Origin: Rhodovulum kholense
Lineage (GTDB): Bacteria; Pseudomonadota; Alphaproteobacteria; Rhodobacterales; Rhodobacteraceae
DNA: 64,000 nt
NCBI RefSeq assembly: GCF_003053725.1
Contig: NZ_QAYC01000002.1
Coordinates: 186,001-250,000 of the forward strand
Reading direction: 5' to 3'
Shown here piece by piece: positions 1 to 64,000 of the stretch (position 1 is its first letter; every line of letters begins with the position of its first letter). Both the position numbers and the translations under genes were made by a program. Under the pieces are notes generated by a model. That model worked only from the letters and a program-made list of their open reading frames with translations. It did no database searches and was not told the DNA's origin.

Positions 1-850
1 CGTGGCGGCCCTGGATCACGATGTTGATCAGCGGGTTCGGCACCGCCGACAGGCCCGCCTCGGCCATCAGCGGCAAGAGCTTGGACACATAGTAATTGTC
101 CATCGAATGCATCGAGGTCAGGTGGCTGCCATTGACCCGGCCCTGAAGGCCCAGCCTCTGCGCCTCGTAAGCCAGCGTTTCCACATGGCGGCTGAGCGGA
201 TCGTCAGTCTCGTCGCAATGCATGTCGACCAGCAGCCCGCGCTCTGCCGCGATCTCGCACAACTCGCGGACCGAGGCGCGGCCATCTTCCATCGTGCGCT
301 CGAAATGCGGGATGCCGCCGACCACATCGACGCCCATGTCGAGCGCGCGGAGCGTGTTGGCCTTCGCGGTCGGGTCGCGCAGGAATCCGTCTTGCGGGAA
401 AGCCACCAGTTGCAGGTCGAGATAGGGTTTGACCGTCTCGCGCACCTGCAACATCGCCTCGACCCCCTTCAGGCTGTCATCGCAGGTGTCCACATGGCTG
501 CGGATCGCCAGAAGGCCCATGCTGACCGCCCAGTCGCAATAGGCCAGCGCCCGCTCGACCATCTGATCGACGGTCGCGATCTCTTTCAGCTCGCCCCAAA
601 GCGCGATGCCCTCCAGCAGCGTGCCCGAGGCGTTGATCCGGGGCGTGCCGTAGCTGAGCGTCGCGTCCATGTGGAAATGCGGATCGACAAAGGGCGGGCT
701 GACCAGATCACCCGCCGCGTCGATCACCCGCGCGGCCGTCGAGCCCGAGAGATCGCCAATGGCGGCGATGCGGTCCTTCACGATCCCGATATCCCCCACT
801 TTTCCGTCGGGAAGGTTGCCATCGGTGATCAGAAGGTCGAACTCGGCCAT
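1..850 (-). CDS. CodA-like amidohydrolase (cytosine deaminase family), C-terminus off the edge
   Basis: Metal-dependent cytoplasmic deaminase of the cytosine deaminase (CodA) type. The first 283 residues are in the window; the C-terminus lies beyond base 1. The N-terminal metal motif PHFHMD is at about residues 57-62. A later HCDETDDP matches the CodA HCDE signature, and NPLIN near the cut end is also CodA-like. The ATG at 848-850 abuts the stop of the permease gene at 851-853, so this is the next gene of the BMP-type ABC transporter operon. That suggests the importer brings in its substrate or a nucleoside precursor of it. The family also contains isoguanine and creatinine-type deaminases, so the exact substrate is open. 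Family call firm, substrate inferred. Confidence 0.85.
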   Translation of the reverse strand, partial: MAEFDLLITDGNLPDGKVGDIGIVKDRIAAIGDLSGSTAARVIDAAGDLVSPPFVDPHFHMDATLSYGTPRINASGTLLEGIALWGELKEIATVDQMVERALAYCDWAVSMGLLAIRSHVDTCDDSLKGVEAMLQVRETVKPYLDLQLVAFPQDGFLRDPTAKANTLRALDMGVDVVGGIPHFERTMEDGRASVRELCEIAAERGLLVDMHCDETDDPLSRHVETLAYEAQRLGLQGRVNGSHLTSMHSMDNYYVSKLLPLMAEAGLSAVPNPLINIVIQGRH

Positions 851-1795
851 TTAGCGGTCTCCGCGATTATAGGGTGTCATCAGGGCGGCAGGCACCTCGG
901 CCCGGCGCGACATCAGGACCAGCGCCAGGATCGACAGCGCATAGGGCACCATCAGGAAGACCTGATAGGGTATGTCGGCGCCCAGAGGCGTCTGCTGAAG
1001 CCTGATCTGTAGGGCGTCGAAGCCCGCGAACAAGAGCGCGCCCACCAACGCCTTGCCGGGACGCCAGGCGCCGAAGACGACCAGCGCGATGCAGATCCAG
1101 CCGCGCCCGTTCACCATCTCGAAGAAGAAGGAGGAAAAGGCCGACATGGTCAGGAAGGCGCCGCCCATGGCCATCAGGCCCGAGCCCGCCATCACCGCGC
1201 CGATGCGGATCGCGGTGACCGACAGGCCCTGCGCCTCGACCGCCGAGGGGTTCTCGCCCGCGGCCCTCAGCGCCAGCCCCAGCGGGGTGCGATAGAGGAT
1301 CAGCGCGACGGCGATCACGGTCGCGAAGGCCAGATAGGTCAGCGCCGTCTGGGAAAAGAGCGCCTCGCCGAAGAAAGGCAGATCCGAGAGCCCGGGGATG
1401 TGGACGGGCTGGAACGGCTCGATCCGGGGCGGGCTGGTGACCTCGGGCAGCGACAGGCGGTAGGCATAATAGGCGCTGGAGGTCGCGAGCATAGTGATGC
1501 CGAGGCCCACGACGTGCTGAGACAGCCCGAAGGGCACGGTCAGAAGCCCGTGCAGCGCGCCGAAGGCCATGCCGGTCAGAAGCGCGACCAGCAGCCCCGG
1601 CCAGAGCCCGAGCCCCGCATAGACGGCCATCCAGCCCGCGAAGGCGCCCGCGACCATGATCCCCTCGATCCCGAGGTTCAGAACGCCCGCGCGTTCGCAG
1701 ATGAGTTCCCCCATGGTGGCGAAGATCAGCGGCGAGGCGATGCGCAGCACGGCAGCCCAGAAGCTGGCCGACAGAAGGATGTCGAGGATCTCCAT
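851..1795 (-). CDS. ABC transporter permease, BMP/nucleoside type (second permease)
   Basis: Inner-membrane permease of 314 residues from the BPD_transp_2 family used by BMP-lipoprotein nucleoside importers (YufQ/NupQ-like). The N-terminal LIFATMGELICERAGVLNLG is the hallmark of this permease class. About eight to nine hydrophobic segments follow. The conserved cytoplasmic loop LGLALRAAGENPSAVEAQG, which contacts the ATPase, is near the middle. The start overlaps the upstream permease stop in an ATGA, showing translational coupling. With the other permease, the double ATPase and the BMP binding protein it makes a complete importer. Substrate is probably a purine or pyrimidine nucleoside or base, inferred from the deaminase in the operon. 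Confidence 0.9.
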   Translation of the reverse strand: MEILDILLSASFWAAVLRIASPLIFATMGELICERAGVLNLGIEGIMVAGAFAGWMAVYAGLGLWPGLLVALLTGMAFGALHGLLTVPFGLSQHVVGLGITMLATSSAYYAYRLSLPEVTSPPRIEPFQPVHIPGLSDLPFFGEALFSQTALTYLAFATVIAVALILYRTPLGLALRAAGENPSAVEAQGLSVTAIRIGAVMAGSGLMAMGGAFLTMSAFSSFFFEMVNGRGWICIALVVFGAWRPGKALVGALLFAGFDALQIRLQQTPLGADIPYQVFLMVPYALSILALVLMSRRAEVPAALMTPYNRGDR

Positions 1796-2841
1796 CAGCC
1801 CCTCACCACGCGGAATTTCGTCAGCAGGATCGCCAGCACCATCGACAGCAGCGCCACCGCGACCGAGATATCGGCGATATAGGTGGGCACGTCGGCCGCG
1901 CGGCTCATGCTGTTGGCGCCGACGAATACGCCCGCCACGAAGATCGCCGAGACGACGACGCCCAGCGGGTGCAGAAGCGCCAGCATGGCGACGACGATGC
2001 CGGTGTAGCCAAAGCCCGGGCTCAGATCCAGGGTCAGGTTGCCCTTGAGCCCCGCGACCTCGGAGAAGCCAGCCAGCGCCGCAAGCCCGCCCGACAGAAG
2101 CGCGGTCTTGACGATCACCCGGTTGACCGGGATGCCCGCAAAGCGCGCGGCCTGCGGGTTCAGCCCCACGGCGCGGATCTCATAGCCGAGCGTGGTGCGG
2201 ATCTGGATCAGCCAGACCGACACCGCCGCGATCAGCGCCAGCCCGAACCCCCAGTGCAGCCTCAGCCCCTCGATCAGCCGCGGCAGCCGCGCGTCGCGCG
2301 GGATGGGCGGCGATTTCGGCCAGCCCATGCCCATCGGGTCCTTCAGCGGGCCTTCCAGCAGCATCGAGATGACCAGCAGCATGATGAAGTTCAGCAAAAG
2401 CGTGGTGACGACCTCGTCGACGCCAAGCCTGAGTTTCAGGACCGCAGGCCCCAGCAGCACCAGCGCGCCCGCAAGGATCGCCGCCAGCGCCATCGCCGGG
2501 ATCGCAACCGGCCCCGGCAGGCCAAGTTGCGTGCCGACCAGCACCGTCATCAGCGCACCCGCGTAAAGCTGCGCCTCGGCGCCGATGTTCCACAGCTTCG
2601 CCCGGAAGGCGACGGCCACGGCAAGCCCTGTGAAGATCAGCGGCGTCGCGCGGTTCAGCGTCTCGAGCAGCGCGAATTTCGACCCGGCCGCGCCTTTCAG
2701 GATCAGCCCCAGCGTCGCGAAGGGATCGGCCCCCGCCAGCCGTGCGAGGACCGAGGCCACGACTACGGTGACGGCCAGCGCCAGAAGCGGCAGGCCAAGG
2801 CGGCGCGCCAGCGAGGCGTCCCGGACCGGTTCAAGCCGCAT
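1795..2841 (-). CDS. ABC transporter permease, BMP/nucleoside type (first permease)
   Basis: Inner-membrane permease of 348 residues, BPD_transp_2 family (YufP/NupP-like). Hydrophobic segments run throughout. The family motif RATPLIFTGLAVAVAFRAKL is near residues 65-84, and the cytoplasmic coupling loop GYEIRAVGLNPQAARFAGI lies in the middle. This class pairs a longer N-terminally extended permease with a shorter one, as here. It overlaps the ATPase gene by 11 bp and the following permease gene by 3 bp, so the operon is tightly coupled. It would form the membrane channel heterodimer with the 851-1795 product. Confidence 0.9.
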   Translation of the reverse strand: MRLEPVRDASLARRLGLPLLALAVTVVVASVLARLAGADPFATLGLILKGAAGSKFALLETLNRATPLIFTGLAVAVAFRAKLWNIGAEAQLYAGALMTVLVGTQLGLPGPVAIPAMALAAILAGALVLLGPAVLKLRLGVDEVVTTLLLNFIMLLVISMLLEGPLKDPMGMGWPKSPPIPRDARLPRLIEGLRLHWGFGLALIAAVSVWLIQIRTTLGYEIRAVGLNPQAARFAGIPVNRVIVKTALLSGGLAALAGFSEVAGLKGNLTLDLSPGFGYTGIVVAMLALLHPLGVVVSAIFVAGVFVGANSMSRAADVPTYIADISVAVALLSMVLAILLTKFRVVRG

Positions 2842-4360
2842 GATCGAACCCCTGTCCGGCCATCCAGACGCCCAGCTCGGCCGGGGTCTTCGTCCCCCTC
2901 GGGAAGCCGGGCGAAAGCCGCCCCTCGGACATCACATGGATCACGTCCGACAGCGCCAGGATCTCGTCCAGATCCTCGGAAATCAGCAGAACGGCCGCGC
3001 CGCCGTCGCGGGCCGCGATCAGACGGTCCTGCACATAGGTCAGCGCACCGATATCAAGCCCCCGCACCGGCTGGTTCGCCAGGATGATCCGCGGCGCGGT
3101 TTCCAGCGCCCGGCCCAGGATCAGTTTCTGCATGTTGCCCCCGGACAGAAGGCGGATGCGGGCCTCGGAGCCCGGACAGCGGACGTCATAGTCTTTGATG
3201 ATCTTCTCGGCATGGGCGCGGGCGGCGCGCCAGTTCATCCAGCCCCGGCGGCTATAGGGCGGACGGGCATAGTCTTCCAGCACCGCGTTCTCGGTCAGGG
3301 TGAAATCGGCGATGGACCCGGTCGCGTGCCGGTCCTCGGGGATGCGGCCGACACCCGCCTGCAAGGCGGCACGGGGCGACCAGCGCTCGACACGCGCGCC
3401 CGCGACTTCGAACCGCCCGGCAGAGGGCGCGACGAGCCCCGAGACCAGATCGGCCAGCGCCCCCTGCCCGTTGCCCGACACCCCGGCAAGCCCGGTGATC
3501 TGCCCGGCCCGGAGCGCAAGGCTGACCGATTTCAGCCCGGGGCGCGTGCCCTCGGGGGGCGTCGAGACGGCGTCCAGTTCCATCAGCGCAGCCCCCGGAC
3601 GGGCCAGCGACGGCGCGGGCAGGCGCACCTCGGCGCCCACCATCATCTCGGCCAGCCGGTGGCGGTCGGTGTCGGCGGTGGCGACCTCGCCCGCGACGCG
3701 GCCATGGCGCAAGACGATGACCCGGTCCGAAACCGCCATCACCTCGTGCAGCTTGTGCGAAATGAAGATGATCGACAGGCCCTGGGCCACGGCCTTCTTC
3801 AGGGTGGCGAAAAGCGCGTCGGTTTCCTGCGGGGTCAGCACGGCGGTCGGTTCATCCAGGATCAGCACCCGCGCGTCGCGATAGAGCGCCTTCAGGATCT
3901 CGACCCGCTGGCATTCGCCCACGGACAAGGTCCGGACCTTCGCCTCGGGGTGGACCGCAAGGCCGAAATCGCGCGACAGCGCCGCGATCCGCGCCCGCGC
4001 CTCGGCCCGGCCGAGCCCGCCGCGCCAGAGCGGGCGGGTCCCGATCAGGATATTCTCGGTCACGGTCAGATTGCCCGCCAGCGTGAAATGCTGGTGCACC
4101 ATGCCGACGCCCGCGGCCAGCGCCGCGCCGGGCTGGCCGGGCGGCAGGGCCTGCCCCATGACCTCGACCGTGCCCGCATCGGCCGTGTAATGGCCGAAGA
4201 GGATGTTCATCAGCGTGGTCTTGCCCGCGCCGTTTTCGCCCAGCAGGGCCAGGACCTCGCCCTTGTGCAGGGCGAAGCCGATAGCGTCATTGGCGGTGAG
4301 CGTCCCGAAGCGCTTGGTAATCCCCTCAAGCTTCAGGACGACCGGTCGCAGATCGGGCAT
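2831..4360 (-). CDS. ABC transporter double ATPase, BMP/nucleoside type
   Basis: Cytoplasmic ATP-hydrolysing subunit of 509 residues with two fused ABC domains, the usual arrangement for BMP-type nucleoside and sugar importers. The first domain has Walker A GENGAGKTTLM near residue 40, signature LSVGECQRVEILKAL and Walker B VLILDEPTAVLTP. The second domain, from about residue 265, has a weak Walker A region (GVSGNGQGALADL) and signature LSGGNMQKLILGRAL. Degeneration of one site is common in this family. The start shares one base with the binding-protein stop and the end overlaps the permease gene by 11 bp. Confidence 0.93.
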   Translation of the reverse strand: MPDLRPVVLKLEGITKRFGTLTANDAIGFALHKGEVLALLGENGAGKTTLMNILFGHYTADAGTVEVMGQALPPGQPGAALAAGVGMVHQHFTLAGNLTVTENILIGTRPLWRGGLGRAEARARIAALSRDFGLAVHPEAKVRTLSVGECQRVEILKALYRDARVLILDEPTAVLTPQETDALFATLKKAVAQGLSIIFISHKLHEVMAVSDRVIVLRHGRVAGEVATADTDRHRLAEMMVGAEVRLPAPSLARPGAALMELDAVSTPPEGTRPGLKSVSLALRAGQITGLAGVSGNGQGALADLVSGLVAPSAGRFEVAGARVERWSPRAALQAGVGRIPEDRHATGSIADFTLTENAVLEDYARPPYSRRGWMNWRAARAHAEKIIKDYDVRCPGSEARIRLLSGGNMQKLILGRALETAPRIILANQPVRGLDIGALTYVQDRLIAARDGGAAVLLISEDLDEILALSDVIHVMSEGRLSPGFPRGTKTPAELGVWMAGQGFDHAA

Positions 4361-5388
4361 CAGGACGACTTGGGCTCGGTATCGTTGATCTCGACGGTAA
4401 AGCTGCCGGCCTTGATCGCGGCCTCGCGCTCGGCGACCAGATCGAGCGCCGATTGCGGCACCTTGCCCGCGAAGGTCCCGAGCGGCGCCAGCGAACAGCC
4501 GCCTTCCTTCATGAAGGAATAGGCCCCGTAATCGGCCGCCTCGAAGGTGCCCGCAGCGATGCGGTCAAGCGCGGCCTGCAGGGTCGGCCCGAAATGCCAG
4601 AGCGCCGAGGCGACCACGGTGTCGGGATAGTCGGCCTGGGTGTCGATGACGTTGCCGATGGCCAGCACGCCCTTTTCCTGCGCGGCGTCCGACACGCCGA
4701 AGCGTTCGGCATAAAGCAGATCGGCGCCGTTCTCGATCATCGCGAAGGCGGTTTCCTTGGCTTTCGGCGGGTCGAACCACGACCCGATGAAACTGACCTG
4801 GAAGGTAGCGTCGGGTTTCACCTCGCGCACGCCCGCCATGAAGGCATACATCAGCCGGTTCACCTCGGGGATCGGGAAACCGCCGACCATGCCGATATTG
4901 CCGCTCTGGCTCATCGCGCCCGCGACGATGCCCGACAGGTACGAGGCATCCTGGATATAGTTGTCGAACACCGCGAGGTTCGGATAGGCGTCGTCCGGCG
5001 GGAAGGAGGACCCCAGCAGGAACGCGGTCTCGGGATAGTCCAGCACGACCTCGCGGGCCTCCTGTTCGACCCCGAAGATCTCTCCCATGATCAGCTGAAC
5101 CCCGGCTTCGGCATATTCGCGCATCACCCGCGGATAGTCGGTATTGGCGGTGTTCTCGCTGAAGGTATATTCGATCAGCCCGGCTGCCTTCGCCGCCTCG
5201 GCGGCCTTGTGCAGACGGCTCACCCATTGCTGTTCCACCGGGACCGTGTAGATGCCCGCAACGGTGATCGGCTCTGCCGCCAGTCCGCGCCGCGGCCAGA
5301 GCCCCAGCCCCGCCGCCGCAACCGCCCCGGCGCTGCCAAGCAGCAATCCACGCCGCCCGATCGCGATCCCGTCCCGCGTTTTCGCCAT
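4360..5388 (-). CDS. BMP-family substrate-binding protein
   Basis: Periplasmic binding protein of 342 residues from the BMP (PF02608) family, which binds nucleosides or related compounds for the ABC importer encoded downstream. I place the start at the ATG 5386-5388 rather than an ATG 51 bp further upstream, because AGGGGAAG lies just before it and the protein then begins with a compact signal. An RRGLLLG twin-arginine-like motif is followed by a hydrophobic run and a cleavage-like site (GLAAEP), so export is probably by Tat. BMP motifs such as EAGVQLIMGEIFGVEQEA and GNIGMVGGFPIPEVNRL are clear. It is the first gene of the leftward five-gene operon. Confidence 0.9.
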   Translation of the reverse strand: MAKTRDGIAIGRRGLLLGSAGAVAAAGLGLWPRRGLAAEPITVAGIYTVPVEQQWVSRLHKAAEAAKAAGLIEYTFSENTANTDYPRVMREYAEAGVQLIMGEIFGVEQEAREVVLDYPETAFLLGSSFPPDDAYPNLAVFDNYIQDASYLSGIVAGAMSQSGNIGMVGGFPIPEVNRLMYAFMAGVREVKPDATFQVSFIGSWFDPPKAKETAFAMIENGADLLYAERFGVSDAAQEKGVLAIGNVIDTQADYPDTVVASALWHFGPTLQAALDRIAAGTFEAADYGAYSFMKEGGCSLAPLGTFAGKVPQSALDLVAEREAAIKAGSFTVEINDTEPKSS

Positions 5389-5555
5389 TCGATCTTCCCC
5401 TGTACCTGAATCCCCGTCACTGGCCGCATTCGGCGCCATCGGACGGGGTTTTTGAATGGGTCGAGAGTGGCACGGTCGTCCGGCGAAGGGAAGTCCGCTC
5501 GTTTCCCGGGCAGCCTTGGGTCACCTGCCCGCCGGATGGGCAGCGCGCCGGGCGG

Positions 5556-6314
5556 TCAGATCGACCCGGCCTCGACCATATAATTGCTGGCGCTGCACAT
5601 GGCGGCATCGTCCGAACTCAGGAACAGGACCATCCGCGCCACATAGACCGGGTCGATCAGGTCGGGCAGGCATTGCCGCCTGCGATGCTGTTCCAGCTTC
5701 TCGGGCGTGACCCAGAGGGCCTTCTGCCGCTCGGTCATGATCCAGCCGGGGACCACGGTATTGACCCGGATCCGGTGCGGGCCGAGATCGCGCGCGAGGG
5801 TCCGGGTGAGCCCGTGCACCGCCGCCTTGGCGGTCGCGTAGGCGGGAAAGCCGCCCACCGCCTCCATCCAGGAATTCGAGGCGAGGTTGACGACGGCCCC
5901 GCCGCCCGCCGCGATCATGTCGGGGGCCACGGCCTGGATCGCGAAGAACATGTGGCGCAGGTTGGTGGCCATGCGCTCGTCCCAGTAGTCGGGCGTGACC
6001 TCGGCCCAGTCGTGACGGTCGTCGCGGGCGGCATTGTTGACCAGCACCTCGGCCGGTCCGATCCGGGTCTTCAGCGCGGCGAAAGCGTCCCTGAGCGCAG
6101 CGATGTCGCGCAGATCGCAGGTTTCGTGATGGACCTCGCCCCCCAGCCGGTCGCAAAGCGCCCCGGCCGCCGCGCCGTCCAGATCGACAAATCCCACCCG
6201 CGCGCCCTGCGCGGCGAAGGCCGCGACGATCTCGGCGCCGATGCCCGAGGCCCCGCCGGTCACAAAGACCCGGCGCCCCCTGAGACTGGGGTAGATGGCG
6301 AAATCGCGGGTCAT
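5556..6314 (-). CDS. SDR family oxidoreductase
   Basis: Classical short-chain dehydrogenase/reductase of 252 residues, a cytoplasmic NAD(P)-dependent oxidoreductase. The glycine-rich cofactor motif TGGASGIG is near residue 18, the NNAA motif is present, and the catalytic Ser (NLASNS), Tyr and Lys (YATAK) are in order. The aspartate in VGFVDLDG after the second strand favours NAD over NADP. The start at 6314 is chosen for the GGGAGG ribosome site just upstream; the frame stays open far upstream but lacks homology there. It resembles sugar or polyol dehydrogenases of the family, but the substrate cannot be told from the sequence. It stands alone, transcribed away from the DUF1127 gene. Confidence 0.88.
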   Translation of the reverse strand: MTRDFAIYPSLRGRRVFVTGGASGIGAEIVAAFAAQGARVGFVDLDGAAAGALCDRLGGEVHHETCDLRDIAALRDAFAALKTRIGPAEVLVNNAARDDRHDWAEVTPDYWDERMATNLRHMFFAIQAVAPDMIAAGGGAVVNLASNSWMEAVGGFPAYATAKAAVHGLTRTLARDLGPHRIRVNTVVPGWIMTERQKALWVTPEKLEQHRRRQCLPDLIDPVYVARMVLFLSSDDAAMCSASNYMVEAGSI

Positions 6315-6627
6315 GTCTGTCCTCCCTGCCCTGCGCTCCGAGTGCCATTCTGAAAGCCGCGAGGCCCGCGTCAAGCCGCCGAAACCCGACGCCATCCCTG
6401 CCCGATTCGGCGCCGCCAAGGGGGCCTGGACCGATTTGACCGGGCCCCGGCCGCGAAAAGCCGGGCGCTTTCTGGGCGTATGGCGCCGTTTGCGGCAGAT
6501 CCCGGGCAGCAGAGCGGCGATCCGATGCGCCTGTTGCAGGGGCTGCATGGCGGCAATTCCGCGTCGTCGATTGTGCGCGCGCAGAAATTCCATAGATGTC
6601 GGGCTCGCACGAACAGAGGATATTCCC
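6315..6627. other. Intergenic region between divergent SDR and DUF1127 genes
   Basis: 313 bp separating two divergently transcribed genes. It must hold both promoters, but I see no clear sigma-70 boxes, operator dyad or additional gene. Nothing else identified. Confidence 0.5.
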
Positions 6628-6840
6628 ATGACCAGCCTGACCCAGGCCGCGCCGAATTCGGCCCTTTCCTTCCGCCTTTCGGCCCTCGCCGAGACCCTTC
6701 TCCAGATCGGCCGCCGCAGCAGCATCCGCCGCCAGACCGTTCGCGAGCTTTCGGCCCTGTCCGACCGCGACCTGAAAGATCTGGGCATCTTCCGCTGCGA
6801 CATCCGCGCGATTGCCGCCGAGGCCGCCCGCAACGCCTGA
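6628..6840 (+). CDS. DUF1127 domain small protein
   Basis: Small protein of 70 residues ending in the arginine-rich DUF1127 motif; the core RELSALSDRDLKDLGIFRCDI is nearly the consensus. Short DUF1127 proteins are abundant in alphaproteobacteria, where some have been implicated in RNA handling or in phosphate and carbon metabolism. The role of this one is unknown. The N-terminal half is an unremarkable helix-prone linker. An ATG at 6628 has GAGGA at a suitable distance. It is monocistronic, just upstream of tRNA-Gly. Confidence 0.88.
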   Translation: MTSLTQAAPNSALSFRLSALAETLLQIGRRSSIRRQTVRELSALSDRDLKDLGIFRCDIRAIAAEAARNA

Positions 6841-6950
6841 GGCCCGCCTTCAGGGCGGCGCGGGCCATCCCCGCTTCCCCCGTCAGGCGATGCGGATGCA
6901 CAAGCCGCTTGACCCGATGAGGGACGTGACATACCTGTGTCGGGCCTTTC

Positions 6951-7024
6951 GCGGGTATGGTGAAATGGTATCACACGAGCCTTCCAAGCTCTTGGCGCGG
7001 GTTCGATTCCCGCTACCCGCTCCA
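6951..7024 (+). tRNA. tRNA-Gly (anticodon TCC)
   Basis: A complete cloverleaf. The acceptor stem GCGGGTA pairs with TACCCGC, followed by discriminator T and an encoded CCA. The D arm contains AAATGGTA, the anticodon loop CTTCCAA gives anticodon TCC for GGA codons, and the T arm is GCGGG-TTCGATT-CCCGC. It closely resembles the bacterial tRNA-Gly(TCC) pattern. No integrase or duplicated 3' end is visible nearby, so there is no sign of its use as an attachment site. Confidence 0.97.
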
Positions 7025-7494
7025 GGCTATACCCATCCTTGATGCGACATGCCCGTGCCGAAGACGGTTCACCGCTTTCGGCGCCCTGGCGCGTGCCGGA
7101 CCGGACCCGATCCGGCTCTCGCGCCCGCCCCCTTTCGCCCCCGCGCCGCCCGGCATGACCGTCGCCCCCGGATGCGCTCACCCGGGCACCTCGGTGCTTG
7201 CGTCCTCGTTCCATCGCCTTTAGCCCTTTCTGTCAGGGAGAAAGATCGACCGGCCCGGGACCGGGTCGGCAGGGTTGGGACCATGGACAGTCACGAGAGG
7301 GGAGGCTCGTGCAACGCGCCCATATCCAGGGCACATCCCAGAATCACATGGCGGAGAGCAATGGGCCGAAGCCCCTGCGCGCATGACCTGACCGATGTGG
7401 CACGCGATTCTCCGGCGCGGCAGGGGCACCGCGCCCCGCCGATCTCCCGTCTCGACCTAGACGCAGGTACAAAGGGCTTCGAAAAGCGGATCGG
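7025..7494. other. Intergenic region before the two-component operon
   Basis: 470 bp with no convincing gene. It lies between tRNA-Gly and the response regulator gene and presumably carries the latter's promoter. I searched for a -24/-12 sigma-54 promoter; a TGGCAC hexamer at about 7399 has no matching TTGC at the right distance. Only imperfect short GC-rich inverted repeats are visible. Confidence 0.45.
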
Positions 7495-8847
7495 ATGTCA
7501 GAAAATCGGGAAGAAACCGCAAGCCTCCTGAGCACGGCCAGCGTCCTGATCGTCGATGACGAACCCGGGATGCGACACTTCATGGTCAAGACGCTCCGGC
7601 CGCTTTGCCGCGCCGTGGACGAGGCGCCCGACACCGAGGCGGCAGAACGGCTGCTGGCCGCCCGCCAATATGACGTGATGGTCCTCGACAACCTGATGCC
7701 CGGCCGAAAGGGACTCGACTGGCTGCAAACCCAGCGCGATCGGGGCGGGTTCACCGACACCATCATGATCACCGCCTATGCCGACCTGCAGACCGCCATC
7801 GAGGCCCTGCGCGCCGGGGTGTCGGATTTTCTGCTGAAACCGTTCCGGTCGAACCAGATCCTGAACGCGGTCGGCCGCTGTCTTGAACTGGCCAGGCTGA
7901 GACGCGAAAACTTCCTTTTGCGCCGCGAGCTTGAAAACGGGGCCTCCGGGACCCGCCGCCGCGAGCTGATCGGCCAGTCGCCCGCCATTGCCGAGGTGCG
8001 CCAGATCCTCGAGCGCGTCGCGCCGCTTTCGACTCCGGTGCTGATCCTGGGCGCGTCCGGGTCGGGCAAGGAGGTCGCGGCGCGGCATATCCATTGCCAT
8101 TCCGGCCGCAGCAGCGCCCCCTTCGTGGCGATCCAGTGCGGCGCGATCCCCGCCGACATGATCGAATACGAGTTGTTCGGCCATGCCGCGGGCGCGTTTC
8201 CCGGCGCGCGGTCCGGGCGCGAGGGCCTGCTGGCCTCGGCCTCGGGCGGGACGGTCTTTCTGGACGACGTCAGCGAACTGGGCGCCAATGCCCAGACAGC
8301 GCTGCTTCGGGTTCTCGAAGACGGCGTCATCCGCCCCATCGGCACCGAGCGCGACATACAGCTTCAGCTGCGCTTCGTGATCGCCTCGACCAGACCGCTG
8401 CAAAAGGCGGTGCAGGAAGGGCGGTTCCGCGAGGATCTGCTGTTCCGCATCAACGTGATCGAAGTCCGGATGCCCGCCCTGAAAGAGCGGAGTTCGGACA
8501 TTCTGGAGCTGGCCGAGCTTTTTCAGACCGAACTGTCGGCCGCGCTGAACCTGCCTCGGCTTGACATGACCTCGTCCGTGCGGTCGGCCATGCTGCGCCA
8601 CGACTGGCCAGGCAACATCCGGGAATTGCAGAATTTCATCGAGCGCGCGCTGATCTTCGGGCGCTTTCCGGTCGAAACCCTGGGGCCGCCGCAGACCGGC
8701 ACCGAGATCGCGCCCCTGGAGGACATCGAGCGGCGCGAGATCCTGCGGGCTCTGGAGGCGCTGGACGGCAACCGGTCCGAGGCGGCGCGCCGCCTGGGGG
8801 TCTCGCGCAAGACCATCGACCGGAAATGCGCGGCCTGGGGCCTTTAG
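7495..8847 (+). CDS. NtrC-type response regulator with altered GAFTGA loop
   Basis: Response regulator of 450 residues: receiver (about 15-130, phospho-acceptor Asp65, Lys115), AAA+ domain (about 158-385) and Fis-type helix-turn-helix (428-447). Walker A is GASGSGKE (186-193), Walker B GGTVFLDDVSEL (251-262), and the arginine-finger region is FREDLLFRIN. The sigma-54 contact motif GAFTGA reads GAFPGA (233-238), so the key Thr is Pro. Known members without an intact motif, such as Rhodobacter capsulatus NtrC, activate sigma-70 promoters, so this protein may be sigma-54 independent. It is followed after 3 bp by its probable kinase and then by an MFS carrier gene, its likely target. Confidence 0.9.
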   Translation: MSENREETASLLSTASVLIVDDEPGMRHFMVKTLRPLCRAVDEAPDTEAAERLLAARQYDVMVLDNLMPGRKGLDWLQTQRDRGGFTDTIMITAYADLQTAIEALRAGVSDFLLKPFRSNQILNAVGRCLELARLRRENFLLRRELENGASGTRRRELIGQSPAIAEVRQILERVAPLSTPVLILGASGSGKEVAARHIHCHSGRSSAPFVAIQCGAIPADMIEYELFGHAAGAFPGARSGREGLLASASGGTVFLDDVSELGANAQTALLRVLEDGVIRPIGTERDIQLQLRFVIASTRPLQKAVQEGRFREDLLFRINVIEVRMPALKERSSDILELAELFQTELSAALNLPRLDMTSSVRSAMLRHDWPGNIRELQNFIERALIFGRFPVETLGPPQTGTEIAPLEDIERREILRALEALDGNRSEAARRLGVSRKTIDRKCAAWGL

Positions 8848-8850
8848 CCG

Positions 8851-10803
8851 ATGCCACGCCTGCCCGGCATCCTCGGTTCGGTCCGGGTCCGTCTGCTGGT
8901 AATCGCACTCTTGCCGATGCTGGTGCTTCTGCCGGTCATGCTGGGCAGCGCGATGTGGCGCTGGTCGACGAAGATCGACAACCTGCTTGTGACCAAGGTC
9001 ACCGGCGATCTGACCATCGCCGACCAATACCTTGCCCGGCTGATCGAGATGTCGGGAGAGCGGGTGGATGCGGTCGCCCGGTCGGTCGATCTGCACGAGG
9101 CAATCGGGGCCGGGCGGCAGGCGGCCTATCTGGAAGGCGAACGGCAAAGGCTCGGGCTCGACTTTCTGCGCATCGCCGGGCCGCTGCCCTCCGAACGCGC
9201 CTGGCCGGTGATTGCCGCGGCGCTTGACGGCCAGCGGCAAAGCGCAATCGACATCCTCGGCGCCGGTCAGCTTGAGGCCCTCGCGCCCGGGCTGGCGCAT
9301 CGGGCCGAGATCGCGCTGGTCAACACCCGCGCGGCGGTTCCGACCGACCGGACCGACGAGACGCGCGGGATGATCATCCACTCGGCCGCACCGCTGGTGC
9401 TGCCCGATGGCAGGCGGGTCGCGCTTGTGGGGGGGCGGCTGCTGAACCGCAACCTCGATTTCATCGACACGATCAATGCGCTGGTCTATCGCGACCAGAG
9501 CCTGCCTGATGGCAGCCAGGGCACCGCGACGCTGTTTCTCGACGATGTGCGCGTCTCGACCAATGTGCGCCTGTTCGAGACTGTCCGCGCCCTTGGCACG
9601 CGGGTCTCGGCCGAGGTGCGCGCGCAGGTGCTGGACGAGGGGCGGATCTGGCTCGACCGCGCCTTTGTCGTCAACGAGTGGTATATCTCGGCCTATGAGC
9701 CGATCCTCGACAGCTTCGGCCGCCGGGTTGGGATGCTCTATGTCGGCTTTCTCGAAACCCCGTTCCGTGAGGCCAAGCGCACCTCGATCCTGGCACTGAG
9801 CGCGGCCTTCGTGCTGATCGCACTGGTGTCGGTTCCGGTCTTTCTGCGCTGGGCGGGCCACATCTTTCGGCCCCTCGAAGGCATGACCCGCACCATCGCC
9901 CAGGTCGAGGCCGGAGACCTGGCAGCGCGCAACCGCCCGACCGGGGCGGGTGGCGAAATCGCCCAGCTCGCGCACCATTTCGACAGCCTGCTCGATCGCC
10001 TGCAAGCGCGCGACCGCGAATTGCGCAGCTGGGCCGAAAGCCTCGAGACCCGCGTCGAAGAGCGCACGCGCGACCTGCGCGCCGCCAATTTGCGGCTGGA
10101 ACGCACGACCGAACGGCTGATCATGTCCGAAAAGCTGGCGGCGGTGGGCGAAATCACCGCCTCGGTCGCGCATGAGATCAACAACCCGGTCGCGGTCATC
10201 CAGGGCAATCTGGACCTTGCCCGCAACACGCTGGGCGCCGAGGCTGACAAGGTCGCCGAGGAATTCGCGCTGATCGACGATCAGGTCTACCGGATCGGTG
10301 TCATCGTCTCGAAGCTGCTGCAATTCGCCCGTCCCGAGGATTATTCCGGTTCGGCCGATCTGATCGCCCCCGCCGAGGTGGTGAAGGACTGTCTGGTGCT
10401 GACCCGCCATCAGGTCCAGGCCGCCGGGATCGCCAGCGAGATCAGCGCCGAGGGCACGGGGACCGTCTTCATGCCGCGCACCGAATTGCAACAGGTGATC
10501 GTGAACCTCATCCTGAACGCGGTCCATGCCATGCCCGAGGGCGGCAGCCTGCGGGTGGTCGCGAAGGACTGCAAGGACGGGGTCGAGGTGACGGTCGAAG
10601 ACAGCGGGACCGGTATCGCCCCCGAGGTCCTGCCCCGGGTCTTCGATCCGTTCTTCACGACGAAACAGGCGCAGGGGACCGGGCTTGGCCTGTCGATCAG
10701 CCAGCAGATCGTGAGCCGGGCCGGAGGCCGCATCACCGCCGAGTCGATCCCCGGGCACGGAAGCCGGTTCCGGGTTTTCCTGCCCGGCGCGAAAAAAACG
10801 TGA
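8851..10803 (+). CDS. Sensor histidine kinase with periplasmic Cache-type domain
   Basis: Membrane sensor kinase of 650 residues paired with the preceding regulator (3-bp gap). A first membrane helix (about 12-35) and a second (about 310-330) flank a large periplasmic region. Its latter half (VYRDQSLPDGSQGTATLF ... VGMLYVGF) has the Cache 3/Cache 2-like pattern used for small organic acids. HAMP (about 332-385) and a coiled coil precede HisKA with the phospho-acceptor His441 in SVAHEINNPVAV. The ATPase domain has the N box (NLILNAVHAM), G1 (DSGTGI) and G2 (GTGLGLSI). The neighbouring oxalate/formate-type carrier suggests the ligand is a small carboxylate, which is inference. Confidence 0.9.
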   Translation: MPRLPGILGSVRVRLLVIALLPMLVLLPVMLGSAMWRWSTKIDNLLVTKVTGDLTIADQYLARLIEMSGERVDAVARSVDLHEAIGAGRQAAYLEGERQRLGLDFLRIAGPLPSERAWPVIAAALDGQRQSAIDILGAGQLEALAPGLAHRAEIALVNTRAAVPTDRTDETRGMIIHSAAPLVLPDGRRVALVGGRLLNRNLDFIDTINALVYRDQSLPDGSQGTATLFLDDVRVSTNVRLFETVRALGTRVSAEVRAQVLDEGRIWLDRAFVVNEWYISAYEPILDSFGRRVGMLYVGFLETPFREAKRTSILALSAAFVLIALVSVPVFLRWAGHIFRPLEGMTRTIAQVEAGDLAARNRPTGAGGEIAQLAHHFDSLLDRLQARDRELRSWAESLETRVEERTRDLRAANLRLERTTERLIMSEKLAAVGEITASVAHEINNPVAVIQGNLDLARNTLGAEADKVAEEFALIDDQVYRIGVIVSKLLQFARPEDYSGSADLIAPAEVVKDCLVLTRHQVQAAGIASEISAEGTGTVFMPRTELQQVIVNLILNAVHAMPEGGSLRVVAKDCKDGVEVTVEDSGTGIAPEVLPRVFDPFFTTKQAQGTGLGLSISQQIVSRAGGRITAESIPGHGSRFRVFLPGAKKT

Positions 10804-10847
10804 TGCGGACAGGGTGACGCAGTTTCGCGGTGCGGGCGGAGCGTTTC

Positions 10848-10903
10848 GGGACAAAATGTCCAGCTTCCGGAGGCGGGTCTGCCGAAGCGGCGACAAAAAT
10901 TCC
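10848..10903. promoter_or_regulatory. Tandem dyad sites upstream of the MFS carrier
   Basis: A perfect inverted repeat GGACA-AAA-TGTCC lies at 10849-10861. A related site GCGACAAAAATTCC at 10890-10903 matches GGGACAAAATGTCC (10848-10861) in 11 of 14 positions. Their starts are 42 bp apart, four helical turns, placing them on one face of the DNA. They lie 45 bp after the kinase gene and about 140 bp before the carrier start. Paired phased sites are typical for NtrC-like activators, so they are candidate sites for the 7495-8847 product. No good -24/-12 promoter was found downstream. Observation direct, function inferred. Confidence 0.5.
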
Positions 10904-11040
10904 CGCACCTTGTTGTTATAAATAAGAAATTCATTTGACAGCGCAAGCCCTTGCCTGCCTTTCTCTGATTGCATGCGACAGCATGCCGCCCGGACGGCCT
11001 GGAGGAGACCGCCCGCGGCGCCAATCAAGGGAGGAACATC

Positions 11041-12762
11041 ATGAGCAACGCCTCAGGCGGCGCGCTGGGCTTCTTGCACAAGAGCCATATCGTGGCCGAA
11101 CCCGGCTTCAACCGCTGGCGCGTCCCGCCGGCATCCATCGCGATCCATCTTTGCATCGGCTCGGTCTATGCCTGGTCGGTCTTCAACCCGCCGCTGACCC
11201 GCGAACTGGGCGTGGTGGCTTCGGGGGCCGACGACTGGACGTTGGGCTCGGTGGTCTGGATCTTCTCGGTCGCCATCGTCTTTCTGGGCCTCGCGGCGGC
11301 CTTCGCGGGCAAATGGCTCGAAGAGGTCGGCCCGCGCATGGTCGGCGTCGTCGCCGCGATCCTCTGGGGCGGCGGGTTCATCATCGGCTCGTTCGGGATC
11401 TCGGCGCACCAGCTCTGGCTGGTCTATCTCGGCTATGGCGTGCTTGGCGGCTGCGGGCTGGGGCTGGGCTATGTCTCGCCGGTCTCGACCCTGATCCGGT
11501 GGTTCCCCGACCGGCGCGGCATGGCGACCGGCATGGCGATCATGGGCTTTGGCGGCGGCGCGATGATCGCGGCCCCGGTCAAGGGCTGGCTGCTCGACCT
11601 GTTCAAGCGCGCGCCCGACTATCTGGGCCCGCAAGATGCGGTGGCGACGGTCGTCGAGGGCGGCCGGATCTTCGCCGAAACCGCCGCCGGCAAGGTCGAG
11701 GTGGTCGCGGCCTCGGCCAAGCAGGCTGCCGAGTTCGGCGGCGAGGCGGGCCTTTACGTCGTCGGCACCGGCGCGACGGGGGCCGCGCAGACCTTCCTGA
11801 CGCTGGGCGTCGTCTATCTGGTGGTGATGATCTTTGCCGCCTTTCAGTACCGCGTTCCGGCCGAGGGCTGGAAACCCGCCGGCTGGTCACCGAAGCCGGT
11901 GGCCTCGGGCATGGTGTCCCAGAACAACGTGCATATCGACCAGGCCCTGAAGACCCCGCAATTCTGGCAGATGTGGGTGATGCTCTGCTTCAACGTGACG
12001 GCGGGCATCGGCGTGATCGGCGTGGCCAAGACGATGATGTCGGAAATCTTCGGCTCGGTGATGCCGCTGGTCGTCACCGCCGCCTTCGCCTCGACCTATG
12101 TGCTGATGATCTCGGTCTTCAACATGCTGGGGCGGTTCTTCTGGGCCTCGGCCTCGGACCATATCGGGCGCAAGGCGACCTACATGTGCTTCTTCGTGCT
12201 GGGCACGCTGCTCTATCTGTCGATCCCCTATTTCGCGTCGGCCGTGGCGACCAACCCGGCGATGATCTATCTGATCGGCTTCTACGCCGCGACGATGATC
12301 ATCTTCTCGATGTATGGCGGCGGCTTCGCCACCATCCCTGCCTATCTGGCCGACATGTTCGGCACGATGCATGTGGGCGGCATCCACGGACGGCTCTTGA
12401 CCGCCTGGTCCACCGCGGGCGTGCTGGGGCCGCTGGCCATCACCTCGCTGAGGCAGATGTCGGTGACCAACGCCATCCAGGATCTGGCAGGCCGGGTCGA
12501 CCCGGCGGCTTTCGCCCAGAAGTTCGGCGCGCCGCTGTCGCAGCTTGATCAGCTGGTGGCGGCCAAGACCGTGACCATCGCGGGCCTGATGGAAATCGTC
12601 CCCCCGGGCACCATCGATCCGACGCCCTCGCTTTATAACACGACGATGTATTGCATGGCGGCGCTTCTGGTCGTGGCCTTCTTCGCCAATCTCTTCATGC
12701 GGCCGGTGCGCGAGCATCACCATCACGACGAACCGGAATTGCAGGCGATCCCGGTCGAGTAA
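11041..12762 (+). CDS. OFA-family MFS transporter (oxalate/formate antiporter-like)
   Basis: Inner-membrane carrier of 573 residues with about 12 transmembrane segments, of the oxalate:formate antiporter branch of the major facilitator superfamily. I place the start at 11041, after GGGAGG at good spacing, not at an in-frame ATG 72 bp upstream. The first half carries IAIHLCIGSVYAWSVFNPPL and the loop motif WFPDRRGMATGMAIMGFGGG, typical of OFA proteins. It is longer than the usual 400-450 residues because of an insert of roughly 100 residues between the halves and another before the last helix. It follows the two-component genes and is probably under their control; oxalate, formate or another small carboxylate is the likely substrate. 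Confidence 0.87.
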   Translation: MSNASGGALGFLHKSHIVAEPGFNRWRVPPASIAIHLCIGSVYAWSVFNPPLTRELGVVASGADDWTLGSVVWIFSVAIVFLGLAAAFAGKWLEEVGPRMVGVVAAILWGGGFIIGSFGISAHQLWLVYLGYGVLGGCGLGLGYVSPVSTLIRWFPDRRGMATGMAIMGFGGGAMIAAPVKGWLLDLFKRAPDYLGPQDAVATVVEGGRIFAETAAGKVEVVAASAKQAAEFGGEAGLYVVGTGATGAAQTFLTLGVVYLVVMIFAAFQYRVPAEGWKPAGWSPKPVASGMVSQNNVHIDQALKTPQFWQMWVMLCFNVTAGIGVIGVAKTMMSEIFGSVMPLVVTAAFASTYVLMISVFNMLGRFFWASASDHIGRKATYMCFFVLGTLLYLSIPYFASAVATNPAMIYLIGFYAATMIIFSMYGGGFATIPAYLADMFGTMHVGGIHGRLLTAWSTAGVLGPLAITSLRQMSVTNAIQDLAGRVDPAAFAQKFGAPLSQLDQLVAAKTVTIAGLMEIVPPGTIDPTPSLYNTTMYCMAALLVVAFFANLFMRPVREHHHHDEPELQAIPVE

Positions 12763-12856
12763 GAGGCACGCCCCGGTCCGCCTGCGGGCAGGCCGGGGCG
12801 GACGCCGCTGCCAAAGCCTGCGACCGGCCCTGAAACCGGGTCTTTTCCCGGACGGA

Positions 12857-12904
12857 ATTATCCGATAATAATCGTCAGGAAACGGCTGGTCACACGACCG
12901 GCCG
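12857..12904. promoter_or_regulatory. AT-rich palindrome and hairpin upstream of the haem radical SAM gene
   Basis: A perfect 13-bp palindrome ATTATC-C-GATAAT at 12857-12869 is flanked by GACG on the left and CGTC on the right, in otherwise GC-rich DNA. A 9-bp inverted repeat with one wobble follows (12883-12891 and 12896-12904, loop ACAC). Both lie 70-115 bp before the ATG at 12972. The palindrome is a good operator candidate, perhaps for an iron or haem regulator, but I cannot match it to a known Fur, Irr, RirA or FNR consensus. Confidence 0.4.
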
Positions 12905-12971
12905 CAAACACCCAAGTCAGGCCCAAGCCGTCCGCCCGGTCCCCTGCGCTCATTGCCCACCAGAGGTGCAG

Positions 12972-14372
12972 ATGAACGTTCACAGACCGGCGGCAGAGCT
13001 CCGCGACACAGACGCCTTCTTTGCCCGCACCTCGACCGACCCGCTGGCCGATGCGTTTTCCGGCCGGATGGGCGCGCATGCCCATGGCGGCGGAATGGCC
13101 GTCGCCCCCGAGGAGGTCGCCGGGCTTTGGGAAAGGCTGACCGCGTCACCGCGTACCGGGCCTTCGGTCGCCTATGTGCATGTTCCCTTTTGCGAAAACC
13201 GCTGCCTCTTCTGCGGGTTCTACCAGAACCCCTGGCGGCGCGAGATGGGTGCGCCCTATGTGGATGCGGTGCTGGCGCAGCTTGCCGCCGGCGCCCGGAC
13301 CGCAGCGCAGCAGGGCCACCCGCTGAGGGCGGTCTATCTGGGCGGCGGCACCCCGACGGCGCTGGCCGCCCGCGACATTGCCCGGCTGGTCGAGGGGCTG
13401 CACCGACACCTGCCACTGACGCCCGATTGCGAGATCACGCTGGAAGGCCGGATCGTCAGCTTCGGGCTTGAAAAGGCGCGCGCGGCCTTCGACGCAGGCG
13501 TGAACCGCATCTCGCTTGGCGTGCAGAGCTTCGATGACGGCGTGCGGCGTCGCATGGGGCGCAAGTCGACCCGGGCCGAGACGGTGCGTTTTCTCGAGGG
13601 GCTAATACGGCTGGACCGGGGGGCCGTGGTGATCGATCTGATCTACGGGCTGCCGGGCCAGGACCGCGCCACCTTCCAGGAGGATGTGCGTCTGGCCGCG
13701 GCGCTGGGGCTCGACGGGCTCGACCTCTATTCGCTGAAGTCGATCCCGGGCACGCCGCTGATGATGGCGCAGGACAAGGGCAAGCTTGCCGTCGCCGCAC
13801 CCGGCGAGCTTGGTCATTTTTATGCCGATGGCGCTGCCGAAATGGACCGCGCGGGCTGGGACGCGATTTCGACGACCCATTGGCGGCGCGGGACGCGCGA
13901 ACGAAGTCTCTATAATCTGGAGGTCAAGGCGGGGGCGGAATGCCTGGCCTTCGGCGCGGGCGCGGGCGGCAACCTGCAAGGCCACGGCTTCCGCATCACG
14001 CCCGATCTCGACGCTTACCGGGACCGGGCGGCGGCAGGCGGCGCCGGGTTGGTCGCGGGGCTGACAAGGCCAGCACCGCTCGGTCCCGTCCATGCAGCGA
14101 TCAAGGCCGGTATGGAACGTGGGCGGCTCGTCTTCGCCTCGGTGGACCGGGCCTTGGCCGGGTGCGGGATCAATGGCGGGTTCGAACCGCACGCCGCGCC
14201 GCTGCTGGCGCAATGGCAGCGCGCCGGGTTGCTGACGGGGCACCCCCTGTCGGTCGAGTTGACGCTGGCGGGACGGTTCTGGCAGGTCGCCATGACGTCG
14301 CGCCTGATCGCCTGGACCGATGCCCGGTTTGGCGGCGCCGAAAGCGATGTCGGCAGACGGGCGACGGGCTGA
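12972..14372 (+). CDS. hutW: HutW/ChuW-type anaerobic haem-degrading radical SAM protein
   Basis: Radical SAM enzyme of 466 residues. The cluster motif is C74-ENR-C78-LF-C81 followed by GFYQN, the HutW/ChuW version of CxxxCxxC (aromatic-x-N after the third Cys). Members open haem under anaerobic conditions by radical methyl transfer, releasing iron. The GGGTPT motif and the HemN-like core (NRISLGVQSFDDGVRRRMGR) are present; HemN itself has a different C-terminus. I choose ATG 12972 because AGAGG lies 5-6 bases before it; a GTG at 12966 is possible. Unusually, no haem uptake genes adjoin it. Regulation may act through the palindrome upstream. Distinguishing it from a plain HemN-like protein rests on the GFYQN motif and C-terminus. 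Confidence 0.8.
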   Translation: MNVHRPAAELRDTDAFFARTSTDPLADAFSGRMGAHAHGGGMAVAPEEVAGLWERLTASPRTGPSVAYVHVPFCENRCLFCGFYQNPWRREMGAPYVDAVLAQLAAGARTAAQQGHPLRAVYLGGGTPTALAARDIARLVEGLHRHLPLTPDCEITLEGRIVSFGLEKARAAFDAGVNRISLGVQSFDDGVRRRMGRKSTRAETVRFLEGLIRLDRGAVVIDLIYGLPGQDRATFQEDVRLAAALGLDGLDLYSLKSIPGTPLMMAQDKGKLAVAAPGELGHFYADGAAEMDRAGWDAISTTHWRRGTRERSLYNLEVKAGAECLAFGAGAGGNLQGHGFRITPDLDAYRDRAAAGGAGLVAGLTRPAPLGPVHAAIKAGMERGRLVFASVDRALAGCGINGGFEPHAAPLLAQWQRAGLLTGHPLSVELTLAGRFWQVAMTSRLIAWTDARFGGAESDVGRRATG

Positions 14373-14556
14373 CGGCCTCAAGACCGGACGCTCCGTCCCC
14401 GCCGGACGTATCGGCCGGAGAGGACGACCCAGCCCGCCCGTGCGGCATCGCGGACACGTGCGTCGAGATCCGCAGCCCCGGGCTGCCGGTCACAAGCGGA
14501 GCCCGGCGCCCGTTCGTCGCGTCAAAGCGGAGGGTCAGGCCCTGACGCCCCCGGGC

Positions 14557-16416
14557 TCAGAAATCCGTCCAGCCGCCATTTGCCACCTTCGCAGCGGGCG
14601 CGTCGGCGGCCGGGAACGATCTGCCCGGTTTCGCCGGTCTGCGCGGGGCCTTCTCGGCGATGAGCGCGACCGATGCCCCCGAGTCGACGCGGAACCTCGA
14701 AATCTGGCGGCGCAGGCTTTCCACCTCCTGACGCAGTGTCACGCTGGCGGCCGTCGCCTCCTCGACCATGGCTGCGTTCTGCTGCGTCACCTGGTCCAGT
14801 TGCGAGACGCCGGCGTTGATCTCGCCGATCCCGGCGGACTGTTCGCGTGCCCCGGTCGCAATCTCGCTGATAAGTTTCGAGACATTCGCGACACGTTCGA
14901 CGATATCGTGCAGGGCCTCGCCGGTCCGGTTCACCAGATCGACGCCGGCCTCGACATGCTCCGAGCTTTTCTCGATGAGCTGCTTGATTTCCTTGGCCGC
15001 GCCAGAGGAATTCTGCGCCAGCGCCCGTACCTCGGAGGCCACGACGGCGAAGCCCCGTCCCGCCTCGCCCGCCCGCGCAGCCTCGACGCCCGCATTCAGC
15101 GCCAGCAGGTTGGTCTGGAAGGCGATGTCGTCGATTGCCCCGGTGATCTTCGAAATCCCCTCGGAGGACGCCTTGATTTCCGACATCGCCTCGACCGCCT
15201 TGTTGACGATCAGACCGCTTCGTTCGGCATCGTCGCGGGTCTGCCGCACCACCCGTTCGACCTCGACCGCGCCCTCGGCGGCATTGCGGACGGAACTGGT
15301 GATTTCGTCCAGCGCGGCCGCGGTCTCTTCCAGGGTCGCGGCCTGGTTTTCGGTCCTATGGGACAGATCCTCGGAGGCCGAGGCCACCTCCTCGGCGCGG
15401 GCCTGAATCTCGTCGGCGTTCTCGACGACGCCGGACTGCATCTCCCGCAGGGTCATGAGGGTCTTGTCGAAGTTCGAGCGGATGGTTTCGAAATGCTCGG
15501 GAAACGGGGTATCGAGCGTGTGGGTCAGATCGCCCTGCGCGAGTTCGGACAGGCCCGTACCGACCGCGGCAACCACATTCTTCTGTGCCTCTGCATCGGC
15601 CTCGCGCCTGGCCCGCGCGTCGTTCTCGGCCCGTTCCAGTTCGGCCTTGTGCTTGAGGGCGTCCCGGAAGACGACCATGCTTCGGGCCATCTGCCAGGTT
15701 TCCGCGCGGCCCCGCATGTAGGGAATGTCGCTGTCCAGATCCCCGCTCGACAGCGCCTTCATCCGGGCGTTCAGGCGGTCGATCGGCCGGATCACGATCA
15801 TCGCGCCAAGCCCTTCCAGCAGCGTCGTCATCAGGGTCTTGCGCATGTCGGCCGCCATCGCCTCGATATCGTCGATGTAACTGCCGGTCGCGATCATCCA
15901 GCCCCAAGGCGCAAACCCGGTTCCGTAGCTGATCTTCGGATAAAGCTTCTTGTCACCGTCGCCGGCCGCGCGCTCGGTCGAATAGTGGACGACGCCGCCT
16001 TCTGGGTTTCTCGCATGCGCAATGAGCTCCTGATAGGTCCTCACCCCGTTGGGGTCGGTCAGGTTCCATTGGTTCGTGCCCATCCGGTCGTCGCGCGGGG
16101 GCGCCACGATGTTTCCCCGCATGTCGGAGGCAAACAGATAATTGCTACCATCGTAGCGGATGGTGCGGAGGATCTTCACGCCCTCGGCCTTCGCCTCTTC
16201 GGAACCGAGCGTGCCTGCGTCGACCTCGGCCTGCAGGGGAGCCAGCTGGCTCACCGCCGATTGCACGATATCGCGCAGGTGCACCTTGCGGAGGCTATAA
16301 GTGCTTTTCTCCATGAGGCTTACCGCCTGCCAGGCCATGAAGGCCGTGCCCCCGACCGCAAGCGCCACCACAAGGTAGACCCGCCATGCAATGCCAAAAC
16401 TGAAGAGCAGAAGCAT
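14557..16416 (-). CDS. Methyl-accepting chemotaxis protein with Cache domain and CheR-docking tail
   Basis: Chemoreceptor of 619 residues: N-terminal membrane helix (about 3-28), periplasmic single Cache-2-like domain (about 30-170, with [17 protein letters not shown] and [15 protein letters not shown]), second helix, HAMP, then the long cytoplasmic signalling coiled coil whose tip contains [22 protein letters not shown]. The protein ends in GWTDF, an xWxxF pentapeptide like those that tether CheR. A CheR gene is 17 kb away in this window. The start at 16416 is preceded by CCGGAGAAAGC, and the frame upstream lacks homology. Cache domains of this type usually bind small carboxylates or amines; the ligand is unknown. 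It is monocistronic. Confidence 0.93.
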
Positions 16417-16784
16417 GCTTTCTCCGGCTGATCGGAACGCCCGCCAACGACCTCTAGTACGCTCGGCCAATTGAGGATCGGTGGCCGACTTGAGGGTCTT
16501 CGGATCGGCTGCGCCGCCGCACACGGATTGCAGGTCGTTCGGGATCGGACGGCCGCCGACGGTTTCGCTGCATCGCCGCGTTCCGTTCGTGGCGGTCTGG
16601 CCCAAGGGAGCCTCTGCCCCTCGTCGCCCCCGAAGGCCAGGCGGACCGGCGGGACCGCCGATCCTGAAGAACATGCTGGGAAGAAATCGCGGCACGGCAT
16701 GACTCCTGTAGCCACGCCAGGGCACAAACCATCGGAACCAAGACCTGGGCCACAGTGGTCCGGGCCGAAAACAGGGGAGGCCCC
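16417..16784. other. Intergenic region between divergent MCP gene and decayed locus
   Basis: 368 bp. It holds the MCP promoter on one side and, before 16785, an AGGGGAGG ribosome site for the broken secreted-protein gene. No other gene or repeat was recognised. Confidence 0.45.
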
Positions 16785-17140
16785 ATGAAACTTGGGTCCC
16801 CGATCGCAGGCGCCGCACTGTCGCTGGCAGCCGGTGCCGCCCCGGCGGGCTTGTCCGGCGATGGCGTGCTGGTCCACCGCTCCGGCATGACGCTTTACAT
16901 CTTCGACAACGACCGTCCCGGCGTCAGCAATTGCACCGGCGGCTGCGCGGCCAGCTGACCGCCCGTCACGGCCAGGGCGGCGCCAGCGCCGGAGGCGGCT
17001 TATCCCTGATCGAACGCGCCGACGGCGCGGCCCAATGGGGCTATAAGGGCATGCCGCTTTACCAGTGCAAAGGCGACAGCCGTCCCGTCGACATGAACGG
17101 CAACGGCATCGGCGGGGTCTGGTACGTTCTGAAGCAGGGG
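16785..17140 (+). pseudogene. Broken Yx(FWY)xxD-type secreted protein (COG4315-like)
   Basis: Remnant of a small exported protein with the Yx(FWY)xxD repeat. It begins at ATG 16785 with a good ribosome site and a signal-like N-terminus, then [14 protein letters not shown] and CTGGCAAS, matching the family's first repeat. The frame stops at TGA 16956-16958, where relatives have Trp in a WPP motif. Downstream the same frame continues PPVTARAA and then stops again, while the second repeat (ERADGAAQWGYKGMPLYQCKGD ... GGVWYV) is in another frame. So one nonsense change and one frameshift separate the halves. Family function is unknown. It sits beside another decayed locus. Confidence 0.8.
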
Positions 17141-17490
17141 CCGGTCCTCCTCCCCACGGTCCTGATCCCCGCATGGTCCGGGTTCCGCCCCCGGAACCGG
17201 ATCATACGCATCTGTCCCGTCGGCGCCACCATCCCTGCCACTGGCGGTGCCGACGCATTTTCCCGACTGTCGGTCGGCCCGACTGCCCCGCCGGGCAAAC
17301 CGCCGCCGCGCGCCCTTTTAGGCTTGCCCTGCCCCGGCGGGTTGCGAATGCAGGAAGGGCCGCTTCGACACACTCCCCCAACAAAATCCCGCTCCCTATG
17401 ACAAACGGGCCGCGCGCGGACCGCGGAATGCGCCACGACCCGCACCGGGGCGCCAAGCCGCTTGTCCGCTTCAGGCCCGATCCCCGGTAG
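17141..17490. other. Non-coding stretch between two pseudogenes
   Basis: About 350 bp after the broken secreted-protein gene and before the sigma-factor remnant. Open frames here have no recognisable domain and uneven composition. It probably once held the 5' end of the sigma-factor gene, whose first part is not identifiable. Confidence 0.4.
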
Positions 17491-17971
17491 ATCCTACCGG
17501 CGGCCCGGGGTGCACCTTCAAATACAACGCTCGCGACAACGCTCGGCGGACCGCCGAGGAAATCGCCAATGACACGCTGATGACCGTCTGGCGCACGGCA
17601 GACCGGTTCGCGAGCTGCTCGAAACCCTCGACCTGGCTTTTCGGCATCGCTTGCCGGCTGTCCTTGAAACAGCGGCAGAAGCTGGCCCGGCGGGGGCGAC
17701 GTGGAACTGGACGAGCCCCTGATCGGCGACGAGGGCGACAGTGCCAAGGCGGTCCTTCGCGCACGGGATCTTTCCCGCGCGTTGCAGCGCCTGACACCCG
17801 AACTGCGGGCCGTTGTCGAACTGACCTATTTCAACGGCTATCTCCGTACGGATATCGCCGAGATCCTGGGGTGCCCCCTGGGCACCGTGAAGACGCGGAG
17901 GATGACGGGACGAAAGCGCCTGCGCGCGATGCTGTCCGAGGACGCGCAAACAATCCCGGAGAGCTCAGTTC
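17491..17971 (+). pseudogene. Decayed ECF-type sigma factor gene
   Basis: Remnant of an extracytoplasmic-function sigma factor. Region 2 is recognisable in one frame (TAEEIANDTLMTVWRTADRF, then STWLFGIA) from about 17535. Region 4 (LQRLTPELRAVVELTYFNGY, then GTVKTRRMTGRKRLRAML) lies in the next frame from about 17701. The frameshift falls near the G-run at 17692-17697. The N-terminal part of region 2 and a start codon are missing. The region 4 frame then runs straight into the anti-sigma coding sequence, an apparent fusion that I read as the result of a further single-base loss. Confidence 0.75.
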
Positions 17972-18591
17972 ATGACGCCCTGAAGGCACGGAGCGACGAC
18001 CGCCACAAAGCGGTGTGGGACAACACTCCGTGGTACGTGAACGGGTCCCTGCCCGGGCCGGAGGCCGCGGCGGTCAGGAATCACACTCGCATCTGCCCGG
18101 CCTGCGCCGCCAAGCTGGCGTGCCAGTTCGACCTTGCAAGCGAGGTCGCGGGGACCGCGCCTTCCGAGGTTCCTCTGTCCCGAAGCTGGGACGACCTGAG
18201 GGCGCGGATCGAGGCCGACAGCCGGGCGCGGCGGCCGCGCGAAGGCTGGGGAGGACGCCAGAGGGGAGTCCGGGAGGCTATGGCCTTGGCCGGAACGACC
18301 GCCGCCGCCTGCCTGGTGGCGGCAGTCGCGTTCGGGCCGTCCGATGACGGGTTCCGGACCCTGACCAGCGACGGCGGCGCGCCAACGATCCGGTTCCAGA
18401 CCGTTCCGGACCTGAACGCCGAAAGTCTTCGGGCCGTTCTGGCGCGGCAGGGCCTGACGCTTGTGTAGGGGCCGTCCGAAGGCGGGGTCTGCACCGCCAG
18501 CGCCGAACGCGCGGCCGACCTTGCGGCTGCGGCGGCTGCGCCGATGCAGACGCCCGGCATCGTATTCGCCGCGCCGGACCAACAGTTCTGA
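17972..18591 (+). pseudogene. Decayed zinc-finger anti-sigma factor gene
   Basis: Anti-sigma factor of the zf-HC2 type that would have paired with the preceding sigma factor. The zinc-binding pattern H...C-PA-C is seen in VRNHTRICPACAAKLACQ. The probable start ATG 17972 is followed by ACG CCC TGA; restoring one C to the short C-run would put it in frame with the domain. A membrane-like segment (LAGTTAAACLVAAVAF) follows. An in-frame TAG at 18466-18468 interrupts GLTLV-stop-GPSEGGV, after which the same frame continues to TGA 18589-18591 with a conserved-looking tail ending IVFAAPDQQF. So one frameshift and one nonsense codon. Confidence 0.75.
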
Positions 18592-19716
18592 TCCGCGCGG
18601 GGCAGACCGGCGAACCGGCCCCCGCCCCGGTCTGGCGTCTTGTCCCCGCCAGCGGGATGGCGACCGACACCCACCTGATCCTCGCCGTTCCGGCCGCCGA
18701 ACCGGAGGCCCTCGCGGCGGCGGATATCGAGACCCGCTTCGGCGTCACGCTGACCGCGGAATGGCCGCTGCAGTCGATCTCGGCCCATTGCTTCGTGGTC
18801 GAGACGGACGGCCGGTCCGACATGGGCACGCTCATGACCCGGATGCGGGTCGATGCCGCCATTCGCACGGTCCAGCGGATGCAAACGTTCGACACGTTCG
18901 CGACCGCGTCCGGCGCCCCGCTGTTTCCGATCCAGAACACCCTGGCCGACATAAACGCGACCGCGGCCCAGCGCGCCTCGACCGGGGCCGGCATTCGCGT
19001 GGGAGGTGATCGACTCCGCCATCGACGGCGCCCATCCCGACCTGGCGCTACGCCTCGCGGAGGCCCGGAACCTCGTCGACACCCGGGACGGGACAGGAGA
19101 AGATCACGGCACCGCCATCGCCGGGATCATCGCCGCCGATGCGGCCAATGCGGCCGGGATCGTCGGCGTCGCGCCGGATGCGGACCTGATCGGCCTGCGC
19201 GCCTGCTGGCAGCGCCCCGGCCAGCCCGGCCGCCGCAACAGCTTCTCGCTGGCCCGCGCCCTGAACTTCGCGATCCTGAACGAAATGAACGTGCTGAACC
19301 TGAGCCTCGGCGGTCCGGCCGACCCGCTGCTGGACGAGCTGGTGCGCGCGGCAGTCGATGCCGGGATCGTCGTGGTCGCGGCCTGGGGCGAAGCGGCCTC
19401 GCCTGCCTTTCCCGCCTCGGTTCCCGGGGTCATCGCGGCCGGTCCCGTCGCGGACAGCGCGATCCCCGCGCCGTCGGTCGACGTGATCAGCACGGCGCCG
19501 GACGATCAGTACCGCTACTATTCCGGCTCGTCGGTCGCCGCAGCGCATGTCACGGGCGTGGTCGCGCTGCTGCTTGCGGACCAGCGCGAGCTGAGCTCCG
19601 GGGCCGTCGCGGATGCACTTCGGGCTGGCCTGCGCCCCCGCGACGGGCGCGTCCTGATCGACGCCTGCGAGGCGCTCCGCGCCATCGACGCCTCTGTCCC
19701 GAGTTGCCTCCGCTAG
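18588..19716 (+). pseudogene. Frameshifted S8 (subtilisin-like) serine peptidase
   Basis: The N-terminal segment (frame from about 18588; ATG at 18657) resembles the inhibitory prodomain region of S8 peptidases. Near 19008 the frame changes (VGGDRL in place of the expected VAVIDSA), consistent with one inserted base. The catalytic domain then runs open to 19716. The triad is visible: Asp in IDSAIDGAHPDL, His in EDHGTAIAGI, Ser in SGSSVAAAHVTG; NLSLGGP is also there. Sigma factor, anti-sigma factor and S8 protease in tandem is a recurrent operon layout, so the whole module decayed together. If the second part is translated alone it lacks any export signal. Confidence 0.8.
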
Positions 19717-19986
19717 GCGCGACGGTCCCGGCCCGGACGGCTGCGGAGGCGCGCGCCACGGACATCCCGCCCGAAACCCCGGCGAGGGCTTTCCAGCACC
19801 GCGCCCCTGCCGGTTCGGCTTCGCAGGCTGCCGGAACCGCAAGTGGGCAGCGGGTGCCGGACCGGCGCGGCCGACCGCGGCCCGCCAGCCACAGAGCCGC
19901 GCCGACAGGCGGGGAATGTCTGGAGTTTCCCTTGCCCCGGGTGATACCCTGTCACGTGTTTCAACTTTGAAGACCGGTCTCCGCAA

Positions 19987-20652
19987 ATGTCCGATACCTC
20001 GCTCGACGTCCAAGCCTCGGCGGAACGTGTCGCAGACCGTCTGCGCGACCGGATCGTCAAGGGCGACCTGCCGCCCGGCTCGCGGCTGGTCGAGCGCAAG
20101 CTTTCGGCCGAACTCAATGTCTCGCGCACGCCGATCCGCGAGGCGCTGAAGCTGCTGCGGGTCGACGGTCTGGTCGACATCTCGCTGCATCGGGGGGCCC
20201 AGGTGGTCGATTATACCGCCGAGGAGGCCGAGGACCTGTTCGACCTGATCGCGGTGATCGAGAGCCTCGCCGCCGAGCGTCTGGCCCAGCGCATCACGGC
20301 CGATGTACTGGACCGGCTGGAAACCCTGCACACGCGGATGCTGGCCCAGTACGAGGCCCGCGATGCCTCGACCTATTTCGACACCAACACCGAGATCCAC
20401 GACACCATCGTCGTCGAGGCCGGCAATGCGGTCTTGACCGACAGCCACCGCCGGGTGGCGATGCGCGCCCGGCGCGGGCGGTTCATGGCGATCTTCGATG
20501 CCGACCGCTGGCGCCAGTCTGTCGGCGAGCACGAGACGGTGATGGCCGCCTTCCGTGCCCGCGATCCGGCCGCGGCGGCGCGGATCTGGCGGCAGCATCT
20601 GCGCCATAGCGGCGAATCGGTCGCCGAGACGCTCCGCCGCCAGCGCGGCTGA
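19987..20652 (+). CDS. GntR-family (FadR/FCD) transcriptional regulator
   Basis: DNA-binding regulator of 221 residues: winged helix-turn-helix at about 10-75 (PPGSRLVERKLSAELNVSRT then PIREALKLL) and an FCD ligand-binding domain at about 80-210. Metal-binding FCD residues appear in TEIHDTIV and in the later GEHETVMAAFRARD. Such proteins usually repress catabolic operons until a carboxylate or related inducer binds. Directly downstream are two perfect palindromes and then the racemase-like, TRAP and amidohydrolase genes in the same direction, so that operon is the probable target. Confidence 0.9.
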   Translation: MSDTSLDVQASAERVADRLRDRIVKGDLPPGSRLVERKLSAELNVSRTPIREALKLLRVDGLVDISLHRGAQVVDYTAEEAEDLFDLIAVIESLAAERLAQRITADVLDRLETLHTRMLAQYEARDASTYFDTNTEIHDTIVVEAGNAVLTDSHRRVAMRARRGRFMAIFDADRWRQSVGEHETVMAAFRARDPAAAARIWRQHLRHSGESVAETLRRQRG

Positions 20653-20725
20653 TCGCTGGACACAAATCGCACGATTTTTAGGCATGTAGCGGAGACTGGC
20701 GCCCCGGATCTGGGCGGCGCGGTCG

Positions 20726-20761
20726 AATGGCATGCCATTATCGCCAAATGGCATGCCATTT
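20726..20761. promoter_or_regulatory. Two tandem palindromes, likely GntR operators
   Basis: The 14-bp perfect palindrome AATGGCATGCCATT occurs at 20726-20739 and again at 20747-20760; the second extends to 16 bp (20746-20761). Their centres are exactly 21 bp apart, two helical turns. They lie 74 bp after the GntR gene and about 60 bp before the next start codon. Core TGGCATGCCA has the symmetry expected of an FCD-type GntR site. Likely overlaps the promoter of the 20822-25858 operon. Confidence 0.75.
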
Positions 20762-20821
20762 ATGTCCTTTGCCGCGCGATTTCTTATGGTGACCTCGTAG
20801 GACGGACAGTGTGGCGGAACG

Positions 20822-21574
20822 ATGCGATTACTCTTGGTTAACCCGAACATGACTGAGGCGATGACCGACCGGATGGCCGAAATCGCGCGCACCGTGGCTC
20901 CGCCGGAAACCGAGATCCTGCCTCTGACCGCCAAACGCGGCTTTCCTTATATCGCTTCGCGCGCCGAGGCGCAGATCGGCGGCGCGCTGGCCTATGACCT
21001 GATCGCCGAACATGCCGAAGGCACCGACGCGGCGATCATCGCGGCCTTCGGCGACCCTGGGCTGGCCGGGGCACGCGAACTGTTCGATTTTCCGATCGTC
21101 GGCATGGCCGAGGCCGCGCTGATGTCGGCGGCGATGCTGGGCGAACGGATCTCGATCGTCACCTTCTCGCCGGTGATGCGGCGCTGGTACGGGGACTCGG
21201 TGCGCGATGCCGGGTTGATGCCCCGCTTCACCGGCGTGCGCACGCCCCCCGCCCATGTCCGCGATCTGGCCAACCTTCAGCAGAACCTGCGCCCCGAACT
21301 GATCCGGCTTTGCGCCCAGGCGGTCGAGGAGGACAACGCCGATGTCGTGATCCTCGGCGGCGCGCCGCTGGCGGGGCTGGCCCCCGAGATCGCCAACGAG
21401 GTCGAGGCGCTGGTGGTCGACCCGATCACCGCCGCGACCGTGCAGGCCCAGGCGCTGGTATCTCTGGGCAGTCAGGCAGGCTTTGCCCGGCGGCGATCGA
21501 AACCTTTGGCCAAGGCCGCCAGCGGCCTGCCCGACGCCCTCACCCGCCAGTTCGGCCGAGACATGGACCCATGA
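20822..21574 (+). CDS. Asp/Glu/hydantoin racemase-fold protein lacking both catalytic cysteines
   Basis: Cytoplasmic protein of 250 residues of the Asp/Glu/hydantoin racemase superfamily (N-terminus MRLLLVNPNMTEAMT, then AFGDPGL and APLAGLAPEI). In cysteine-dependent family members one Cys precedes FGDPG and a second ends the LGC motif. Here these are Ala75 and Gly180, and the only other Cys (residue 164) is not in an active-site motif. It should therefore not racemise by the two-base mechanism; an altered isomerase, decarboxylase-like or binding role is possible. It is the first gene after the palindromic operators and heads the TRAP-amidohydrolase operon, so it probably acts on the imported compound or its product. 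Confidence 0.8.
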   Translation: MRLLLVNPNMTEAMTDRMAEIARTVAPPETEILPLTAKRGFPYIASRAEAQIGGALAYDLIAEHAEGTDAAIIAAFGDPGLAGARELFDFPIVGMAEAALMSAAMLGERISIVTFSPVMRRWYGDSVRDAGLMPRFTGVRTPPAHVRDLANLQQNLRPELIRLCAQAVEEDNADVVILGGAPLAGLAPEIANEVEALVVDPITAATVQAQALVSLGSQAGFARRRSKPLAKAASGLPDALTRQFGRDMDP

Positions 21575-21657
21575 CACCCCGATAACGTCAGGGCGGACGG
21601 GCCGCGGGCCCCCACCGTCCGGACCACAGGACCCCAACAGGGAAAGGACCAAGCCCT

Positions 21658-22647
21658 ATGACATCCCTCCTCCCCCGCGCCTTCGGCCTCTGCCTCGGGC
21701 TCTCGCTACTCGCGGGCGCCGGTTCGGCCCAGACTGTGCTGCGTGTTGCCGGAAACTTCCCCGAAGAACACAGCGCGACCGGCGCCATGACCGTTTTCAA
21801 GGACGAGGTCGAACGCCTCTCGGGCGGCGATCTCGTTGTGCAGAACTTCCCCGCCATGCAGCTGGGCGGCGCGCAGGAAAACGTCGATCAGGTCCGGTCG
21901 GGCGCGATCTTCGCGGTGTTCACCTCGATCGCCTATTTCACCCGCTCGGTGCCGGAACTGGAGGCGGTCAGCCTGCCGTTCCTGTTCGACAACCGCGAAA
22001 AGGCCTTCGAGGTGATGGACGGCCCTGTCGGCAAGCTGATGGACGAGGCGCTTTTGGAACAGGGCTTCGTCAATCTCGGCTATGGCGAGCTCGGTTTCCG
22101 CCATGTCACCAACAGCGCCCGGCCGCTGACCAAGCTCGAGGATTTCCAAGGGCTCAAGATCCGGCTGCAGCCGAACGAGGTCCATCTGGAAACCTTCCGC
22201 GCGCTCGGTGCCAATCCGCAATCGCTGGACATCTCGGAACTTTACTCGGCGCTCCAGCAGAAGGTGCTGGATGGCGAGGAAAACCCCTACAACATCATCT
22301 ACACCCGCCGGTTCTTCGAGGTGCAGAAATACCTGTCGGATACCGGTCACTTCTTCGATTTCATCAATGTCGTGGCCAACAAGGGCGCGTTCGAGGCGCT
22401 GAGCCCGGAAAACCAGGAAGCCGTGCGGACCGCGATGCGCACCGCCATCGAATGGCAGCGGACCGAAGCCGCGCGGGTCGATCTTGAATTCCGCGACAAG
22501 CTGGTGGCCGAGGGCATGCAGTTCGACGCGATTTCGGCCGAAGAGCGCGCCCGGCTGCGCGAGGCGACGGCCTCGATCGCCGAAAGCCTGAAGGCGCGGG
22601 TCGATCCCGAGGTGATCGACCTCGTCCTCCAACAGGCCGCGCAGTGA
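21658..22647 (+). CDS. TRAP transporter solute-binding protein (DctP family)
   Basis: Periplasmic binding protein of 329 residues that delivers a carboxylate-type solute to the TRAP permease. A Sec signal covers about the first 24 residues, ending AGSAQ. Family motifs include NSARPLTKLEDFQGLKIR (the Arg that anchors the carboxylate) and LSGGDLVVQNFPAMQLGG. An AGGGAAAGGA ribosome site precedes the ATG. The last codons overlap the small-permease gene. The amidohydrolase in the same operon suggests a nitrogen-containing cyclic acid or amide, but the ligand cannot be read from sequence. Confidence 0.93.
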   Translation: MTSLLPRAFGLCLGLSLLAGAGSAQTVLRVAGNFPEEHSATGAMTVFKDEVERLSGGDLVVQNFPAMQLGGAQENVDQVRSGAIFAVFTSIAYFTRSVPELEAVSLPFLFDNREKAFEVMDGPVGKLMDEALLEQGFVNLGYGELGFRHVTNSARPLTKLEDFQGLKIRLQPNEVHLETFRALGANPQSLDISELYSALQQKVLDGEENPYNIIYTRRFFEVQKYLSDTGHFFDFINVVANKGAFEALSPENQEAVRTAMRTAIEWQRTEAARVDLEFRDKLVAEGMQFDAISAEERARLREATASIAESLKARVDPEVIDLVLQQAAQ

Positions 22648-23195
22648 CCCAGTCGGGACACCCCTCGCCCGGGCCGGCTTCTGCCGGCCTGCTGGCACTT
22701 TTGCGCAAGGCGGTCGACCTGATCGATGCGCTGTCGCGCTGGACCATCGTGGCGGCCATGGGCGCGATGACGCTGCTGATCGCGGCACAGGTCTTCCAGC
22801 GCTATGTCCTCAGTTCCTCCATCGACGCCGCCGACGAGCTGTCGCGCCTTTTCTTCGTCTGGTCGATCTTCCTCGCCATCCCGCATGGCATCCGCCGCGG
22901 CGTGCATGTCGGCATCGACATCGTGCTGCGCCTCTTGCCCGGCCGTGGGCAGGATCTGTTGCAGCGCGGCTCGGCGCTGGCGGGGCTGATGCTGATGGCC
23001 GTGGTTTTCGTCACGGCCCTTGGCGCGGCCGAGGACAAATGGGGCGAGCTGATGCCCACGCTGCCGGTCACCGCCGCGCTTTACTACATCCCGGTCTGCC
23101 TCTGCGCCGCGCATTCGGCGCTGCATCTTCTGCTTCTGGCGCTTGGCGGCCCGCGGGTCTGGGGCGAGGACGCCTGGAAGGAAACCCTGCTATGA
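22644..23195 (+). CDS. TRAP transporter small permease (DctQ family)
   Basis: Four-helix membrane subunit of 183 residues. It starts at a GTG that overlaps the binding-protein stop (GTGA), a sign of coupling. The DctQ signature is seen in the second helix region (QVFQRYVLSSSIDAADELSR) and HGIRRGVHVGID. Its end overlaps the large-permease start as ATGA. Works as the scaffold subunit of the importer. Confidence 0.9.
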   Translation: MTQSGHPSPGPASAGLLALLRKAVDLIDALSRWTIVAAMGAMTLLIAAQVFQRYVLSSSIDAADELSRLFFVWSIFLAIPHGIRRGVHVGIDIVLRLLPGRGQDLLQRGSALAGLMLMAVVFVTALGAAEDKWGELMPTLPVTAALYYIPVCLCAAHSALHLLLLALGGPRVWGEDAWKETLL

Positions 23196-24472
23196 GCGCC
23201 CTTGCCGTTTCGGTCTTCGCCATCCTTGCCCTGATCGGCGCGCCGCTCGCCTTCGCCATCGGGCTGGGCGCGGTGGCGGCACTTTACACGGGCGGGTTCG
23301 ATCTGGTCGTGCTGCCGCAGCGGATGATGTTCGCGGTGAATTCCTTCCCGCTGATGGCCATTCCGCTGTTCATGCTGGCGGGCGAGCTGATGGTGAAGGC
23401 GGGCATCGTCGACCGCCTCGTCAGCTTTGCCAATTCGCTGGTCGGCCGGGTGCAGGGCGGCGTCGCCCATGTCACCATTCTGGCGGGCATGGTCTTCGCC
23501 TCGGTCAGCGGCGCGGCCGTCGCCTCGGCCAGCGCGCTGGGCTCGACGCTGGTGCCCGCGCTGCGCAAGACCTATCCCGACGGCTATTCCAGCGCGGTGA
23601 TCGCCTCGGCCGCCAATCTGGGCCCAGTCATCCCGCCCTCGAACGCGATGATCGTCTATGCACTGATGGCCGGGTCCTCGGTGTCGGTGGGCGGCATGTT
23701 CATGGCCGGGATCGTGCCCGGCATCATCCTCGCGCTCGGGTTCATGGCGCTGGCCACGCTGATCGCCCGGCGCCGGGGCTATGCGCTCAGCGGCACCCCC
23801 TTCTCGGTCCGCAACGCCCTGATCGAGACCCGGCGCGCGGGCCTGATCCTGTTGATGCCGGTGATCGTCGTCGGTGGCATCGTCGGCGGTATCTTCACCG
23901 CCACCGAGGGCGCGGCCATCGCCGTCGTCTATGCGCTGGTGGTGGGTCTCTTCATCACCCGCAAGCTGCGCCTCGCCGACCTGCCCGGCTGTCTTTTCCG
24001 CGCCGCGGTGATGGCGGCCATGGTCGGCGCGCTGATCGCCTTCGCCTCGGTCGTGACCTTCGTCTTCACGCTCGATCTGGTGCCGATGCGGCTGTCATCC
24101 TGGATCAAGGACCTGACCTCGGACCCGATGACCTTCATCCTCCTGGTGATGGCGATGCTGCTGGTCGTCGGCATGCTGATCGAGTCGAACGCGGCCTATA
24201 TCATGCTGGTGCCGCTCTTTGCCCCGATGGCGATCAGCTACGGCATCGACCCGCTCTTCTTCGGGTTCCTCTTCATGTACAACCTCGTCGTGGGCATGAT
24301 GACGCCGCCCGTGGGCGTGCTGCTTTTCGTCATGAGCGGCATCACCCGCGTCTCGATGAGCGAACTGACCCGCGAGGCGCTTCCCTTCGTCATCCTGCAA
24401 TTCGCCGTTCTGGCACTCTGCGTCGTCTTCCCGCCGCTGGTGCTCTGGCTGCCTTCCGTCTTCGGATACTGA
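23192..24472 (+). CDS. TRAP transporter large permease (DctM family)
   Basis: Sodium-coupled transport subunit of 426 residues with about 11-12 membrane segments. The ATG at 23192 overlaps the dctQ-like stop. DctM motifs are clear: FPLMAIPLFMLAGELM, SGAAVASASALGSTLVPAL and LGPVIPPSNAMIVYALMAG in the first half, and a repeated pattern ending MMTPPVGVLLFVMSG in the second. Length is normal for the family. The amidohydrolase gene follows after 3 bp. Confidence 0.93.
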   Translation: MSALAVSVFAILALIGAPLAFAIGLGAVAALYTGGFDLVVLPQRMMFAVNSFPLMAIPLFMLAGELMVKAGIVDRLVSFANSLVGRVQGGVAHVTILAGMVFASVSGAAVASASALGSTLVPALRKTYPDGYSSAVIASAANLGPVIPPSNAMIVYALMAGSSVSVGGMFMAGIVPGIILALGFMALATLIARRRGYALSGTPFSVRNALIETRRAGLILLMPVIVVGGIVGGIFTATEGAAIAVVYALVVGLFITRKLRLADLPGCLFRAAVMAAMVGALIAFASVVTFVFTLDLVPMRLSSWIKDLTSDPMTFILLVMAMLLVVGMLIESNAAYIMLVPLFAPMAISYGIDPLFFGFLFMYNLVVGMMTPPVGVLLFVMSGITRVSMSELTREALPFVILQFAVLALCVVFPPLVLWLPSVFGY

Positions 24473-24475
24473 CCC

Positions 24476-25858
24476 ATGACCTCTGCCAGTCCCGACCTGA
24501 TCGTCGACGGCGCCGCCATCCTGACAGCGGACCCGGCACGGCCTTTCCTGAAAACCGGCTGGGTCGAGGTCACGGGCGGGCGGATCACCGCCATCCGCGA
24601 CACCCGGCCCGAACGGATCGACCCGAAAACCCGTATCGTTCCCGGCGCGGGCCGCGTGCTGACGCCCGGTTTCGTCAATGTCCACACCCATGCGATCCTC
24701 AGCATGGTGCGGGGCGTGGCCGAGGATATGGGCTTTGCCCCCGCCTATACGATGGGCGTGCCCCATGGCCACGATGTGCGCCCCGACGAAGCCCATGCGC
24801 TGGCCCAGCTTGGCGCGCTGGAGGCGCTGAGCTTCGGGTCCACCCTCATCAATGACAGCTTCACCCATCAGGAGATCGCGCTTCCCGCCATGGCCCAGAC
24901 CGGCATCAGGGCCTTCGGCTGCGGCCGCATCCACGATGTCGACTTCACCCGCGTGCATCTGGGCGACTGGCGCTATGACGATGCCATCGGCGACTGGACG
25001 CTGGGCCTTGCCGCCGAGCTGATCGACCGGTTCCACGACCCCGAGCCCCTGCAAACCGGCGTCGTCCTTGCCCCCCATGCGCCCGACACCTGTTCGCGCG
25101 CCCTCCTGACCCGGGTGCGCGAGCTGCGCGATGCGCATGGGCTCCGGATCAACACCCATGTTTCGCAAAGCCGGGTCGAGGTCGATTTCATCCGCGAGCG
25201 CGACGGCATGACCCCGCCCGAACTGCTGGATGAAGTGGGGCTGATGGATGACCGCCTGATCGGCGCCCATTGCATCCACCTGACCGAAAGCGACATCGCG
25301 CGGCTGGGCCGGGCCGAGGCGCATCTGGCTCATATCGCCAAGGGCAACCAGACCCATGGCTGCCTCGCGCCGACGGCGAAGCTCCGCAAGGCGGGGATGA
25401 ACCTCGCGCTCGCAACCGACAACATGCATGCCGACATGGTCGAGCTGATGCGCTGGGCACTGGCGACGGGGCGGTTGCAGGAGGGCGGCATCACCGCCGA
25501 TTGGCAGCCCGCCATGGCCTTCGAGGCCGCCACAATGGGCGGCGCGCGGGCGCTGGGGCTCGAGGCCGAGATCGGGTCGATCGAAACCGGCAAGCGCGCC
25601 GATCTGGTGCTGTTCGATTTCCGCCGCCCGCATCTGCGGCCGATGACCGACGTTCTGGGCACGCTGGTCCATACCGGACAGGGCCGCGATGTCGAAACGG
25701 TGATCGTCGGCGGCAAGGTGGTGATCGAGGGCGGCGAACCTGTCCGCGTCGACAAGATGGCGGTGCTGGAGGCCGCCGAAACCGCCGCCGCCGCGCTTTG
25801 GGACCGGGCCCGGACCGAAGCCGCCAGCACCGATGCCGGGGCCGCTCAGGCGCACTGA
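24476..25858 (+). CDS. Amidohydrolase (AtzB/SsnA-like deaminase)
   Basis: Metal-dependent hydrolase of 460 residues from the amidohydrolase superfamily, in the branch that deaminates or dechlorinates nitrogen heterocycles. Ligands are in place: H70 and H72 (VNVHTHA), H228 (NTHVSQ), H265 (GAHCIHL) and D315 (ATDNMH), a mononuclear site. The C-terminal TMGGARALGLEAEIGSIETG, then KRADLVLFD, is typical. The gene follows the large permease by 3 bp and completes the operon, so it likely performs the first hydrolysis of the TRAP-imported substrate. Candidates are hydantoin-like, guanidino or pyrimidine compounds; none can be chosen from the sequence. Confidence 0.88.
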   Translation: MTSASPDLIVDGAAILTADPARPFLKTGWVEVTGGRITAIRDTRPERIDPKTRIVPGAGRVLTPGFVNVHTHAILSMVRGVAEDMGFAPAYTMGVPHGHDVRPDEAHALAQLGALEALSFGSTLINDSFTHQEIALPAMAQTGIRAFGCGRIHDVDFTRVHLGDWRYDDAIGDWTLGLAAELIDRFHDPEPLQTGVVLAPHAPDTCSRALLTRVRELRDAHGLRINTHVSQSRVEVDFIRERDGMTPPELLDEVGLMDDRLIGAHCIHLTESDIARLGRAEAHLAHIAKGNQTHGCLAPTAKLRKAGMNLALATDNMHADMVELMRWALATGRLQEGGITADWQPAMAFEAATMGGARALGLEAEIGSIETGKRADLVLFDFRRPHLRPMTDVLGTLVHTGQGRDVETVIVGGKVVIEGGEPVRVDKMAVLEAAETAAAALWDRARTEAASTDAGAAQAH

Positions 25859-25968
25859 GGACCGCCCCCTCCGGCCATGCGCCGCGGACCACAGGGGCCG
25901 CGCTGTCATGGTCCCGACATGAACACAGCCTAGCGAGAGGTAACTACAGGCAATCGCGAGGTTTCTTC

Positions 25969-26592
25969 ATGCACGCCATCGGCCCGGCCCTTCTGGCGGC
26001 CTTCATCGCCGCCGGCCCCGCCACCGCGCAAGAGGCGTCTTTACGCTGGCTGACGGCCTCTGCCCCGATCCGCACGGCACCGGACGAGGCCGCCCCGGCG
26101 GGCGAGGTTCTGGTGGCAAGCCCGGTGCATGCAACGGGCCGCATAGAGGACGGACGCGCCGAGATCCTGGTGCCGGGCTGGACCGATGCCGAGCGGCGCG
26201 CGCTTTTCGCAACGGCAGCGCCATCCGTGACCCTGGCCGAGGTCCCGGGCGGGCTGACCCCGCGCCCGGCCGCCCCCGGCGAAGCCGCGCCCGAAGGCTG
26301 GTCGCCGGTCGCGCTGCGCGGTTGGGTCGACGCCGGTCTGCTGGCCTCGGACCCGGCGGATCTGTGGAGCGCCGCCTTCACGCTCTATCGCACCCGCTGC
26401 ACCGCCTGCCATCCGCGCCGGGTGCCCGGGAAATACAGCATGGCCGAATGGCAGGACTATTTCCGCCAGATGGGGCCGCGCACCCGGCTGCCGCAGGACG
26501 ACCAGTATCTGATCCGGGCCTGGCTTCAGCACAATGCCGATGACGCAGCCGACCTGGAGGCCGCCGTGGCGCGGATCGCCGCCGAGGACTGA
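25969..26592 (+). CDS. Exported monohaem c-type cytochrome resembling the C-terminal part of TorC/DorC
   Basis: Periplasmic protein of 207 residues with a signal peptide (first ~20 residues, ending ATAQ) and one haem c site CTACH at 144-148. The middle part (a variable-loop SH3-like segment ending VPGWTDAERRALFATAA) followed by LYRTRCTACH and YLIRAWLQHNADDA matches, from memory, the layout of the C-terminal domain of the pentahaem TMAO/DMSO reductase cytochromes TorC and DorC. The N-terminal NapC-like tetrahaem membrane part is absent. No terminal reductase adjoins it. It may relay electrons to or from a periplasmic enzyme encoded elsewhere. Convergent with the next gene. Confidence 0.75.
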   Translation: MHAIGPALLAAFIAAGPATAQEASLRWLTASAPIRTAPDEAAPAGEVLVASPVHATGRIEDGRAEILVPGWTDAERRALFATAAPSVTLAEVPGGLTPRPAAPGEAAPEGWSPVALRGWVDAGLLASDPADLWSAAFTLYRTRCTACHPRRVPGKYSMAEWQDYFRQMGPRTRLPQDDQYLIRAWLQHNADDAADLEAAVARIAAED

Positions 26593-26598
26593 ACGCGC

Positions 26599-28260
26599 CT
26601 AGCGCCGGTGCCGGGGATACCAGGGCGCCTCGGGCTCGGCGATACCGGTCGGGCGGTCCTGGTCCACCTCGCGCCAGACGGTCGCATCCTGCGGGGTCAC
26701 CGTCGCATCCCGACCCAGCGCAAAGCTCTGGTCGCGCACGATTTCCCGGTAGGCCACGTCCAGCGCCAGCGCGCGTTCAGGCGAGGGCAGGATCAGCGGC
26801 GCGATGTCGTCGCGGATCCTCGCCGCCGCCGCCTCGGGCAGTTCACCGTCCTTCAGCCAGGCGCGGATCAGCTCGTCATTTGACCGGAACTCGTCGCCTG
26901 CGCCATTCGTGCGCAGGTAATGCACATAGTCGCCCGCGCCATCGACCCGGGTCAGATCCGGCGTTCCGGCCAGACCCTTTTGGGTCCAGTGATACCAGCC
27001 GCCCTGAAACGCCTCGGCCCCCAGCTTGCGCGGAAAGGCCAGCGTGTCGTCGTCGTTCACGCCGATGCCGCCATGGCAGCCCATGCAGAACACCGTCTCC
27101 TCGAAACTCTGCGGGCGCAGCGCGCCCTCGCGGTCCTCGATGAACCCCTGCAACCGCCAGCCGGTGCCGTTGCTGATCCCGTGTTCGGCATCCCCGAAGA
27201 AAAGGCTGATGCGGTCGGGGAAATCGTGCCGCTCCTTGGCTTCGGCAAGGGCGCCATCCATCCGGTCGAAATAGGTCAGCCACCGGGTCTTGCGCATGTA
27301 GCGCAGCTCTTTCATGCGCGGCGCCATACCCACGCCCGCGGGGTCGGGATCGAGATAGCGGACCGAATGCAGGAATTCCGTCCCAAGCGGATAAAGCCCC
27401 GCGGCCAGCGGCGCCTCGTCGGCCGGCAGCGTGCCCGCGCGGCCGACCCAATGCATGGTGATGCCCTCAAGCGGCGCGAAGGCGAAGGCCACGCGGGTCG
27501 CGGTGCCAAGCGCGCCGTCGCGGTCGAGATCGACCCCCAGCGCCGCCTCGTCCACAGGCGCGACCGGCACATCGGCACGCCGGATCAGCGCCTCGACAAT
27601 GGCCAGGTTCAATGCATAGATCGCCCGGTCGTCCCGCCCCCCGGCATCTTGCCGATAGGCCTCGGGCAGCCGGATCATCACGTCGTCGGTCGAGCCGCTT
27701 GCCGGCCAGAACGTGCCTGGAAGCGGCTGGTAGGCAAAGGCGCGCCACCCGGTCAGCTGCCCGTCCGGCGCATGATCGAAGCCCATCTCGTCAAAGTCAT
27801 AGAACGCGTCCGGCACATAGCCCGACCAGCGCCCGTCGCCGTCGCTGTCCCAGGCTTGGGGCGGCGAGGCGAGCTTTTCGGCCAGCACCGGCTGGCCATC
27901 GGCGCCAAGATAGTTGTCCTGCCGCACCCAGGCGCGGACCTCTTCGGGATCGGCCGCCGCGACCGCGCCGCTGCGGTCGACGAACAGGTTGGTCCAGGGG
28001 TTCTTCAGCGCCGGTCCCGGCAGCGCATAGGACAGCTGCAGGTCCTGATCGTTGATGTAATGGGGCACCCGCGACCGGGTGTGGCAGGTCTGGCACGGGT
28101 TATGCGCAGTCCCCGCCGCATCCTCGGTGCGGGTATAGCATTGCGGCGGGATATAGGCGGTATGGTTCGCCAGCGTGCTGTGACGCAGGTCGACGGCCGA
28201 TGCCGAACCGGCCGCGCATATCAGGGCAAGACCCGAGAGCAAGGAAAGACTGTGCCGCAT
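26599..28260 (-). CDS. Secreted dihaem c-type protein of unknown function
   Basis: Exported protein of 553 residues with a Sec signal (ends GSASA) and two haem c motifs, CQTCH at 56-60 and CMGCH at 392-396. Between them lies a long acidic region with DSDGDGRWSGYVPDAFYDFDE and DLDRDGALG, which look like calcium-binding acidic loops. I do not recognise a characterised family; widely spaced single CxxCH motifs in a large soluble protein suggest a periplasmic oxidoreductase or electron carrier rather than a small cytochrome. Its 3' end faces the monohaem gene with only 6 bp between stops, and the phosphatase gene lies upstream on the same strand. Confidence 0.8.
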   Translation of the reverse strand: MRHSLSLLSGLALICAAGSASAVDLRHSTLANHTAYIPPQCYTRTEDAAGTAHNPCQTCHTRSRVPHYINDQDLQLSYALPGPALKNPWTNLFVDRSGAVAAADPEEVRAWVRQDNYLGADGQPVLAEKLASPPQAWDSDGDGRWSGYVPDAFYDFDEMGFDHAPDGQLTGWRAFAYQPLPGTFWPASGSTDDVMIRLPEAYRQDAGGRDDRAIYALNLAIVEALIRRADVPVAPVDEAALGVDLDRDGALGTATRVAFAFAPLEGITMHWVGRAGTLPADEAPLAAGLYPLGTEFLHSVRYLDPDPAGVGMAPRMKELRYMRKTRWLTYFDRMDGALAEAKERHDFPDRISLFFGDAEHGISNGTGWRLQGFIEDREGALRPQSFEETVFCMGCHGGIGVNDDDTLAFPRKLGAEAFQGGWYHWTQKGLAGTPDLTRVDGAGDYVHYLRTNGAGDEFRSNDELIRAWLKDGELPEAAAARIRDDIAPLILPSPERALALDVAYREIVRDQSFALGRDATVTPQDATVWREVDQDRPTGIAEPEAPWYPRHRR

Positions 28261-28310
28261 CGGGGCCTCCGTCGCAGGGAAAGCGGGGCCATGACGTGAC
28301 CCCGAAGGAT

Positions 28311-28335
28311 GGGCGGGGGACCATGCACCCCGCCC
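28311..28335 (-). terminator. Hairpin after phoX-like gene
   Basis: Stem GGGCGGGG (28311-28318) pairs perfectly with CCCCGCCC (28328-28335), 9-nt loop, starting 6 bp beyond the phosphatase stop on the minus strand. There is no long T-run, so it may be a weak terminator or an mRNA end stabiliser. Confidence 0.45.
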
Positions 28336-28341
28336 GTCAGG

Positions 28342-30135
28342 TCACTTGTCCATCGCCGGGAACGGTCCGATATAGCCCACATACGCGCGGGCATCGGCGG
28401 CATCGGCCAGCTTGTCCTCATCGGACTCGCCGTAAGGGTGTTGCACCACCGCCATCAGATAGCCGTGCCCCCCGATATTCGGATACCAGTAGGTCGAGGT
28501 GGTCTCGGACCCGTAGGGCGTCGAAAAGATGCGGGTCAACGCGCCGTCGCCCAGGTTCATCGCCCAGATCGCGTCGTTCTGGTGACCTTCGCCGGTATCC
28601 TCGCCGATGATCAGCGTGTTATAGCCCGGGATGTAGGTGATGTTGTCCGGGTTCGCGATCCCGTTGATATCGCAGGTATTCGCCTCGGCCGCGGCACCGC
28701 ACATCGCATGGGCGGCATCGCAGTTCGGGTCGGCAGCGGCGGCCTTGGCGGCATCGTCTACCGGCTTGCCGGCAATCAGGCCCTTCATCGAGGTGGCACG
28801 GAAGTCGTCGCCGAGGCTCAGCTCATAGACCGCGCCGCAGGCGTTCTTCTTGACGCGGATGTCGTCACGCCCGCCCTTGTCCTGCTTGGCGCCGCCTTCC
28901 ATGGCCTTGGCGACCTCGGACATCGACAGATAGACCTTGCCGTGATCCGGATCGTAGGCAATGCCTTCCATCTTGCGGAACTCGGTGGTGGCGCCCAGCA
29001 TCGAGGCATAGCGGCGCGTCTCGAGCCGCGAAGCCACGGCCTCCATCCCGGGTTTCACCTTCAGGCATTCGGCGCGGTCCTCGGCGTTCGAAGACAGGAA
29101 CCCGTCGGGGCAGCTGCCGTCATCGGCCATCGGCGCGGTCTCGAAGATATCCGAGAATTTCGTATCGGCCTCGATCGCGGCCTGGATGCTGGCGTCGTCG
29201 GCATGGCCGAGATCGATCCATTCCAGATCGGCCGCACCCGCGCCGTCGTCCGAGGTCTGCACCCATTTCGCCGCATAAAGCGTGCCGGCCGACAGATCGC
29301 CCTCGGTATCGGCCACGAACATGAAGAGGCCGACATTGGTGCCGTCATCCGAGATATAGGCGGTCTTCTGGTCGGGCATCACCTTGGCCAGCTCGACCGC
29401 GACGCGGCCCATGGCGAAATGCTTGGCCGCGGTCGCGGTGCCGTCCTCGGTCACGGTGACCTCGGTCGGGAAGCCATAGCGATAGGGCTTGTAGGCCGCC
29501 TTGAACTCGTCAAGCGTCATGGTCGCGGGATCGACGCCCTCGTAGCGCACCATCGGGAAATCGTAGTCGTCGATCTGGTCGAGCGCGGTCGCCTCTTCGA
29601 TCTCGCGCGCGTCGGCGGGATATTCTTCCGAGCCGAGATGGGTTTCCCAGGGCGTCACCGAGCCCGCGCAAGGGACCCAGAGGCCGCCGAATTTCGAGAA
29701 GTCCACCGGCTTCGTCGACACGGGCGTCAGATTGCCTTCGGTGTCTTGCGTGAGTTCGCTGACATACATCGCGCCGGGCCGCGATTCGAAATGCGTGACC
29801 GAAAAGATCTTGCCGCCGATATGCAGCAGCGAGGTGAAATCGGCATCGACCGAGATATGTTCCGAACCGTCTTCGGATCTCACCACATTTCCGGCGCGAT
29901 CGGTGAGCGCGGCAAAAACCGTTCCGCCGATCAGATCGCCAGACCGGGCCAGCGTGCTGTAGCCGACGGAGTACTCTTTGCCGTCGATGGTGACATGCTC
30001 GGACGCCAGAACCGCGCGCTTGGCGGCATCGTCGGCGGCAAAGGGCACGGGGGCAAAGGCGATCTCGCCGGCATGGGCAAGCATCGGCACGGCGATCAGC
30101 GCGCTGGCGGCGAAAAGCTGGCTGCGCAGGGTCAT
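28342..30135 (-). CDS. phoX: PhoX-family alkaline phosphatase (DUF839)
   Basis: Secreted phosphoesterase of 597 residues, of the calcium- and iron-dependent PhoX family that releases phosphate from organic esters. The signal peptide (first ~22 residues, ending MLAHA) lacks a twin-arginine motif, unlike many PhoX proteins. The characteristic metal-site region appears as WVPCAGSVTPWETHLGSEEY near residues 155-175, followed later by FRKMEGIAYDPDHGKVYLSM and NPDNITYIPGYNTLIIGED. A Pho box lies 50-67 bp upstream of the ATG, so the gene is probably induced by phosphate starvation through PhoB. Confidence 0.88.
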   Translation of the reverse strand: MTLRSQLFAASALIAVPMLAHAGEIAFAPVPFAADDAAKRAVLASEHVTIDGKEYSVGYSTLARSGDLIGGTVFAALTDRAGNVVRSEDGSEHISVDADFTSLLHIGGKIFSVTHFESRPGAMYVSELTQDTEGNLTPVSTKPVDFSKFGGLWVPCAGSVTPWETHLGSEEYPADAREIEEATALDQIDDYDFPMVRYEGVDPATMTLDEFKAAYKPYRYGFPTEVTVTEDGTATAAKHFAMGRVAVELAKVMPDQKTAYISDDGTNVGLFMFVADTEGDLSAGTLYAAKWVQTSDDGAGAADLEWIDLGHADDASIQAAIEADTKFSDIFETAPMADDGSCPDGFLSSNAEDRAECLKVKPGMEAVASRLETRRYASMLGATTEFRKMEGIAYDPDHGKVYLSMSEVAKAMEGGAKQDKGGRDDIRVKKNACGAVYELSLGDDFRATSMKGLIAGKPVDDAAKAAAADPNCDAAHAMCGAAAEANTCDINGIANPDNITYIPGYNTLIIGEDTGEGHQNDAIWAMNLGDGALTRIFSTPYGSETTSTYWYPNIGGHGYLMAVVQHPYGESDEDKLADAADARAYVGYIGPFPAMDK

Positions 30136-30184
30136 GGAGGTCTCCTGGTCTCGGTTAACTCGGACCCGTACCTGAACCCGTTTT

Positions 30185-30202
30185 GCGACAGCGATGTGAC
30201 AG
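30185..30202 (-). promoter_or_regulatory. Pho box upstream of phoX
   Basis: On the minus strand CTGTCAC (30202-30196) and CTGTCGC (30191-30185) are direct repeats separated by 4 bp, an 11-bp period. This is the layout of the PhoB site (CTGTCAT repeats). It lies 50-67 bp before the phosphatase start. Confidence 0.8.
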
Positions 30203-30302
30203 CGGCGGTCCTCCTGCCCAGGTTTCAGCCGGGCCAGAAGGCACCGACGCCAAGACGCGCGGGCCCCAAAACAAGACGGAAGGCTGCGAGACTTTGGAGG
30301 AC

Positions 30303-30866
30303 TCAGAACAGAGTGATATCGGTATCCGGCTTCGGCTTGGGCGCAGGAACGCGACGCTCGGGCGGCGCCTCGGTGGGCGGAAGCAGAACGAGACGGGCAG
30401 CGCCGGTCACCGGGCGAAAATGCAAGCGCCGCGCTTGCGTGCCGCCCAGGCTTTCGGACACGACCTCAAATCCCTCTCTCCGGATGTAGGACCGTGCGAA
30501 ATCGACATTCCGCGCCCCGATATCCCGGAAGGCGCTACTGACACGCGCGCCTCCGAACAGCTTCACCTTGAGATCGGAGCGCCGGGCCCCAGCCTTGAGA
30601 AGCTCGTTGATAAGCAGTTCCATGGCCATGGCGCCATATTTCAGCTCGGTCGACCCGGATTCGGTATCCCCCGGCAGAAGGAAGTGGTTCATGCCCCCAA
30701 TGCCGGCATTCATGTCGTAAACACAGGCCGCGACGCAGGAACCCAGGACTGTCGAAAGCACGATGTTCGCATCGCGCGAGACATGATATTCACCCTGGAC
30801 TACAGCATGGACACGGGAGGGCCAGGCGTCCTTTTCGGATGCCCGAATAGGCGTTCTCTGGGTCAT
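30303..30866 (-). CDS. cheD: CheD, receptor glutamine deamidase
   Basis: Chemoreceptor deamidase of 187 residues, which converts receptor Gln to Glu and can interact with CheC-type phosphatases. The catalytic Cys is in STVLGSCVAACVYD and the His in GIGGMNHFLLPG, with the Thr of STELKYG downstream. The C-terminus has a proline-rich tail (PTEAPPERRVPAPKPKPD). Its start overlaps the cheB stop by 4 bp, so the two adaptation enzymes are translated together. No CheC gene is visible in the window. Confidence 0.95.
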   Translation of the reverse strand: MTQRTPIRASEKDAWPSRVHAVVQGEYHVSRDANIVLSTVLGSCVAACVYDMNAGIGGMNHFLLPGDTESGSTELKYGAMAMELLINELLKAGARRSDLKVKLFGGARVSSAFRDIGARNVDFARSYIRREGFEVVSESLGGTQARRLHFRPVTGAARLVLLPPTEAPPERRVPAPKPKPDTDITLF

Positions 30867-31855
30867 GCCGCGCTCCTCCGACTGCAGTTTTCAAGAACCG
30901 CCCGGCCAATGGCGTCAAGCGGCAGCCTTTCGCGGACTCCGCCAAGCTCGAAGGCCGCACGCGGCATCCCGTAGACCAGCGACGTCTTTTCGTCCTGTCC
31001 GATGGTGTAGGCACCGGCGCGGTGCAGGGCGAGCATACCCTCGGCACCGTCGCGACCCATTCCCGTCAGAATCGCCGCGCAGACCCGAGAGGCAACCGGG
31101 ACCGCAGACATGAAGAGCGCATCCACCGAGGGACGGTGCCCCGCCTGAAGCGGCCCCTCTCTCAGGCGGCATCGTAGAGCACCGCTTGCGGCCACCTCCA
31201 GGTGATGCGTTTTGCCAGGGGCAAGAAGAACGCGGCCCGGCACCAGCGGTTCTTGGTCTTGGGCCTCGACCACCGTAGCGGCACAATTCCGATCGAGCAA
31301 CCGCGCCAGCCCCGAACTGAAGGACTCGCTGGTGTGCTGCACAATGAGGGTCGGGGGACAATTCGGCGGAAAGGCCTCAAGGACCTTGACCAGAGCATCT
31401 ACCCCGCCCGTCGACGCACCGAGGAGGATCAGGCGTCCGTGCTGGAACGACATCGTGGATTCCGCCTGCGGCGCAGGAACATTCCTTGCGGTTCTGCCAA
31501 GGTGAACCCGCAGGAGGCACTGCCGCAGGTCCTCGACCGACGCGTCGCTATGGGTCACCGCCACACCCTCACGGATCAGGGAAGACGGCAGGCGCGCGAT
31601 ATTCGCTTCAGTCTCGGCGACGACCACACAGCGGATGCCGAGAGCCTTGAAGAGCATCAGCAGAACTTCGAATTCCGCGAGCCGCGCCAAAGCTTCCGCC
31701 ACGATCACCGCCTGCGGTGGCCGGCTTTCCGCGATGTGGTAGGTTTCGCTAAGGTTCGAGACGCACGCGCCAAGAGAAACGGCCCGCATCTGCTGAACCG
31801 CCGCGGCAAGCCTGTTCCTGGTTTCCGTCCGTTCGTCCGCGATCATTACACGCAT
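30863..31855 (-). CDS. cheB: CheB methylesterase with degenerate receiver domain
   Basis: Receptor methylesterase of 330 residues. The catalytic domain (about 140-325) is intact: Ser148 in GASTGGVDA, His174 in VQHTSESF, Asp269 in LTGMGRDGAEG. The N-terminal 110 residues have the length and strand pattern of a receiver but lack its chemistry: after the third strand (AVIVAEALARL) there is Ala53-Glu54 where the phospho-acceptor Asp belongs, and the KP motif of the fifth strand is THSD. Phosphorylation by CheA is therefore unlikely; Glu54 could imitate a phosphorylated state. The gene is separated from the other che genes by 441 bp. Confidence 0.92.
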   Translation of the reverse strand: MRVMIADERTETRNRLAAAVQQMRAVSLGACVSNLSETYHIAESRPPQAVIVAEALARLAEFEVLLMLFKALGIRCVVVAETEANIARLPSSLIREGVAVTHSDASVEDLRQCLLRVHLGRTARNVPAPQAESTMSFQHGRLILLGASTGGVDALVKVLEAFPPNCPPTLIVQHTSESFSSGLARLLDRNCAATVVEAQDQEPLVPGRVLLAPGKTHHLEVAASGALRCRLREGPLQAGHRPSVDALFMSAVPVASRVCAAILTGMGRDGAEGMLALHRAGAYTIGQDEKTSLVYGMPRAAFELGGVRERLPLDAIGRAVLENCSRRSAA

Positions 31856-31981
31856 GGACCTAATCCTTAACTCATGTTTCCAGAGGTCGACCTAGCGCTG
31901 ATCAAGACCCGACGCTTTGCCACCTCGGAAACGAAAAGCGCTGCGAGCCTTTACTTTCCTGCGGAACAAGCGGAATTCCAC

Positions 31982-32000
31982 AAAAGCCGCTTTTCGCGGC
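31982..32000 (-). terminator. Small hairpin with T-run, minus strand
   Basis: On the minus strand GCCGC-GAAAA-GCGGC is followed directly by TTTT. The stem is only 5 bp but the order (stem, tight loop, T-run) fits an intrinsic terminator for the upstream che transcript. Confidence 0.45.
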
Positions 32001-32164
32001 CAGATAGAGACCGAAAACCGAAACTCGCCAGGCTGGAATGCAGTCGGAAGATCTCGATCATCGACCCAATCCTCATTCTCATCCAAGCAACCTGAAACCG
32101 AGTGAAATTTCCGTGCCTGACGCGGGCAGGTTCGACACGCGCCGAATTTTACTCGATTTGCAGT

Positions 32165-32205
32165 GGCCGGGGCCGAAATCTGTCCGAAGACCTTCGCCCC
32201 CGGCC
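32165..32205. terminator. GC-rich hairpin downstream of the main che operon
   Basis: GGCCGGGG (32165-32172) pairs perfectly with CCCCGGCC (32198-32205) across a 25-nt loop. There is no T-run on the minus strand after it. It may act with the hairpin at 31982-32000 to end or protect the che transcript. Confidence 0.35.
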
Positions 32206-32296
32206 CCACCGAATTTACATCACGACGCTCCCATTTCGCCAACCTTCGCGCGGATGGATTGACATAGCATTACGCTCTCCCACGCAAGCGGGTGTC

Positions 32297-32665
32297 CTAG
32301 AACACATCTATATCTCCACCCGCATGCGGCGCATCGCGTTTTTCGGCTGTCGACATGACAGCGCGCAACTGGTCCAGTCGAAGCTGCTCGATCAGGCTGC
32401 CGGGAACCTGCACGTCCTCGGGCATGAGCCTGGCCAATTCCTGACCGAACGGCGCCATATCTTCGAGAATCTGGATGACCAGGTCCACCAACTGCAATTC
32501 ACTTGCACTTCCCACTCGTGCGGGGTGCGCCGCACGTCTTTCGAGCACCGCCTTTTCGTACCGCCGGAGAAGCTCTGCGGCGTGCAGAAGCTCATGGCCA
32601 AACGTGGTCATCACCCGTTGAAGCCCGGGGCCATCTGCAACCATCTGAAGGTCGTGATGCGTCAA
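32297..32665 (-). CDS. Small CheZ/CheT-like candidate CheY phosphatase
   Basis: Helical protein of 122 residues encoded directly after cheY with a 4-bp overlap. No standard domain is obvious. Within a long helix is VDLVIQILEDM, where D61-x-x-x-Q65 matches the DxxxQ catalytic motif of CheZ-type phosphatases (DLTGQVIKRI in E. coli CheZ, recalled). The C-terminus GGDIDVF is acidic and ends in Phe, like the CheY-binding tail of CheZ (ending DSLGF). The size is close to CheT of Sinorhizobium meliloti. The inference that it dephosphorylates CheY rests on motif, tail and operon position; overall similarity is low. Confidence 0.6.
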   Translation of the reverse strand: MTHHDLQMVADGPGLQRVMTTFGHELLHAAELLRRYEKAVLERRAAHPARVGSASELQLVDLVIQILEDMAPFGQELARLMPEDVQVPGSLIEQLRLDQLRAVMSTAEKRDAPHAGGDIDVF

Positions 32666-33048
32666 AGGCGCCCCACCACCGCTTCGATGGCCTTCTTCAT
32701 GGTCGCCGTGGTGAAGGGTTTGCGCACCATGTTGTTAAGCCCCAACTGTTGACCCTTCTGGATGAGTTCGGGGGTGGGCGTACCGGTGACCAGGATATAG
32801 CCGATCCGCTGTGTGGAGCGATTGCGGCGCAGACCTTCGAGCAACTGCAGCCCGTCCATGCCAGGCATGTTGTAGTCGGCAAGCACGAGATGGACCGGAT
32901 CCGCCGCCAACCGCGAAAGCGCAGCGCGGCCGCTCGCTTCTGTTGCAACATGGAAAATGCCGAGTTCCTCGAGCGCCTGGGTCACGAGGCCACGACTGAC
33001 CGTCATGTCGTCGACGACCATGATCCGAAGACTGTCTTTGAGTGACAT
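32662..33048 (-). CDS. cheY: CheY-type response regulator (second)
   Basis: Single receiver domain of 128 residues that would bind the flagellar switch or act as a phosphate sink. Acidic pair D13-D14 (VVDDMTVSR), phospho-acceptor D58 (LADYNMPGMDG), Thr88 (LVTGT) and K110 (VRKPF) are all present. It differs from the other CheY here in having MTVSRGLVTQAL after the acidic pair, a pattern common in alphaproteobacterial CheY proteins. It lies 31 bp after cheR and overlaps the CheZ/CheT-like gene. Confidence 0.95.
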   Translation of the reverse strand: MSLKDSLRIMVVDDMTVSRGLVTQALEELGIFHVATEASGRAALSRLAADPVHLVLADYNMPGMDGLQLLEGLRRNRSTQRIGYILVTGTPTPELIQKGQQLGLNNMVRKPFTTATMKKAIEAVVGRL

Positions 33049-33079
33049 CCGTTGTTCCTTTCCTAATGCCGCTTCGCAG

Positions 33080-33949
33080 TTACGAAGCGGAGCGTTTTCT
33101 GTAGGCCGTCACCCCGGCCGCCTCGAGCATTGCCGTCGCGGGTCCGGAAACCCGTTCGGAGTGACCGATGAAGAGCATCCCGCCTGGAACGAGCTGTTCC
33201 GCAAGTCTGCGCCAAAGCGTCTGTTGTGTTTGGCTATCGAAGTAGATCGCCATATTCCGGCACATTATCACGTCGAAAAGGCCAGACATTGGCCAAGGTC
33301 CGTTGATGTTCAGTTGTCGGAAGGACACGAGGGATCGAACGTCCGCGCGCACCCGGAATTCGGCTTTCGCGCTCCCGGATTTCTCGAACACCTGGTTCGC
33401 CCATGGCCCGGGCGGGATTTTAGCTTCCTCGTCGCTATAGACCGCCGCCTCAGCCCGTCGCAGGACAAACGGATCGATATCGGTCGCGAGAATCCTGACA
33501 TTGAGCTTGGGCGCCTCGGGACAAAGAAGGATCACGCTGCCGGAAAGAGAATAAGGTTCGGGCCCAGACGAGCAGCCGGCCGACCAGAGCCGTACCCGTC
33601 CACCGGATCGGGCCCGTTCAACAAGCCGCGGCAGAACTTCTGACTGTAGCTGTTCGAAGTGATGCTTTTCCCGGTAGAAGTTCGTGACGTTGGTCGTCAG
33701 TGCCGATATGAAGTGATCGCTTTCAGTCTCGAGATTGGCGCGCAGATATTTGTCATAGTCGGTGAAGTCGTCGAGATTCAGCGCGACGATCCGCTTCCCG
33801 AGACGGGAATGGATCATTGCTTTCTTCGAAGGCTCAAGATGAAGTCCATATTCGGATTTCGCGAATGCAGCAATGCGCTGAAAATCGCTTTCTCCGAACG
33901 CGATTTCGGAGCGGCGCCGCGGCGTCAGGGATGGTGTTGGAGCGTTCAT
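33080..33949 (-). CDS. cheR: CheR receptor methyltransferase
   Basis: S-adenosylmethionine-dependent glutamate methyltransferase of 289 residues that adapts chemoreceptors. The N-terminal helical domain (about 15-80, FQRIAAFAKSEYGLHLEPSK) is followed by the catalytic domain, with the cofactor-binding segment VRLWSAGCSSGPEPYSLS, DIDPFVLRRAEAAVYSDEE and LFDVIMCRNMAIYFD. It overlaps cheW by 4 bp. The MCP at 14557-16416 ends in a CheR-docking-type pentapeptide, though this CheR does not obviously have the beta-subdomain insert that binds it; I could not check that. Confidence 0.95.
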   Translation of the reverse strand: MNAPTPSLTPRRRSEIAFGESDFQRIAAFAKSEYGLHLEPSKKAMIHSRLGKRIVALNLDDFTDYDKYLRANLETESDHFISALTTNVTNFYREKHHFEQLQSEVLPRLVERARSGGRVRLWSAGCSSGPEPYSLSGSVILLCPEAPKLNVRILATDIDPFVLRRAEAAVYSDEEAKIPPGPWANQVFEKSGSAKAEFRVRADVRSLVSFRQLNINGPWPMSGLFDVIMCRNMAIYFDSQTQQTLWRRLAEQLVPGGMLFIGHSERVSGPATAMLEAAGVTAYRKRSAS

Positions 33950-34413
33950 GCCGCATCCGTCAGACCACGGGGCACCAGAATTTCGGGTGCCAGAATACGC
34001 GACATCCCTTCCTCGATTGAAATGAGGCCCAGGATGCTGTTGGGAATGTCACCGCCTCCCATAGTTGGCGCCTCGCAAATCTGACTTCCTTCGACCGTGA
34101 GGATTTCGGACACAGAATCCACCAGAAGGCCGATCGTCTTTGAGCCGATCGCGACGACGATGATGACATGCCGAGGAGACGCCTCGCATTCGCCGAGCCC
34201 CAGGCGCGCCGCAAGATCGATGATCGGAATGACCGCCCCCCGGAGGTTCATCACGCCCAGCACAGCCTCCTCCGCATGCGGGAGCGCCGTGACCGGGGTC
34301 CATCTGCGGATTTCCCGGATCTGGGTGATCTCGATGCAGAAGCTCTGTCCTGCGGCCTTGAGAGTGACGAATTCCAGGACGTCGTCATCACCCCATTGTT
34401 GCGGTCTGGGCAT
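33946..34413 (-). CDS. cheW: CheW coupling protein
   Basis: Adaptor of 155 residues linking receptors to CheA. Family motifs are present: FVTLKAAGQSFCIEITQIREI near the N-terminus and AVLGVMNLRGAVIPIIDLAARLG in the middle. I choose ATG 34413, preceded by GAGGAGATGG, over an ATG 48 bp upstream; this start overlaps the end of cheA by 26 bp. The stop overlaps the cheR start. Confidence 0.93.
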   Translation of the reverse strand: MPRPQQWGDDDVLEFVTLKAAGQSFCIEITQIREIRRWTPVTALPHAEEAVLGVMNLRGAVIPIIDLAARLGLGECEASPRHVIIVVAIGSKTIGLLVDSVSEILTVEGSQICEAPTMGGGDIPNSILGLISIEEGMSRILAPEILVPRGLTDAA

Positions 34414-36562
34414 AGTCCATCTCCTCTCTGGAGGCCATTTCCCTGCCGTAGTGGCCGGCAAGGGACAGGATGGCGTCGGTGTCGATAATCAGAGCGATGC
34501 GGCCATCGCCGAGAATGGTTGCGGCGGAAATCCCTTCGATCGCGCCGTAGTTGCCTTCGAGACTTTTGATCACCACCTGCCGCTGGTCCGAGATGTCGTC
34601 GACGGCGAGAGCGACCAGGCCGGATTGCTCGGACCGGATCAGGATCAGTATGTTGTCGGAGGTGATTTCCGCTTCTGTCGGGAAGCCGAGGAGCCTGGCC
34701 AGATTGACGATGGGCACATAGGTGCCGCGGATCGACAGAAGCCGACCGTCCCGACCGAAGGGAAGGATATCCTTGGGCTTGGGGCGGATCGTTTCCACCA
34801 CGCTGGAAAGCGGGGCAACCAGAGTCTCGCCGGCGGCATGGATCACCATGCCGTCCATCACCGCCAGCGTAAGGGGAAGGGCAATCGAGAACTTGGTCCC
34901 CATCCCCTGGCGGCTGCTGATAGAAATCCGGCCACCGAGCGAGGTGATCGCGGTTTTGACCACATCCATGCCGACGCCACGTCCGGACAGATTGGTTACC
35001 TTTTCGGCCGTGGAGAACCCCGCCATGAAGAGCAGGTTGTCGATCTCGGAGTCGGCCATCTTCGCATCGGCCGCGACCATGCCCTGGCTGACAGCTTTCT
35101 CGAGGATTCGTTTCCGGTTGAGACCAGCCCCGTCGTCGGAGATCTCGATCAGCACATCACCCGAACAATGCGCGGCCGAAAGCTTGATTGTGCCTTGCGC
35201 CGGCTTTCCGGCAGCCGCACGCTTCTCGGGACCCTCGATACCGTGATCGACCGCGTTCCGGATCATGTGGGTCAGCGGTTCGGCGAGGCGTTCGACAAGA
35301 GTCTTGTCGATCTCGGTGGCTTCACCCTCGGTGACCAGGGCGACGTCTTTTCCGAGACTGTAGGCCGCCTCGCGGACAATCCGCTGCATGCGCTGGAAGA
35401 GCGGTTTGACCGGTTGCGCGCGGATCGCCATCACGCCTTCCTGCAACTCGCGGGCAAGGTATTGATAGTCGTCGAGATCGCTCATGATGTCGGAATTCGA
35501 CGCCATGCCGGAGGCCACGAGCTTCTGCGTGATGACCGCCTGGTTGATGATAAGTTCGCCCACCGTGTTGATCAGCCGGTCGACCCGTTCCGGGTCGACG
35601 CGAAGCGTGGTCTGGGGGATCGACGCGGCGGGCTTTGCCGCCTTGGATTTCTCGGCCGCAGCCGGCTCGGACGTCGAGGACGTCGCGGCGGCCGGTTCTG
35701 CCGCAGCTTCTTCAGCTGCGACCTGCGGCATGGAAGGGTTTGAGGGTTCGGCAATGGTCATCGGACTGTCCTCGGTTTCGATCCCAGGAAGGTCGAGCAC
35801 CGGACCGGCCGATCCGCCGGAGACCTGTTCGATCTCGCAGATGTCATCGAGGAAGACGAAGGCGTCGCGGATGCTGACCTCTGTCATCGAGCCGGTAAGC
35901 GTCAGTTCCCAGGACAGGTAGCAGCGGTTCGGGTCGAACTCGTCCGACACAGGCAACGCGGAGGCGTCGCAAGAGACATCGAGCTGTCCGAGGCCGACCA
36001 GTTCGGCGAACAGCAGGAAGGGATCGTGGCCATTCCGGAAAAGATCCGCGATCGCGGGCACGCGGATCTTGTACACATCTTCCGCGTCCTCGCCCGGTTC
36101 GTCAAACGACAGTGGCATGAAGGAGACGGCCGTGAATTCGAAGGCTTCGTCAGGCTCGGGCGCCCCCGGCCCGTCTTCTTCGGACCCGGAAAGGCCGACC
36201 AGCAGGTCGATCAGTTCGGCCATCTGCGACGGTTCCTCGTCGCTTTCGGCCTGGGCCAGTTCGACCAGTTCGGCCAGCATGTCGCCCGAGCGCAGGATCG
36301 TCTGCAGGGCATCGGGGTCGAGCACCAGCGAGCCCGAGCGCAGACGGTCGAGAACGGTCTCGAACCGGTGTGCGAATTTCACAAGCGTGTCGAGCGCGAA
36401 GGCACCCGCCGCCCCTTTGATCGAATGGACAGCCCGGAAGATGGCGTGAACCGTCTCCTCGGTGGCGGTGCCTGCTTCCAGCTCGCCGGTGCCTTCCGAG
36501 AGCTGGTCCAGCAGGTCTTCGCACTCGGCGAAGAATGTGGCTTTAAGATCGTCGCGCGACAT
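34388..36562 (-). CDS. cheA: CheA chemotaxis histidine kinase
   Basis: Cytoplasmic kinase of 724 residues with the usual order: HPt P1 (about 1-110, phospho-His in FRAVHSIKGAAGAFA), a P2-like region, a Pro/Ala-rich linker (about 275-320), dimerisation P3, ATPase P4 (HMIRNAVDHGIEGPEKR, SDDGAGLNR, GRGVGMDVV) and CheW-like P5. The P2 region (IRVPAIADLFRNGHDPFLLF) is a domain found in many alphaproteobacterial CheA proteins. It starts 3 bp after the first cheY and overlaps cheW. It phosphorylates the two CheY proteins; CheB seems unable to receive phosphate. Confidence 0.96.
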   Translation of the reverse strand: MSRDDLKATFFAECEDLLDQLSEGTGELEAGTATEETVHAIFRAVHSIKGAAGAFALDTLVKFAHRFETVLDRLRSGSLVLDPDALQTILRSGDMLAELVELAQAESDEEPSQMAELIDLLVGLSGSEEDGPGAPEPDEAFEFTAVSFMPLSFDEPGEDAEDVYKIRVPAIADLFRNGHDPFLLFAELVGLGQLDVSCDASALPVSDEFDPNRCYLSWELTLTGSMTEVSIRDAFVFLDDICEIEQVSGGSAGPVLDLPGIETEDSPMTIAEPSNPSMPQVAAEEAAAEPAAATSSTSEPAAAEKSKAAKPAASIPQTTLRVDPERVDRLINTVGELIINQAVITQKLVASGMASNSDIMSDLDDYQYLARELQEGVMAIRAQPVKPLFQRMQRIVREAAYSLGKDVALVTEGEATEIDKTLVERLAEPLTHMIRNAVDHGIEGPEKRAAAGKPAQGTIKLSAAHCSGDVLIEISDDGAGLNRKRILEKAVSQGMVAADAKMADSEIDNLLFMAGFSTAEKVTNLSGRGVGMDVVKTAITSLGGRISISSRQGMGTKFSIALPLTLAVMDGMVIHAAGETLVAPLSSVVETIRPKPKDILPFGRDGRLLSIRGTYVPIVNLARLLGFPTEAEITSDNILILIRSEQSGLVALAVDDISDQRQVVIKSLEGNYGAIEGISAATILGDGRIALIIDTDAILSLAGHYGREMASREEMDYAQTATMG

Positions 36563-36565
36563 GGC

Positions 36566-36934
36566 TCAGCGCGCCCCCGTGACGCGGCGGATCACGCTGA
36601 TCAGGCCTTCGTCCTGGAACGGCTTGACGATCCAGCCGGTCGCACCGGCGGCGCGGGCGCGTTCCTTCATCGCGGCACCGCTTTCGGTTGTCAGCACCAG
36701 AATCGGCACACGGGCGTTGGTGCCGCCGCCGCGGATGTGCTCGATCACGCCGAACCCGTCCATCTTGGGCATGTTGATATCGGTGATGACCGCGTCGTAG
36801 CGGTCCTTCACGAACTCGTCGACACCGGCCTGCCCGTCATTCGCCGTGGTGACAGCGAAGCCCGCCGAACTCAGCGTCTCCCGTACCATCTCGCGGATCG
36901 TGAGCGAGTCGTCGATGGCAAGGATATTGATCAT
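36566..36934 (-). CDS. cheY: CheY-type response regulator (first)
   Basis: Single receiver domain of 122 residues with D8-D9, phospho-acceptor D52 (TDINMPKMDG), T82-T83 (LVLTTES) and K104 (IVKPF). LTTESGAAMKERARAAGATGWIVKPF is the classic CheY pattern. It overlaps the STAS gene by 4 bp and precedes cheA by 3 bp. Confidence 0.95.
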   Translation of the reverse strand: MINILAIDDSLTIREMVRETLSSAGFAVTTANDGQAGVDEFVKDRYDAVITDINMPKMDGFGVIEHIRGGGTNARVPILVLTTESGAAMKERARAAGATGWIVKPFQDEGLISVIRRVTGAR

Positions 36935-37224
36935 TGCTGGACCTCCGCTGTGCCAAGGATCAAGTCATGCAGGCCGAGAAGGCTCAGTCCTTCGGAAAAG
37001 GCCGGCGAGGCGTCGGCGACCGAGAAGGTCCCGCCACCGGATTCGACATGTCGTCTGAGAAAAAGAAGAAGCTGGGCCGAAAGCGCGCTCTGGGCCGGGG
37101 CCTCGGCCGCCTGAACCCGGATTTCCTTCGGGGCCGCCTCAAGGACGGATTTCACGACACCACCGGCATCTTCGGACCAGGCCGGGTCGGTGATGTCGAG
37201 GTCATACTGGCATTCGGGTTCCAT
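36931..37224 (-). CDS. STAS-domain protein, first gene of the che operon
   Basis: Protein of 97 residues with the fold pattern of an anti-anti-sigma (STAS) domain, a type often found at the head of alphaproteobacterial che operons. I choose ATG 37224 because CGAGGGATC precedes it; an in-frame ATG 39 bp upstream has no support. The conserved-Ser region of true antagonists (usually D-S-S-G) is not obvious here (SAQLLLFLRRHVESGG), so control by phosphorylation is doubtful. Role in chemotaxis is unproven. Confidence 0.75.
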   Translation of the reverse strand: MEPECQYDLDITDPAWSEDAGGVVKSVLEAAPKEIRVQAAEAPAQSALSAQLLLFLRRHVESGGGTFSVADASPAFSEGLSLLGLHDLILGTAEVQQ

Positions 37225-37517
37225 TCCGATCCCTCGAGTTCCTGCAACGTACGCTCTGCTCAAGATTGAATAACCCTGCGGAGCCTAAGAAGTGGTGAAT
37301 GGCAGACGTCAGGATTGAGTGGCCTGTCGTCGCGAACGCCCTGCCGTCGGCTCGGGCCGACAGACAGGCGGCACTGGCCGGATTTCTTCCGGAGCGCGTC
37401 GACGCCCGCGTATGGCGAGTAGAATCGTCGAAAATTGGCCGTAACGGCGGCGGGTTTGGGCAAGGCTTCGGGCGACGGGTCGCGACGAACCCGGAGTCGG
37501 TCCCGTCTGGTCCCGGA

Positions 37518-38396
37518 TCAGAGCGGGATCACATCCACCCGGTGTTCGGTGCGGTGCGACCCCGAGGTGCGCGACGAGCCCTTGACCGGCGCCACATCGG
37601 CATAATCGCGCCCGACCGCGATTGCGATGTGATCGGCGCCGACGAGCATGTCGTTGGTCGGATCGATCTCGACCCAGCCGGTCTCCATCCCGCACCAGGC
37701 ACGCACCCAGGCATGCATCGCATCGGCCCCTTCCAGACGCGGCTGACCGGGTGGCGGCACGGTCCGGAGAAACCCGCTGACATAGCCTGCGGGAATGCCG
37801 ACGGAACGCAGCGCCGCGATGGTGACCTGACTGATGTCCTGACAGACGCCACGCCGGTTCTGGAACGCCTCGATCGGCGTGGTCGAGACCTCGGTCGCCC
37901 CCGGATCGAAGTCGAACCGGTCATGAATCGCATGGGATACCGCCTGCAGGGCCGCCATGACCGACATGCCGGGCGCGGTCACCTCTTCGGCGAAGGCGGC
38001 GATTTCGGGCTCATGCCGGATGCGTTCGGACTCGCCCAGAAAGTGATGAGGCGACATCGGGGTGATGCTCTGGATCCCCTGTATCTCGGCCCGAAGCGCC
38101 GCCAGCCCGCAAGAGAGATCCAGCGTCGTGCCGCGTGGAATGCGCCGAACCCGGCCCGAAAAGCGGAACAGGAACTCGGTCTTGCCCGCGTCATGGGCAA
38201 TCTCGGTCGTGGCATTGCCGAAGAAATCGACCCCGTCGCGGCGGAAATCCGGAACCGGGTCGGTCGAGACCTGCCCCGTGATCAGCGTCTGCTCGCCATT
38301 GGTCAGCGGCAGCATGCGCAAGAGCGTCCGCGTCGAGGCGGCCGGGCTGTCGTAGAGATAGCCGATTTCGAGGCGGATGTCGTATTCGATCGACAC
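37518..38396 (-). CDS. Transglutaminase-like protein (small)
   Basis: Protein of 292 residues with an N-terminal beta domain (bacterial transglutaminase-like N-terminal region, about 1-90) and a transglutaminase/papain-like core. The triad is visible: Cys in RRGVCQDISQ, His in ADAMHAWVRAW, Asp in WVEIDPTNDM. These enzymes of the COG1305 type are predicted peptidases or amide-bond-forming enzymes. It follows the ATP-grasp/alpha-E gene by about 20 bp on the same strand, forming a three-gene unit with the large transglutaminase gene. Substrate unknown. The usual proteasome-like protease gene of such clusters is not seen here. Confidence 0.85.
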   Translation of the reverse strand: MSIEYDIRLEIGYLYDSPAASTRTLLRMLPLTNGEQTLITGQVSTDPVPDFRRDGVDFFGNATTEIAHDAGKTEFLFRFSGRVRRIPRGTTLDLSCGLAALRAEIQGIQSITPMSPHHFLGESERIRHEPEIAAFAEEVTAPGMSVMAALQAVSHAIHDRFDFDPGATEVSTTPIEAFQNRRGVCQDISQVTIAALRSVGIPAGYVSGFLRTVPPPGQPRLEGADAMHAWVRAWCGMETGWVEIDPTNDMLVGADHIAIAVGRDYADVAPVKGSSRTSGSHRTEHRVDVIPL

Positions 38397-38415
38397 GCGG
38401 GGGCCCTCCCGGAGC

Positions 38416-40818
38416 TCAGCTCAGATAGCGCTGGGTCAGCAGCGTCGAGATTTCGCGGATTTCGCCCTGCAGCCCGAAAAGCCGTTCGGTTGTAATATCT
38501 TCGGGCACCGCCACCGACAGTTCGGTATGCAGAAGCAGGATCGCGCGGGCGAGGTCGGACATCGGATCGGCGGCAGCATTCTGCGTCAGCAGCCGGTCCT
38601 GGTCGCGCAGCATGTCGATCTGGAAGAAGATCGACCGCGGATTGCCCACGTCGAGTGCCAGAAGGTCGATCACGCTGCTGCGGCTGGTATGCACGGAATA
38701 CCGGCGGCGATGGGTCATCACGCTGTCGCCGACCTCGATCGCCACGTCGAATCCGCCGCCGGGCTGGGCGGGATCGGCGAAGGCCGCCAAAAGCGAAATG
38801 GTCTGGTCGGCCCGCTCCAGCGCGCGCCCCATGGTCAGGAACCGCCAGCCGGACGAGCGGTACATGTTCTCATGCACGAGCCCCGAGAACCCGGCCAGCT
38901 TGCGCAACAGTTCTCCCATCGCCTTGACCGCCTGATCGCCCGGATGCACCCGGCTGAAATGCCCCCGCGCGGTGAAGGCCAGATCGGTCAGCGCTTGCCA
39001 GCCATCGGTCGAAAACCGGTCGCGGACCTTCCCGGCGCAGCCCTGGGCGGCATCGAAAAGCTCCAGCACCACGGCAGGCACCGGTTCGTCGATATCGACG
39101 CCGAATCCTTCGATGAAAGCGCCCAGACGTGCCACCAGCGGCAGAGACGGGTCGCCGCTTTCCGACAGCCGCAGGTGATAGGCGCGCAGTTCGCGCACCC
39201 GCGCCTCGGCCCGTTCGACATAGCGCCCGAGCCAGAAAAGGTTGTCGGCGGCACGGCTTGGCAGCAGCCCAGGCCCGCGCCGGATGAACGGCCCCTCGGG
39301 CTCGCCGGTCAGCGTTTCGGGCTCGACCGGTCGGTCTCCGACCACCCAGACATCGGCGACCGAGCCGCCGTTCTTCATCGACAGCGCGGTCGGATCTCCC
39401 GACCGCCCGATCCTTGCATAGCCGCCGGGCATCACTGTCCAGCCCCGCGGCGTGCGGGTGGCGAAGACCCGGATCAGCGCCGGCCGCGGCAGAAGCTGGC
39501 CGTCGATCATCGCGGGCGTGGTCGACAGCGTCACCGCCTCCTGCCCCACCAGATTGGGGCCGTCGCGGTCCAGCCATTCGCCGATCGGGTGCCGCGCGGT
39601 CCCGCGGAAATCGCCGCCAAGCGCGGTCAGGGCATCGACCTCGAAGGGCAGGTCCGACGACAGCGCCCGGCCGATCATCATCCGGTGCAAGTTCTCGTAG
39701 ACATAGTCCCTTTCCAGATCCTGCCCGCACCACCAGGTGGCGATGTTGGGCAGCTTCAGCGGCTCGCCCATCAGTTTTTCGCAGATCCTCGGCAGGAAGG
39801 CCATCAGCGCCCGGGCCTCCAGCACGCCCGAGCCCAGACAGTTCAGCATGGTGACATCCTGCGCGCGCAGCGCCGCCACCATGCCCGGCGTGCCCAGCGC
39901 CGAGTTCTCGTCGAGTTCCAGCGGGTCGGCAAAGCGCGAATCGAGCCGCCGCCACAACACGCTGACCGGCTGCGGGCCATGGATCGTGCGCACCATCAGC
40001 CGCCCGCGCTCGACCTTCAGATCCTCGCATTCCAGCAACAGCAAGCCCAGATAACGCGCGATATAGGCATGTTCGAAATAGGTGTCGGAATGATGTCCGG
40101 GCGTCAGGATCGCGACCTTGCCATCCCCGCCCGCATTCAGCGCGGTCATCGCGCCGCGATGGGCGCGGAAGAACCCGGCCAGCCGTTCGACATTGGACGT
40201 GGGGAAGAGGTCCTGGAACACCCGGCTGGTCGCCATCCGGTTTTCCAGCGCGAAGCCCGAACCCGAGGGCGCCTGGGTGCGGTCGCCCAGCACCAGCCAG
40301 GACCCGTCCGGCGACCGCCCGACCTCGAAGGCCAGGAAATGCAGGAAATGCCCCGAGCGCGGCCGGATCCCCACCATCGGGCGCAGCCATTCGGGATTGC
40401 GCGCGATCAGCTCGGCCGGCAAGAGCCCGTTCGCCACCAGATCGCCCATCCCGTAGAGATCGGCCATCACCTTTTCCAGAAGCTCGGCCCGCTGCACGAT
40501 GCCCTCGGCCAGCTCGCGCCATTCCTCCTCGGCGATGACCACCGGCACATGCGACAGCGGCCAGTCGCGCAGCGCTGACCCGCTCTGGGTGTGCTGTCGG
40601 TAATAGACGCCCGCGTCATGCAGGTACTGATCGCCCCGCGCGAAACGCTCGGCCATCTCTTCGGGGCTTTGCCGCGCCAGAAGGTCGATCAGCGGCTGCC
40701 AGACCGGGCGCAGGCTGCCGTCGGGGCGCAGCAACTCGTCGGCCACGCCGCTGGGCGGGCTGTAGCCCTGCAAAAGCGCATGAACCGGATCCTCGGCGAT
40801 GTCGTCGGGCGAAGTCAT
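38416..40818 (-). CDS. Circularly permuted ATP-grasp / alpha-E fusion protein
   Basis: Protein of 800 residues. The N-terminal ~480 residues are the circularly permuted ATP-grasp domain (DUF404/DUF407), with GIRPRSGHFLHFLAFEVGRS, VLGDRTQAPSGSGFALENR and LPNIATWWCGQ. The remainder is the all-helical alpha-E domain (DUF403), with RAADNLFWLGRYVERAEARV and RALERADQTISLL. In many bacteria these are two genes; here they are joined. The ATP-grasp is predicted to make peptide-like amide bonds. It lies 1 bp from the large transglutaminase gene, so they are co-expressed. Biological product unknown. Confidence 0.88.
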   Translation of the reverse strand: MTSPDDIAEDPVHALLQGYSPPSGVADELLRPDGSLRPVWQPLIDLLARQSPEEMAERFARGDQYLHDAGVYYRQHTQSGSALRDWPLSHVPVVIAEEEWRELAEGIVQRAELLEKVMADLYGMGDLVANGLLPAELIARNPEWLRPMVGIRPRSGHFLHFLAFEVGRSPDGSWLVLGDRTQAPSGSGFALENRMATSRVFQDLFPTSNVERLAGFFRAHRGAMTALNAGGDGKVAILTPGHHSDTYFEHAYIARYLGLLLLECEDLKVERGRLMVRTIHGPQPVSVLWRRLDSRFADPLELDENSALGTPGMVAALRAQDVTMLNCLGSGVLEARALMAFLPRICEKLMGEPLKLPNIATWWCGQDLERDYVYENLHRMMIGRALSSDLPFEVDALTALGGDFRGTARHPIGEWLDRDGPNLVGQEAVTLSTTPAMIDGQLLPRPALIRVFATRTPRGWTVMPGGYARIGRSGDPTALSMKNGGSVADVWVVGDRPVEPETLTGEPEGPFIRRGPGLLPSRAADNLFWLGRYVERAEARVRELRAYHLRLSESGDPSLPLVARLGAFIEGFGVDIDEPVPAVVLELFDAAQGCAGKVRDRFSTDGWQALTDLAFTARGHFSRVHPGDQAVKAMGELLRKLAGFSGLVHENMYRSSGWRFLTMGRALERADQTISLLAAFADPAQPGGGFDVAIEVGDSVMTHRRRYSVHTSRSSVIDLLALDVGNPRSIFFQIDMLRDQDRLLTQNAAADPMSDLARAILLLHTELSVAVPEDITTERLFGLQGEIREISTLLTQRYLS

Positions 40819-40819
40819 A

Positions 40820-43800
40820 TCATATCCCGGGTGGGCGGCGCAGATCGAGGGTCATCGGAAATTCGGGATGCGGGACCTCGAGCGGGGGCCGGTAGGCGCC
40901 GGCATGATGCCCCATCTTCTCGAACCGCGCGAGCCGTCGTGCCTCGGCCTCGTTGGCATTGACCGGGAAGGTCTCGTAGTTGCGCCCGCCCGGATGGGCC
41001 ACGTGATAGGTGCAGCCGCCCAGCGCCCGGCCCGACCAGGTGTCGTAGATGTCGAAGGTCAGCGGCGCGTTGACCGGCAGCACCGGGTGCAGCGCCTCGG
41101 CCGGTTGCCAGGCCTTGAAGCGCACGCCCCCGACCCGCACACCACTGGTCCCGGTCTCGGTCAGGGGCACGGTGCGGCTGTTGCAGGTGACCGCATAGCG
41201 GCCCGGATTCAGCGTGGTCAGCTTGACCTGCATCCGCTCGACCGAGCTGTCGGTATAGCGCACCGTGCCGCCGATGGCGCCGCGTTCGCCCAGAACATGC
41301 CACGGCTCCAGCGCCTGACGCAGTTCCAGATGCACGCCCTCGTACTCGACCTCGCCGCAGAACGGAAAGCGGAACTCGGCCTGGGCCTCGTACCAGTCGG
41401 GGCGGAAGGCAAAGCCATGGTCCTGCAGGTCGCGCAAAACGTCCATGAAATCGGTCCAGACGAAATGCGGCAGCATGAAACGGTCATGCAGCGCGGTGCC
41501 CCAGCGCACCGGATTGCCCTTGACGGGATCGGCCCAGAGCCGCGACAGGATCGCCCGGATCAGCACCTGCTGGGCAAGGCTCATGCGCGCGTCGGGCGGC
41601 ATCTCGAAGCCGCGGAATTCCACCAGCCCCAGCCGTCCGGTCGGCCCGTCGGGCGAGAAAAGCTTGTCGATGCAGATCTCGGAGCGGTGGGTGTTGCCTG
41701 TCACGTCGATCAGGATGTTGCGCAGCAGCCGGTCCACCAGCCAGGGCGGCGGCGCGGCGCCTTCGCCCGGATCGGGAAACTGGCTCAGCGCGATTTCCAG
41801 CTCGTAAAGGCTGTCATGGCGGGCCTCGTCGATCCGGGGCGCCTGACTGGTCGGACCGATGAAAAGCCCCGAAAAGAGGTAGGACAGGCTGGGATGCCGC
41901 TGCCAGTAGAGGATCAGCGAACGCATCAGATCGGGCCGCCTGAGGAAGGGCGACTCCATCGGCGTGGCGCCGCCCACGACGACGTGGTTGCCGCCGCCCG
42001 TGCCGCAATGCTTGCCGTCGATCATGAACTTGTCGGCGCCCAGCCGGGTCTGCCGCGCCTCTTCATAGACCCCGAAGGTGATGTCCTTGCAGTCCTCCCA
42101 GCTTTGCGCGGGATGGACGTTGACCTCAAGCACGCCCGGATCGGGCGCGACCCGGATCACGTTCAGCCGGGAATCGTGGGGCGGCGTGTAGCCCTCGACA
42201 TGGATCGGCAGGCCCAGCGCCTCGGCGGTCTCTTCGGCGGCAGACAGCAGGTCGAGATAATCCTCGAGCCGCTCGACTGGCGGCATGAAGAGGCAAAGCC
42301 GCCCGTCACGCGGCTCGACCGCGATGGCGGTGCGCACCGCGCTGCCCGCCGGATCGACGCCCTGTTCCATCACCCGCTGGCGCGGCCCCGCGTCTTTCGG
42401 CTCGGACACCGGCTGCGACCGCCCCGGCGTGGTCTCGGGCATCTCGCGCGCCTCGTCCTCGGCGGCGATGCGTTCGAATTCCTCCATCAGCGCGCGGCGG
42501 CGATCCTCGCGGGCGGCGTGGAAATCGGGCAGCGGCCCGACCGCGACCGAGGTATCGGCCGGGTAGACATAAGGGTAGGCCGAGGGCGGCACGAAGGGCA
42601 GCGCCCCCAGCGGCAGGCGAAAGCCCACGGGGCTGTCGCCGGGCACGAGGAACAGATGCCCGCGACGGGTCTTCCAGTGTTCCGACCGCCAGCGCGCCCC
42701 GGCCGCCTTCGACTGCCAGCGCTGAACCGGCAGGATGAAGCCCGCGGGCCTGTCGAGCCCGCGATTGAAGACCCGCGCGATACGGGCGCGCGTCTCGGGG
42801 TCTTTCAGCTTGGAATCCTCGGGCGTGACATTGACCGGCAGGTCGGCCTCCTTGAGGATCCATTCCACCGGGTCCTCATAGGCGGCATGGACATAGTCCG
42901 CGCCCACGCCGATGGCATCGGCAAAGCCCGACAGGAACCGGTCGGCATCCTCGGCGGTCGCCCCGGTCTGCCCCTCTTCGGCGATCAATTCGGGGTTCTT
43001 CCAGACAGGCCGCCCGTCGCGGCGCCAGTACAGCGAGAAGGTCCAGCGCGGCAGGGTCTCGCCCGGATACCACTTGCCCTGGCCGTAATGCAGAAATCCC
43101 CCGGGCGCGAAGCGGTCCCGCAGCCGCCGGATCAACCGGTCCGCAAGCCCACGCTTCATCGGGCCGACGGCGCCGGTGTTCCATTCGTCGGCCTCGAAAT
43201 CGTCGATCGAGACGAAGGTCGGCTCGCCGCCCATGGTCAGCCGCATGTCCTGCGCCGCGATCTGCGCATCGACCTTGTGGCCGAGCGCATCCAGAGCCGA
43301 CCAGGCCTCTTCGGGGAAGGGCTTGGTGATGCGGGGATGCTCGGCGGTGCGGTGCACCTCCATATGGAAGTGGAAATCGACCTCGGCCGGGCTGGCCATG
43401 CCGCTGATCGGCGCGGCGTTGCGATAGTGCGGGGTCGCGGCCAGCGGGATGTGGCTTTCGCCGGTCAGCAGCCCGCTGGTCGGGTCGAGCCCGATCCAGC
43501 CCGCGCCGGGCAGGAACACCTCGCACCAGGCGTGCAGGTCGGTAAAGTCGTGATCGGTGCCCGCAGGCCCATCGAGCGCCACCAGATCGGGTTTCAGCTG
43601 GATCAGGTAGCCCGAGACGAAGCGCGCGGCAAAGCCCAGATGGCGCAGCACCTGCACCAGAAGCCAGCTTGTGTCGCGGCAGGACCCCGAATGCAGCCGC
43701 AGAGTGTCATCGGGGGTCTGCACCCCGGGCTCCATCCGGATCAGGTAGTCGATCTCGCGTTCGAGCCGGGCGTTCAGCCCGACCAGGAAATCGACCGTGC

Positions 43801-44218
43801 GGGTCGCATCGCGCGGGATCGTCGCGAGGAAGGCCGCCAGGGCCTCGCCCGCGGGCTCGGGTCGGCGGTAGATCGACAGATCTTCGGTCAGCTCGGCCGG
43901 ATAGTCGAAGGGCCAGTTTTCGGCGGTCTCGTCGACGAAGAAGTCGAACGGGTTGTAGACCGTCATGTCGGCGACCAGATCGACCTCGATCTTCAGCTCG
44001 CGCACCGGCTCGGGAAAGACGAAGCGCGACAGCCAGTTGCCGTAAGGATCCTGCTGGTGGTTCACGAAATGCCCGCCGGGCGAGACCTTCAGCGAATGCG
44101 AGATGACCCGGGTCCGGCTGTGCGGCGCGGGGCGCAGGCGGATCACCTGCGGGCCGAGGCTGACAGGGCGGTCATAGCGGTAATGGGTCAGGTGCCGGAT
44201 GGTCGCGGTGATCGCCAT
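40820..44218 (-). CDS. Large transglutaminase-like protein with DUF2126 domain
   Basis: Protein of 1132 residues. The N-terminal ~280 residues carry a transglutaminase-like core with Cys in [20 protein letters not shown], His in [11 protein letters not shown] and Asp in [10 protein letters not shown]. The rest is DUF2126, with [18 protein letters not shown] then [15 protein letters not shown]. It is the first gene of the three-gene transglutaminase/ATP-grasp unit, and no signal peptide is apparent, so it likely acts in the cytoplasm. Length is normal for the family. The unit is predicted to build or process an unknown peptide or protein tag. Confidence 0.88.
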
Positions 44219-44376
44219 GAAGGATCCAAACGTTAACGGTACTGTCCGGCAGCAAAGACGGTTTTATCCGTCCTGTAAACACAGGCGCTCGCCCCGGGGG
44301 TCTCGGGGGACCGCCCCGCAGTACCCTTCGGGGGCGGCGCCGTCTTGCCAAGCTGTCTTTTCGGACGGGGAGCGGC

Positions 44377-46005
44377 CTATCTGCCCAAGTCTTCATCCCC
44401 TCCGGGAAGCGTCACGCCGCGTTTCTCCATGTAGGGCCGGAAATACTCGCGGAAAGCCGAAAAGCCCTCGGCCAGCATCAGGAACTCCTCGCGGTTCATC
44501 ACCAGGACCTTGCAATCCTCCCGGGCGCGCACGGTCGTCTTGCGACGGGTGGCCCCGAGGATCAGCCGCTCGCCGAAATGCCCGCCCGGGCCGATGACGC
44601 GGAGCGCCGTCTCGCCGGTCTCCGGATCGGGCCGCTCCATCTCGACCGAACCCGAGATCACCGTATAGAAGCCGTCCGACCGGTCGCCCGCGTTGTAGAT
44701 CCGGTCGCCCGCGCGGTAATAGACATAGCGCAGCGGCGGTTTTTCGTAGAATTTCAGCTGGACCAGGCTGCGCGCCCCCAGCATGTCGAGCGACCAGTTG
44801 ATCATCACCCGGATGCGGGTGCCGATCCCGGGCAAGAGCGCCAGATAATAGGACCGCCAGATGAACCAGGCGGGAAAGCCGGTGATGTTGTGGCCGAAGA
44901 CAGTGGCCACGCCCCGCTTGGCGCCCAGAGAGGCCAGCGCCCCGCGCGAGGCATAGGCGAAGGGCTTCAGCTCGCGCCCCCGGACGGCGGCAGAAATGTT
45001 CGCGGCGATCCGCTTGGCCTCGCGCACCGCGAATTGCGCGGTCGGCGGGGCGAAGTCGGTCCGCTCGGAGGCGCCCTCCTTCAGCGGGATCAGCGCGCAA
45101 TCGCCCAGCGCCCAGACGTTTTCGTGGCCCGCGACCCGCAAGGTCCGGTCGACCGGGATCCGCCCCTTGTCAAGCGGCAGGCCCATCCGCTGCACGACCG
45201 GCAGGGGCGCGTTGCCGATGGTGGCGACGATGGTGCGGGTGTCGATCACCTCGCCATCCGAGGTCACAAGCTGGCGGTGGGTCGCGCTCTTGACGCCGGT
45301 CCTCAGCTTGATCTCGATGCCGTGGCGTTCCAGATGCTTGACCGCGTAATCGGCCAGCGGCTCGGGCATCTCGTTGAGGATGCGCGGCGCGAACTCGATC
45401 AGCTGCACCCGTACCTCTGACGGGTCGATCTTGGGATAGAAGCGCAGCGAGCGGTCGATCATCTCCTTCATCTCGCCGACCGTCTCGACCCCCGAGAACC
45501 CGCCGCCGACCACGGTGAAGGTCAGCGCGCCGCGCTTGGTGTCGGGGAGTTCGGTGACCTGCGCATGTTCGAGCTGCTCGATGATATGGCCGCGCAGCCG
45601 CCGCGCGTCTTCGAGCGTCTTCATCTTCAGCGCGTGTTCCTCGAGCCCCGGCATGCGCGAGAAATCGGTGCCTTGCCCCAGCGCGATCACCAGATGGTCA
45701 TAGGGCACCTCGGTCGGACGGCGCTGGATGCCCTGGAAGACGGTCACCACCTTGCGCTCGAAATCGACGCTGTCGACGACGGCCTTGCGCACGAACACCC
45801 CATCGAGCACGAAGCGCAGCGGCGAGACCGCATGCGCGGGCGTGATCGAGCCCCCCGCCACCTCGGGCAGAAGCGGTTGGAAGACAAAATAGTTCTGGGC
45901 GTTGATGACCTCGATCTCGGCCTTGCGCCCGAACCGGCGGCGCAGCGCGCGGGCCGTGTACATGCCCCCGAAACCGCCCCCAAGAACCACTATCCTGGTC
46001 GCCAT
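44377..46005 (-). CDS. NDH-2-type NAD(P)H dehydrogenase fused to a cyclic-nucleotide-binding domain
   Basis: Protein of 542 residues. The first ~410 residues are a type II NADH dehydrogenase: FAD motif VVLGGGFGGMYTARAL, NADH motif FTVVGGGFSGVETVGEM, then VWALGDCALIP and a membrane-associated segment (GFPAWFIWRSYYLALLPGI). It would pass electrons from NADH to quinone without pumping. The last ~120 residues form a cNMP-binding fold (YRAGDRIYNAGDRSDGFYTV, GPGGHFGERLIL). The arginine after GE and the phosphate-binding cassette are partly present, so cAMP or another ligand could regulate it. The start at 46005 follows AGGAGAG. It is transcribed away from the TRAP operon. Confidence 0.9.
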   Translation of the reverse strand: MATRIVVLGGGFGGMYTARALRRRFGRKAEIEVINAQNYFVFQPLLPEVAGGSITPAHAVSPLRFVLDGVFVRKAVVDSVDFERKVVTVFQGIQRRPTEVPYDHLVIALGQGTDFSRMPGLEEHALKMKTLEDARRLRGHIIEQLEHAQVTELPDTKRGALTFTVVGGGFSGVETVGEMKEMIDRSLRFYPKIDPSEVRVQLIEFAPRILNEMPEPLADYAVKHLERHGIEIKLRTGVKSATHRQLVTSDGEVIDTRTIVATIGNAPLPVVQRMGLPLDKGRIPVDRTLRVAGHENVWALGDCALIPLKEGASERTDFAPPTAQFAVREAKRIAANISAAVRGRELKPFAYASRGALASLGAKRGVATVFGHNITGFPAWFIWRSYYLALLPGIGTRIRVMINWSLDMLGARSLVQLKFYEKPPLRYVYYRAGDRIYNAGDRSDGFYTVISGSVEMERPDPETGETALRVIGPGGHFGERLILGATRRKTTVRAREDCKVLVMNREEFLMLAEGFSAFREYFRPYMEKRGVTLPGGDEDLGR

Positions 46006-46142
46006 CGCGCTCTCCTGTGCTGCTCGGTCCTGCCTGGCTTGTGCGGCGATGCAGCATAGCGCATCGACTGTCCGCCGCCAGACGGTATATTGTCCCGGCG
46101 TGCAGATCCCGGGGCAGGATCGCGGGCACATGGGGACAGTTC

Positions 46143-46179
46143 GGGGCCGTTCGGGGGCGGCCCGGGGGCGGCCGGGGGG
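46143..46179 (+). other. G-quadruplex motif between NDH-2 and TRAP genes
   Basis: Four G-runs of 4-6 (46143-46146, 46153-46157, 46164-46168, 46174-46179) with loops of 5-6 bases on the + strand, spaced 10-11 bp. They lie 62 bp before the small-permease start and within the divergent promoter region. CGGGGGCGGCC occurs twice within it. Confidence 0.45.
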
Positions 46180-46240
46180 CAACCTCTTGTCCAGATGTCC
46201 AATTGCGGATCGGGCCGGACTGTGGCAATGCCCCTGACCA

Positions 46241-46768
46241 ATGACACGCGCCGGCCCCATATCCGCCTATCTCAAGTTCTGCCACTGGCTCGACAGGGCC
46301 GCGCTGGCCTATTGCGTCGCGGCGGCGCTGTTTCTGACCGGGGCGACGCTGGCCATCGTGATCCTGCGCTACGGCTTCGGCACCGGGTCGATCCAGTTTC
46401 AGAACGCGGCCGACTATGCCTTTGCCAGCCTTCTGGTCTTCGCCATTCCGGTCACCCTGGCGCGCGGTGGCCATGTCCGGGTCGAGGTCATTTCCGAACG
46501 GCTTTCGCCCCGCTACATCCGCATCGCCGACATCCTCGCCGTGCTGGTCTTCCTGATCCCGGTCTTCGGGCTGATGATCCGGGCGTTCTGGCCGGACCTG
46601 TCCTATTCCTGGTCGATCCGCGAAGGTGCCGTGGAAACCGGAGGACTTGGCGGCGTCTATATCGTCAAGACCGCTCTGCCGCTGGCTTCGGCGCTGATGA
46701 TCCTGCAGGGCCTCGCCATGATCCTGAAACCGGCCGACCACCGCAAAGACGTGCAGGAAACCCTATGA
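46241..46768 (+). CDS. TRAP transporter small permease (DctQ family)
   Basis: Four-helix membrane subunit of 175 residues opening a second TRAP operon. DctQ features include QNAADYAFASLLVFAIPVTL and the basic turn ARGGHVRVEVISERL. It is of the longer type with a periplasmic-facing SYSWSIREGAVETGGLGG stretch, common in the mannitol/chloroaromatic TRAP subclass. Its stop overlaps the large-permease start as ATGA. Gene order small-large-binding protein differs from the 21-24 kb TRAP cluster. Confidence 0.88.
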   Translation: MTRAGPISAYLKFCHWLDRAALAYCVAAALFLTGATLAIVILRYGFGTGSIQFQNAADYAFASLLVFAIPVTLARGGHVRVEVISERLSPRYIRIADILAVLVFLIPVFGLMIRAFWPDLSYSWSIREGAVETGGLGGVYIVKTALPLASALMILQGLAMILKPADHRKDVQETL

Positions 46769-48303
46769 CCGGTGAAGAGGGCGCCCTGCTGGTCCTGCTG
46801 CTGGGGCTGTTCGGCGGCATTCTCAGCGGCATCCCGGCGATGCTGGCCATCGCGGGCGTGCCGCTGATCACCGCGCTGATCGCCTCGGTTTTCGGGCTGT
46901 TCGATCTGAGTTTCCTCAACTTCTTCCCGGGCCGCGTCTGGGGAGTGATGTCGAACCGGCTGCTGATGGCGGTGCCGCTGTTCGTGCTGATGGGGGTGCT
47001 GCTGGAACGCGCCCAGCTGGCCGAGCGGATGCTGGGCGTGCTGGGCAAACTGACCCGGGGCTCGCCGCGCGGCATGGGGCTGAGCGTGCTGGCCTTCTCG
47101 ACGCTGATCGCGGCCTCGACGGGCATCATCGGCGCGACGGTGGTGATGCTGGTGCTGATCTCGCTGCCCGCGATGCGCCAGGCCGGCATCGACAAGCGGC
47201 TGGCGGCGGGGCTGATCTGCGCCTCCGGCACGCTCGGGCAGGTGATCCCCCCCTCGATCATCCTGGTGCTGCTGGGCGACCAGATCGGCAATGTCTATCT
47301 CGAGGCGCAGCAGGCCGCAGGCAATTTCGCGCCCGATCCGGTGTCGGTCGGCGATCTCTTCGCAGGCGCGCTGATCCCCGGGCTGATGCTGGTCGCGATC
47401 TATGCCGTCTATGTCGCCCTGCGGCTTGGCCCAGCGCCCGAGCCGCGCGCTCCGCGCGAACCGGTCGCTGCCTCCGAGATCCTGTTCACCTTCCTGCCGC
47501 CGATCCTGCTGATCCTGGCGGTTCTGGGCTCGATCCTCGCGGGCGTCGCCACCACAACCGAGGCCGCGGGGCTTGGCGCCGTCGGCGCACTGCTGATGGC
47601 CGCACAAGCCGCCAAGGGCAGCCGCGTCGGGCGCTGGCTGATCGCCTCGGCGGGGTTGGCCGCGCTGGTGCTGGTCGGCATGGGCATGGCCGGGCTCGGC
47701 CGCGCCGCGCTGGGCACCCTGCCCGGCCTGCTGGCGCTGGCCGCGGCCGCGCTGATCGCGGCGGGCACGCTGATGGCAGCGCTGCGAACCTGGCGGGCGG
47801 GCCTCTTGCAGGGAGCGCTGACCGACACCGTGCGCATCTCGGGCATGGTCTTCGGCATCGTGGTCGCGGCCTCGCTGCTGTCGCTGGTGTTCCGCGGCTT
47901 CGGCGGCGATCATCTGGTCGAGGAGCTGATGGCCAGCCTGCCCGGCGGCGGCATGACCGCGATCTTCCTGGTGATGGCGGTGATCTTCCTGCTGGGCTTC
48001 ATCCTCGAGGCGGTCGAGATCATCTACATCGTGGTCCCGCTGCTGGGCCCGCCGATCCTCGGCTCCGACATCTCTCCGGTCTGGTTCGCGATCCTGATCG
48101 CCATGAACCTGCAGACCTCGTTCCTCACCCCGCCCTTCGGCTTCGCGCTGTTCTATTTCCGCTCGGTCGCGCCGCCCGACATCACCACGCTCGACACCTA
48201 TCGCGGCGTGGTGCCCTTCGTGCTGCTGCAACTGGTGGCGCTGGGCGTTCTGGTCGCGCTGCCCGAGCTTGCGACCTGGCTGCCGCAGGCGATATTCCGG
48301 TAA
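46765..48303 (+). CDS. TRAP transporter large permease (DctM family, long type)
   Basis: Membrane subunit of 512 residues. Motifs: LLMAVPLFVLMGVLLERAQL, LIAASTGIIGATVVMLVLIS, ASGTLGQVIPPSIILVLLGD and, in the second half, FILEAVEIIYIVVPLLGPPI, then LTPPFGFALFYFRSVAP. It is about 85 residues longer than the DctM at 23192-24472 because of a poorly conserved hydrophobic insert (about residues 270-345), as in the mannitol/2-oxoacid subclass. The start overlaps the small-permease stop. Confidence 0.92.
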   Translation: MTGEEGALLVLLLGLFGGILSGIPAMLAIAGVPLITALIASVFGLFDLSFLNFFPGRVWGVMSNRLLMAVPLFVLMGVLLERAQLAERMLGVLGKLTRGSPRGMGLSVLAFSTLIAASTGIIGATVVMLVLISLPAMRQAGIDKRLAAGLICASGTLGQVIPPSIILVLLGDQIGNVYLEAQQAAGNFAPDPVSVGDLFAGALIPGLMLVAIYAVYVALRLGPAPEPRAPREPVAASEILFTFLPPILLILAVLGSILAGVATTTEAAGLGAVGALLMAAQAAKGSRVGRWLIASAGLAALVLVGMGMAGLGRAALGTLPGLLALAAAALIAAGTLMAALRTWRAGLLQGALTDTVRISGMVFGIVVAASLLSLVFRGFGGDHLVEELMASLPGGGMTAIFLVMAVIFLLGFILEAVEIIYIVVPLLGPPILGSDISPVWFAILIAMNLQTSFLTPPFGFALFYFRSVAPPDITTLDTYRGVVPFVLLQLVALGVLVALPELATWLPQAIFR

Positions 48304-48323
48304 GCGCAACGCAAGAGGACATC

Positions 48324-49388
48324 ATGCACCGCAGAACCTTCCTGAAGACCGGCGCCGGGGTCGCGGCGGCAGGCACGCTGGCCAGCCCGGCGCTTGCCTC
48401 CGGCAAGATCCACTGGAAACTGCCCACCGCCTTTCCCAAGATGGCACCGGGTGTCGGCACCAACGTCACCAATTTCGCCGAGCGCGTCGCCGCGATGTCG
48501 GACGGACGGCTGAGCTTTACCGTCTATGGCGCGGGCGAACTGGTTCCGGCCTTCGGCGTCGAGGATGCGGTTCAGGCGGGGAATGCCCCGGTCGGCCATG
48601 GCCCCACCTATTACGCCGCGGGCAAGAACCCCGCGCTGCACTGGTTCACCGGCGTGCCCTTCGGCATGACCTCGACCGAGCAGATGGCCTGGCTGCGCTG
48701 GGGCGGCGGGCAGGAGGTCTGGGACGAGATCTATGCCCAGCGCAACCTCAAGCCGATCTATTCGGGCAACTCGAACACCCAGTCGGCCGGCTGGTTCAAG
48801 AAACCCATCGACAGCGTCGAGGACCTGAAGGGTCTGAACATGCGCGTCGCGGGCCTGGCGGGCGAGGTCTACCGCAAGCTCGGCGTGAACGCCGTGCTGA
48901 TGCCCCCGCCCGAGATCTTCCAGGCGCTGCAATCGGGCGCCATCGACGCTGCGGAATGGGTGGCCCCCTATCTCGATCAGGCGTTCGGGCTGCAGAAGAT
49001 CGCCGATATCTGCTACCTGCCCGCCTTCACCGAACCAGGCGCCGGGCTGTCGGTGGTGTTCAACAAGGATGCCTGGGCCGAACTGCCCCCCGACCTGCAG
49101 GCGATCTGCGAAAGCGCGGCGCTGACCGCAGCCTACGAGGTGCAGGCGCAGTTCGACCATTTCAACGCCAAGTCGATGGCCGAACTGAAAGCCCAGGGCG
49201 TCGAGTTCCGCAGCTTCTCCGACGACGTGGTCGCGGCCCAGCGCGCCGCCTGGACCGAAGTGCAGGACGAACTGACCGCCGCCAATCCCGATGTGGCCAA
49301 GGTGCGCGAAACCTATGACATCGCGCTGGCCGAGGCGCGCAACTATTCCCGCGCGATGGCGCTGCCGCTGCTGGCCGGCCGGGTCTGA
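48324..49388 (+). CDS. TRAP transporter solute-binding protein (Tat-exported, DctP family)
   Basis: Periplasmic binding protein of 354 residues with a twin-arginine signal (RRTFLKTGAGVAAAGTLASPALA). Family regions include VTNFAERVAAMSDGRLSFTV, DSVEDLKGLNMRVAGLAGEV with the carboxylate-binding Arg, and AIDAAEWVAPYLDQAFGL. The latter resembles binders of 2-oxoacids, lactate or mannitol-type solutes of the TakP/FcbT1 group. Tat export of these binders is common. It begins 20 bp after the large permease and is followed by a strong terminator. Confidence 0.92.
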   Translation: MHRRTFLKTGAGVAAAGTLASPALASGKIHWKLPTAFPKMAPGVGTNVTNFAERVAAMSDGRLSFTVYGAGELVPAFGVEDAVQAGNAPVGHGPTYYAAGKNPALHWFTGVPFGMTSTEQMAWLRWGGGQEVWDEIYAQRNLKPIYSGNSNTQSAGWFKKPIDSVEDLKGLNMRVAGLAGEVYRKLGVNAVLMPPPEIFQALQSGAIDAAEWVAPYLDQAFGLQKIADICYLPAFTEPGAGLSVVFNKDAWAELPPDLQAICESAALTAAYEVQAQFDHFNAKSMAELKAQGVEFRSFSDDVVAAQRAAWTEVQDELTAANPDVAKVRETYDIALAEARNYSRAMALPLLAGRV

Positions 49389-49423
49389 GCCGCAACACCG
49401 CGCCATCGGCGCATGGGAAAACG

Positions 49424-49458
49424 AAAAAGGGGCCGCCTGTCCGGGCGGCCCCTTTTTT
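49424..49458. terminator. Bidirectional intrinsic terminator between TRAP operon and galU
   Basis: AAAAA, then perfect 9-bp stem GGGGCCGCC (49429-49437) / GGCGGCCCC (49444-49452), 6-nt loop, then TTTTTT. The A- and T-runs make it work for both converging genes. Confidence 0.93.
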
Positions 49459-49479
49459 CTCGATCCGATGGCTCGGGGG

Positions 49480-50379
49480 TTATTCGGCCGCGATCGGCAG
49501 CGCCGCCTCGGCCCGCCACTCGGCCAGCACCTCGGCATAGTCCGGATCGCGGCTGGCCACCGCAAGCGTCGCCTCCAGCATCCCCGCCTTCGACCCGCAA
49601 TCGTAGCGACGCCCCGAAAAGGCAAAGCCCGCCAGCCCCAGACGTTCGGTGTCGCGGGCAATGGCATCGGTCAGCTGGATCTCGTCATGGGCGCCGGGGC
49701 CTTGGCTTGCCAGTGTTTCAAAGATCGCCGGATCGAGGATATAGCGCCCGACCACCGCCTTCAGCGAGGGCGCCTCCTCGGCGGCGGGCTTCTCGACCAT
49801 GCCGCGGGCGCGGGTGATCGCCCCCTCCTGCCCCACCGGGTCGAGCACGCCATAGCGCGACACGGTTTCCGGCGTCACATCCATAGCCGCCACCATATGC
49901 CCTGCGCCGGTACGCCCGTAGGCCTCGACCATCTGGGCCAGGCAGCCCGGCTTGGACAGGATCAGATCGTCGGGCAGCAGAACCGCGACCGGTCCGGGCA
50001 GCACCAGATCGCGCGCGCATAGCACCGCATGGCCCAAGCCGCGCTGTTCGTGCTGCATGGTGAATTCGACCTCATGTTCTTCCTCGTCCAGCGCCGCCGC
50101 CTCCAGCGCCTCGGCGATCCGCGCCTTGCCGCGCGCCCGCAGCGTCTCGATCAGGTCGGCATCGGCCCGCACGTGACGCTCGATCGCCGTTTTCGAGGGA
50201 TGGCTGACGAACACCATGCGTTCCACCCCGGCCTCGCGCGCCTCGTCGATGGCAAACTGGATCAGCGGGGTGTCGATCACCGGCAACAATTCCTTGGGCG
50301 TCGCCTTGGTGGCGGGAAGAAAGCGGGTTCCAAGCCCGGCCACGGGAAAAATGGCTGTCCGCACGGGCGATGGGATCAT
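49480..50379 (-). CDS. galU: UTP-glucose-1-phosphate uridylyltransferase
   Basis: Makes UDP-glucose for polysaccharides. 299 residues with the nucleotide-binding signature AIFPVAGLGTRFLPATKATP and KELLPVIDTPLIQ at the N-terminus, LGHAVLCARDL, LLPDDLI and YDCGSKAGMLEA. ATG 50379 follows a CAGGAGCC site; an in-frame ATG 45 bp upstream is less likely. It is adjacent to a secreted glycanase gene on the same strand (178-bp gap), which may hint at an exopolysaccharide role, but no biosynthesis cluster is present. Confidence 0.95.
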   Translation of the reverse strand: MIPSPVRTAIFPVAGLGTRFLPATKATPKELLPVIDTPLIQFAIDEAREAGVERMVFVSHPSKTAIERHVRADADLIETLRARGKARIAEALEAAALDEEEHEVEFTMQHEQRGLGHAVLCARDLVLPGPVAVLLPDDLILSKPGCLAQMVEAYGRTGAGHMVAAMDVTPETVSRYGVLDPVGQEGAITRARGMVEKPAAEEAPSLKAVVGRYILDPAIFETLASQGPGAHDEIQLTDAIARDTERLGLAGFAFSGRRYDCGSKAGMLEATLAVASRDPDYAEVLAEWRAEAALPIAAE

Positions 50380-50557
50380 ATCTGGCTCCTGAAAATGACG
50401 AATGCACTTGCAGCATAACCGCATCAGGAGCGGAAAGTTTCATCCAATGTCGAAATTTCGGTCATCCCCGGTGACACCCTCCCCGCGCGACTGCTCCAAA
50501 GACCCCGGCGGCGGGTTCTGAAGACCCGCCCTTGTCGCGCTTGCAGAAGGAAAAGGG

Positions 50558-51409
50558 TCAGTCGGCCGAGGCGATCTCGCGGCCGCCAAGCTCGGACAGC
50601 ACGCGCCGGAAGGTTTCGCCCATGGGCGTCGGCTGCATCCAATCGTCGACAAGATTGATCTTCGGAACCGTGCCCTGCCAGGGATAGGGATTGGCGGCAA
50701 ACCAGGCGTGCCGTTCGACGAAGGGCAGACCGTCCATCATCTTCGCCGCCCGTTCGAAGAAGGCCGCACTTTGCCCGTAGCTGACGGCGCCGGGCCGGTC
50801 CCAGTCGACAAGGGCGTATTCGGTGACCCAGATCGGACGGCGGTATTCGCGGTGGACCGCCTGCAGCCAGCGCCGGAAGGCCGCGACATCGCCGTCGGTG
50901 GAATAGTAATGCACCGCCATGAAGTCGATGCGATAGCCGCGCCGCTCGGCCTCGGTCATGAACCGGCGCTGCCACGAGCCCGGCCCGAGCGTTTCGGCCT
51001 GGGTGGTCGCCGGGCTGCCAATCCGCAGGCCGCGCCCCTTGGCCTCGACGCGCGGCCAGAGCGCCAGCGCGCGCTCGACCGACAGCCCGCCCTGATGCGG
51101 CCCCTTGCCGTCGGGTTCGTTGAATGCCATCAGCGCCCGCACCGGGCGGTCCGACGTGATCGGCTTGGCGAGATCGCTTTCGGAATGGATCATCGGCACG
51201 AATTCGACGGTGCGCGAGATGCGCCCGTCGGTCCAAAGCTGGTCGGTCCGCCAGGTGTAGTACCAGCCCAGCGCGGGCTGATCCTCGACCCAGTGGATCG
51301 TGGTGTAGCGGCTGTTCTCCCAGGCGCCGACCCCGGCCTTCTGGGCCAGGGCGGTCTGCGCCAGAGACAACAGAAATACCCACAGGAAAAACAAGGTTTT
51401 CCCGACCAT
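50558..51409 (-). CDS. GH128-like secreted glycoside hydrolase
   Basis: Exported protein of 283 residues with a signal peptide (first ~22 residues, ending TALAQ) and a TIM-barrel of the Asl1/GH128 type, a family with beta-1,3-glucanase activity. The acid/base Glu is in ALMAFNEPD and the nucleophile Glu in IWVTEYALVDW; HYYSTDGDV lies between. Length is that of a minimal single-domain enzyme. Located next to galU, it could trim or release a glucan; this is inference. Confidence 0.85.
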   Translation of the reverse strand: MVGKTLFFLWVFLLSLAQTALAQKAGVGAWENSRYTTIHWVEDQPALGWYYTWRTDQLWTDGRISRTVEFVPMIHSESDLAKPITSDRPVRALMAFNEPDGKGPHQGGLSVERALALWPRVEAKGRGLRIGSPATTQAETLGPGSWQRRFMTEAERRGYRIDFMAVHYYSTDGDVAAFRRWLQAVHREYRRPIWVTEYALVDWDRPGAVSYGQSAAFFERAAKMMDGLPFVERHAWFAANPYPWQGTVPKINLVDDWMQPTPMGETFRRVLSELGGREIASAD

Positions 51410-51755
51410 TGGCGCTCCCCTCGCAGGACGCTGTCTGTGCGATATCCTCAGTCTAGGGCCGGCCGTGGATCAGAATGTGGCCGGGTTCGTGATTTATTAA
51501 GGAATTGGTCGGGCCATTGGTTCCCGAGGCAGGAACGATCCACAGTGCCTCGCCCGGATTGTTTGCCAGACGCCTCGAAACGACCCGCAAAAGGCGCCCT
51601 GAAGCGCTGTCAGGTCCGACCCACCTGCCACAATTCGGCCCCTCGCCGAAACCGCGACGGAGGTCCGCCGGACAGTACGCACGGGACAAGACGCTGGAAT
51701 AGGCGCGGCACAGGACTATGCTCTGACATCGATTCAAAGGCCGCGACGTGACTGC
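51410..51755. other. Intergenic region between divergent GH128 and pqi genes
   Basis: 346 bp with promoters for both sides. Short open frames have no recognisable features. No clear dyad or repeat was seen. Confidence 0.45.
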
Positions 51756-52478
51756 ATGAGCGATACACCCTCAGACCCGAGGGCCTCAGCCCCCGGCGCG
51801 GGGTCAGGCCTCGCTTCCACGCGTGTCGAGGGCCGAGCCGAGGCCTGTGTCGCGGGCAGTGTCCCGGACGCCGACCTTGCCTCGCTGATTGCCTGCCCCC
51901 AGTGCGACGCGGTCTACCGGGCCGTACAGCCCGCCCCCCGCGCGCGGGCGGTCTGTGCGCGCTGTCACACGGTGCTGATCGCCCCGCACCGACAGGCCGG
52001 ACAACGGTTGATCGCGGTGGCGCTGGCGGTGGTGGTGCTGATCGGGGCCGCGACGCTGACGCCCTTTCTCAGGGTCGAGGCGGGCGGCATGAGCAACGCG
52101 ACCTCGGTTCTGGGCGCGGCCCTGGCCTTCAGCGCCCGGCCGATGCTGATGGCGCTGACGCTGGCGGTGGCCGCGCTGATCGTCTTCGTGCCGGTGCTGC
52201 GGGCATTGCTGATCCTGTACGTGCTGACGCCCATCGTGCTTGACCGGCCCCCCGCGCGCCATGCCCGCGCCGCCTTCCGGCTGTCCGAGGCGTTGCGCCC
52301 CTGGTCGATGGCCGAGGTCTTCGCCATCGGCTGCGCGGTTGCGCTGGTCAAGATCTCGGACCTGGCCCAGGTCGAATTCGGCCCGGCCTTCTGGATGTTC
52401 TCGGCCCTTGTCATCCTGATCGTGGTGCAGGACACCTTCATGTGCAGGTATTCGGTATGGACGTCTCTGGAGAAGTGA
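51756..52478 (+). CDS. pqiA: PqiA-type protein, first half (zinc ribbon plus membrane domain)
   Basis: Membrane protein of 240 residues matching the first PqiA domain: a cytoplasmic zinc ribbon (ACPQCDAVYRAV ... VCARCHTVL, at about 46-75) and four membrane segments (about 85-215) including IGCAVALVKISDLAQVEFG. In E. coli one PqiA polypeptide carries two such domains; here each is a separate gene. PqiA works with PqiB and PqiC in moving lipids between the membranes. A long acidic/Ser-rich N-terminus precedes the ribbon. The stop overlaps the next start. Confidence 0.87.
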   Translation: MSDTPSDPRASAPGAGSGLASTRVEGRAEACVAGSVPDADLASLIACPQCDAVYRAVQPAPRARAVCARCHTVLIAPHRQAGQRLIAVALAVVVLIGAATLTPFLRVEAGGMSNATSVLGAALAFSARPMLMALTLAVAALIVFVPVLRALLILYVLTPIVLDRPPARHARAAFRLSEALRPWSMAEVFAIGCAVALVKISDLAQVEFGPAFWMFSALVILIVVQDTFMCRYSVWTSLEK

Positions 52479-53101
52479 AAAGCGCGCGCGACATGGGCCT
52501 TGTGGCCTGCACCCGCTGCACCCGGGTCTGGCCTGCGGGCACCCGAAGCTGCGCGCGCTGCGGCCAGTGGCTGCACCCGCGCGAACCGCTGTCGCTGCAG
52601 CGGGTCTGGGCCTGGTGGAGCCTCGGGCTGATCGCCTATGTGCCGGCGAACCTCTACCCGATGCTGGAAACCCGGACCCTCGTCAGCACCCAGGACAACA
52701 CCATCGTCGGCGGCGCGGTCGAGATCGCCGGCCACGGCAGCTGGGGCATCGCCGCGGTGATCCTGACGGCCTCGGTGCTGATCCCGATCGGCAAGTTCCT
52801 CGCGGTGGCGGGGCTCGCGCTCAGCGTCGCGCATGGCAGCCACGTCAGCCGCACCCGGCGCCAGCAGCTTTACGAGGTGGTGGAATATATCGGCCGCTGG
52901 TCGATGATCGACGTGTTCGTCGTCGCCATTCTCTCGGCGCTGGTGCAGCTCGGCGCCGTGGTCTCGATCAGTCCCGGCCCCGCCAGCCTGTTCTTCGCGG
53001 TCTCGGTGATCGCCACCATGCTGTCGGCGCAAAGCTTCGACAGTCGCCTGCTTTGGGACGGCCCCGATCCGTCCCCCGCCCCCCGGAGCCGCCTGGCATG
53101 A
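52475..53101 (+). CDS. PqiA-type protein, second half
   Basis: Membrane protein of 208 residues, the second PqiA domain: zinc ribbon ACTRCTRVWPAGTRSCARCG near the N-terminus and four membrane segments, with YVPANLYPMLETRTL and EVVEYIGRWSMIDVFVVAIL, the PqiA hallmark. I choose the GTG at 52475, which overlaps the preceding stop as GTGA and gives the usual length; ATGs at 52442 or 52457 are alternatives. It overlaps the MCE gene by 4 bp, so all four pqi genes are coupled. Confidence 0.88.
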   Translation: MKSARDMGLVACTRCTRVWPAGTRSCARCGQWLHPREPLSLQRVWAWWSLGLIAYVPANLYPMLETRTLVSTQDNTIVGGAVEIAGHGSWGIAAVILTASVLIPIGKFLAVAGLALSVAHGSHVSRTRRQQLYEVVEYIGRWSMIDVFVVAILSALVQLGAVVSISPGPASLFFAVSVIATMLSAQSFDSRLLWDGPDPSPAPRSRLA

Positions 53102-55182
53102 CCGATCTTCCTCCCGAAACCCCGGTCGAACCGGCCGGCCGCAGCCTGCTGGACCGCATTTCCATCGTCTGGGTGATCCCGGCGGCGGCCTTGGCCATCG
53201 CGCTGGGCGTGGCCTGGCACAGCTATGCCGAACGCGGGCCGCTGCTGGAGCTGACCTTCGAAACCGCCTCGGGCATCAAGGCGGGCGAGACCGAGCTGCA
53301 TTACCGCGACGTGACCGTGGGTGTCGTCGAGAAGGTCGGCTTTACCGACAGTCTCGGCGAGGTGCTGGTCTCGGTCCGGCTCGACAAGGCTGTTGCGCCC
53401 TATGTCGATGACAGTGCCGATTTCTGGGTGGTCCAGCCCGAGGTCAGCGCGCGCGGCGTGACCGGGCTGTCGACCGTGCTGTCGGGGGTCTTCATTCAAG
53501 GCATCTGGGACGACCGGCCCGACGGCTTTGTCGAACGCCACCAGGGCAAGAACGCGGCCCCCCTGAACCGCGAGGGCCGCCCGGGCCTCAGGCTGCGGCT
53601 GCGCGCCGCCAGCGATGCCGGGCTGACCGAAGAGGCGCCGATCCTCTATCGCGGCATCGAGGTCGGCCGGATCGGCAAGGCCGAGGTCAGCCAGGACGGC
53701 TCGACCGTCGAGGCCGATGCCATCGTCTTCGCCCCGCATGACCGGCTGATCTCGACCTCGACCCGGTTCTGGGACAGTTCGGGCTTTTCCTTCTCGCTCG
53801 GGCCCGGCGGCGCGCGGGTCGATTTCTCGTCCGTCGCCGCGCTGGTCTCGGGCGGCGTCACCTTCCAGAGCGTGGTGTCGGGCGGGCGCGAGGTCGAGCC
53901 CGAGACCCGGTTCGAGGTCTATCCTGACGAATCCAGCGCCCGGGCCAGCGTCTTTGCCGCCGACGAGGGCACCGCGCTGACCCTGACCGCCTATTTCGAG
54001 GAGAATGTCGAAGGGCTTTCGGTCGATGCACCGGTGACGCTGGGCGGGCTCAGGATCGGCCGCGTCACGTCGCTGAACGGCATCGTCGATGCCGCGCGCT
54101 TCGGTGACGACCGGGTGCGGCTGTCGGCGACGCTGGCGATCCAGCCCTCGCGACTGGGCATCGCCCAAAGCGCCACGCCCGAGGACGCGCTCGACTATCT
54201 CGCGGGCCGGGTGCGCGAGGGGCTGCGGGCACGGCTGGTGACCGCCTCGATCCTGACCGGCGGGCTCAAGGTGGAACTGGTCGAGACCGCCGAAAACGCA
54301 CCGGCCGAGATCGACCGCGACGCCGATCCGAACCCGGTGATCCCGACTACCGCGAGCGACATTTCCGACGTCTCCGCCACCGCCGAGGGGCTTTACAACC
54401 GCATCAACGACCTGCCCATCGAGGACCTGATGCAAAGCGCCATCGACGCGCTGAACAGCGTCAGCACCCTGGCCGGCAGCGACGAGATCCGCGCCGTGCC
54501 GGGCGAGGTCAAGGCGCTGGTCGGCGAGGCGCGCGGCATCGTCGGCTCGGACGAGATGCAGGCCCTGCCCGGCCGCATCGACGGGGCCGTCGCCGCCATC
54601 GAGACGCTGACCCGTCAGCTGGCCGAGGCCGATGCCGCGACCCGCCTGACCGGCGCGCTCGACGCGGCCGCCGGGGCGGCGCAAAGCATCGACACCGCCG
54701 CCGCCGGGCTGCCCGATCTGGTGGCGCGGCTGAACGCGGTGGCCGATCAGGCCGCGACCCTGCCGCTGAATGAGCTGGCCGACCGGATCTCGGCGCTGCT
54801 CGACAGCACCGACCGGCTGATCGACACCGATCAGGCGCGCGATCTGCCGGCCGATCTTTCCGCCGCCCTGCGCGAACTGGCCGCGATGCTGGCCGAGCTG
54901 CGCGAGGGCGGCATCGTCGGCAATGCCAATGCCACGCTCGCCTCGGCGCGGTCGGCCGCCGACGACATCTCGACAGCCGCGCGCGATCTGCCCGACCTGC
55001 TGGACCGCGCCCAGCGCATTCTGGGTCAGGCCTCGGCCACCATCGAGGGCTATGACGCCTCGCGCGGGATGGGCCGCGAGATCGACGCCGCACTCCGCGA
55101 GATCCAGCGCGCCGCCCAGGCCGTGACGACGCTGTCGCGGGCGCTGGAACGCAACCCCAACTCGATCCTGTTCGGACGCTGA
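53098..55182 (+). CDS. pqiB: PqiB-type MCE protein with long helical tail
   Basis: Protein of 694 residues anchored by one N-terminal helix (about 22-42). Three MCE/MlaD domains follow (about 45-140, 160-260, 285-400), seen as repeats of LTFETASGIKAGETELHYRD, LRAASDAGLTEEAPILYRG and AYFEENVEGLSVDAPVTLGG. These stack into a tube for lipids across the periplasm. The C-terminal ~290 residues are helical, rich in Ala, Leu and Asp, and would form the needle. E. coli PqiB is about 546 residues, so the helical part is longer here. The gene overlaps the pqiA part 2 by 4 bp. Confidence 0.9.
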   Translation: MTDLPPETPVEPAGRSLLDRISIVWVIPAAALAIALGVAWHSYAERGPLLELTFETASGIKAGETELHYRDVTVGVVEKVGFTDSLGEVLVSVRLDKAVAPYVDDSADFWVVQPEVSARGVTGLSTVLSGVFIQGIWDDRPDGFVERHQGKNAAPLNREGRPGLRLRLRAASDAGLTEEAPILYRGIEVGRIGKAEVSQDGSTVEADAIVFAPHDRLISTSTRFWDSSGFSFSLGPGGARVDFSSVAALVSGGVTFQSVVSGGREVEPETRFEVYPDESSARASVFAADEGTALTLTAYFEENVEGLSVDAPVTLGGLRIGRVTSLNGIVDAARFGDDRVRLSATLAIQPSRLGIAQSATPEDALDYLAGRVREGLRARLVTASILTGGLKVELVETAENAPAEIDRDADPNPVIPTTASDISDVSATAEGLYNRINDLPIEDLMQSAIDALNSVSTLAGSDEIRAVPGEVKALVGEARGIVGSDEMQALPGRIDGAVAAIETLTRQLAEADAATRLTGALDAAAGAAQSIDTAAAGLPDLVARLNAVADQAATLPLNELADRISALLDSTDRLIDTDQARDLPADLSAALRELAAMLAELREGGIVGNANATLASARSAADDISTAARDLPDLLDRAQRILGQASATIEGYDASRGMGREIDAALREIQRAAQAVTTLSRALERNPNSILFGR

Positions 55183-55183
55183 C

Positions 55184-55756
55184 ATGAAACCGCACCTGCT
55201 TCTTGCCGCCCTCGTTCCCTCCGCCCTGGCGCTGGCCGCCTGCAGCGGCAGCCCCGACCGCTATACCGTGCCGGACACGGCCGTCGCCGGGCCGCACCTG
55301 CCCGTCGCCTGGCGCAGCGTTGCGATCCGCGAGGTGTCATTGCCGACCTATGCCGCGTCCGAGGAAATCTACAGCCGCAGCGCCAGCGGCGCGCTGACCT
55401 CGTCCTCGGACGTGCTTTGGGCCGACGACCCGACCCGCGCCATCACCCAGGATCTGGCGCGCCTGCTGGCGCAGATGACCGGCGCCCAGGTCGCGGCAGA
55501 GCCCTGGCCCTTCTTCGACCGTGCCCAGGCCACGCTCGAGATCCGCGTGGCCGACATGCTGGCCGAGCCCGACGGGACCTTCCGCCTGACCGGCCAGTTC
55601 TTCGTGGCCCCCGATGCCGGCGGGCGGAACCGGGCCGCACCCTTCGCGATCGCCGTTCCGATCGCCGCCCCCGCCGGTCCCGCCGAAATCGCGGCGGCGC
55701 GCGGCGCGGCGCTGCGCGAGCTTGCGACCCAGATCGCCCGGACCGGGCTGCGCTGA
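55184..55756 (+). CDS. pqiC: PqiC-type outer-membrane lipoprotein
   Basis: Lipoprotein of 190 residues with lipobox LAAC (Cys19) after a short signal peptide. The body matches the ABC-type transport auxiliary/PqiC fold (SVAIREVSLPTYAASEEIYS, then DDPTRAITQDLARLLAQMTG). In E. coli, PqiC holds the PqiB needle at the outer membrane. The ATG is 1 bp after the MCE gene stop. Confidence 0.87.
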   Translation: MKPHLLLAALVPSALALAACSGSPDRYTVPDTAVAGPHLPVAWRSVAIREVSLPTYAASEEIYSRSASGALTSSSDVLWADDPTRAITQDLARLLAQMTGAQVAAEPWPFFDRAQATLEIRVADMLAEPDGTFRLTGQFFVAPDAGGRNRAAPFAIAVPIAAPAGPAEIAAARGAALRELATQIARTGLR

Positions 55757-55836
55757 GCCGCCCCGCGCCAAAGCCCGATTGCACCCGGACCGGCGCGGCG
55801 CTAGCCTCTGCCCGCCACCGCCCCAAGGAGCCCAAG

Positions 55837-57213
55837 ATGCCCGATACCGCCCCGAACAGCTGGGAAGCCCGCGCCGAATCGTCCAGTTTCTACGGCTTTA
55901 CCGATCTGCCCTCGATCAAGGCGCGCGGCACGGTGGTGCTGACCCATGGCGAAGGGCCTTATGTGATCGACACCGAAGGCCGGCGCTATCTCGACAGCAA
56001 TTCGGGGCTCTGGAACATGGTCGCGGGCTTCGATCATGCCGGGCTCGCCGCCGCCGCCAAGGCGCAATACGACCGCTTCCCGGGCTATCACGCCTTCTTC
56101 GGGCGGATGTCCGACCAGACCGTGATGCTGAGCGAGAAACTGATCGAGGTCTCGCCCTATGATCGCGGCCGGGTCTTCTACACCAACTCCGGGTCCGAGG
56201 CGAACGATACGCTGGTCAAGATGCTGTGGTTCCTGGCCCGCGCCGAGGACCAGCCCCAGCGCCGCAAGATCCTGACCCGCAAGAACGCCTATCACGGCGT
56301 GACGGCGGTCTCGGCCTCGATGACCGGCAAGCCCTATAATGAACTGTTCGGCCTGCCGCTGCCCGATTTCATCCACCTGACCTGCCCGCATTACTGGCGC
56401 GAGGGCCAGCCCGGCGAGACCGAGGCCCAGTTCACCGCCCGCATGGCGGCCGAACTGGAAGAGGTCATCGCGCGCGAGGGCGCCGAGACCATCGCCGGGT
56501 TCTTCGCCGAGCCCGTCATGGGCGCGGGCGGCGTGATCCCACCCTCGGCGGGCTATTTCCAGGCGATCCAGCCGATCCTGAAGAAACACGGCATCCCGCT
56601 GATCTCGGACGAGGTGATCTGCGGCTTCGGGCGCACCGGCGCCGTCTGGGGCTGCGAGACCTACGACTTCGTGCCCGACGCCATCATCTCGTCGAAGGCG
56701 CTGACGGCGGGCTATTTCCCGATGGGCGCCGTGATCCTCGGCCCCGAGCTGGCGGACCGGCTGCACGCGGCCTCCGAGGCGGTCGAGGAATTTCCGCACG
56801 GCTTTACTGCCTCGGGCCACCCGGTCGGCTGCGCCATCGCGCTGAAGGCCATCGACGTCATCCTGAACGAGGGTCTGCTGGACAATGTCCGCCGCCTGAC
56901 GCCGCGGTTCGAAGAGGGCATGACGCGGCTGGCCGAGAACCCCAATATTGGCGAGTTTCGCGGCAAGGGGCTGATGGGCGCGCTCGAAGCCGTCGCCGAC
57001 AAGCCGACCAGGACGCCCTTCCCCTCCAACCTCTCGGTCAGCGAGCGGATCGCCAATACCTGCACCGATCACGGGCTGATCTGCCGGCCGCTGGGCCAGT
57101 CCATCGTGCTGTGCCCGCCCTTCATCCTGACCGAGCCGCAGATGGACGAGATGTTCGAAAAGCTCGAGGCCGCGCTGACCGAGGTCTTTGCCGGGTTGAA
57201 GGCGGGGGCGTGA
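55837..57213 (+). CDS. Class III aminotransferase
   Basis: PLP enzyme of 458 residues of the omega-amino-acid type. Motifs: FYTNSGSEANDTLVKMLWF, KNAYHGVTAVSASMTG, LISDEVICGFGRTGAVWGCE (Asp of the cofactor) and the Schiff-base Lys in ISSKALTAGYFPMGAV. The pattern fits taurine/beta-alanine/polyamine-pyruvate aminotransferases, using pyruvate as acceptor; donor not resolvable. The start follows AAGGAG. The next gene overlaps its stop, though the two functions are unrelated. Confidence 0.9.
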   Translation: MPDTAPNSWEARAESSSFYGFTDLPSIKARGTVVLTHGEGPYVIDTEGRRYLDSNSGLWNMVAGFDHAGLAAAAKAQYDRFPGYHAFFGRMSDQTVMLSEKLIEVSPYDRGRVFYTNSGSEANDTLVKMLWFLARAEDQPQRRKILTRKNAYHGVTAVSASMTGKPYNELFGLPLPDFIHLTCPHYWREGQPGETEAQFTARMAAELEEVIAREGAETIAGFFAEPVMGAGGVIPPSAGYFQAIQPILKKHGIPLISDEVICGFGRTGAVWGCETYDFVPDAIISSKALTAGYFPMGAVILGPELADRLHAASEAVEEFPHGFTASGHPVGCAIALKAIDVILNEGLLDNVRRLTPRFEEGMTRLAENPNIGEFRGKGLMGALEAVADKPTRTPFPSNLSVSERIANTCTDHGLICRPLGQSIVLCPPFILTEPQMDEMFEKLEAALTEVFAGLKAGA

Positions 57214-57692
57214 GCACCGCCACCCCCGCGACGCAGGCGCTGAAACGCGCGGGCGTCGCGTTCCGACCCATCGAATACGACTATGTCGCCGGGCAGGACC
57301 GGATCGGGCTGCACGCGGCCGAAGCCATCGGCGCCGAGCCGGGCCGTGTGCTCAAGACCCTGATGGTCGAGATCGACGGCAAGCCCGCCTGCGCGGTGAT
57401 CCCGTCGGACCGCACGCTGTCGATGAAGAAGGTGGCCGCGGCCTTCGGCGCCAAATCGGCCCAGATGATGCCGCCCGACAAGGCCGAACGGCTGACCGGC
57501 TTTCATACCGGCGGCATCAGCCCCTTCGGCCAGAAGCGCCGCGCGCCGCTGGCCTTCGAGGCAGGCGCGCTGAATGTGCCCGAAATCGTGCTGAACGGCG
57601 GCCGCCGCGGGCTGATGGTGGCGCTGGCCCCGGCCGATGCGCTGGCTGTCGCCGGGGCGCAGGCGGCCGATCTCTGCGCCGAGCGGGGCTGA
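57210..57692 (+). CDS. ybaK: YbaK-type aminoacyl-tRNA deacylase
   Basis: Protein of 160 residues that removes wrongly attached amino acids, typically Cys from tRNA-Pro. GTG start at 57210 overlaps the aminotransferase stop (GTGA). Family features: KTLMVEIDGKPACAVIPSD, RTLSMKKVAAAFGAKSAQMM and TGFHTGGISPFGQKRR. Length is standard. Confidence 0.92.
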   Translation: MSTATPATQALKRAGVAFRPIEYDYVAGQDRIGLHAAEAIGAEPGRVLKTLMVEIDGKPACAVIPSDRTLSMKKVAAAFGAKSAQMMPPDKAERLTGFHTGGISPFGQKRRAPLAFEAGALNVPEIVLNGGRRGLMVALAPADALAVAGAQAADLCAERG

Positions 57693-57782
57693 AGGGGGGC
57701 GCGGCACCGCTGCGGATTGACCCGGACCGCGAAGCCGTCAGGATGGAGGGGCCCCGAAACGCGCGCGCAAGAGGACTCGAGA

Positions 57783-58025
57783 ATGCCGATCTACAATTAC
57801 CGCTGCACCGCCTGCGAGGCCGAATTCGAGCTTCTGCGCAGCCTCAGCGACGACAGCGCCCCCGCCTGCCCCGATTGCGGCAGCCCCGAGGTCAAACGCC
57901 TGCTGTCGCGCGTGGCCGCTTCGGGCGAAAGCGCAAAGCTCCTGAAGGGGGCTAGAAGCCTCGCCAAGAAGGAAGGCCATTTCAGCAATTATTCGAAAAG
58001 CGAGCGCAAGAAGAGCGGCGTCTGA
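57783..58025 (+). CDS. FmdB-family zinc ribbon protein
   Basis: Small protein of 80 residues with a CxxC-x17-CxxC zinc ribbon: C8-TA-C11 and C29-PD-C32. The N-terminus MPIYNYRCTACEAEFE is the FmdB signature. The C-terminus is basic (KSERKKSG). FmdB proteins are regulatory or nucleic-acid-binding in name only; role unknown. Confidence 0.9.
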   Translation: MPIYNYRCTACEAEFELLRSLSDDSAPACPDCGSPEVKRLLSRVAASGESAKLLKGARSLAKKEGHFSNYSKSERKKSGV

Positions 58026-58052
58026 CCGCCCGCCCGGGCTCCCGCCTTCTGC

Positions 58053-58277
58053 TCAGTCCTTTTCCCGGCGCCGCTTCTCGCGGAACTCGATCCCGAAGAT
58101 CGCGCTCTGCGCCGCCAGAAAGCCGAAGAAGACCGCCGCCGCGATCGAGCTCACGGTATGGACCGGGCCCGCCGTGAGATAGCCCCAGTCGGTCATGAGA
58201 AGGGTGACCAGCGTCACCGCGATGCCCACGCCCCAGGCGATCCGCCCTGTCGAAGGCTGTTTGCTGTCCTTGTCCAT
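58053..58277 (-). CDS. Small two-helix membrane protein
   Basis: Protein of 74 residues with two predicted membrane segments (about 12-30 and 38-58) and a highly charged C-terminus (REKRRREKD). No family recognised with confidence. The ATG at 58277 gives the shortest sensible frame, and the upstream extension lacks features. It lies 80 bp downstream of hisE on the same strand and may be cotranscribed. Confidence 0.6.
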   Translation of the reverse strand: MDKDSKQPSTGRIAWGVGIAVTLVTLLMTDWGYLTAGPVHTVSSIAAAVFFGFLAAQSAIFGIEFREKRRREKD

Positions 58278-58357
58278 GCGCCGGAAAGTGGCACCGCGCG
58301 CGGGTACAGGCAAGCGCGGCTTGGGGTCGCGCCCATGCGCCCGCCCCCGGGCAAAGC

Positions 58358-58681
58358 TCAGCGCGATGCCTTCTCGGCGATCCCGCTGACGCCCTCGCGC
58401 CGCGCCAGCTCGGCCGCGACATCGGCCAGGCTCACGTCGCGGGCCGCCAGCATCACCAGCAGGTGATAGACCACATCCGCCGCCTCGGCGGTCAGCCGGG
58501 CACGGTCGCCCCGGACCGCCTCGATGATCGCCTCGACCGCCTCCTCGCCGAATTTCTCGGCGCATTTCTCGGGCCCCTTCGAGAACAATTTGGCGGTCCA
58601 GGACGTGTCGGGATCGGCGCCCTTGCGCGCCTCGACGGTGGTGGCAAGGCGCGCCAGCGCCTCGAGCTCGGATCCGGTCAT
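58358..58681 (-). CDS. hisE: Phosphoribosyl-ATP diphosphatase
   Basis: Second step of histidine synthesis, 107 residues. The metal-binding helix shows [21 protein letters not shown] and [20 protein letters not shown]. Here HisE is separate from HisI. It overlaps hisF by 4 bp (ATGA). Confidence 0.96.
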
Positions 58682-59439
58682 GTCAGCCTCACGGGGATGC
58701 CGGCGGCGGCCATATGGGCCTTGGCCTCGCCGATGGTGAATTCGCCGAAATGGAAGATCGAGGCGGCCAGAACCGCGCTTGCCCCGCCTTCGGTGACCCC
58801 TTCGACCAGATGATCAAGCGTGCCGACTCCGCCCGAAGCGATGACCGGCACATCCACCGCATCGGAAATCGCGCGGGTCAGCGGCAGGTTGAAGCCCGCC
58901 CGCGTCCCGTCCCGGTCCATGCTGGTCAGCAGGATCTCGCCCGCGCCCTTGGCGACCACGGTCCTTGCGAAGTCGACCGCGTCGATGCCGGTGGGCTTGC
59001 GCCCGCCATGGGTGAAGATCTCCCACTTGCCGGGGCTCACGGTCTTGGCGTCGATGGCGACCACGATGCACTGGCTGCCGAACTGGTCTGCCGCCTGATG
59101 CACCACGTCGGGGTCGGCCACCGCCGCCGAATTGAAGCTAACCTTGTCGGCCCCCGCCAGCAGCAGCGCCCGCACATCATCGACCGTCCGCACCCCGCCG
59201 CCGACGGTCAGCGGCATGAAACACTGCTCGGCCGTCCGGCGCACGACATCGAACATGGTGCCGCGATTCTCGTGGGTGGCATGGATGTCGAGGAAACAAA
59301 GCTCGTCCGCCCCGGCCGCGTCATAGGCCTTGGCGGCCTCGACCGGATCGCCCGCATCGACGAGATTGACGAAATTGACCCCCTTGACCACGCGCCCCTC
59401 GGCCACGTCGAGACAGGGGATGATACGGATCTTCAGCAT
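58678..59439 (-). CDS. hisF: Imidazole glycerol phosphate synthase, cyclase subunit
   Basis: 253 residues; TIM barrel using ammonia from HisH to make imidazole glycerol phosphate. Catalytic Asp11 in [18 protein letters not shown] and Asp130 in CIVVAIDAK, plus [16 protein letters not shown] and [26 protein letters not shown] precedes the ATG. Other his genes would lie elsewhere; only hisE follows. Confidence 0.97.
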
Positions 59440-59644
59440 GGCGGCTCCTTTCGCGCTCTCTTAGCGCGGGCGGGCGCCCGAGGAAAGACGCCCGAGAACA
59501 GCCAGCGGAAGGCCCCGAGCCGCGCCCCCGAAGGGGCACCGATGCCGGGGCCTTCGGACTGGAGTCGCCGACGACGTGCCGGGCCCGCGGAAGACGATGC
59601 TCCCGCTGCTCCCCGACACGCCGCCGGACGACGGCAGGGACGGC

Positions 59645-60898
59645 CTAGAGCGGCCGCGCCTGTTCGTAGCCGCGCGCAGAGACGCCGCGCGGCGTTGTCA
59701 GCAGGTGATCGGGGGTCAGACGCAGGGTGTCCATCGCGATCATCCGCTCTTCGTCGGTGGGCACGACAAGGGTCGCGACCGACGCATCGGCAGCGCTGAT
59801 GTTCGGATAGCCGTCGCGCGCCACCTCGTTCGTGGCCTCGTCGATCCGGACGCCCAGGAAGCCCAGCCCCGAACAGATCCGGGTCCGGATCTCGGCGCTG
59901 TTCTCGCCGATGCCTGCTGTGAAGACCAGCGCGTCGAGCCCGTTCATCGCGGCCGCATAGGCGCCGATGGTCTTCTTGATCTGATAGACGAAGATCTCGA
60001 CCGCCAGCCTGCACCGCTCGTCGCCGTCAGCCGCCCGCGTGGTCACCTCGCGCATGTCGTTGCTGACGCCCGAGACGCCCAGAAGCCCGCTCTTGTGATA
60101 GCAAAGCGTCTCGACGTCCTTCAGGCTCATCCCCAGCTGATTGACCAGATGGAAGATGATCGACGGATCGAAATCGCCCGACCGGGTGCCCATGGGAACG
60201 CCCCCGAAGGTGCCGAACCCGATCGAGGTATCGACCGACCTGCCGCCATCGACCGCGGTCAGCGTCACGCCGTTGCCCAGATGGCAGATCACCATCTTCA
60301 TGTCCTCGATGGGCCAGTTCAGCAGATCGGCCGTGGCCTGGCTGACATATCGGCAGGACGTGCCGTGAAAGCCGTATTTCCGGATGCCGCTCTTGGCATA
60401 AAGCGCGTAGGGCAGCGCATAGACATGCGCCTCGGGCGGCACGGTCTGATGGAACGCGGTATCGAACACCACGATGTTCGGGACGCCCGGGAACAGACGC
60501 ATCGCGGCCTCGATACCCGCGATGTTGCAGGGATTGTGCAGCGGCGCAAAGCCGACGCAGGCCCGCAGCTGGGCCATGACCGCGTCATCGACCACGACCG
60601 AGTCGACGAAAACGTCGCCGCCATGGACCGCGCGATGGCCGATGGCCGTGATGGCCGCCGGGCAGTCGATCACGCCATAGTCGGCATGCATCAGGCTGGC
60701 CAGCATCAGTTCAAGCGCGGTCTTGTGATCGGGCACCGGAAGCTCGACCTTCTCGCCGCGGCCTCCGGCCTTGTGATCCGAATAGGAGCCGTCTTCGCCG
60801 ATCCGGGCGATCAGACCCTTCGCCACGACTTCGGACAGATCGGTCGTGTAAAGCTGATACTTCAGGCTGGAACTGCCGCAGTTGATGGTCAGGATCAT
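59645..60898 (-). CDS. ackA: Acetate kinase
   Basis: Cytoplasmic kinase of 417 residues, making ATP from acetyl phosphate (or propionate equivalents). Motifs: LTINCGSSSLKYQLY at the N-terminus, VHGGDVFVDSVVVDD, YGFHGTSCRYVSQ, NGVTLTAVDGGRSVDTSIG and FTAGIGENSAEIR. ATG 60898 follows AAAGGACG. Its position after the membrane protein gene, in a unit facing the glycyl radical enzyme genes, suggests substrate-level phosphorylation in that pathway. No phosphotransacetylase gene is in the window. Confidence 0.95.
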   Translation of the reverse strand: MILTINCGSSSLKYQLYTTDLSEVVAKGLIARIGEDGSYSDHKAGGRGEKVELPVPDHKTALELMLASLMHADYGVIDCPAAITAIGHRAVHGGDVFVDSVVVDDAVMAQLRACVGFAPLHNPCNIAGIEAAMRLFPGVPNIVVFDTAFHQTVPPEAHVYALPYALYAKSGIRKYGFHGTSCRYVSQATADLLNWPIEDMKMVICHLGNGVTLTAVDGGRSVDTSIGFGTFGGVPMGTRSGDFDPSIIFHLVNQLGMSLKDVETLCYHKSGLLGVSGVSNDMREVTTRAADGDERCRLAVEIFVYQIKKTIGAYAAAMNGLDALVFTAGIGENSAEIRTRICSGLGFLGVRIDEATNEVARDGYPNISAADASVATLVVPTDEERMIAMDTLRLTPDHLLTTPRGVSARGYEQARPL

Positions 60899-60927
60899 GG
60901 TGTCGTCCTTTCTTTGAAACAGCAAGG

Positions 60928-60978
60928 ACGGGCGGCGCGACGGGGGGGAGGGTGGGAGGAGGGTGTCGCGCCGCCCGT
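60928..60978. other. Long hairpin with G-quadruplex loop before ackA
   Basis: A perfect 14-bp inverted repeat (60928-60941 with 60965-60978) flanks a 23-nt loop (60942-60964) that on the + strand is four G-runs separated by 1-4 bases, a canonical G-quadruplex motif. It lies between the membrane protein stop (61010) and the ackA ribosome site, so it is within the leftward transcript, where the loop is C-rich. No T-run follows. A role in transcript processing, attenuation or transcription-coupled structure is inference. Confidence 0.7.
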
Positions 60979-61009
60979 TCGGGGTGCAGGGTGTCGGTCT
61001 GCCCCCGGA

Positions 61010-61921
61010 TCACACCGGCAGTGGGAGGAGAGCCCAGAAGCCGATGGAAGTCAGTACGTTGAAGACCAGCGTCATGGCCGCGATAGTGCAGGCCGGCGGG
61101 TCGATATGGGTGTCGCCGCGGTCGAGGAAGACCCGGGCGAAGAATTCGCCCACGAAGGCGCAGACCAAGCCTGCGATGCCGGCCCAGAGGATGCTGCCCG
61201 AGGCCACGCCGACGATGGCGGCCGGCAGGGCGATGTGGTGGGTCACCGGGGTCAGAACGCCGACCGTCAGGAACAGCAGGCTCGCGGCGGCGATGCCGAA
61301 GGCCAGCAGCGCGCCAGCGGTGCCGTAGGTCACGCCCAGCCAGCCGCCCAGCAGTCCGACGCCGATGCCGATCACGGCGATCTGGCCAAAGCTGCTCTGG
61401 AACACCAGCCATTTGGTGGCATCGGTCGGGTGGAAGAACCGCTCGCCCTCGGGCGTTTTCCCGCACAGGCCGCAGGTGCCCCAGAGAAAGCGCACGATGA
61501 AGGCCGAGATCACGACGCTCATGCCGGGATAATCGGTCCAGGGCAGGCCCGGACCCACATCGGGCACCATCGCGACGCCCCAGCAGATCACGTAGCCGAC
61601 GATCCCGAAGATACCGCCGACCAGCAGCACGTCGGGGCTGTTCAACCCCATGCCCGCCGTCACGATGTTGCGGCCGCTGTCAAGCTTGCCCTTCGAGGCC
61701 GCATAGGCCGCGGCGGCGACGCCCGAGGCGAACCCGCCCACATGCGGGCCGAAGACGCCGAACGGGATCCCGAAGAAGTCGGTGGCCGCGGGTGCGACCG
61801 CCAGCTGGATCGCGACGCCCGCGATCGTCAGGATGCCCACGAAGGCGAAGGCCGGCAATGCGCCGATCGCCGCCCCGAAGATGCCGCCTCCGAAGGCGAC
61901 CAGTAAACCGAGTGCAGTCAT
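61010..61921 (-). CDS. Unknown multi-pass membrane protein
   Basis: Protein of 303 residues with about eight hydrophobic segments. No characterised family recognised. Features: FGPHVGGFASGVAAAAYAAS near residue 60-80, a cytoplasmic-looking loop TCGLCGKTPEGERFF (CxxC) at about 149-163, and PVTHHIALPAAIVG later; the polar His and Asn residues in or beside helices suggest a transport path. The gene stands first in the leftward unit with ackA, opposite the glycyl radical enzyme genes. I infer it may import or export a substrate or product of that pathway. Confidence 0.75.
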   Translation of the reverse strand: MTALGLLVAFGGGIFGAAIGALPAFAFVGILTIAGVAIQLAVAPAATDFFGIPFGVFGPHVGGFASGVAAAAYAASKGKLDSGRNIVTAGMGLNSPDVLLVGGIFGIVGYVICWGVAMVPDVGPGLPWTDYPGMSVVISAFIVRFLWGTCGLCGKTPEGERFFHPTDATKWLVFQSSFGQIAVIGIGVGLLGGWLGVTYGTAGALLAFGIAAASLLFLTVGVLTPVTHHIALPAAIVGVASGSILWAGIAGLVCAFVGEFFARVFLDRGDTHIDPPACTIAAMTLVFNVLTSIGFWALLPLPV

Positions 61922-62647
61922 TTATTCCTCCTTGCAACGCAATCGACATTCCTCACGCGAAATCCTCGAAGGAGATTTACGCGTTCGCCTCGATTCCGCT
62001 TCCAAGTTCGCATGTCGATTTTTTCGGTTTCCACTTGCTTCGCACCCGCGCCCGTTTTTCGAAACGCAGGTTGCCGACTCCGGAAAAGCCAAAAGCCCTC
62101 CGGTTGGTTCAAACTGCATCCCCCGATATGTTGATATCGAAAGCGAGTCCCGAATTCGGGTGCGTCGTCGAAAATAATGTTGATCGAATTGACTCGGCCG
62201 GTCAACGCGGGGAACTTGGCCTCCGGTGGTAATTTCTTGCCGGAGCCGGAGGAGGCCCGAAATTCGCCCTCCGGGGTCCCCGGAATCGGCCTGCCGCAGC
62301 AGCATCGCGCCGATTTTATTTTTCAATTACGTAATCTTATGAAGAACGCGCGAGTCCCCCGGCACCTCCCGAAGGCCCTGTCCGACACGCCCCTGCCCGG
62401 TTCCGACCGAGGTTACCTTGTCCTCCCGATGACAAGAATTTACCGGTCCGCGTAATTTCTTGTCCTCCCGGCCGATTGCACGCCGCGGCCGGCCGGCGCC
62501 AAACCCCTTGTTTTCAAGAGCGATGCGTCCGATTTGCTGCCGCCGTCAAAGGATTACCCGTCATTGTCAAACCCTTCGCGTTGCTGACGGCCCCTGCAAA
62601 ACCCTATTCTCTCTTCAACGACGCGGCCAATCGCGAAGGAAATGGAA
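61922..62647. other. AT-richer divergent intergenic region before glycyl radical genes
   Basis: 726 bp with no convincing gene, clearly less GC-rich than its flanks. It must carry promoters for both units and perhaps a long leader. It contains an ATTACGTAAT palindrome (62326-62335), the repeats listed next, and TTGAC-N7-GTCAA at about 62190-62206. I could not match an FNR or CRP consensus exactly. Confidence 0.55.
62229..62470. repeat. Short repeated motifs in the divergent promoter region
   Basis: GTAATTTCTTG occurs at 62229-62239 and 62452-62462. CTTGTCCTCCCG occurs at 62417-62428 and 62459-62470, 42 bp apart. GACAAG at 62431-62436 makes inverted pairs with both CTTGTC copies; GACAAGAATTTAC (62431-62443) against GTAATTTCTTGTC has one mismatch. 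The clustering suggests multiple binding sites for one regulator. Confidence 0.5.
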
Positions 62648-63238
62648 ATGCCCGGCTCCTCGAAAAAGAAAATCCTCATGATCGTCGGCGACTATTCCGA
62701 AGATTATGAAGTGATGGTTCCCTTTCAGGCGCTTGGAATGGTCGGTTTCCAGGTCGACGCGGCCTGCCCGGGAAAACGCGCGGGCGACACCATAAGGACC
62801 GCGATCCACGATTTCGAGGGCGACCAGACCTATAGCGAAAAACCCGGTCACCTGTTTCATCTGAACGCCGCCTTCGGGCTGATCGAGGCGGACGCCTATG
62901 ACGGCCTCTACCTCGCCGGAGGCCGGGCCTGCGAATACCTGCGGCTCGACGAGGACGTGCTGGCGCTGACCCGCACCGTCATGGAGGCGGACAGGCCGGT
63001 CGCGGCGATCTGCCATGGCCCGCAAATTCTGGCCGCCGCCGGCGTTCTCGCCGGTCGCCGCCTGACGGCCTACCCGGCCGTCGCCCCCGAGATCCGCGCC
63101 GTCGGCGGCACCTATGTCGCCGTCGCGCCGGAAAACACCGTGATCGACGGAAACCTCGCGACGTCTCCGGCTTGGCCCGGACATCCGGGACTGCTGCGCG
63201 CCTTCGCGCGCCAGGTGGCCCCCGACCTCGCGATCTGA
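62648..63238 (+). CDS. DJ-1/PfpI-family protein
   Basis: Cytoplasmic protein of 196 residues of the DJ-1/PfpI superfamily. The nucleophile C122-H123 is in [12 protein letters not shown] (nucleophile elbow), with acidic residues in [13 protein letters not shown] and [14 protein letters not shown]. Members act as glyoxalases, deglycases or hydrolases; a role in removing reactive aldehydes is plausible next to a diol-dehydrating enzyme. I choose ATG 62648, 7 bp after AAGGA; an ATG 6 bp earlier is too close to it. The glycyl radical gene follows after 59 bp. Confidence 0.87.
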
Positions 63239-63297
63239 AGCAATCGGCGCCGGCGGGCCGCGAGGGCTCGGCGGGGCATCACAGCCTGGAGGAAATC

Positions 63298-64000
63298 ATG
63301 ATTGAGAAGGGCTTTACGAAACCGACGGACCGCGTGATGCGGCTCAAGTCCCAGATCATCCACGCCCGGCCCTATGTCGAGTCCGAGCGTGCGGTTCTGG
63401 CGACCGAAGCCTACAAGGCAACCGAAGGGCTGCCTGCGATCCTGCGGCGCGCCAAGGTGGCCGAGAAGATCTTCAACGAGCTTCCCGTGACCATCCGCGA
63501 CGACGAGCTGATCGTCGGCGCGATCACCAAGAACCCGCGCTCGACCGAAATCTGCCCCGAATTCTCGTTCGACTGGGTGGAAGCCGAGTTCGACACCATG
63601 GCGACCCGCGTCGCCGACCCCTTCGAGATCCCGAAGGAAACCGCCGCCGAGCTGCATGAGGCCTTCAAGTACTGGCCGGGCAAGACGACCCAGGCGCTTG
63701 CCGCGTCCTACATGTCGAAAAAGGCCCATGATTGCATGGCCAACGGCGTGTTCACCGTCGGCAACTACTACTTCGGCGGCGTCGGCCATGTCTGCGTGGA
63801 CTACGGCAAGATCCTCAAGATCGGTTTCCGCGGTGTCATCGAACAGGCGATCAAGCTGCTTGAATGCCTCGACGAGAAAGACCCGGGCTTCATCAAGAAG
63901 AAACAGTTCTACAACGCGGTCGTGATCTCCTACAACGCCGCGATCAACTTCGCCCACCGCTATGCGGCGAAGGCGGAAGAGCTGGCCAGGCAGGAATCGA
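63298..64000 (+). CDS. Glycyl radical enzyme, glycerol/diol dehydratase type (N-terminal 234 residues)
   Basis: Open to the window edge; full length should be near 780-800 residues. Begins at ATG 63298 after TGGAGG. From memory, the first 180 residues align without gaps to the B12-independent glycerol dehydratase of Clostridium butyricum, including VESERAVLATEAYKATEG, PAILRRA and RDDELIVG, then VFTVGNYYFGGVGHVCVDYG, where H164 and D168 fall at the glycerol-binding positions. Isethionate lyases and choline lyase differ here as far as I recall. The active-site Cys and the glycyl loop lie off the edge, so the substrate is not proven. Needs an activating enzyme, not in view. Confidence 0.85.
   Translation, partial: MIEKGFTKPTDRVMRLKSQIIHARPYVESERAVLATEAYKATEGLPAILRRAKVAEKIFNELPVTIRDDELIVGAITKNPRSTEICPEFSFDWVEAEFDTMATRVADPFEIPKETAAELHEAFKYWPGKTTQALAASYMSKKAHDCMANGVFTVGNYYFGGVGHVCVDYGKILKIGFRGVIEQAIKLLECLDEKDPGFIKKKQFYNAVVISYNAAINFAHRYAAKAEELARQES

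Follow-up and report, generated by a model that had tools for sequence, protein, structure and literature searches.

What pathway is encoded at the right end of the 64,000-nucleotide stretch of Rhodovulum kholense DNA analyzed here (G000:C2:186001-250000; hereafter the window), and is it a new one? The initial annotation had recognized a set of four genes there (AckA, a membrane protein, a DJ-1/PfpI protein, and the N-terminal part of a glycyl radical enzyme [GRE]), and this set is real as judged by open reading frames and by Pfam and NCBIfam matches. On the minus strand, an acyl (acetate/propionate) kinase that is the counterpart of GrpG (59645-60898, ATG at 60898; Pfam Acetate_kinase, 3.3e-138) and a 303-aa integral membrane protein designated GrpO by similarity to E. 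coli GrpO (61010-61921) are separated by a spacer (60899-61009, minus strand) with a 12-bp GC-rich hairpin (MFE -52.3 kcal/mol, z -6.4; a value reached by none of 200 shuffles). On the plus strand, a DJ-1/PfpI-family protein corresponding to GrpL (62642-63238; PfpI 1e-45; 59.0% to GrpL) precedes the N-terminal part of a predicted glycyl radical 1,2-propanediol dehydratase corresponding to GrpM (63298-64000, ATG at 63298; PFL-like 9.4e-66). The divergent regulatory region shared by the two sides (61922-62641, no strand) is also present and carries two promoters of one architecture; from start codon to start codon it measures 720 bp, not 726 bp as first given.

To the right of 64000, where the initial annotation had suggested looking for an activating enzyme, an aldehyde dehydrogenase, a phosphotransacylase, and shell genes, all of these are found. 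Family models identified on the genome contig genes for an activase, an aldehyde dehydrogenase (AldDH), PduL, and an alcohol dehydrogenase (ADH), as well as four microcompartment (BMC) shell proteins and a vertex protein, EutJ, a SAM synthetase, and a PocR-kinase/AraC-regulator pair; across the locus, models for shell proteins, PduL, AldDH, ADH, EutJ, EutN, HbpS, MetK, the PocR kinase, and an HTH_18 regulator were matched. The shell set consists of PduB (2e-128), three single-domain BMC proteins, and the EutN_CcmL vertex protein (6.5e-28), the GRE-activase pair is completed by a radical-SAM activase (PFLE_PFLC, 1.5e-109), and AldDH, PduL, ADH, and the acyl kinase are all present. Five BMC domains were found genome-wide, and all five lie in this grp-type locus. 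One-way BLASTP against the grp genes of E. coli ATCC 11775 gave every one of the 19 genes its own top hit among grpA-grpS, no two genes sharing a counterpart, with identities from 20.8% (flavoprotein) up to 86.5% (a shell protein); the former is a 263-aa protein without a Pfam match that hits GrpD with an E value of 3e-6. The accessories listed for GRM3 loci (acetate kinase, peptidase, flavoprotein, EutJ, SAM synthetase, DUF336, and a two-component pair; Axen 2014) are all represented, the flavoprotein by this weak match and the peptidase, in our own reading of the list, by the DJ-1/PfpI protein. We are highly confident that the four genes mark the left border of a GRM3 (grp-type) locus, complete with 19 genes, for a BMC that degrades 1,2-propanediol independently of B12.

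The reading frame of the GRE runs past the end of the window without a stop to G000:C2:251835, giving 845 aa in total, and the full-length protein matches PFL-like (2.3e-247) and Gly_radical (8.2e-37), is 75.5% identical to GrpM over 849 aligned positions, and retains the catalytic motifs (Cys433 in GCVEP and Gly821 in GYSAQF). Among NCBIfam models only the broad subfamily TIGR01774 passes, all equivalog matches listed being under the cut-off, and the top-scoring solved relative, 9rco (1432 bits), carries no name more specific than "Glycyl radical protein" and so settles nothing. The second-best solved relative is the glycerol dehydratase of C. butyricum (1r8w, 1067 bits), ahead of the diol dehydratase from R. 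inulinivorans (952 bits), which would fit a glycerol dehydratase in a locus that ferments glycerol through 3-hydroxypropionaldehyde. We regard this as very improbable, because the C. butyricum enzyme lacks the internal insert of about 60 aa that the R. kholense GRE carries at about 590-645, because each gene of the locus is matched in the grp system for propanediol, and because the GRM3 enzymes of R. palustris, which convert 1,2-propanediol to propionyl-CoA and whose dehydratase activity was shown biochemically, yielded no detectable CoA thioester from glycerol (PMC5311937). In numbering one above that of the protein itself, 1r8w has nothing corresponding to residues 588-648 and 9rco nothing corresponding to residues 591-641, in the latter case perhaps owing to an engineered deletion. 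An internal insert of GRM3 GREs has been described as an encapsulation peptide (PMC5311937 and PMC6325248), and the insert of the R. kholense enzyme is predicted to be one as well. We infer that 1,2-propanediol is the substrate in R. kholense.

The initial annotation was unaware of any description of this exact gene set from Rhodobacterales, a claim of novelty that does not hold. The four genes recur, identically arranged, on two R. capsulatus contigs (L024 and L025); the 20.9 kb compared there includes 13 of the 19 genes in the same divergent order, the other six falling outside that stretch, and identities are 84% for the GRE, 74% for GrpO, and 70-71% for AckA. A 15-gene cluster of the GRM kind has moreover been published for R. 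capsulatus (rcc_02199-rcc_02213; PMC5359404), and it is presumably the same locus as in these contigs; the term "acetate kinase" is absent from the text of that paper. The grp locus has also been studied in E. coli CFT073 (Lundin 2020, as cited in a review). The E. coli grp genes run in one direction, the kinase gene and grpO among them, whereas these two are divergent in R. kholense. As described in PMC5311937, the GRM3 locus of R. palustris BisB18 is alike in its GRE with an internal encapsulation peptide, its PduL and activase, and its acylating AldDH with a long N-terminal extension. The Pdu microcompartment is similar in carbon route and shell logic and differs in its dehydratase, the B12-dependent PduCDE in place of a GRE. 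The GRM3-type propanediol BMC is thus an already known system, and R. kholense is a further genome with it.

The locus genes support the route proposed in the initial annotation, an oxygen-sensitive glycyl radical pathway from diol to aldehyde, acyl-CoA, acyl phosphate, and finally acid plus ATP. 1,2-Propanediol, the presumed cargo, would probably be admitted to the cell by GrpO and, within the protein shell, would be dehydrated to propionaldehyde by the GRE once activated, with MetK supplying SAM for the activase. The acylating aldehyde dehydrogenase would then form propionyl-CoA and PduL propionyl-phosphate, from which the AckA/GrpG-type kinase of the divergent operon would yield propionate and ATP, while the iron alcohol dehydrogenase would form 1-propanol and restore NAD+. 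Both divergent operons would probably be turned on through a common operator by the PocR-domain kinase and the AraC-type response regulator, a presumed pair. Because the product is most likely propionate, the "acetate kinase" probably works as a propionate kinase. It is 39.7% identical to E. coli GrpG, no closer than the second AckA of the genome (contig C25; 42.0% to GrpG and 38.6% to the locus kinase), so that it may represent an independent recruitment.

Entry of the diol into the cell probably depends on GrpO. The description "unknown transporter-like" stands insofar as no Pfam or NCBIfam family matched at E<=0.001, but its counterpart in E. coli ATCC 11775 (52.8% over 301 aligned positions, E 4e-100) is annotated in RefSeq as GrpO, propanediol utilization system permease. 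At E<=10, Pfam returned only DUF7134 (0.013) and DUF7313 (0.3), both under the cut-off, without PF03253 (UT), and a PDB sequence search gave no match. Profile comparison did not support a candidate internal N/C repeat (probability 0.5%). Profile similarity to UT or Amt was unsupported, the hhalign score against UT (13.8) lying within the range of ten column shuffles (13.2-15.8) and below that of the reversed alignment (19.0); UT against Amt failed likewise, and the test is therefore blunt. The top structural neighbors of two GrpO models, which have alignment rows in common and are not independent, were urea channels (UT/SLC14) and Amt/Rh channels, with urea channels nearest, weakly. Foldseek alone returned no match at E<=0.001. 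Heading its listing, at TM <0.25, were chiefly transporters of the MFS type (MCT, OCT, and others), joined by ClC chains in the case of the second model. All 34 GrpO relatives found with at least 53% identity adjoin BMC shell genes, and homologs also occur in two B12-dependent Pdu loci with PduCDE as dehydratase (L026 and L032). A GRE near grpO in L032, considered as a second GRM type, was rejected as an ordinary pyruvate formate-lyase (TIGR01255, 1169 bits). The diffusion facilitator of Salmonella, PduF, belongs to a different family from GrpO. Sequence comparison suggests that GrpO is probably a 1,2-propanediol permease or facilitator, and its presence in B12-dependent loci together with the weak proximity of the models to urea channels hints at a propanediol facilitator. 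A literature search found nothing on GrpO transport, from which we claim no absence from print.

GrpO could instead export the acid product (propionate) or the alcohol, given that ackA, whose kinase makes the acid, adjoins grpO in 14 of 22 alphaproteobacterial loci (L009-L029 and L032); for some of the remaining loci, the sequence compared stops too soon for a neighboring kinase gene to be seen (after about 0.4 kb in L018). Export nevertheless appears unlikely, as grpO follows the activase gene and not the kinase gene in 10 of 12 enterobacterial loci (L033-L042), the E. coli order included, and as the non-BMC relatives in Bacteroidota have as neighbors an Fe-alcohol dehydrogenase, a DeoC-type aldolase, and an FGGY kinase, a set in which no step involving propionate is evident.

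Both divergent promoters share one module consisting of CAAGAAANTACC, a half-site at +21, a -35 element at +34, and a -10 element near +58. On the grpO/ackA side, pattern search placed it at 62200-62239 on the minus strand (CAAGAAATTACC, CAAG at +21, TTGACC as -35 at +34), with a -10 that is degenerate in the window (AACATT); the pfpI/GRE operon has it at 62547-62610 on the plus strand (CAAAGGATTACC, CAAA at +21, a weak -35 TTGCTG at +34, -10 TATTCT at +58; score 17). Motif search identified two further operator-like 12-mers upstream, CAAGAATTTACC (62433-62444, plus strand) and its inverted partner CAAGAAATTACG (62451-62462, minus strand). The full pattern has a sole exact match (0 mismatches) in 292 genomes, at G000:C2:248200-248239; allowing two mismatches added matches in four further genomes (reversed control, 1), taken as chance because no GRE of the locus kind was found in them, and it finds no match in G066 although the locus is present there.

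For comparison across loci, 18 of the 20 loci L009-L028 yielded a region, L019 and L026 being left out because the upstream PfpI was not found; L019 carries the exact 12-mer. The module scored above every one of 380 shuffles (maximum 17, 99th percentile 16; base but not dinucleotide composition kept) on the GrpO side of 18 of 19 regions, with L028 at the null maximum (17), and on the PfpI side of 14 of 19, the remainder being L012 (15) and the window, L018, L021, and L022 (17 each). This scoring superseded a first PfpI-side scan with 12 matches and one misplaced (L013). A separate motif search with a dinucleotide-keeping control found the motif in 16 of 19 regions and none in L012, L021, and L028, and three of 18 GrpO-side modules (L012, L018, and L021) have three mismatches in the 12-mer. 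After near-copies were grouped (window/L009, L014-L017, L022/L023, and L024/L025), 12 representatives less than 60% alike were retained. Because the 12-mer, the +21 half-site, and the -35 served to anchor the regions, the conservation seen is partly by construction; the -10, unused for anchoring, is conserved as well (T in 11, A in 12, and T in 10 of 12 representatives). L035-L038 have a 12-mer-like match without the +21 and -35 elements, and the 40.9 kb of E. coli sequence contains a single CAAGAAANTACC-like match (1 mismatch), which falls inside grpQ.

We propose that this module is a putative operator probably read by the AraC-type response regulator of the locus. The R. capsulatus cluster is repressed anaerobically by RegA (PMC5359404), which would suit a site for RegA or some other regulator of global reach. 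Such a regulator should have a larger number of sites, whereas the 12-mer occurs at <=1 mismatch only five times in the 4.46-Mb genome (reversed control, 3), three of them within 235 bp at the locus, so that its clustering and not its total stands out. AraC-family activators use half-sites 21 bp apart that abut the -35, which likewise counts against RegA, and we consider the global-regulator reading doubtful. For a local AraC-type operator of this form, a literature search returned nothing on the module, and here too we make no claim of absence from print.

As found, the result is modest and extends a known propanediol BMC to one more genome; the only fresh leads are the possible transport mechanism of GrpO and the conserved promoter module, both of which we infer. 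Joined into a single proposal, which we offer tentatively and as less than probable, GrpO would represent an undescribed class of urea-channel-like facilitators of small, neutral diols that takes the place of PduF, without homology to it, in glycyl radical and B12-dependent propanediol BMCs and that also serves a separate kinase-aldolase-alcohol dehydrogenase cassette in Bacteroidota, and the expression of alphaproteobacterial GrpO and of the whole organelle would be set by one module (CAAGAAANTACC-9-CAAR-9-TTGAYC-18-TANNNT) read by the PocR-kinase/AraC-type response regulator of the locus itself. If the GrpO lead is true, diol entry in these organisms would have an explanation open to testing, and if the module lead is true, alphaproteobacterial BMCs could be driven or silenced through a defined promoter/operator.

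Four genes lie at the right edge of the window, and the positions given for all of them in the initial annotation were confirmed: acetate kinase AckA (59645–60898, minus strand), a 303-aa membrane protein (61010–61921, minus strand), a DJ-1/PfpI protein (62642–63238, plus strand), and a glycyl radical enzyme (GRE; from 63298, plus strand), with 720 bp between the two divergent start codons. The window corresponds to G000:C2:186001–250000 of the source genome, which comprises 4.46 Mb in 51 contigs, and the nearest named record that we met is Rhodovulum visakhapatnamense JA181 (100% identity for the membrane protein and 99% for the GRE). To the right of 64000, where the initial annotation had proposed a search for partner genes, an activase, an aldehyde dehydrogenase, PduL, and bacterial microcompartment (BMC) shell genes are indeed present in the fetched stretches L002 and L004. 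There, all on the plus strand, the GRE (845 aa) is followed in order by an iron alcohol dehydrogenase, a BMC-H shell protein, PduB (BMC trimer), a BMC shell protein whose C-terminal tail is long and rich in Ala/Glu/Pro/Ser (L002:9329–10075), PduL, EutJ, a 263-aa protein without a Pfam match, an EutN/CcmL vertex protein, an HbpS/DUF336 protein, an acylating aldehyde dehydrogenase (family match from residue 106), a further BMC protein, a radical-SAM activase, and a SAM synthetase. The last two genes encode a histidine kinase bearing a PocR domain and a response regulator whose DNA-binding domain is of the AraC type. All five BMC domains found in the source genome fall in this locus.

The 19 genes find their best matches in the RefSeq-annotated 19-gene propanediol locus grpA–grpS of Escherichia coli ATCC 11775, each in a different gene. 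Identity is 75.5% for the GRE (GrpM), 59.0% for PfpI (GrpL), 52.8% for the membrane protein (GrpO), and 39.7% for AckA (GrpG), and the weakest pairing is that of the 263-aa protein with GrpD (20.8%, E 3e-6). GrpS, the counterpart of the tailed shell protein, is also longer than one BMC domain (181 aa), and the E. coli grpO–grpP interval holds intron-like maturase and reverse-transcriptase genes (L052:21392–22480). With a Citrobacter gene as query, a match covering at least 80% of the query was obtained in 536 of 5,426 complete E. coli genomes, and all of the 20 matches listed carry the name GrpO. One study (PMC5311937) describes the GRE of the GRM3 type in Rhodopseudomonas palustris BisB18, a dehydratase specific for 1,2-propanediol that carries an encapsulation peptide internally. 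A 15-gene cluster of this kind is published for Rhodobacter capsulatus (PMC5359404), and in the 20.9-kb stretches fetched from two R. capsulatus contigs (L024 and L025), 13 of the 19 genes are present and show the same divergent order. Therefore, the system is known, in this gene order too; the diol route proposed in the initial annotation was sound, but the suggestion that the gene set was novel does not hold.

In the GRE, both C433 (in GCVEP) and G821 (in GYSAQF), which we take to be the thiyl and glycyl radical sites, are kept, and the motifs GVGHV, SSGHS, TEGWHD, and YNDEVI align with few changes to solved glycerol and diol dehydratases. About 50–60 residues near 590–645 have no counterpart in C. 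butyricum glycerol dehydratase or 9rco, and this stretch agrees with the insertion of about 60 aa described as characteristic of GRM3, 4, and 5 (PMC6325248).

A second AckA is encoded elsewhere in the genome (C25:29315–30481); therefore, the locus copy is probably a dedicated kinase for propionyl-phosphate. The AckA gene adjoins that of GrpO in 14 of 22 alphaproteobacterial loci (L009–L029 and L032), in two of them (L028 and L029) on the opposite strand. The 111-bp grpO–ackA spacer (60899–61009, minus strand) encodes a strong GC-rich RNA hairpin with a 12-bp stem (−52.3 kcal/mol, z −6.4), perhaps an attenuator or mRNA-stabilizing element setting the kinase level.

GrpO homologs also occur within B12-dependent PduCDE microcompartment loci of Siculibacillus lacustris (L026) and Afifella marina (L032). 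In six Bacteroidota loci (L043, L044, L045, L047, L050, and L051, at about 6000–11000), a GrpO-like protein belongs to a conserved cassette with an Fe-alcohol dehydrogenase, a DeoC-type aldolase, and an FGGY (xylulokinase-like) kinase, without shell-protein matches. A 33-residue GrpO C-terminal match in L008 (G066:C7 end) reflects either an assembly edge or a second copy, and a full GrpO lies at another contig end of that genome.

We compared 19 divergent GrpO/PfpI regions, namely that of the window (61922–62641) and 18 of those in the 20 loci L009–L028. At up to two mismatches, GACAAGAAANTACC occurs 37 times in 16 of the 19 regions (mean 0.3 and maximum 1 in 20 dinucleotide-preserving shuffles). 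On the GrpO side, CAAGAAANTACC is found in 18 regions, 15 times without a mismatch and three times with three, and is accompanied in each by CAA(G/A/T) at 21 bp and TTGACC or a one-base variant at 34 bp; the scan accepted 20–22 bp for the former spacing and a wide range for the latter, yet this distance pair recurs in all 18 modules. The sequence T-A-N-N-N-T follows at +58. Pairwise identity among 12 representatives is 69% in the 40-bp module versus 27% in both flanks, a difference to which anchoring the regions on the module contributes. The same geometry, though weaker (scores 15–22), is present 80–129 bp upstream of PfpI in all 19 regions; the module exceeds every shuffle in 14 regions on the PfpI side and in 18 on the GrpO side. 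Across the source genome, CAAGAAATTACC has five matches at up to one mismatch (three for the reversed control), three of them, including the sole exact one, within 235 bp in the divergent region. The full pattern at up to two mismatches is found in five of 292 genomes of the order and is exact in the window only. Half-sites two turns apart that abut a −35 suit an AraC-type activator, and the locus encodes an AraC-type response regulator.

In the fetched E. coli grp stretch, the 12-mer has a single match, with one mismatch; it falls inside grpQ, and the sequence upstream of the genes contains no match. One mismatch from the alphaproteobacterial 12-mer, GACAAGAAATTACACC is similarly located in four related enterobacterial loci (L035:16017, L036:15865, L037:15711, and L038:12686), where the +21 half-site and the −35 are both absent.

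The locus is of an ordinary, already understood type, to which the putative operator module and the idea that GrpO may act as a channel would each add a modest, testable extra.
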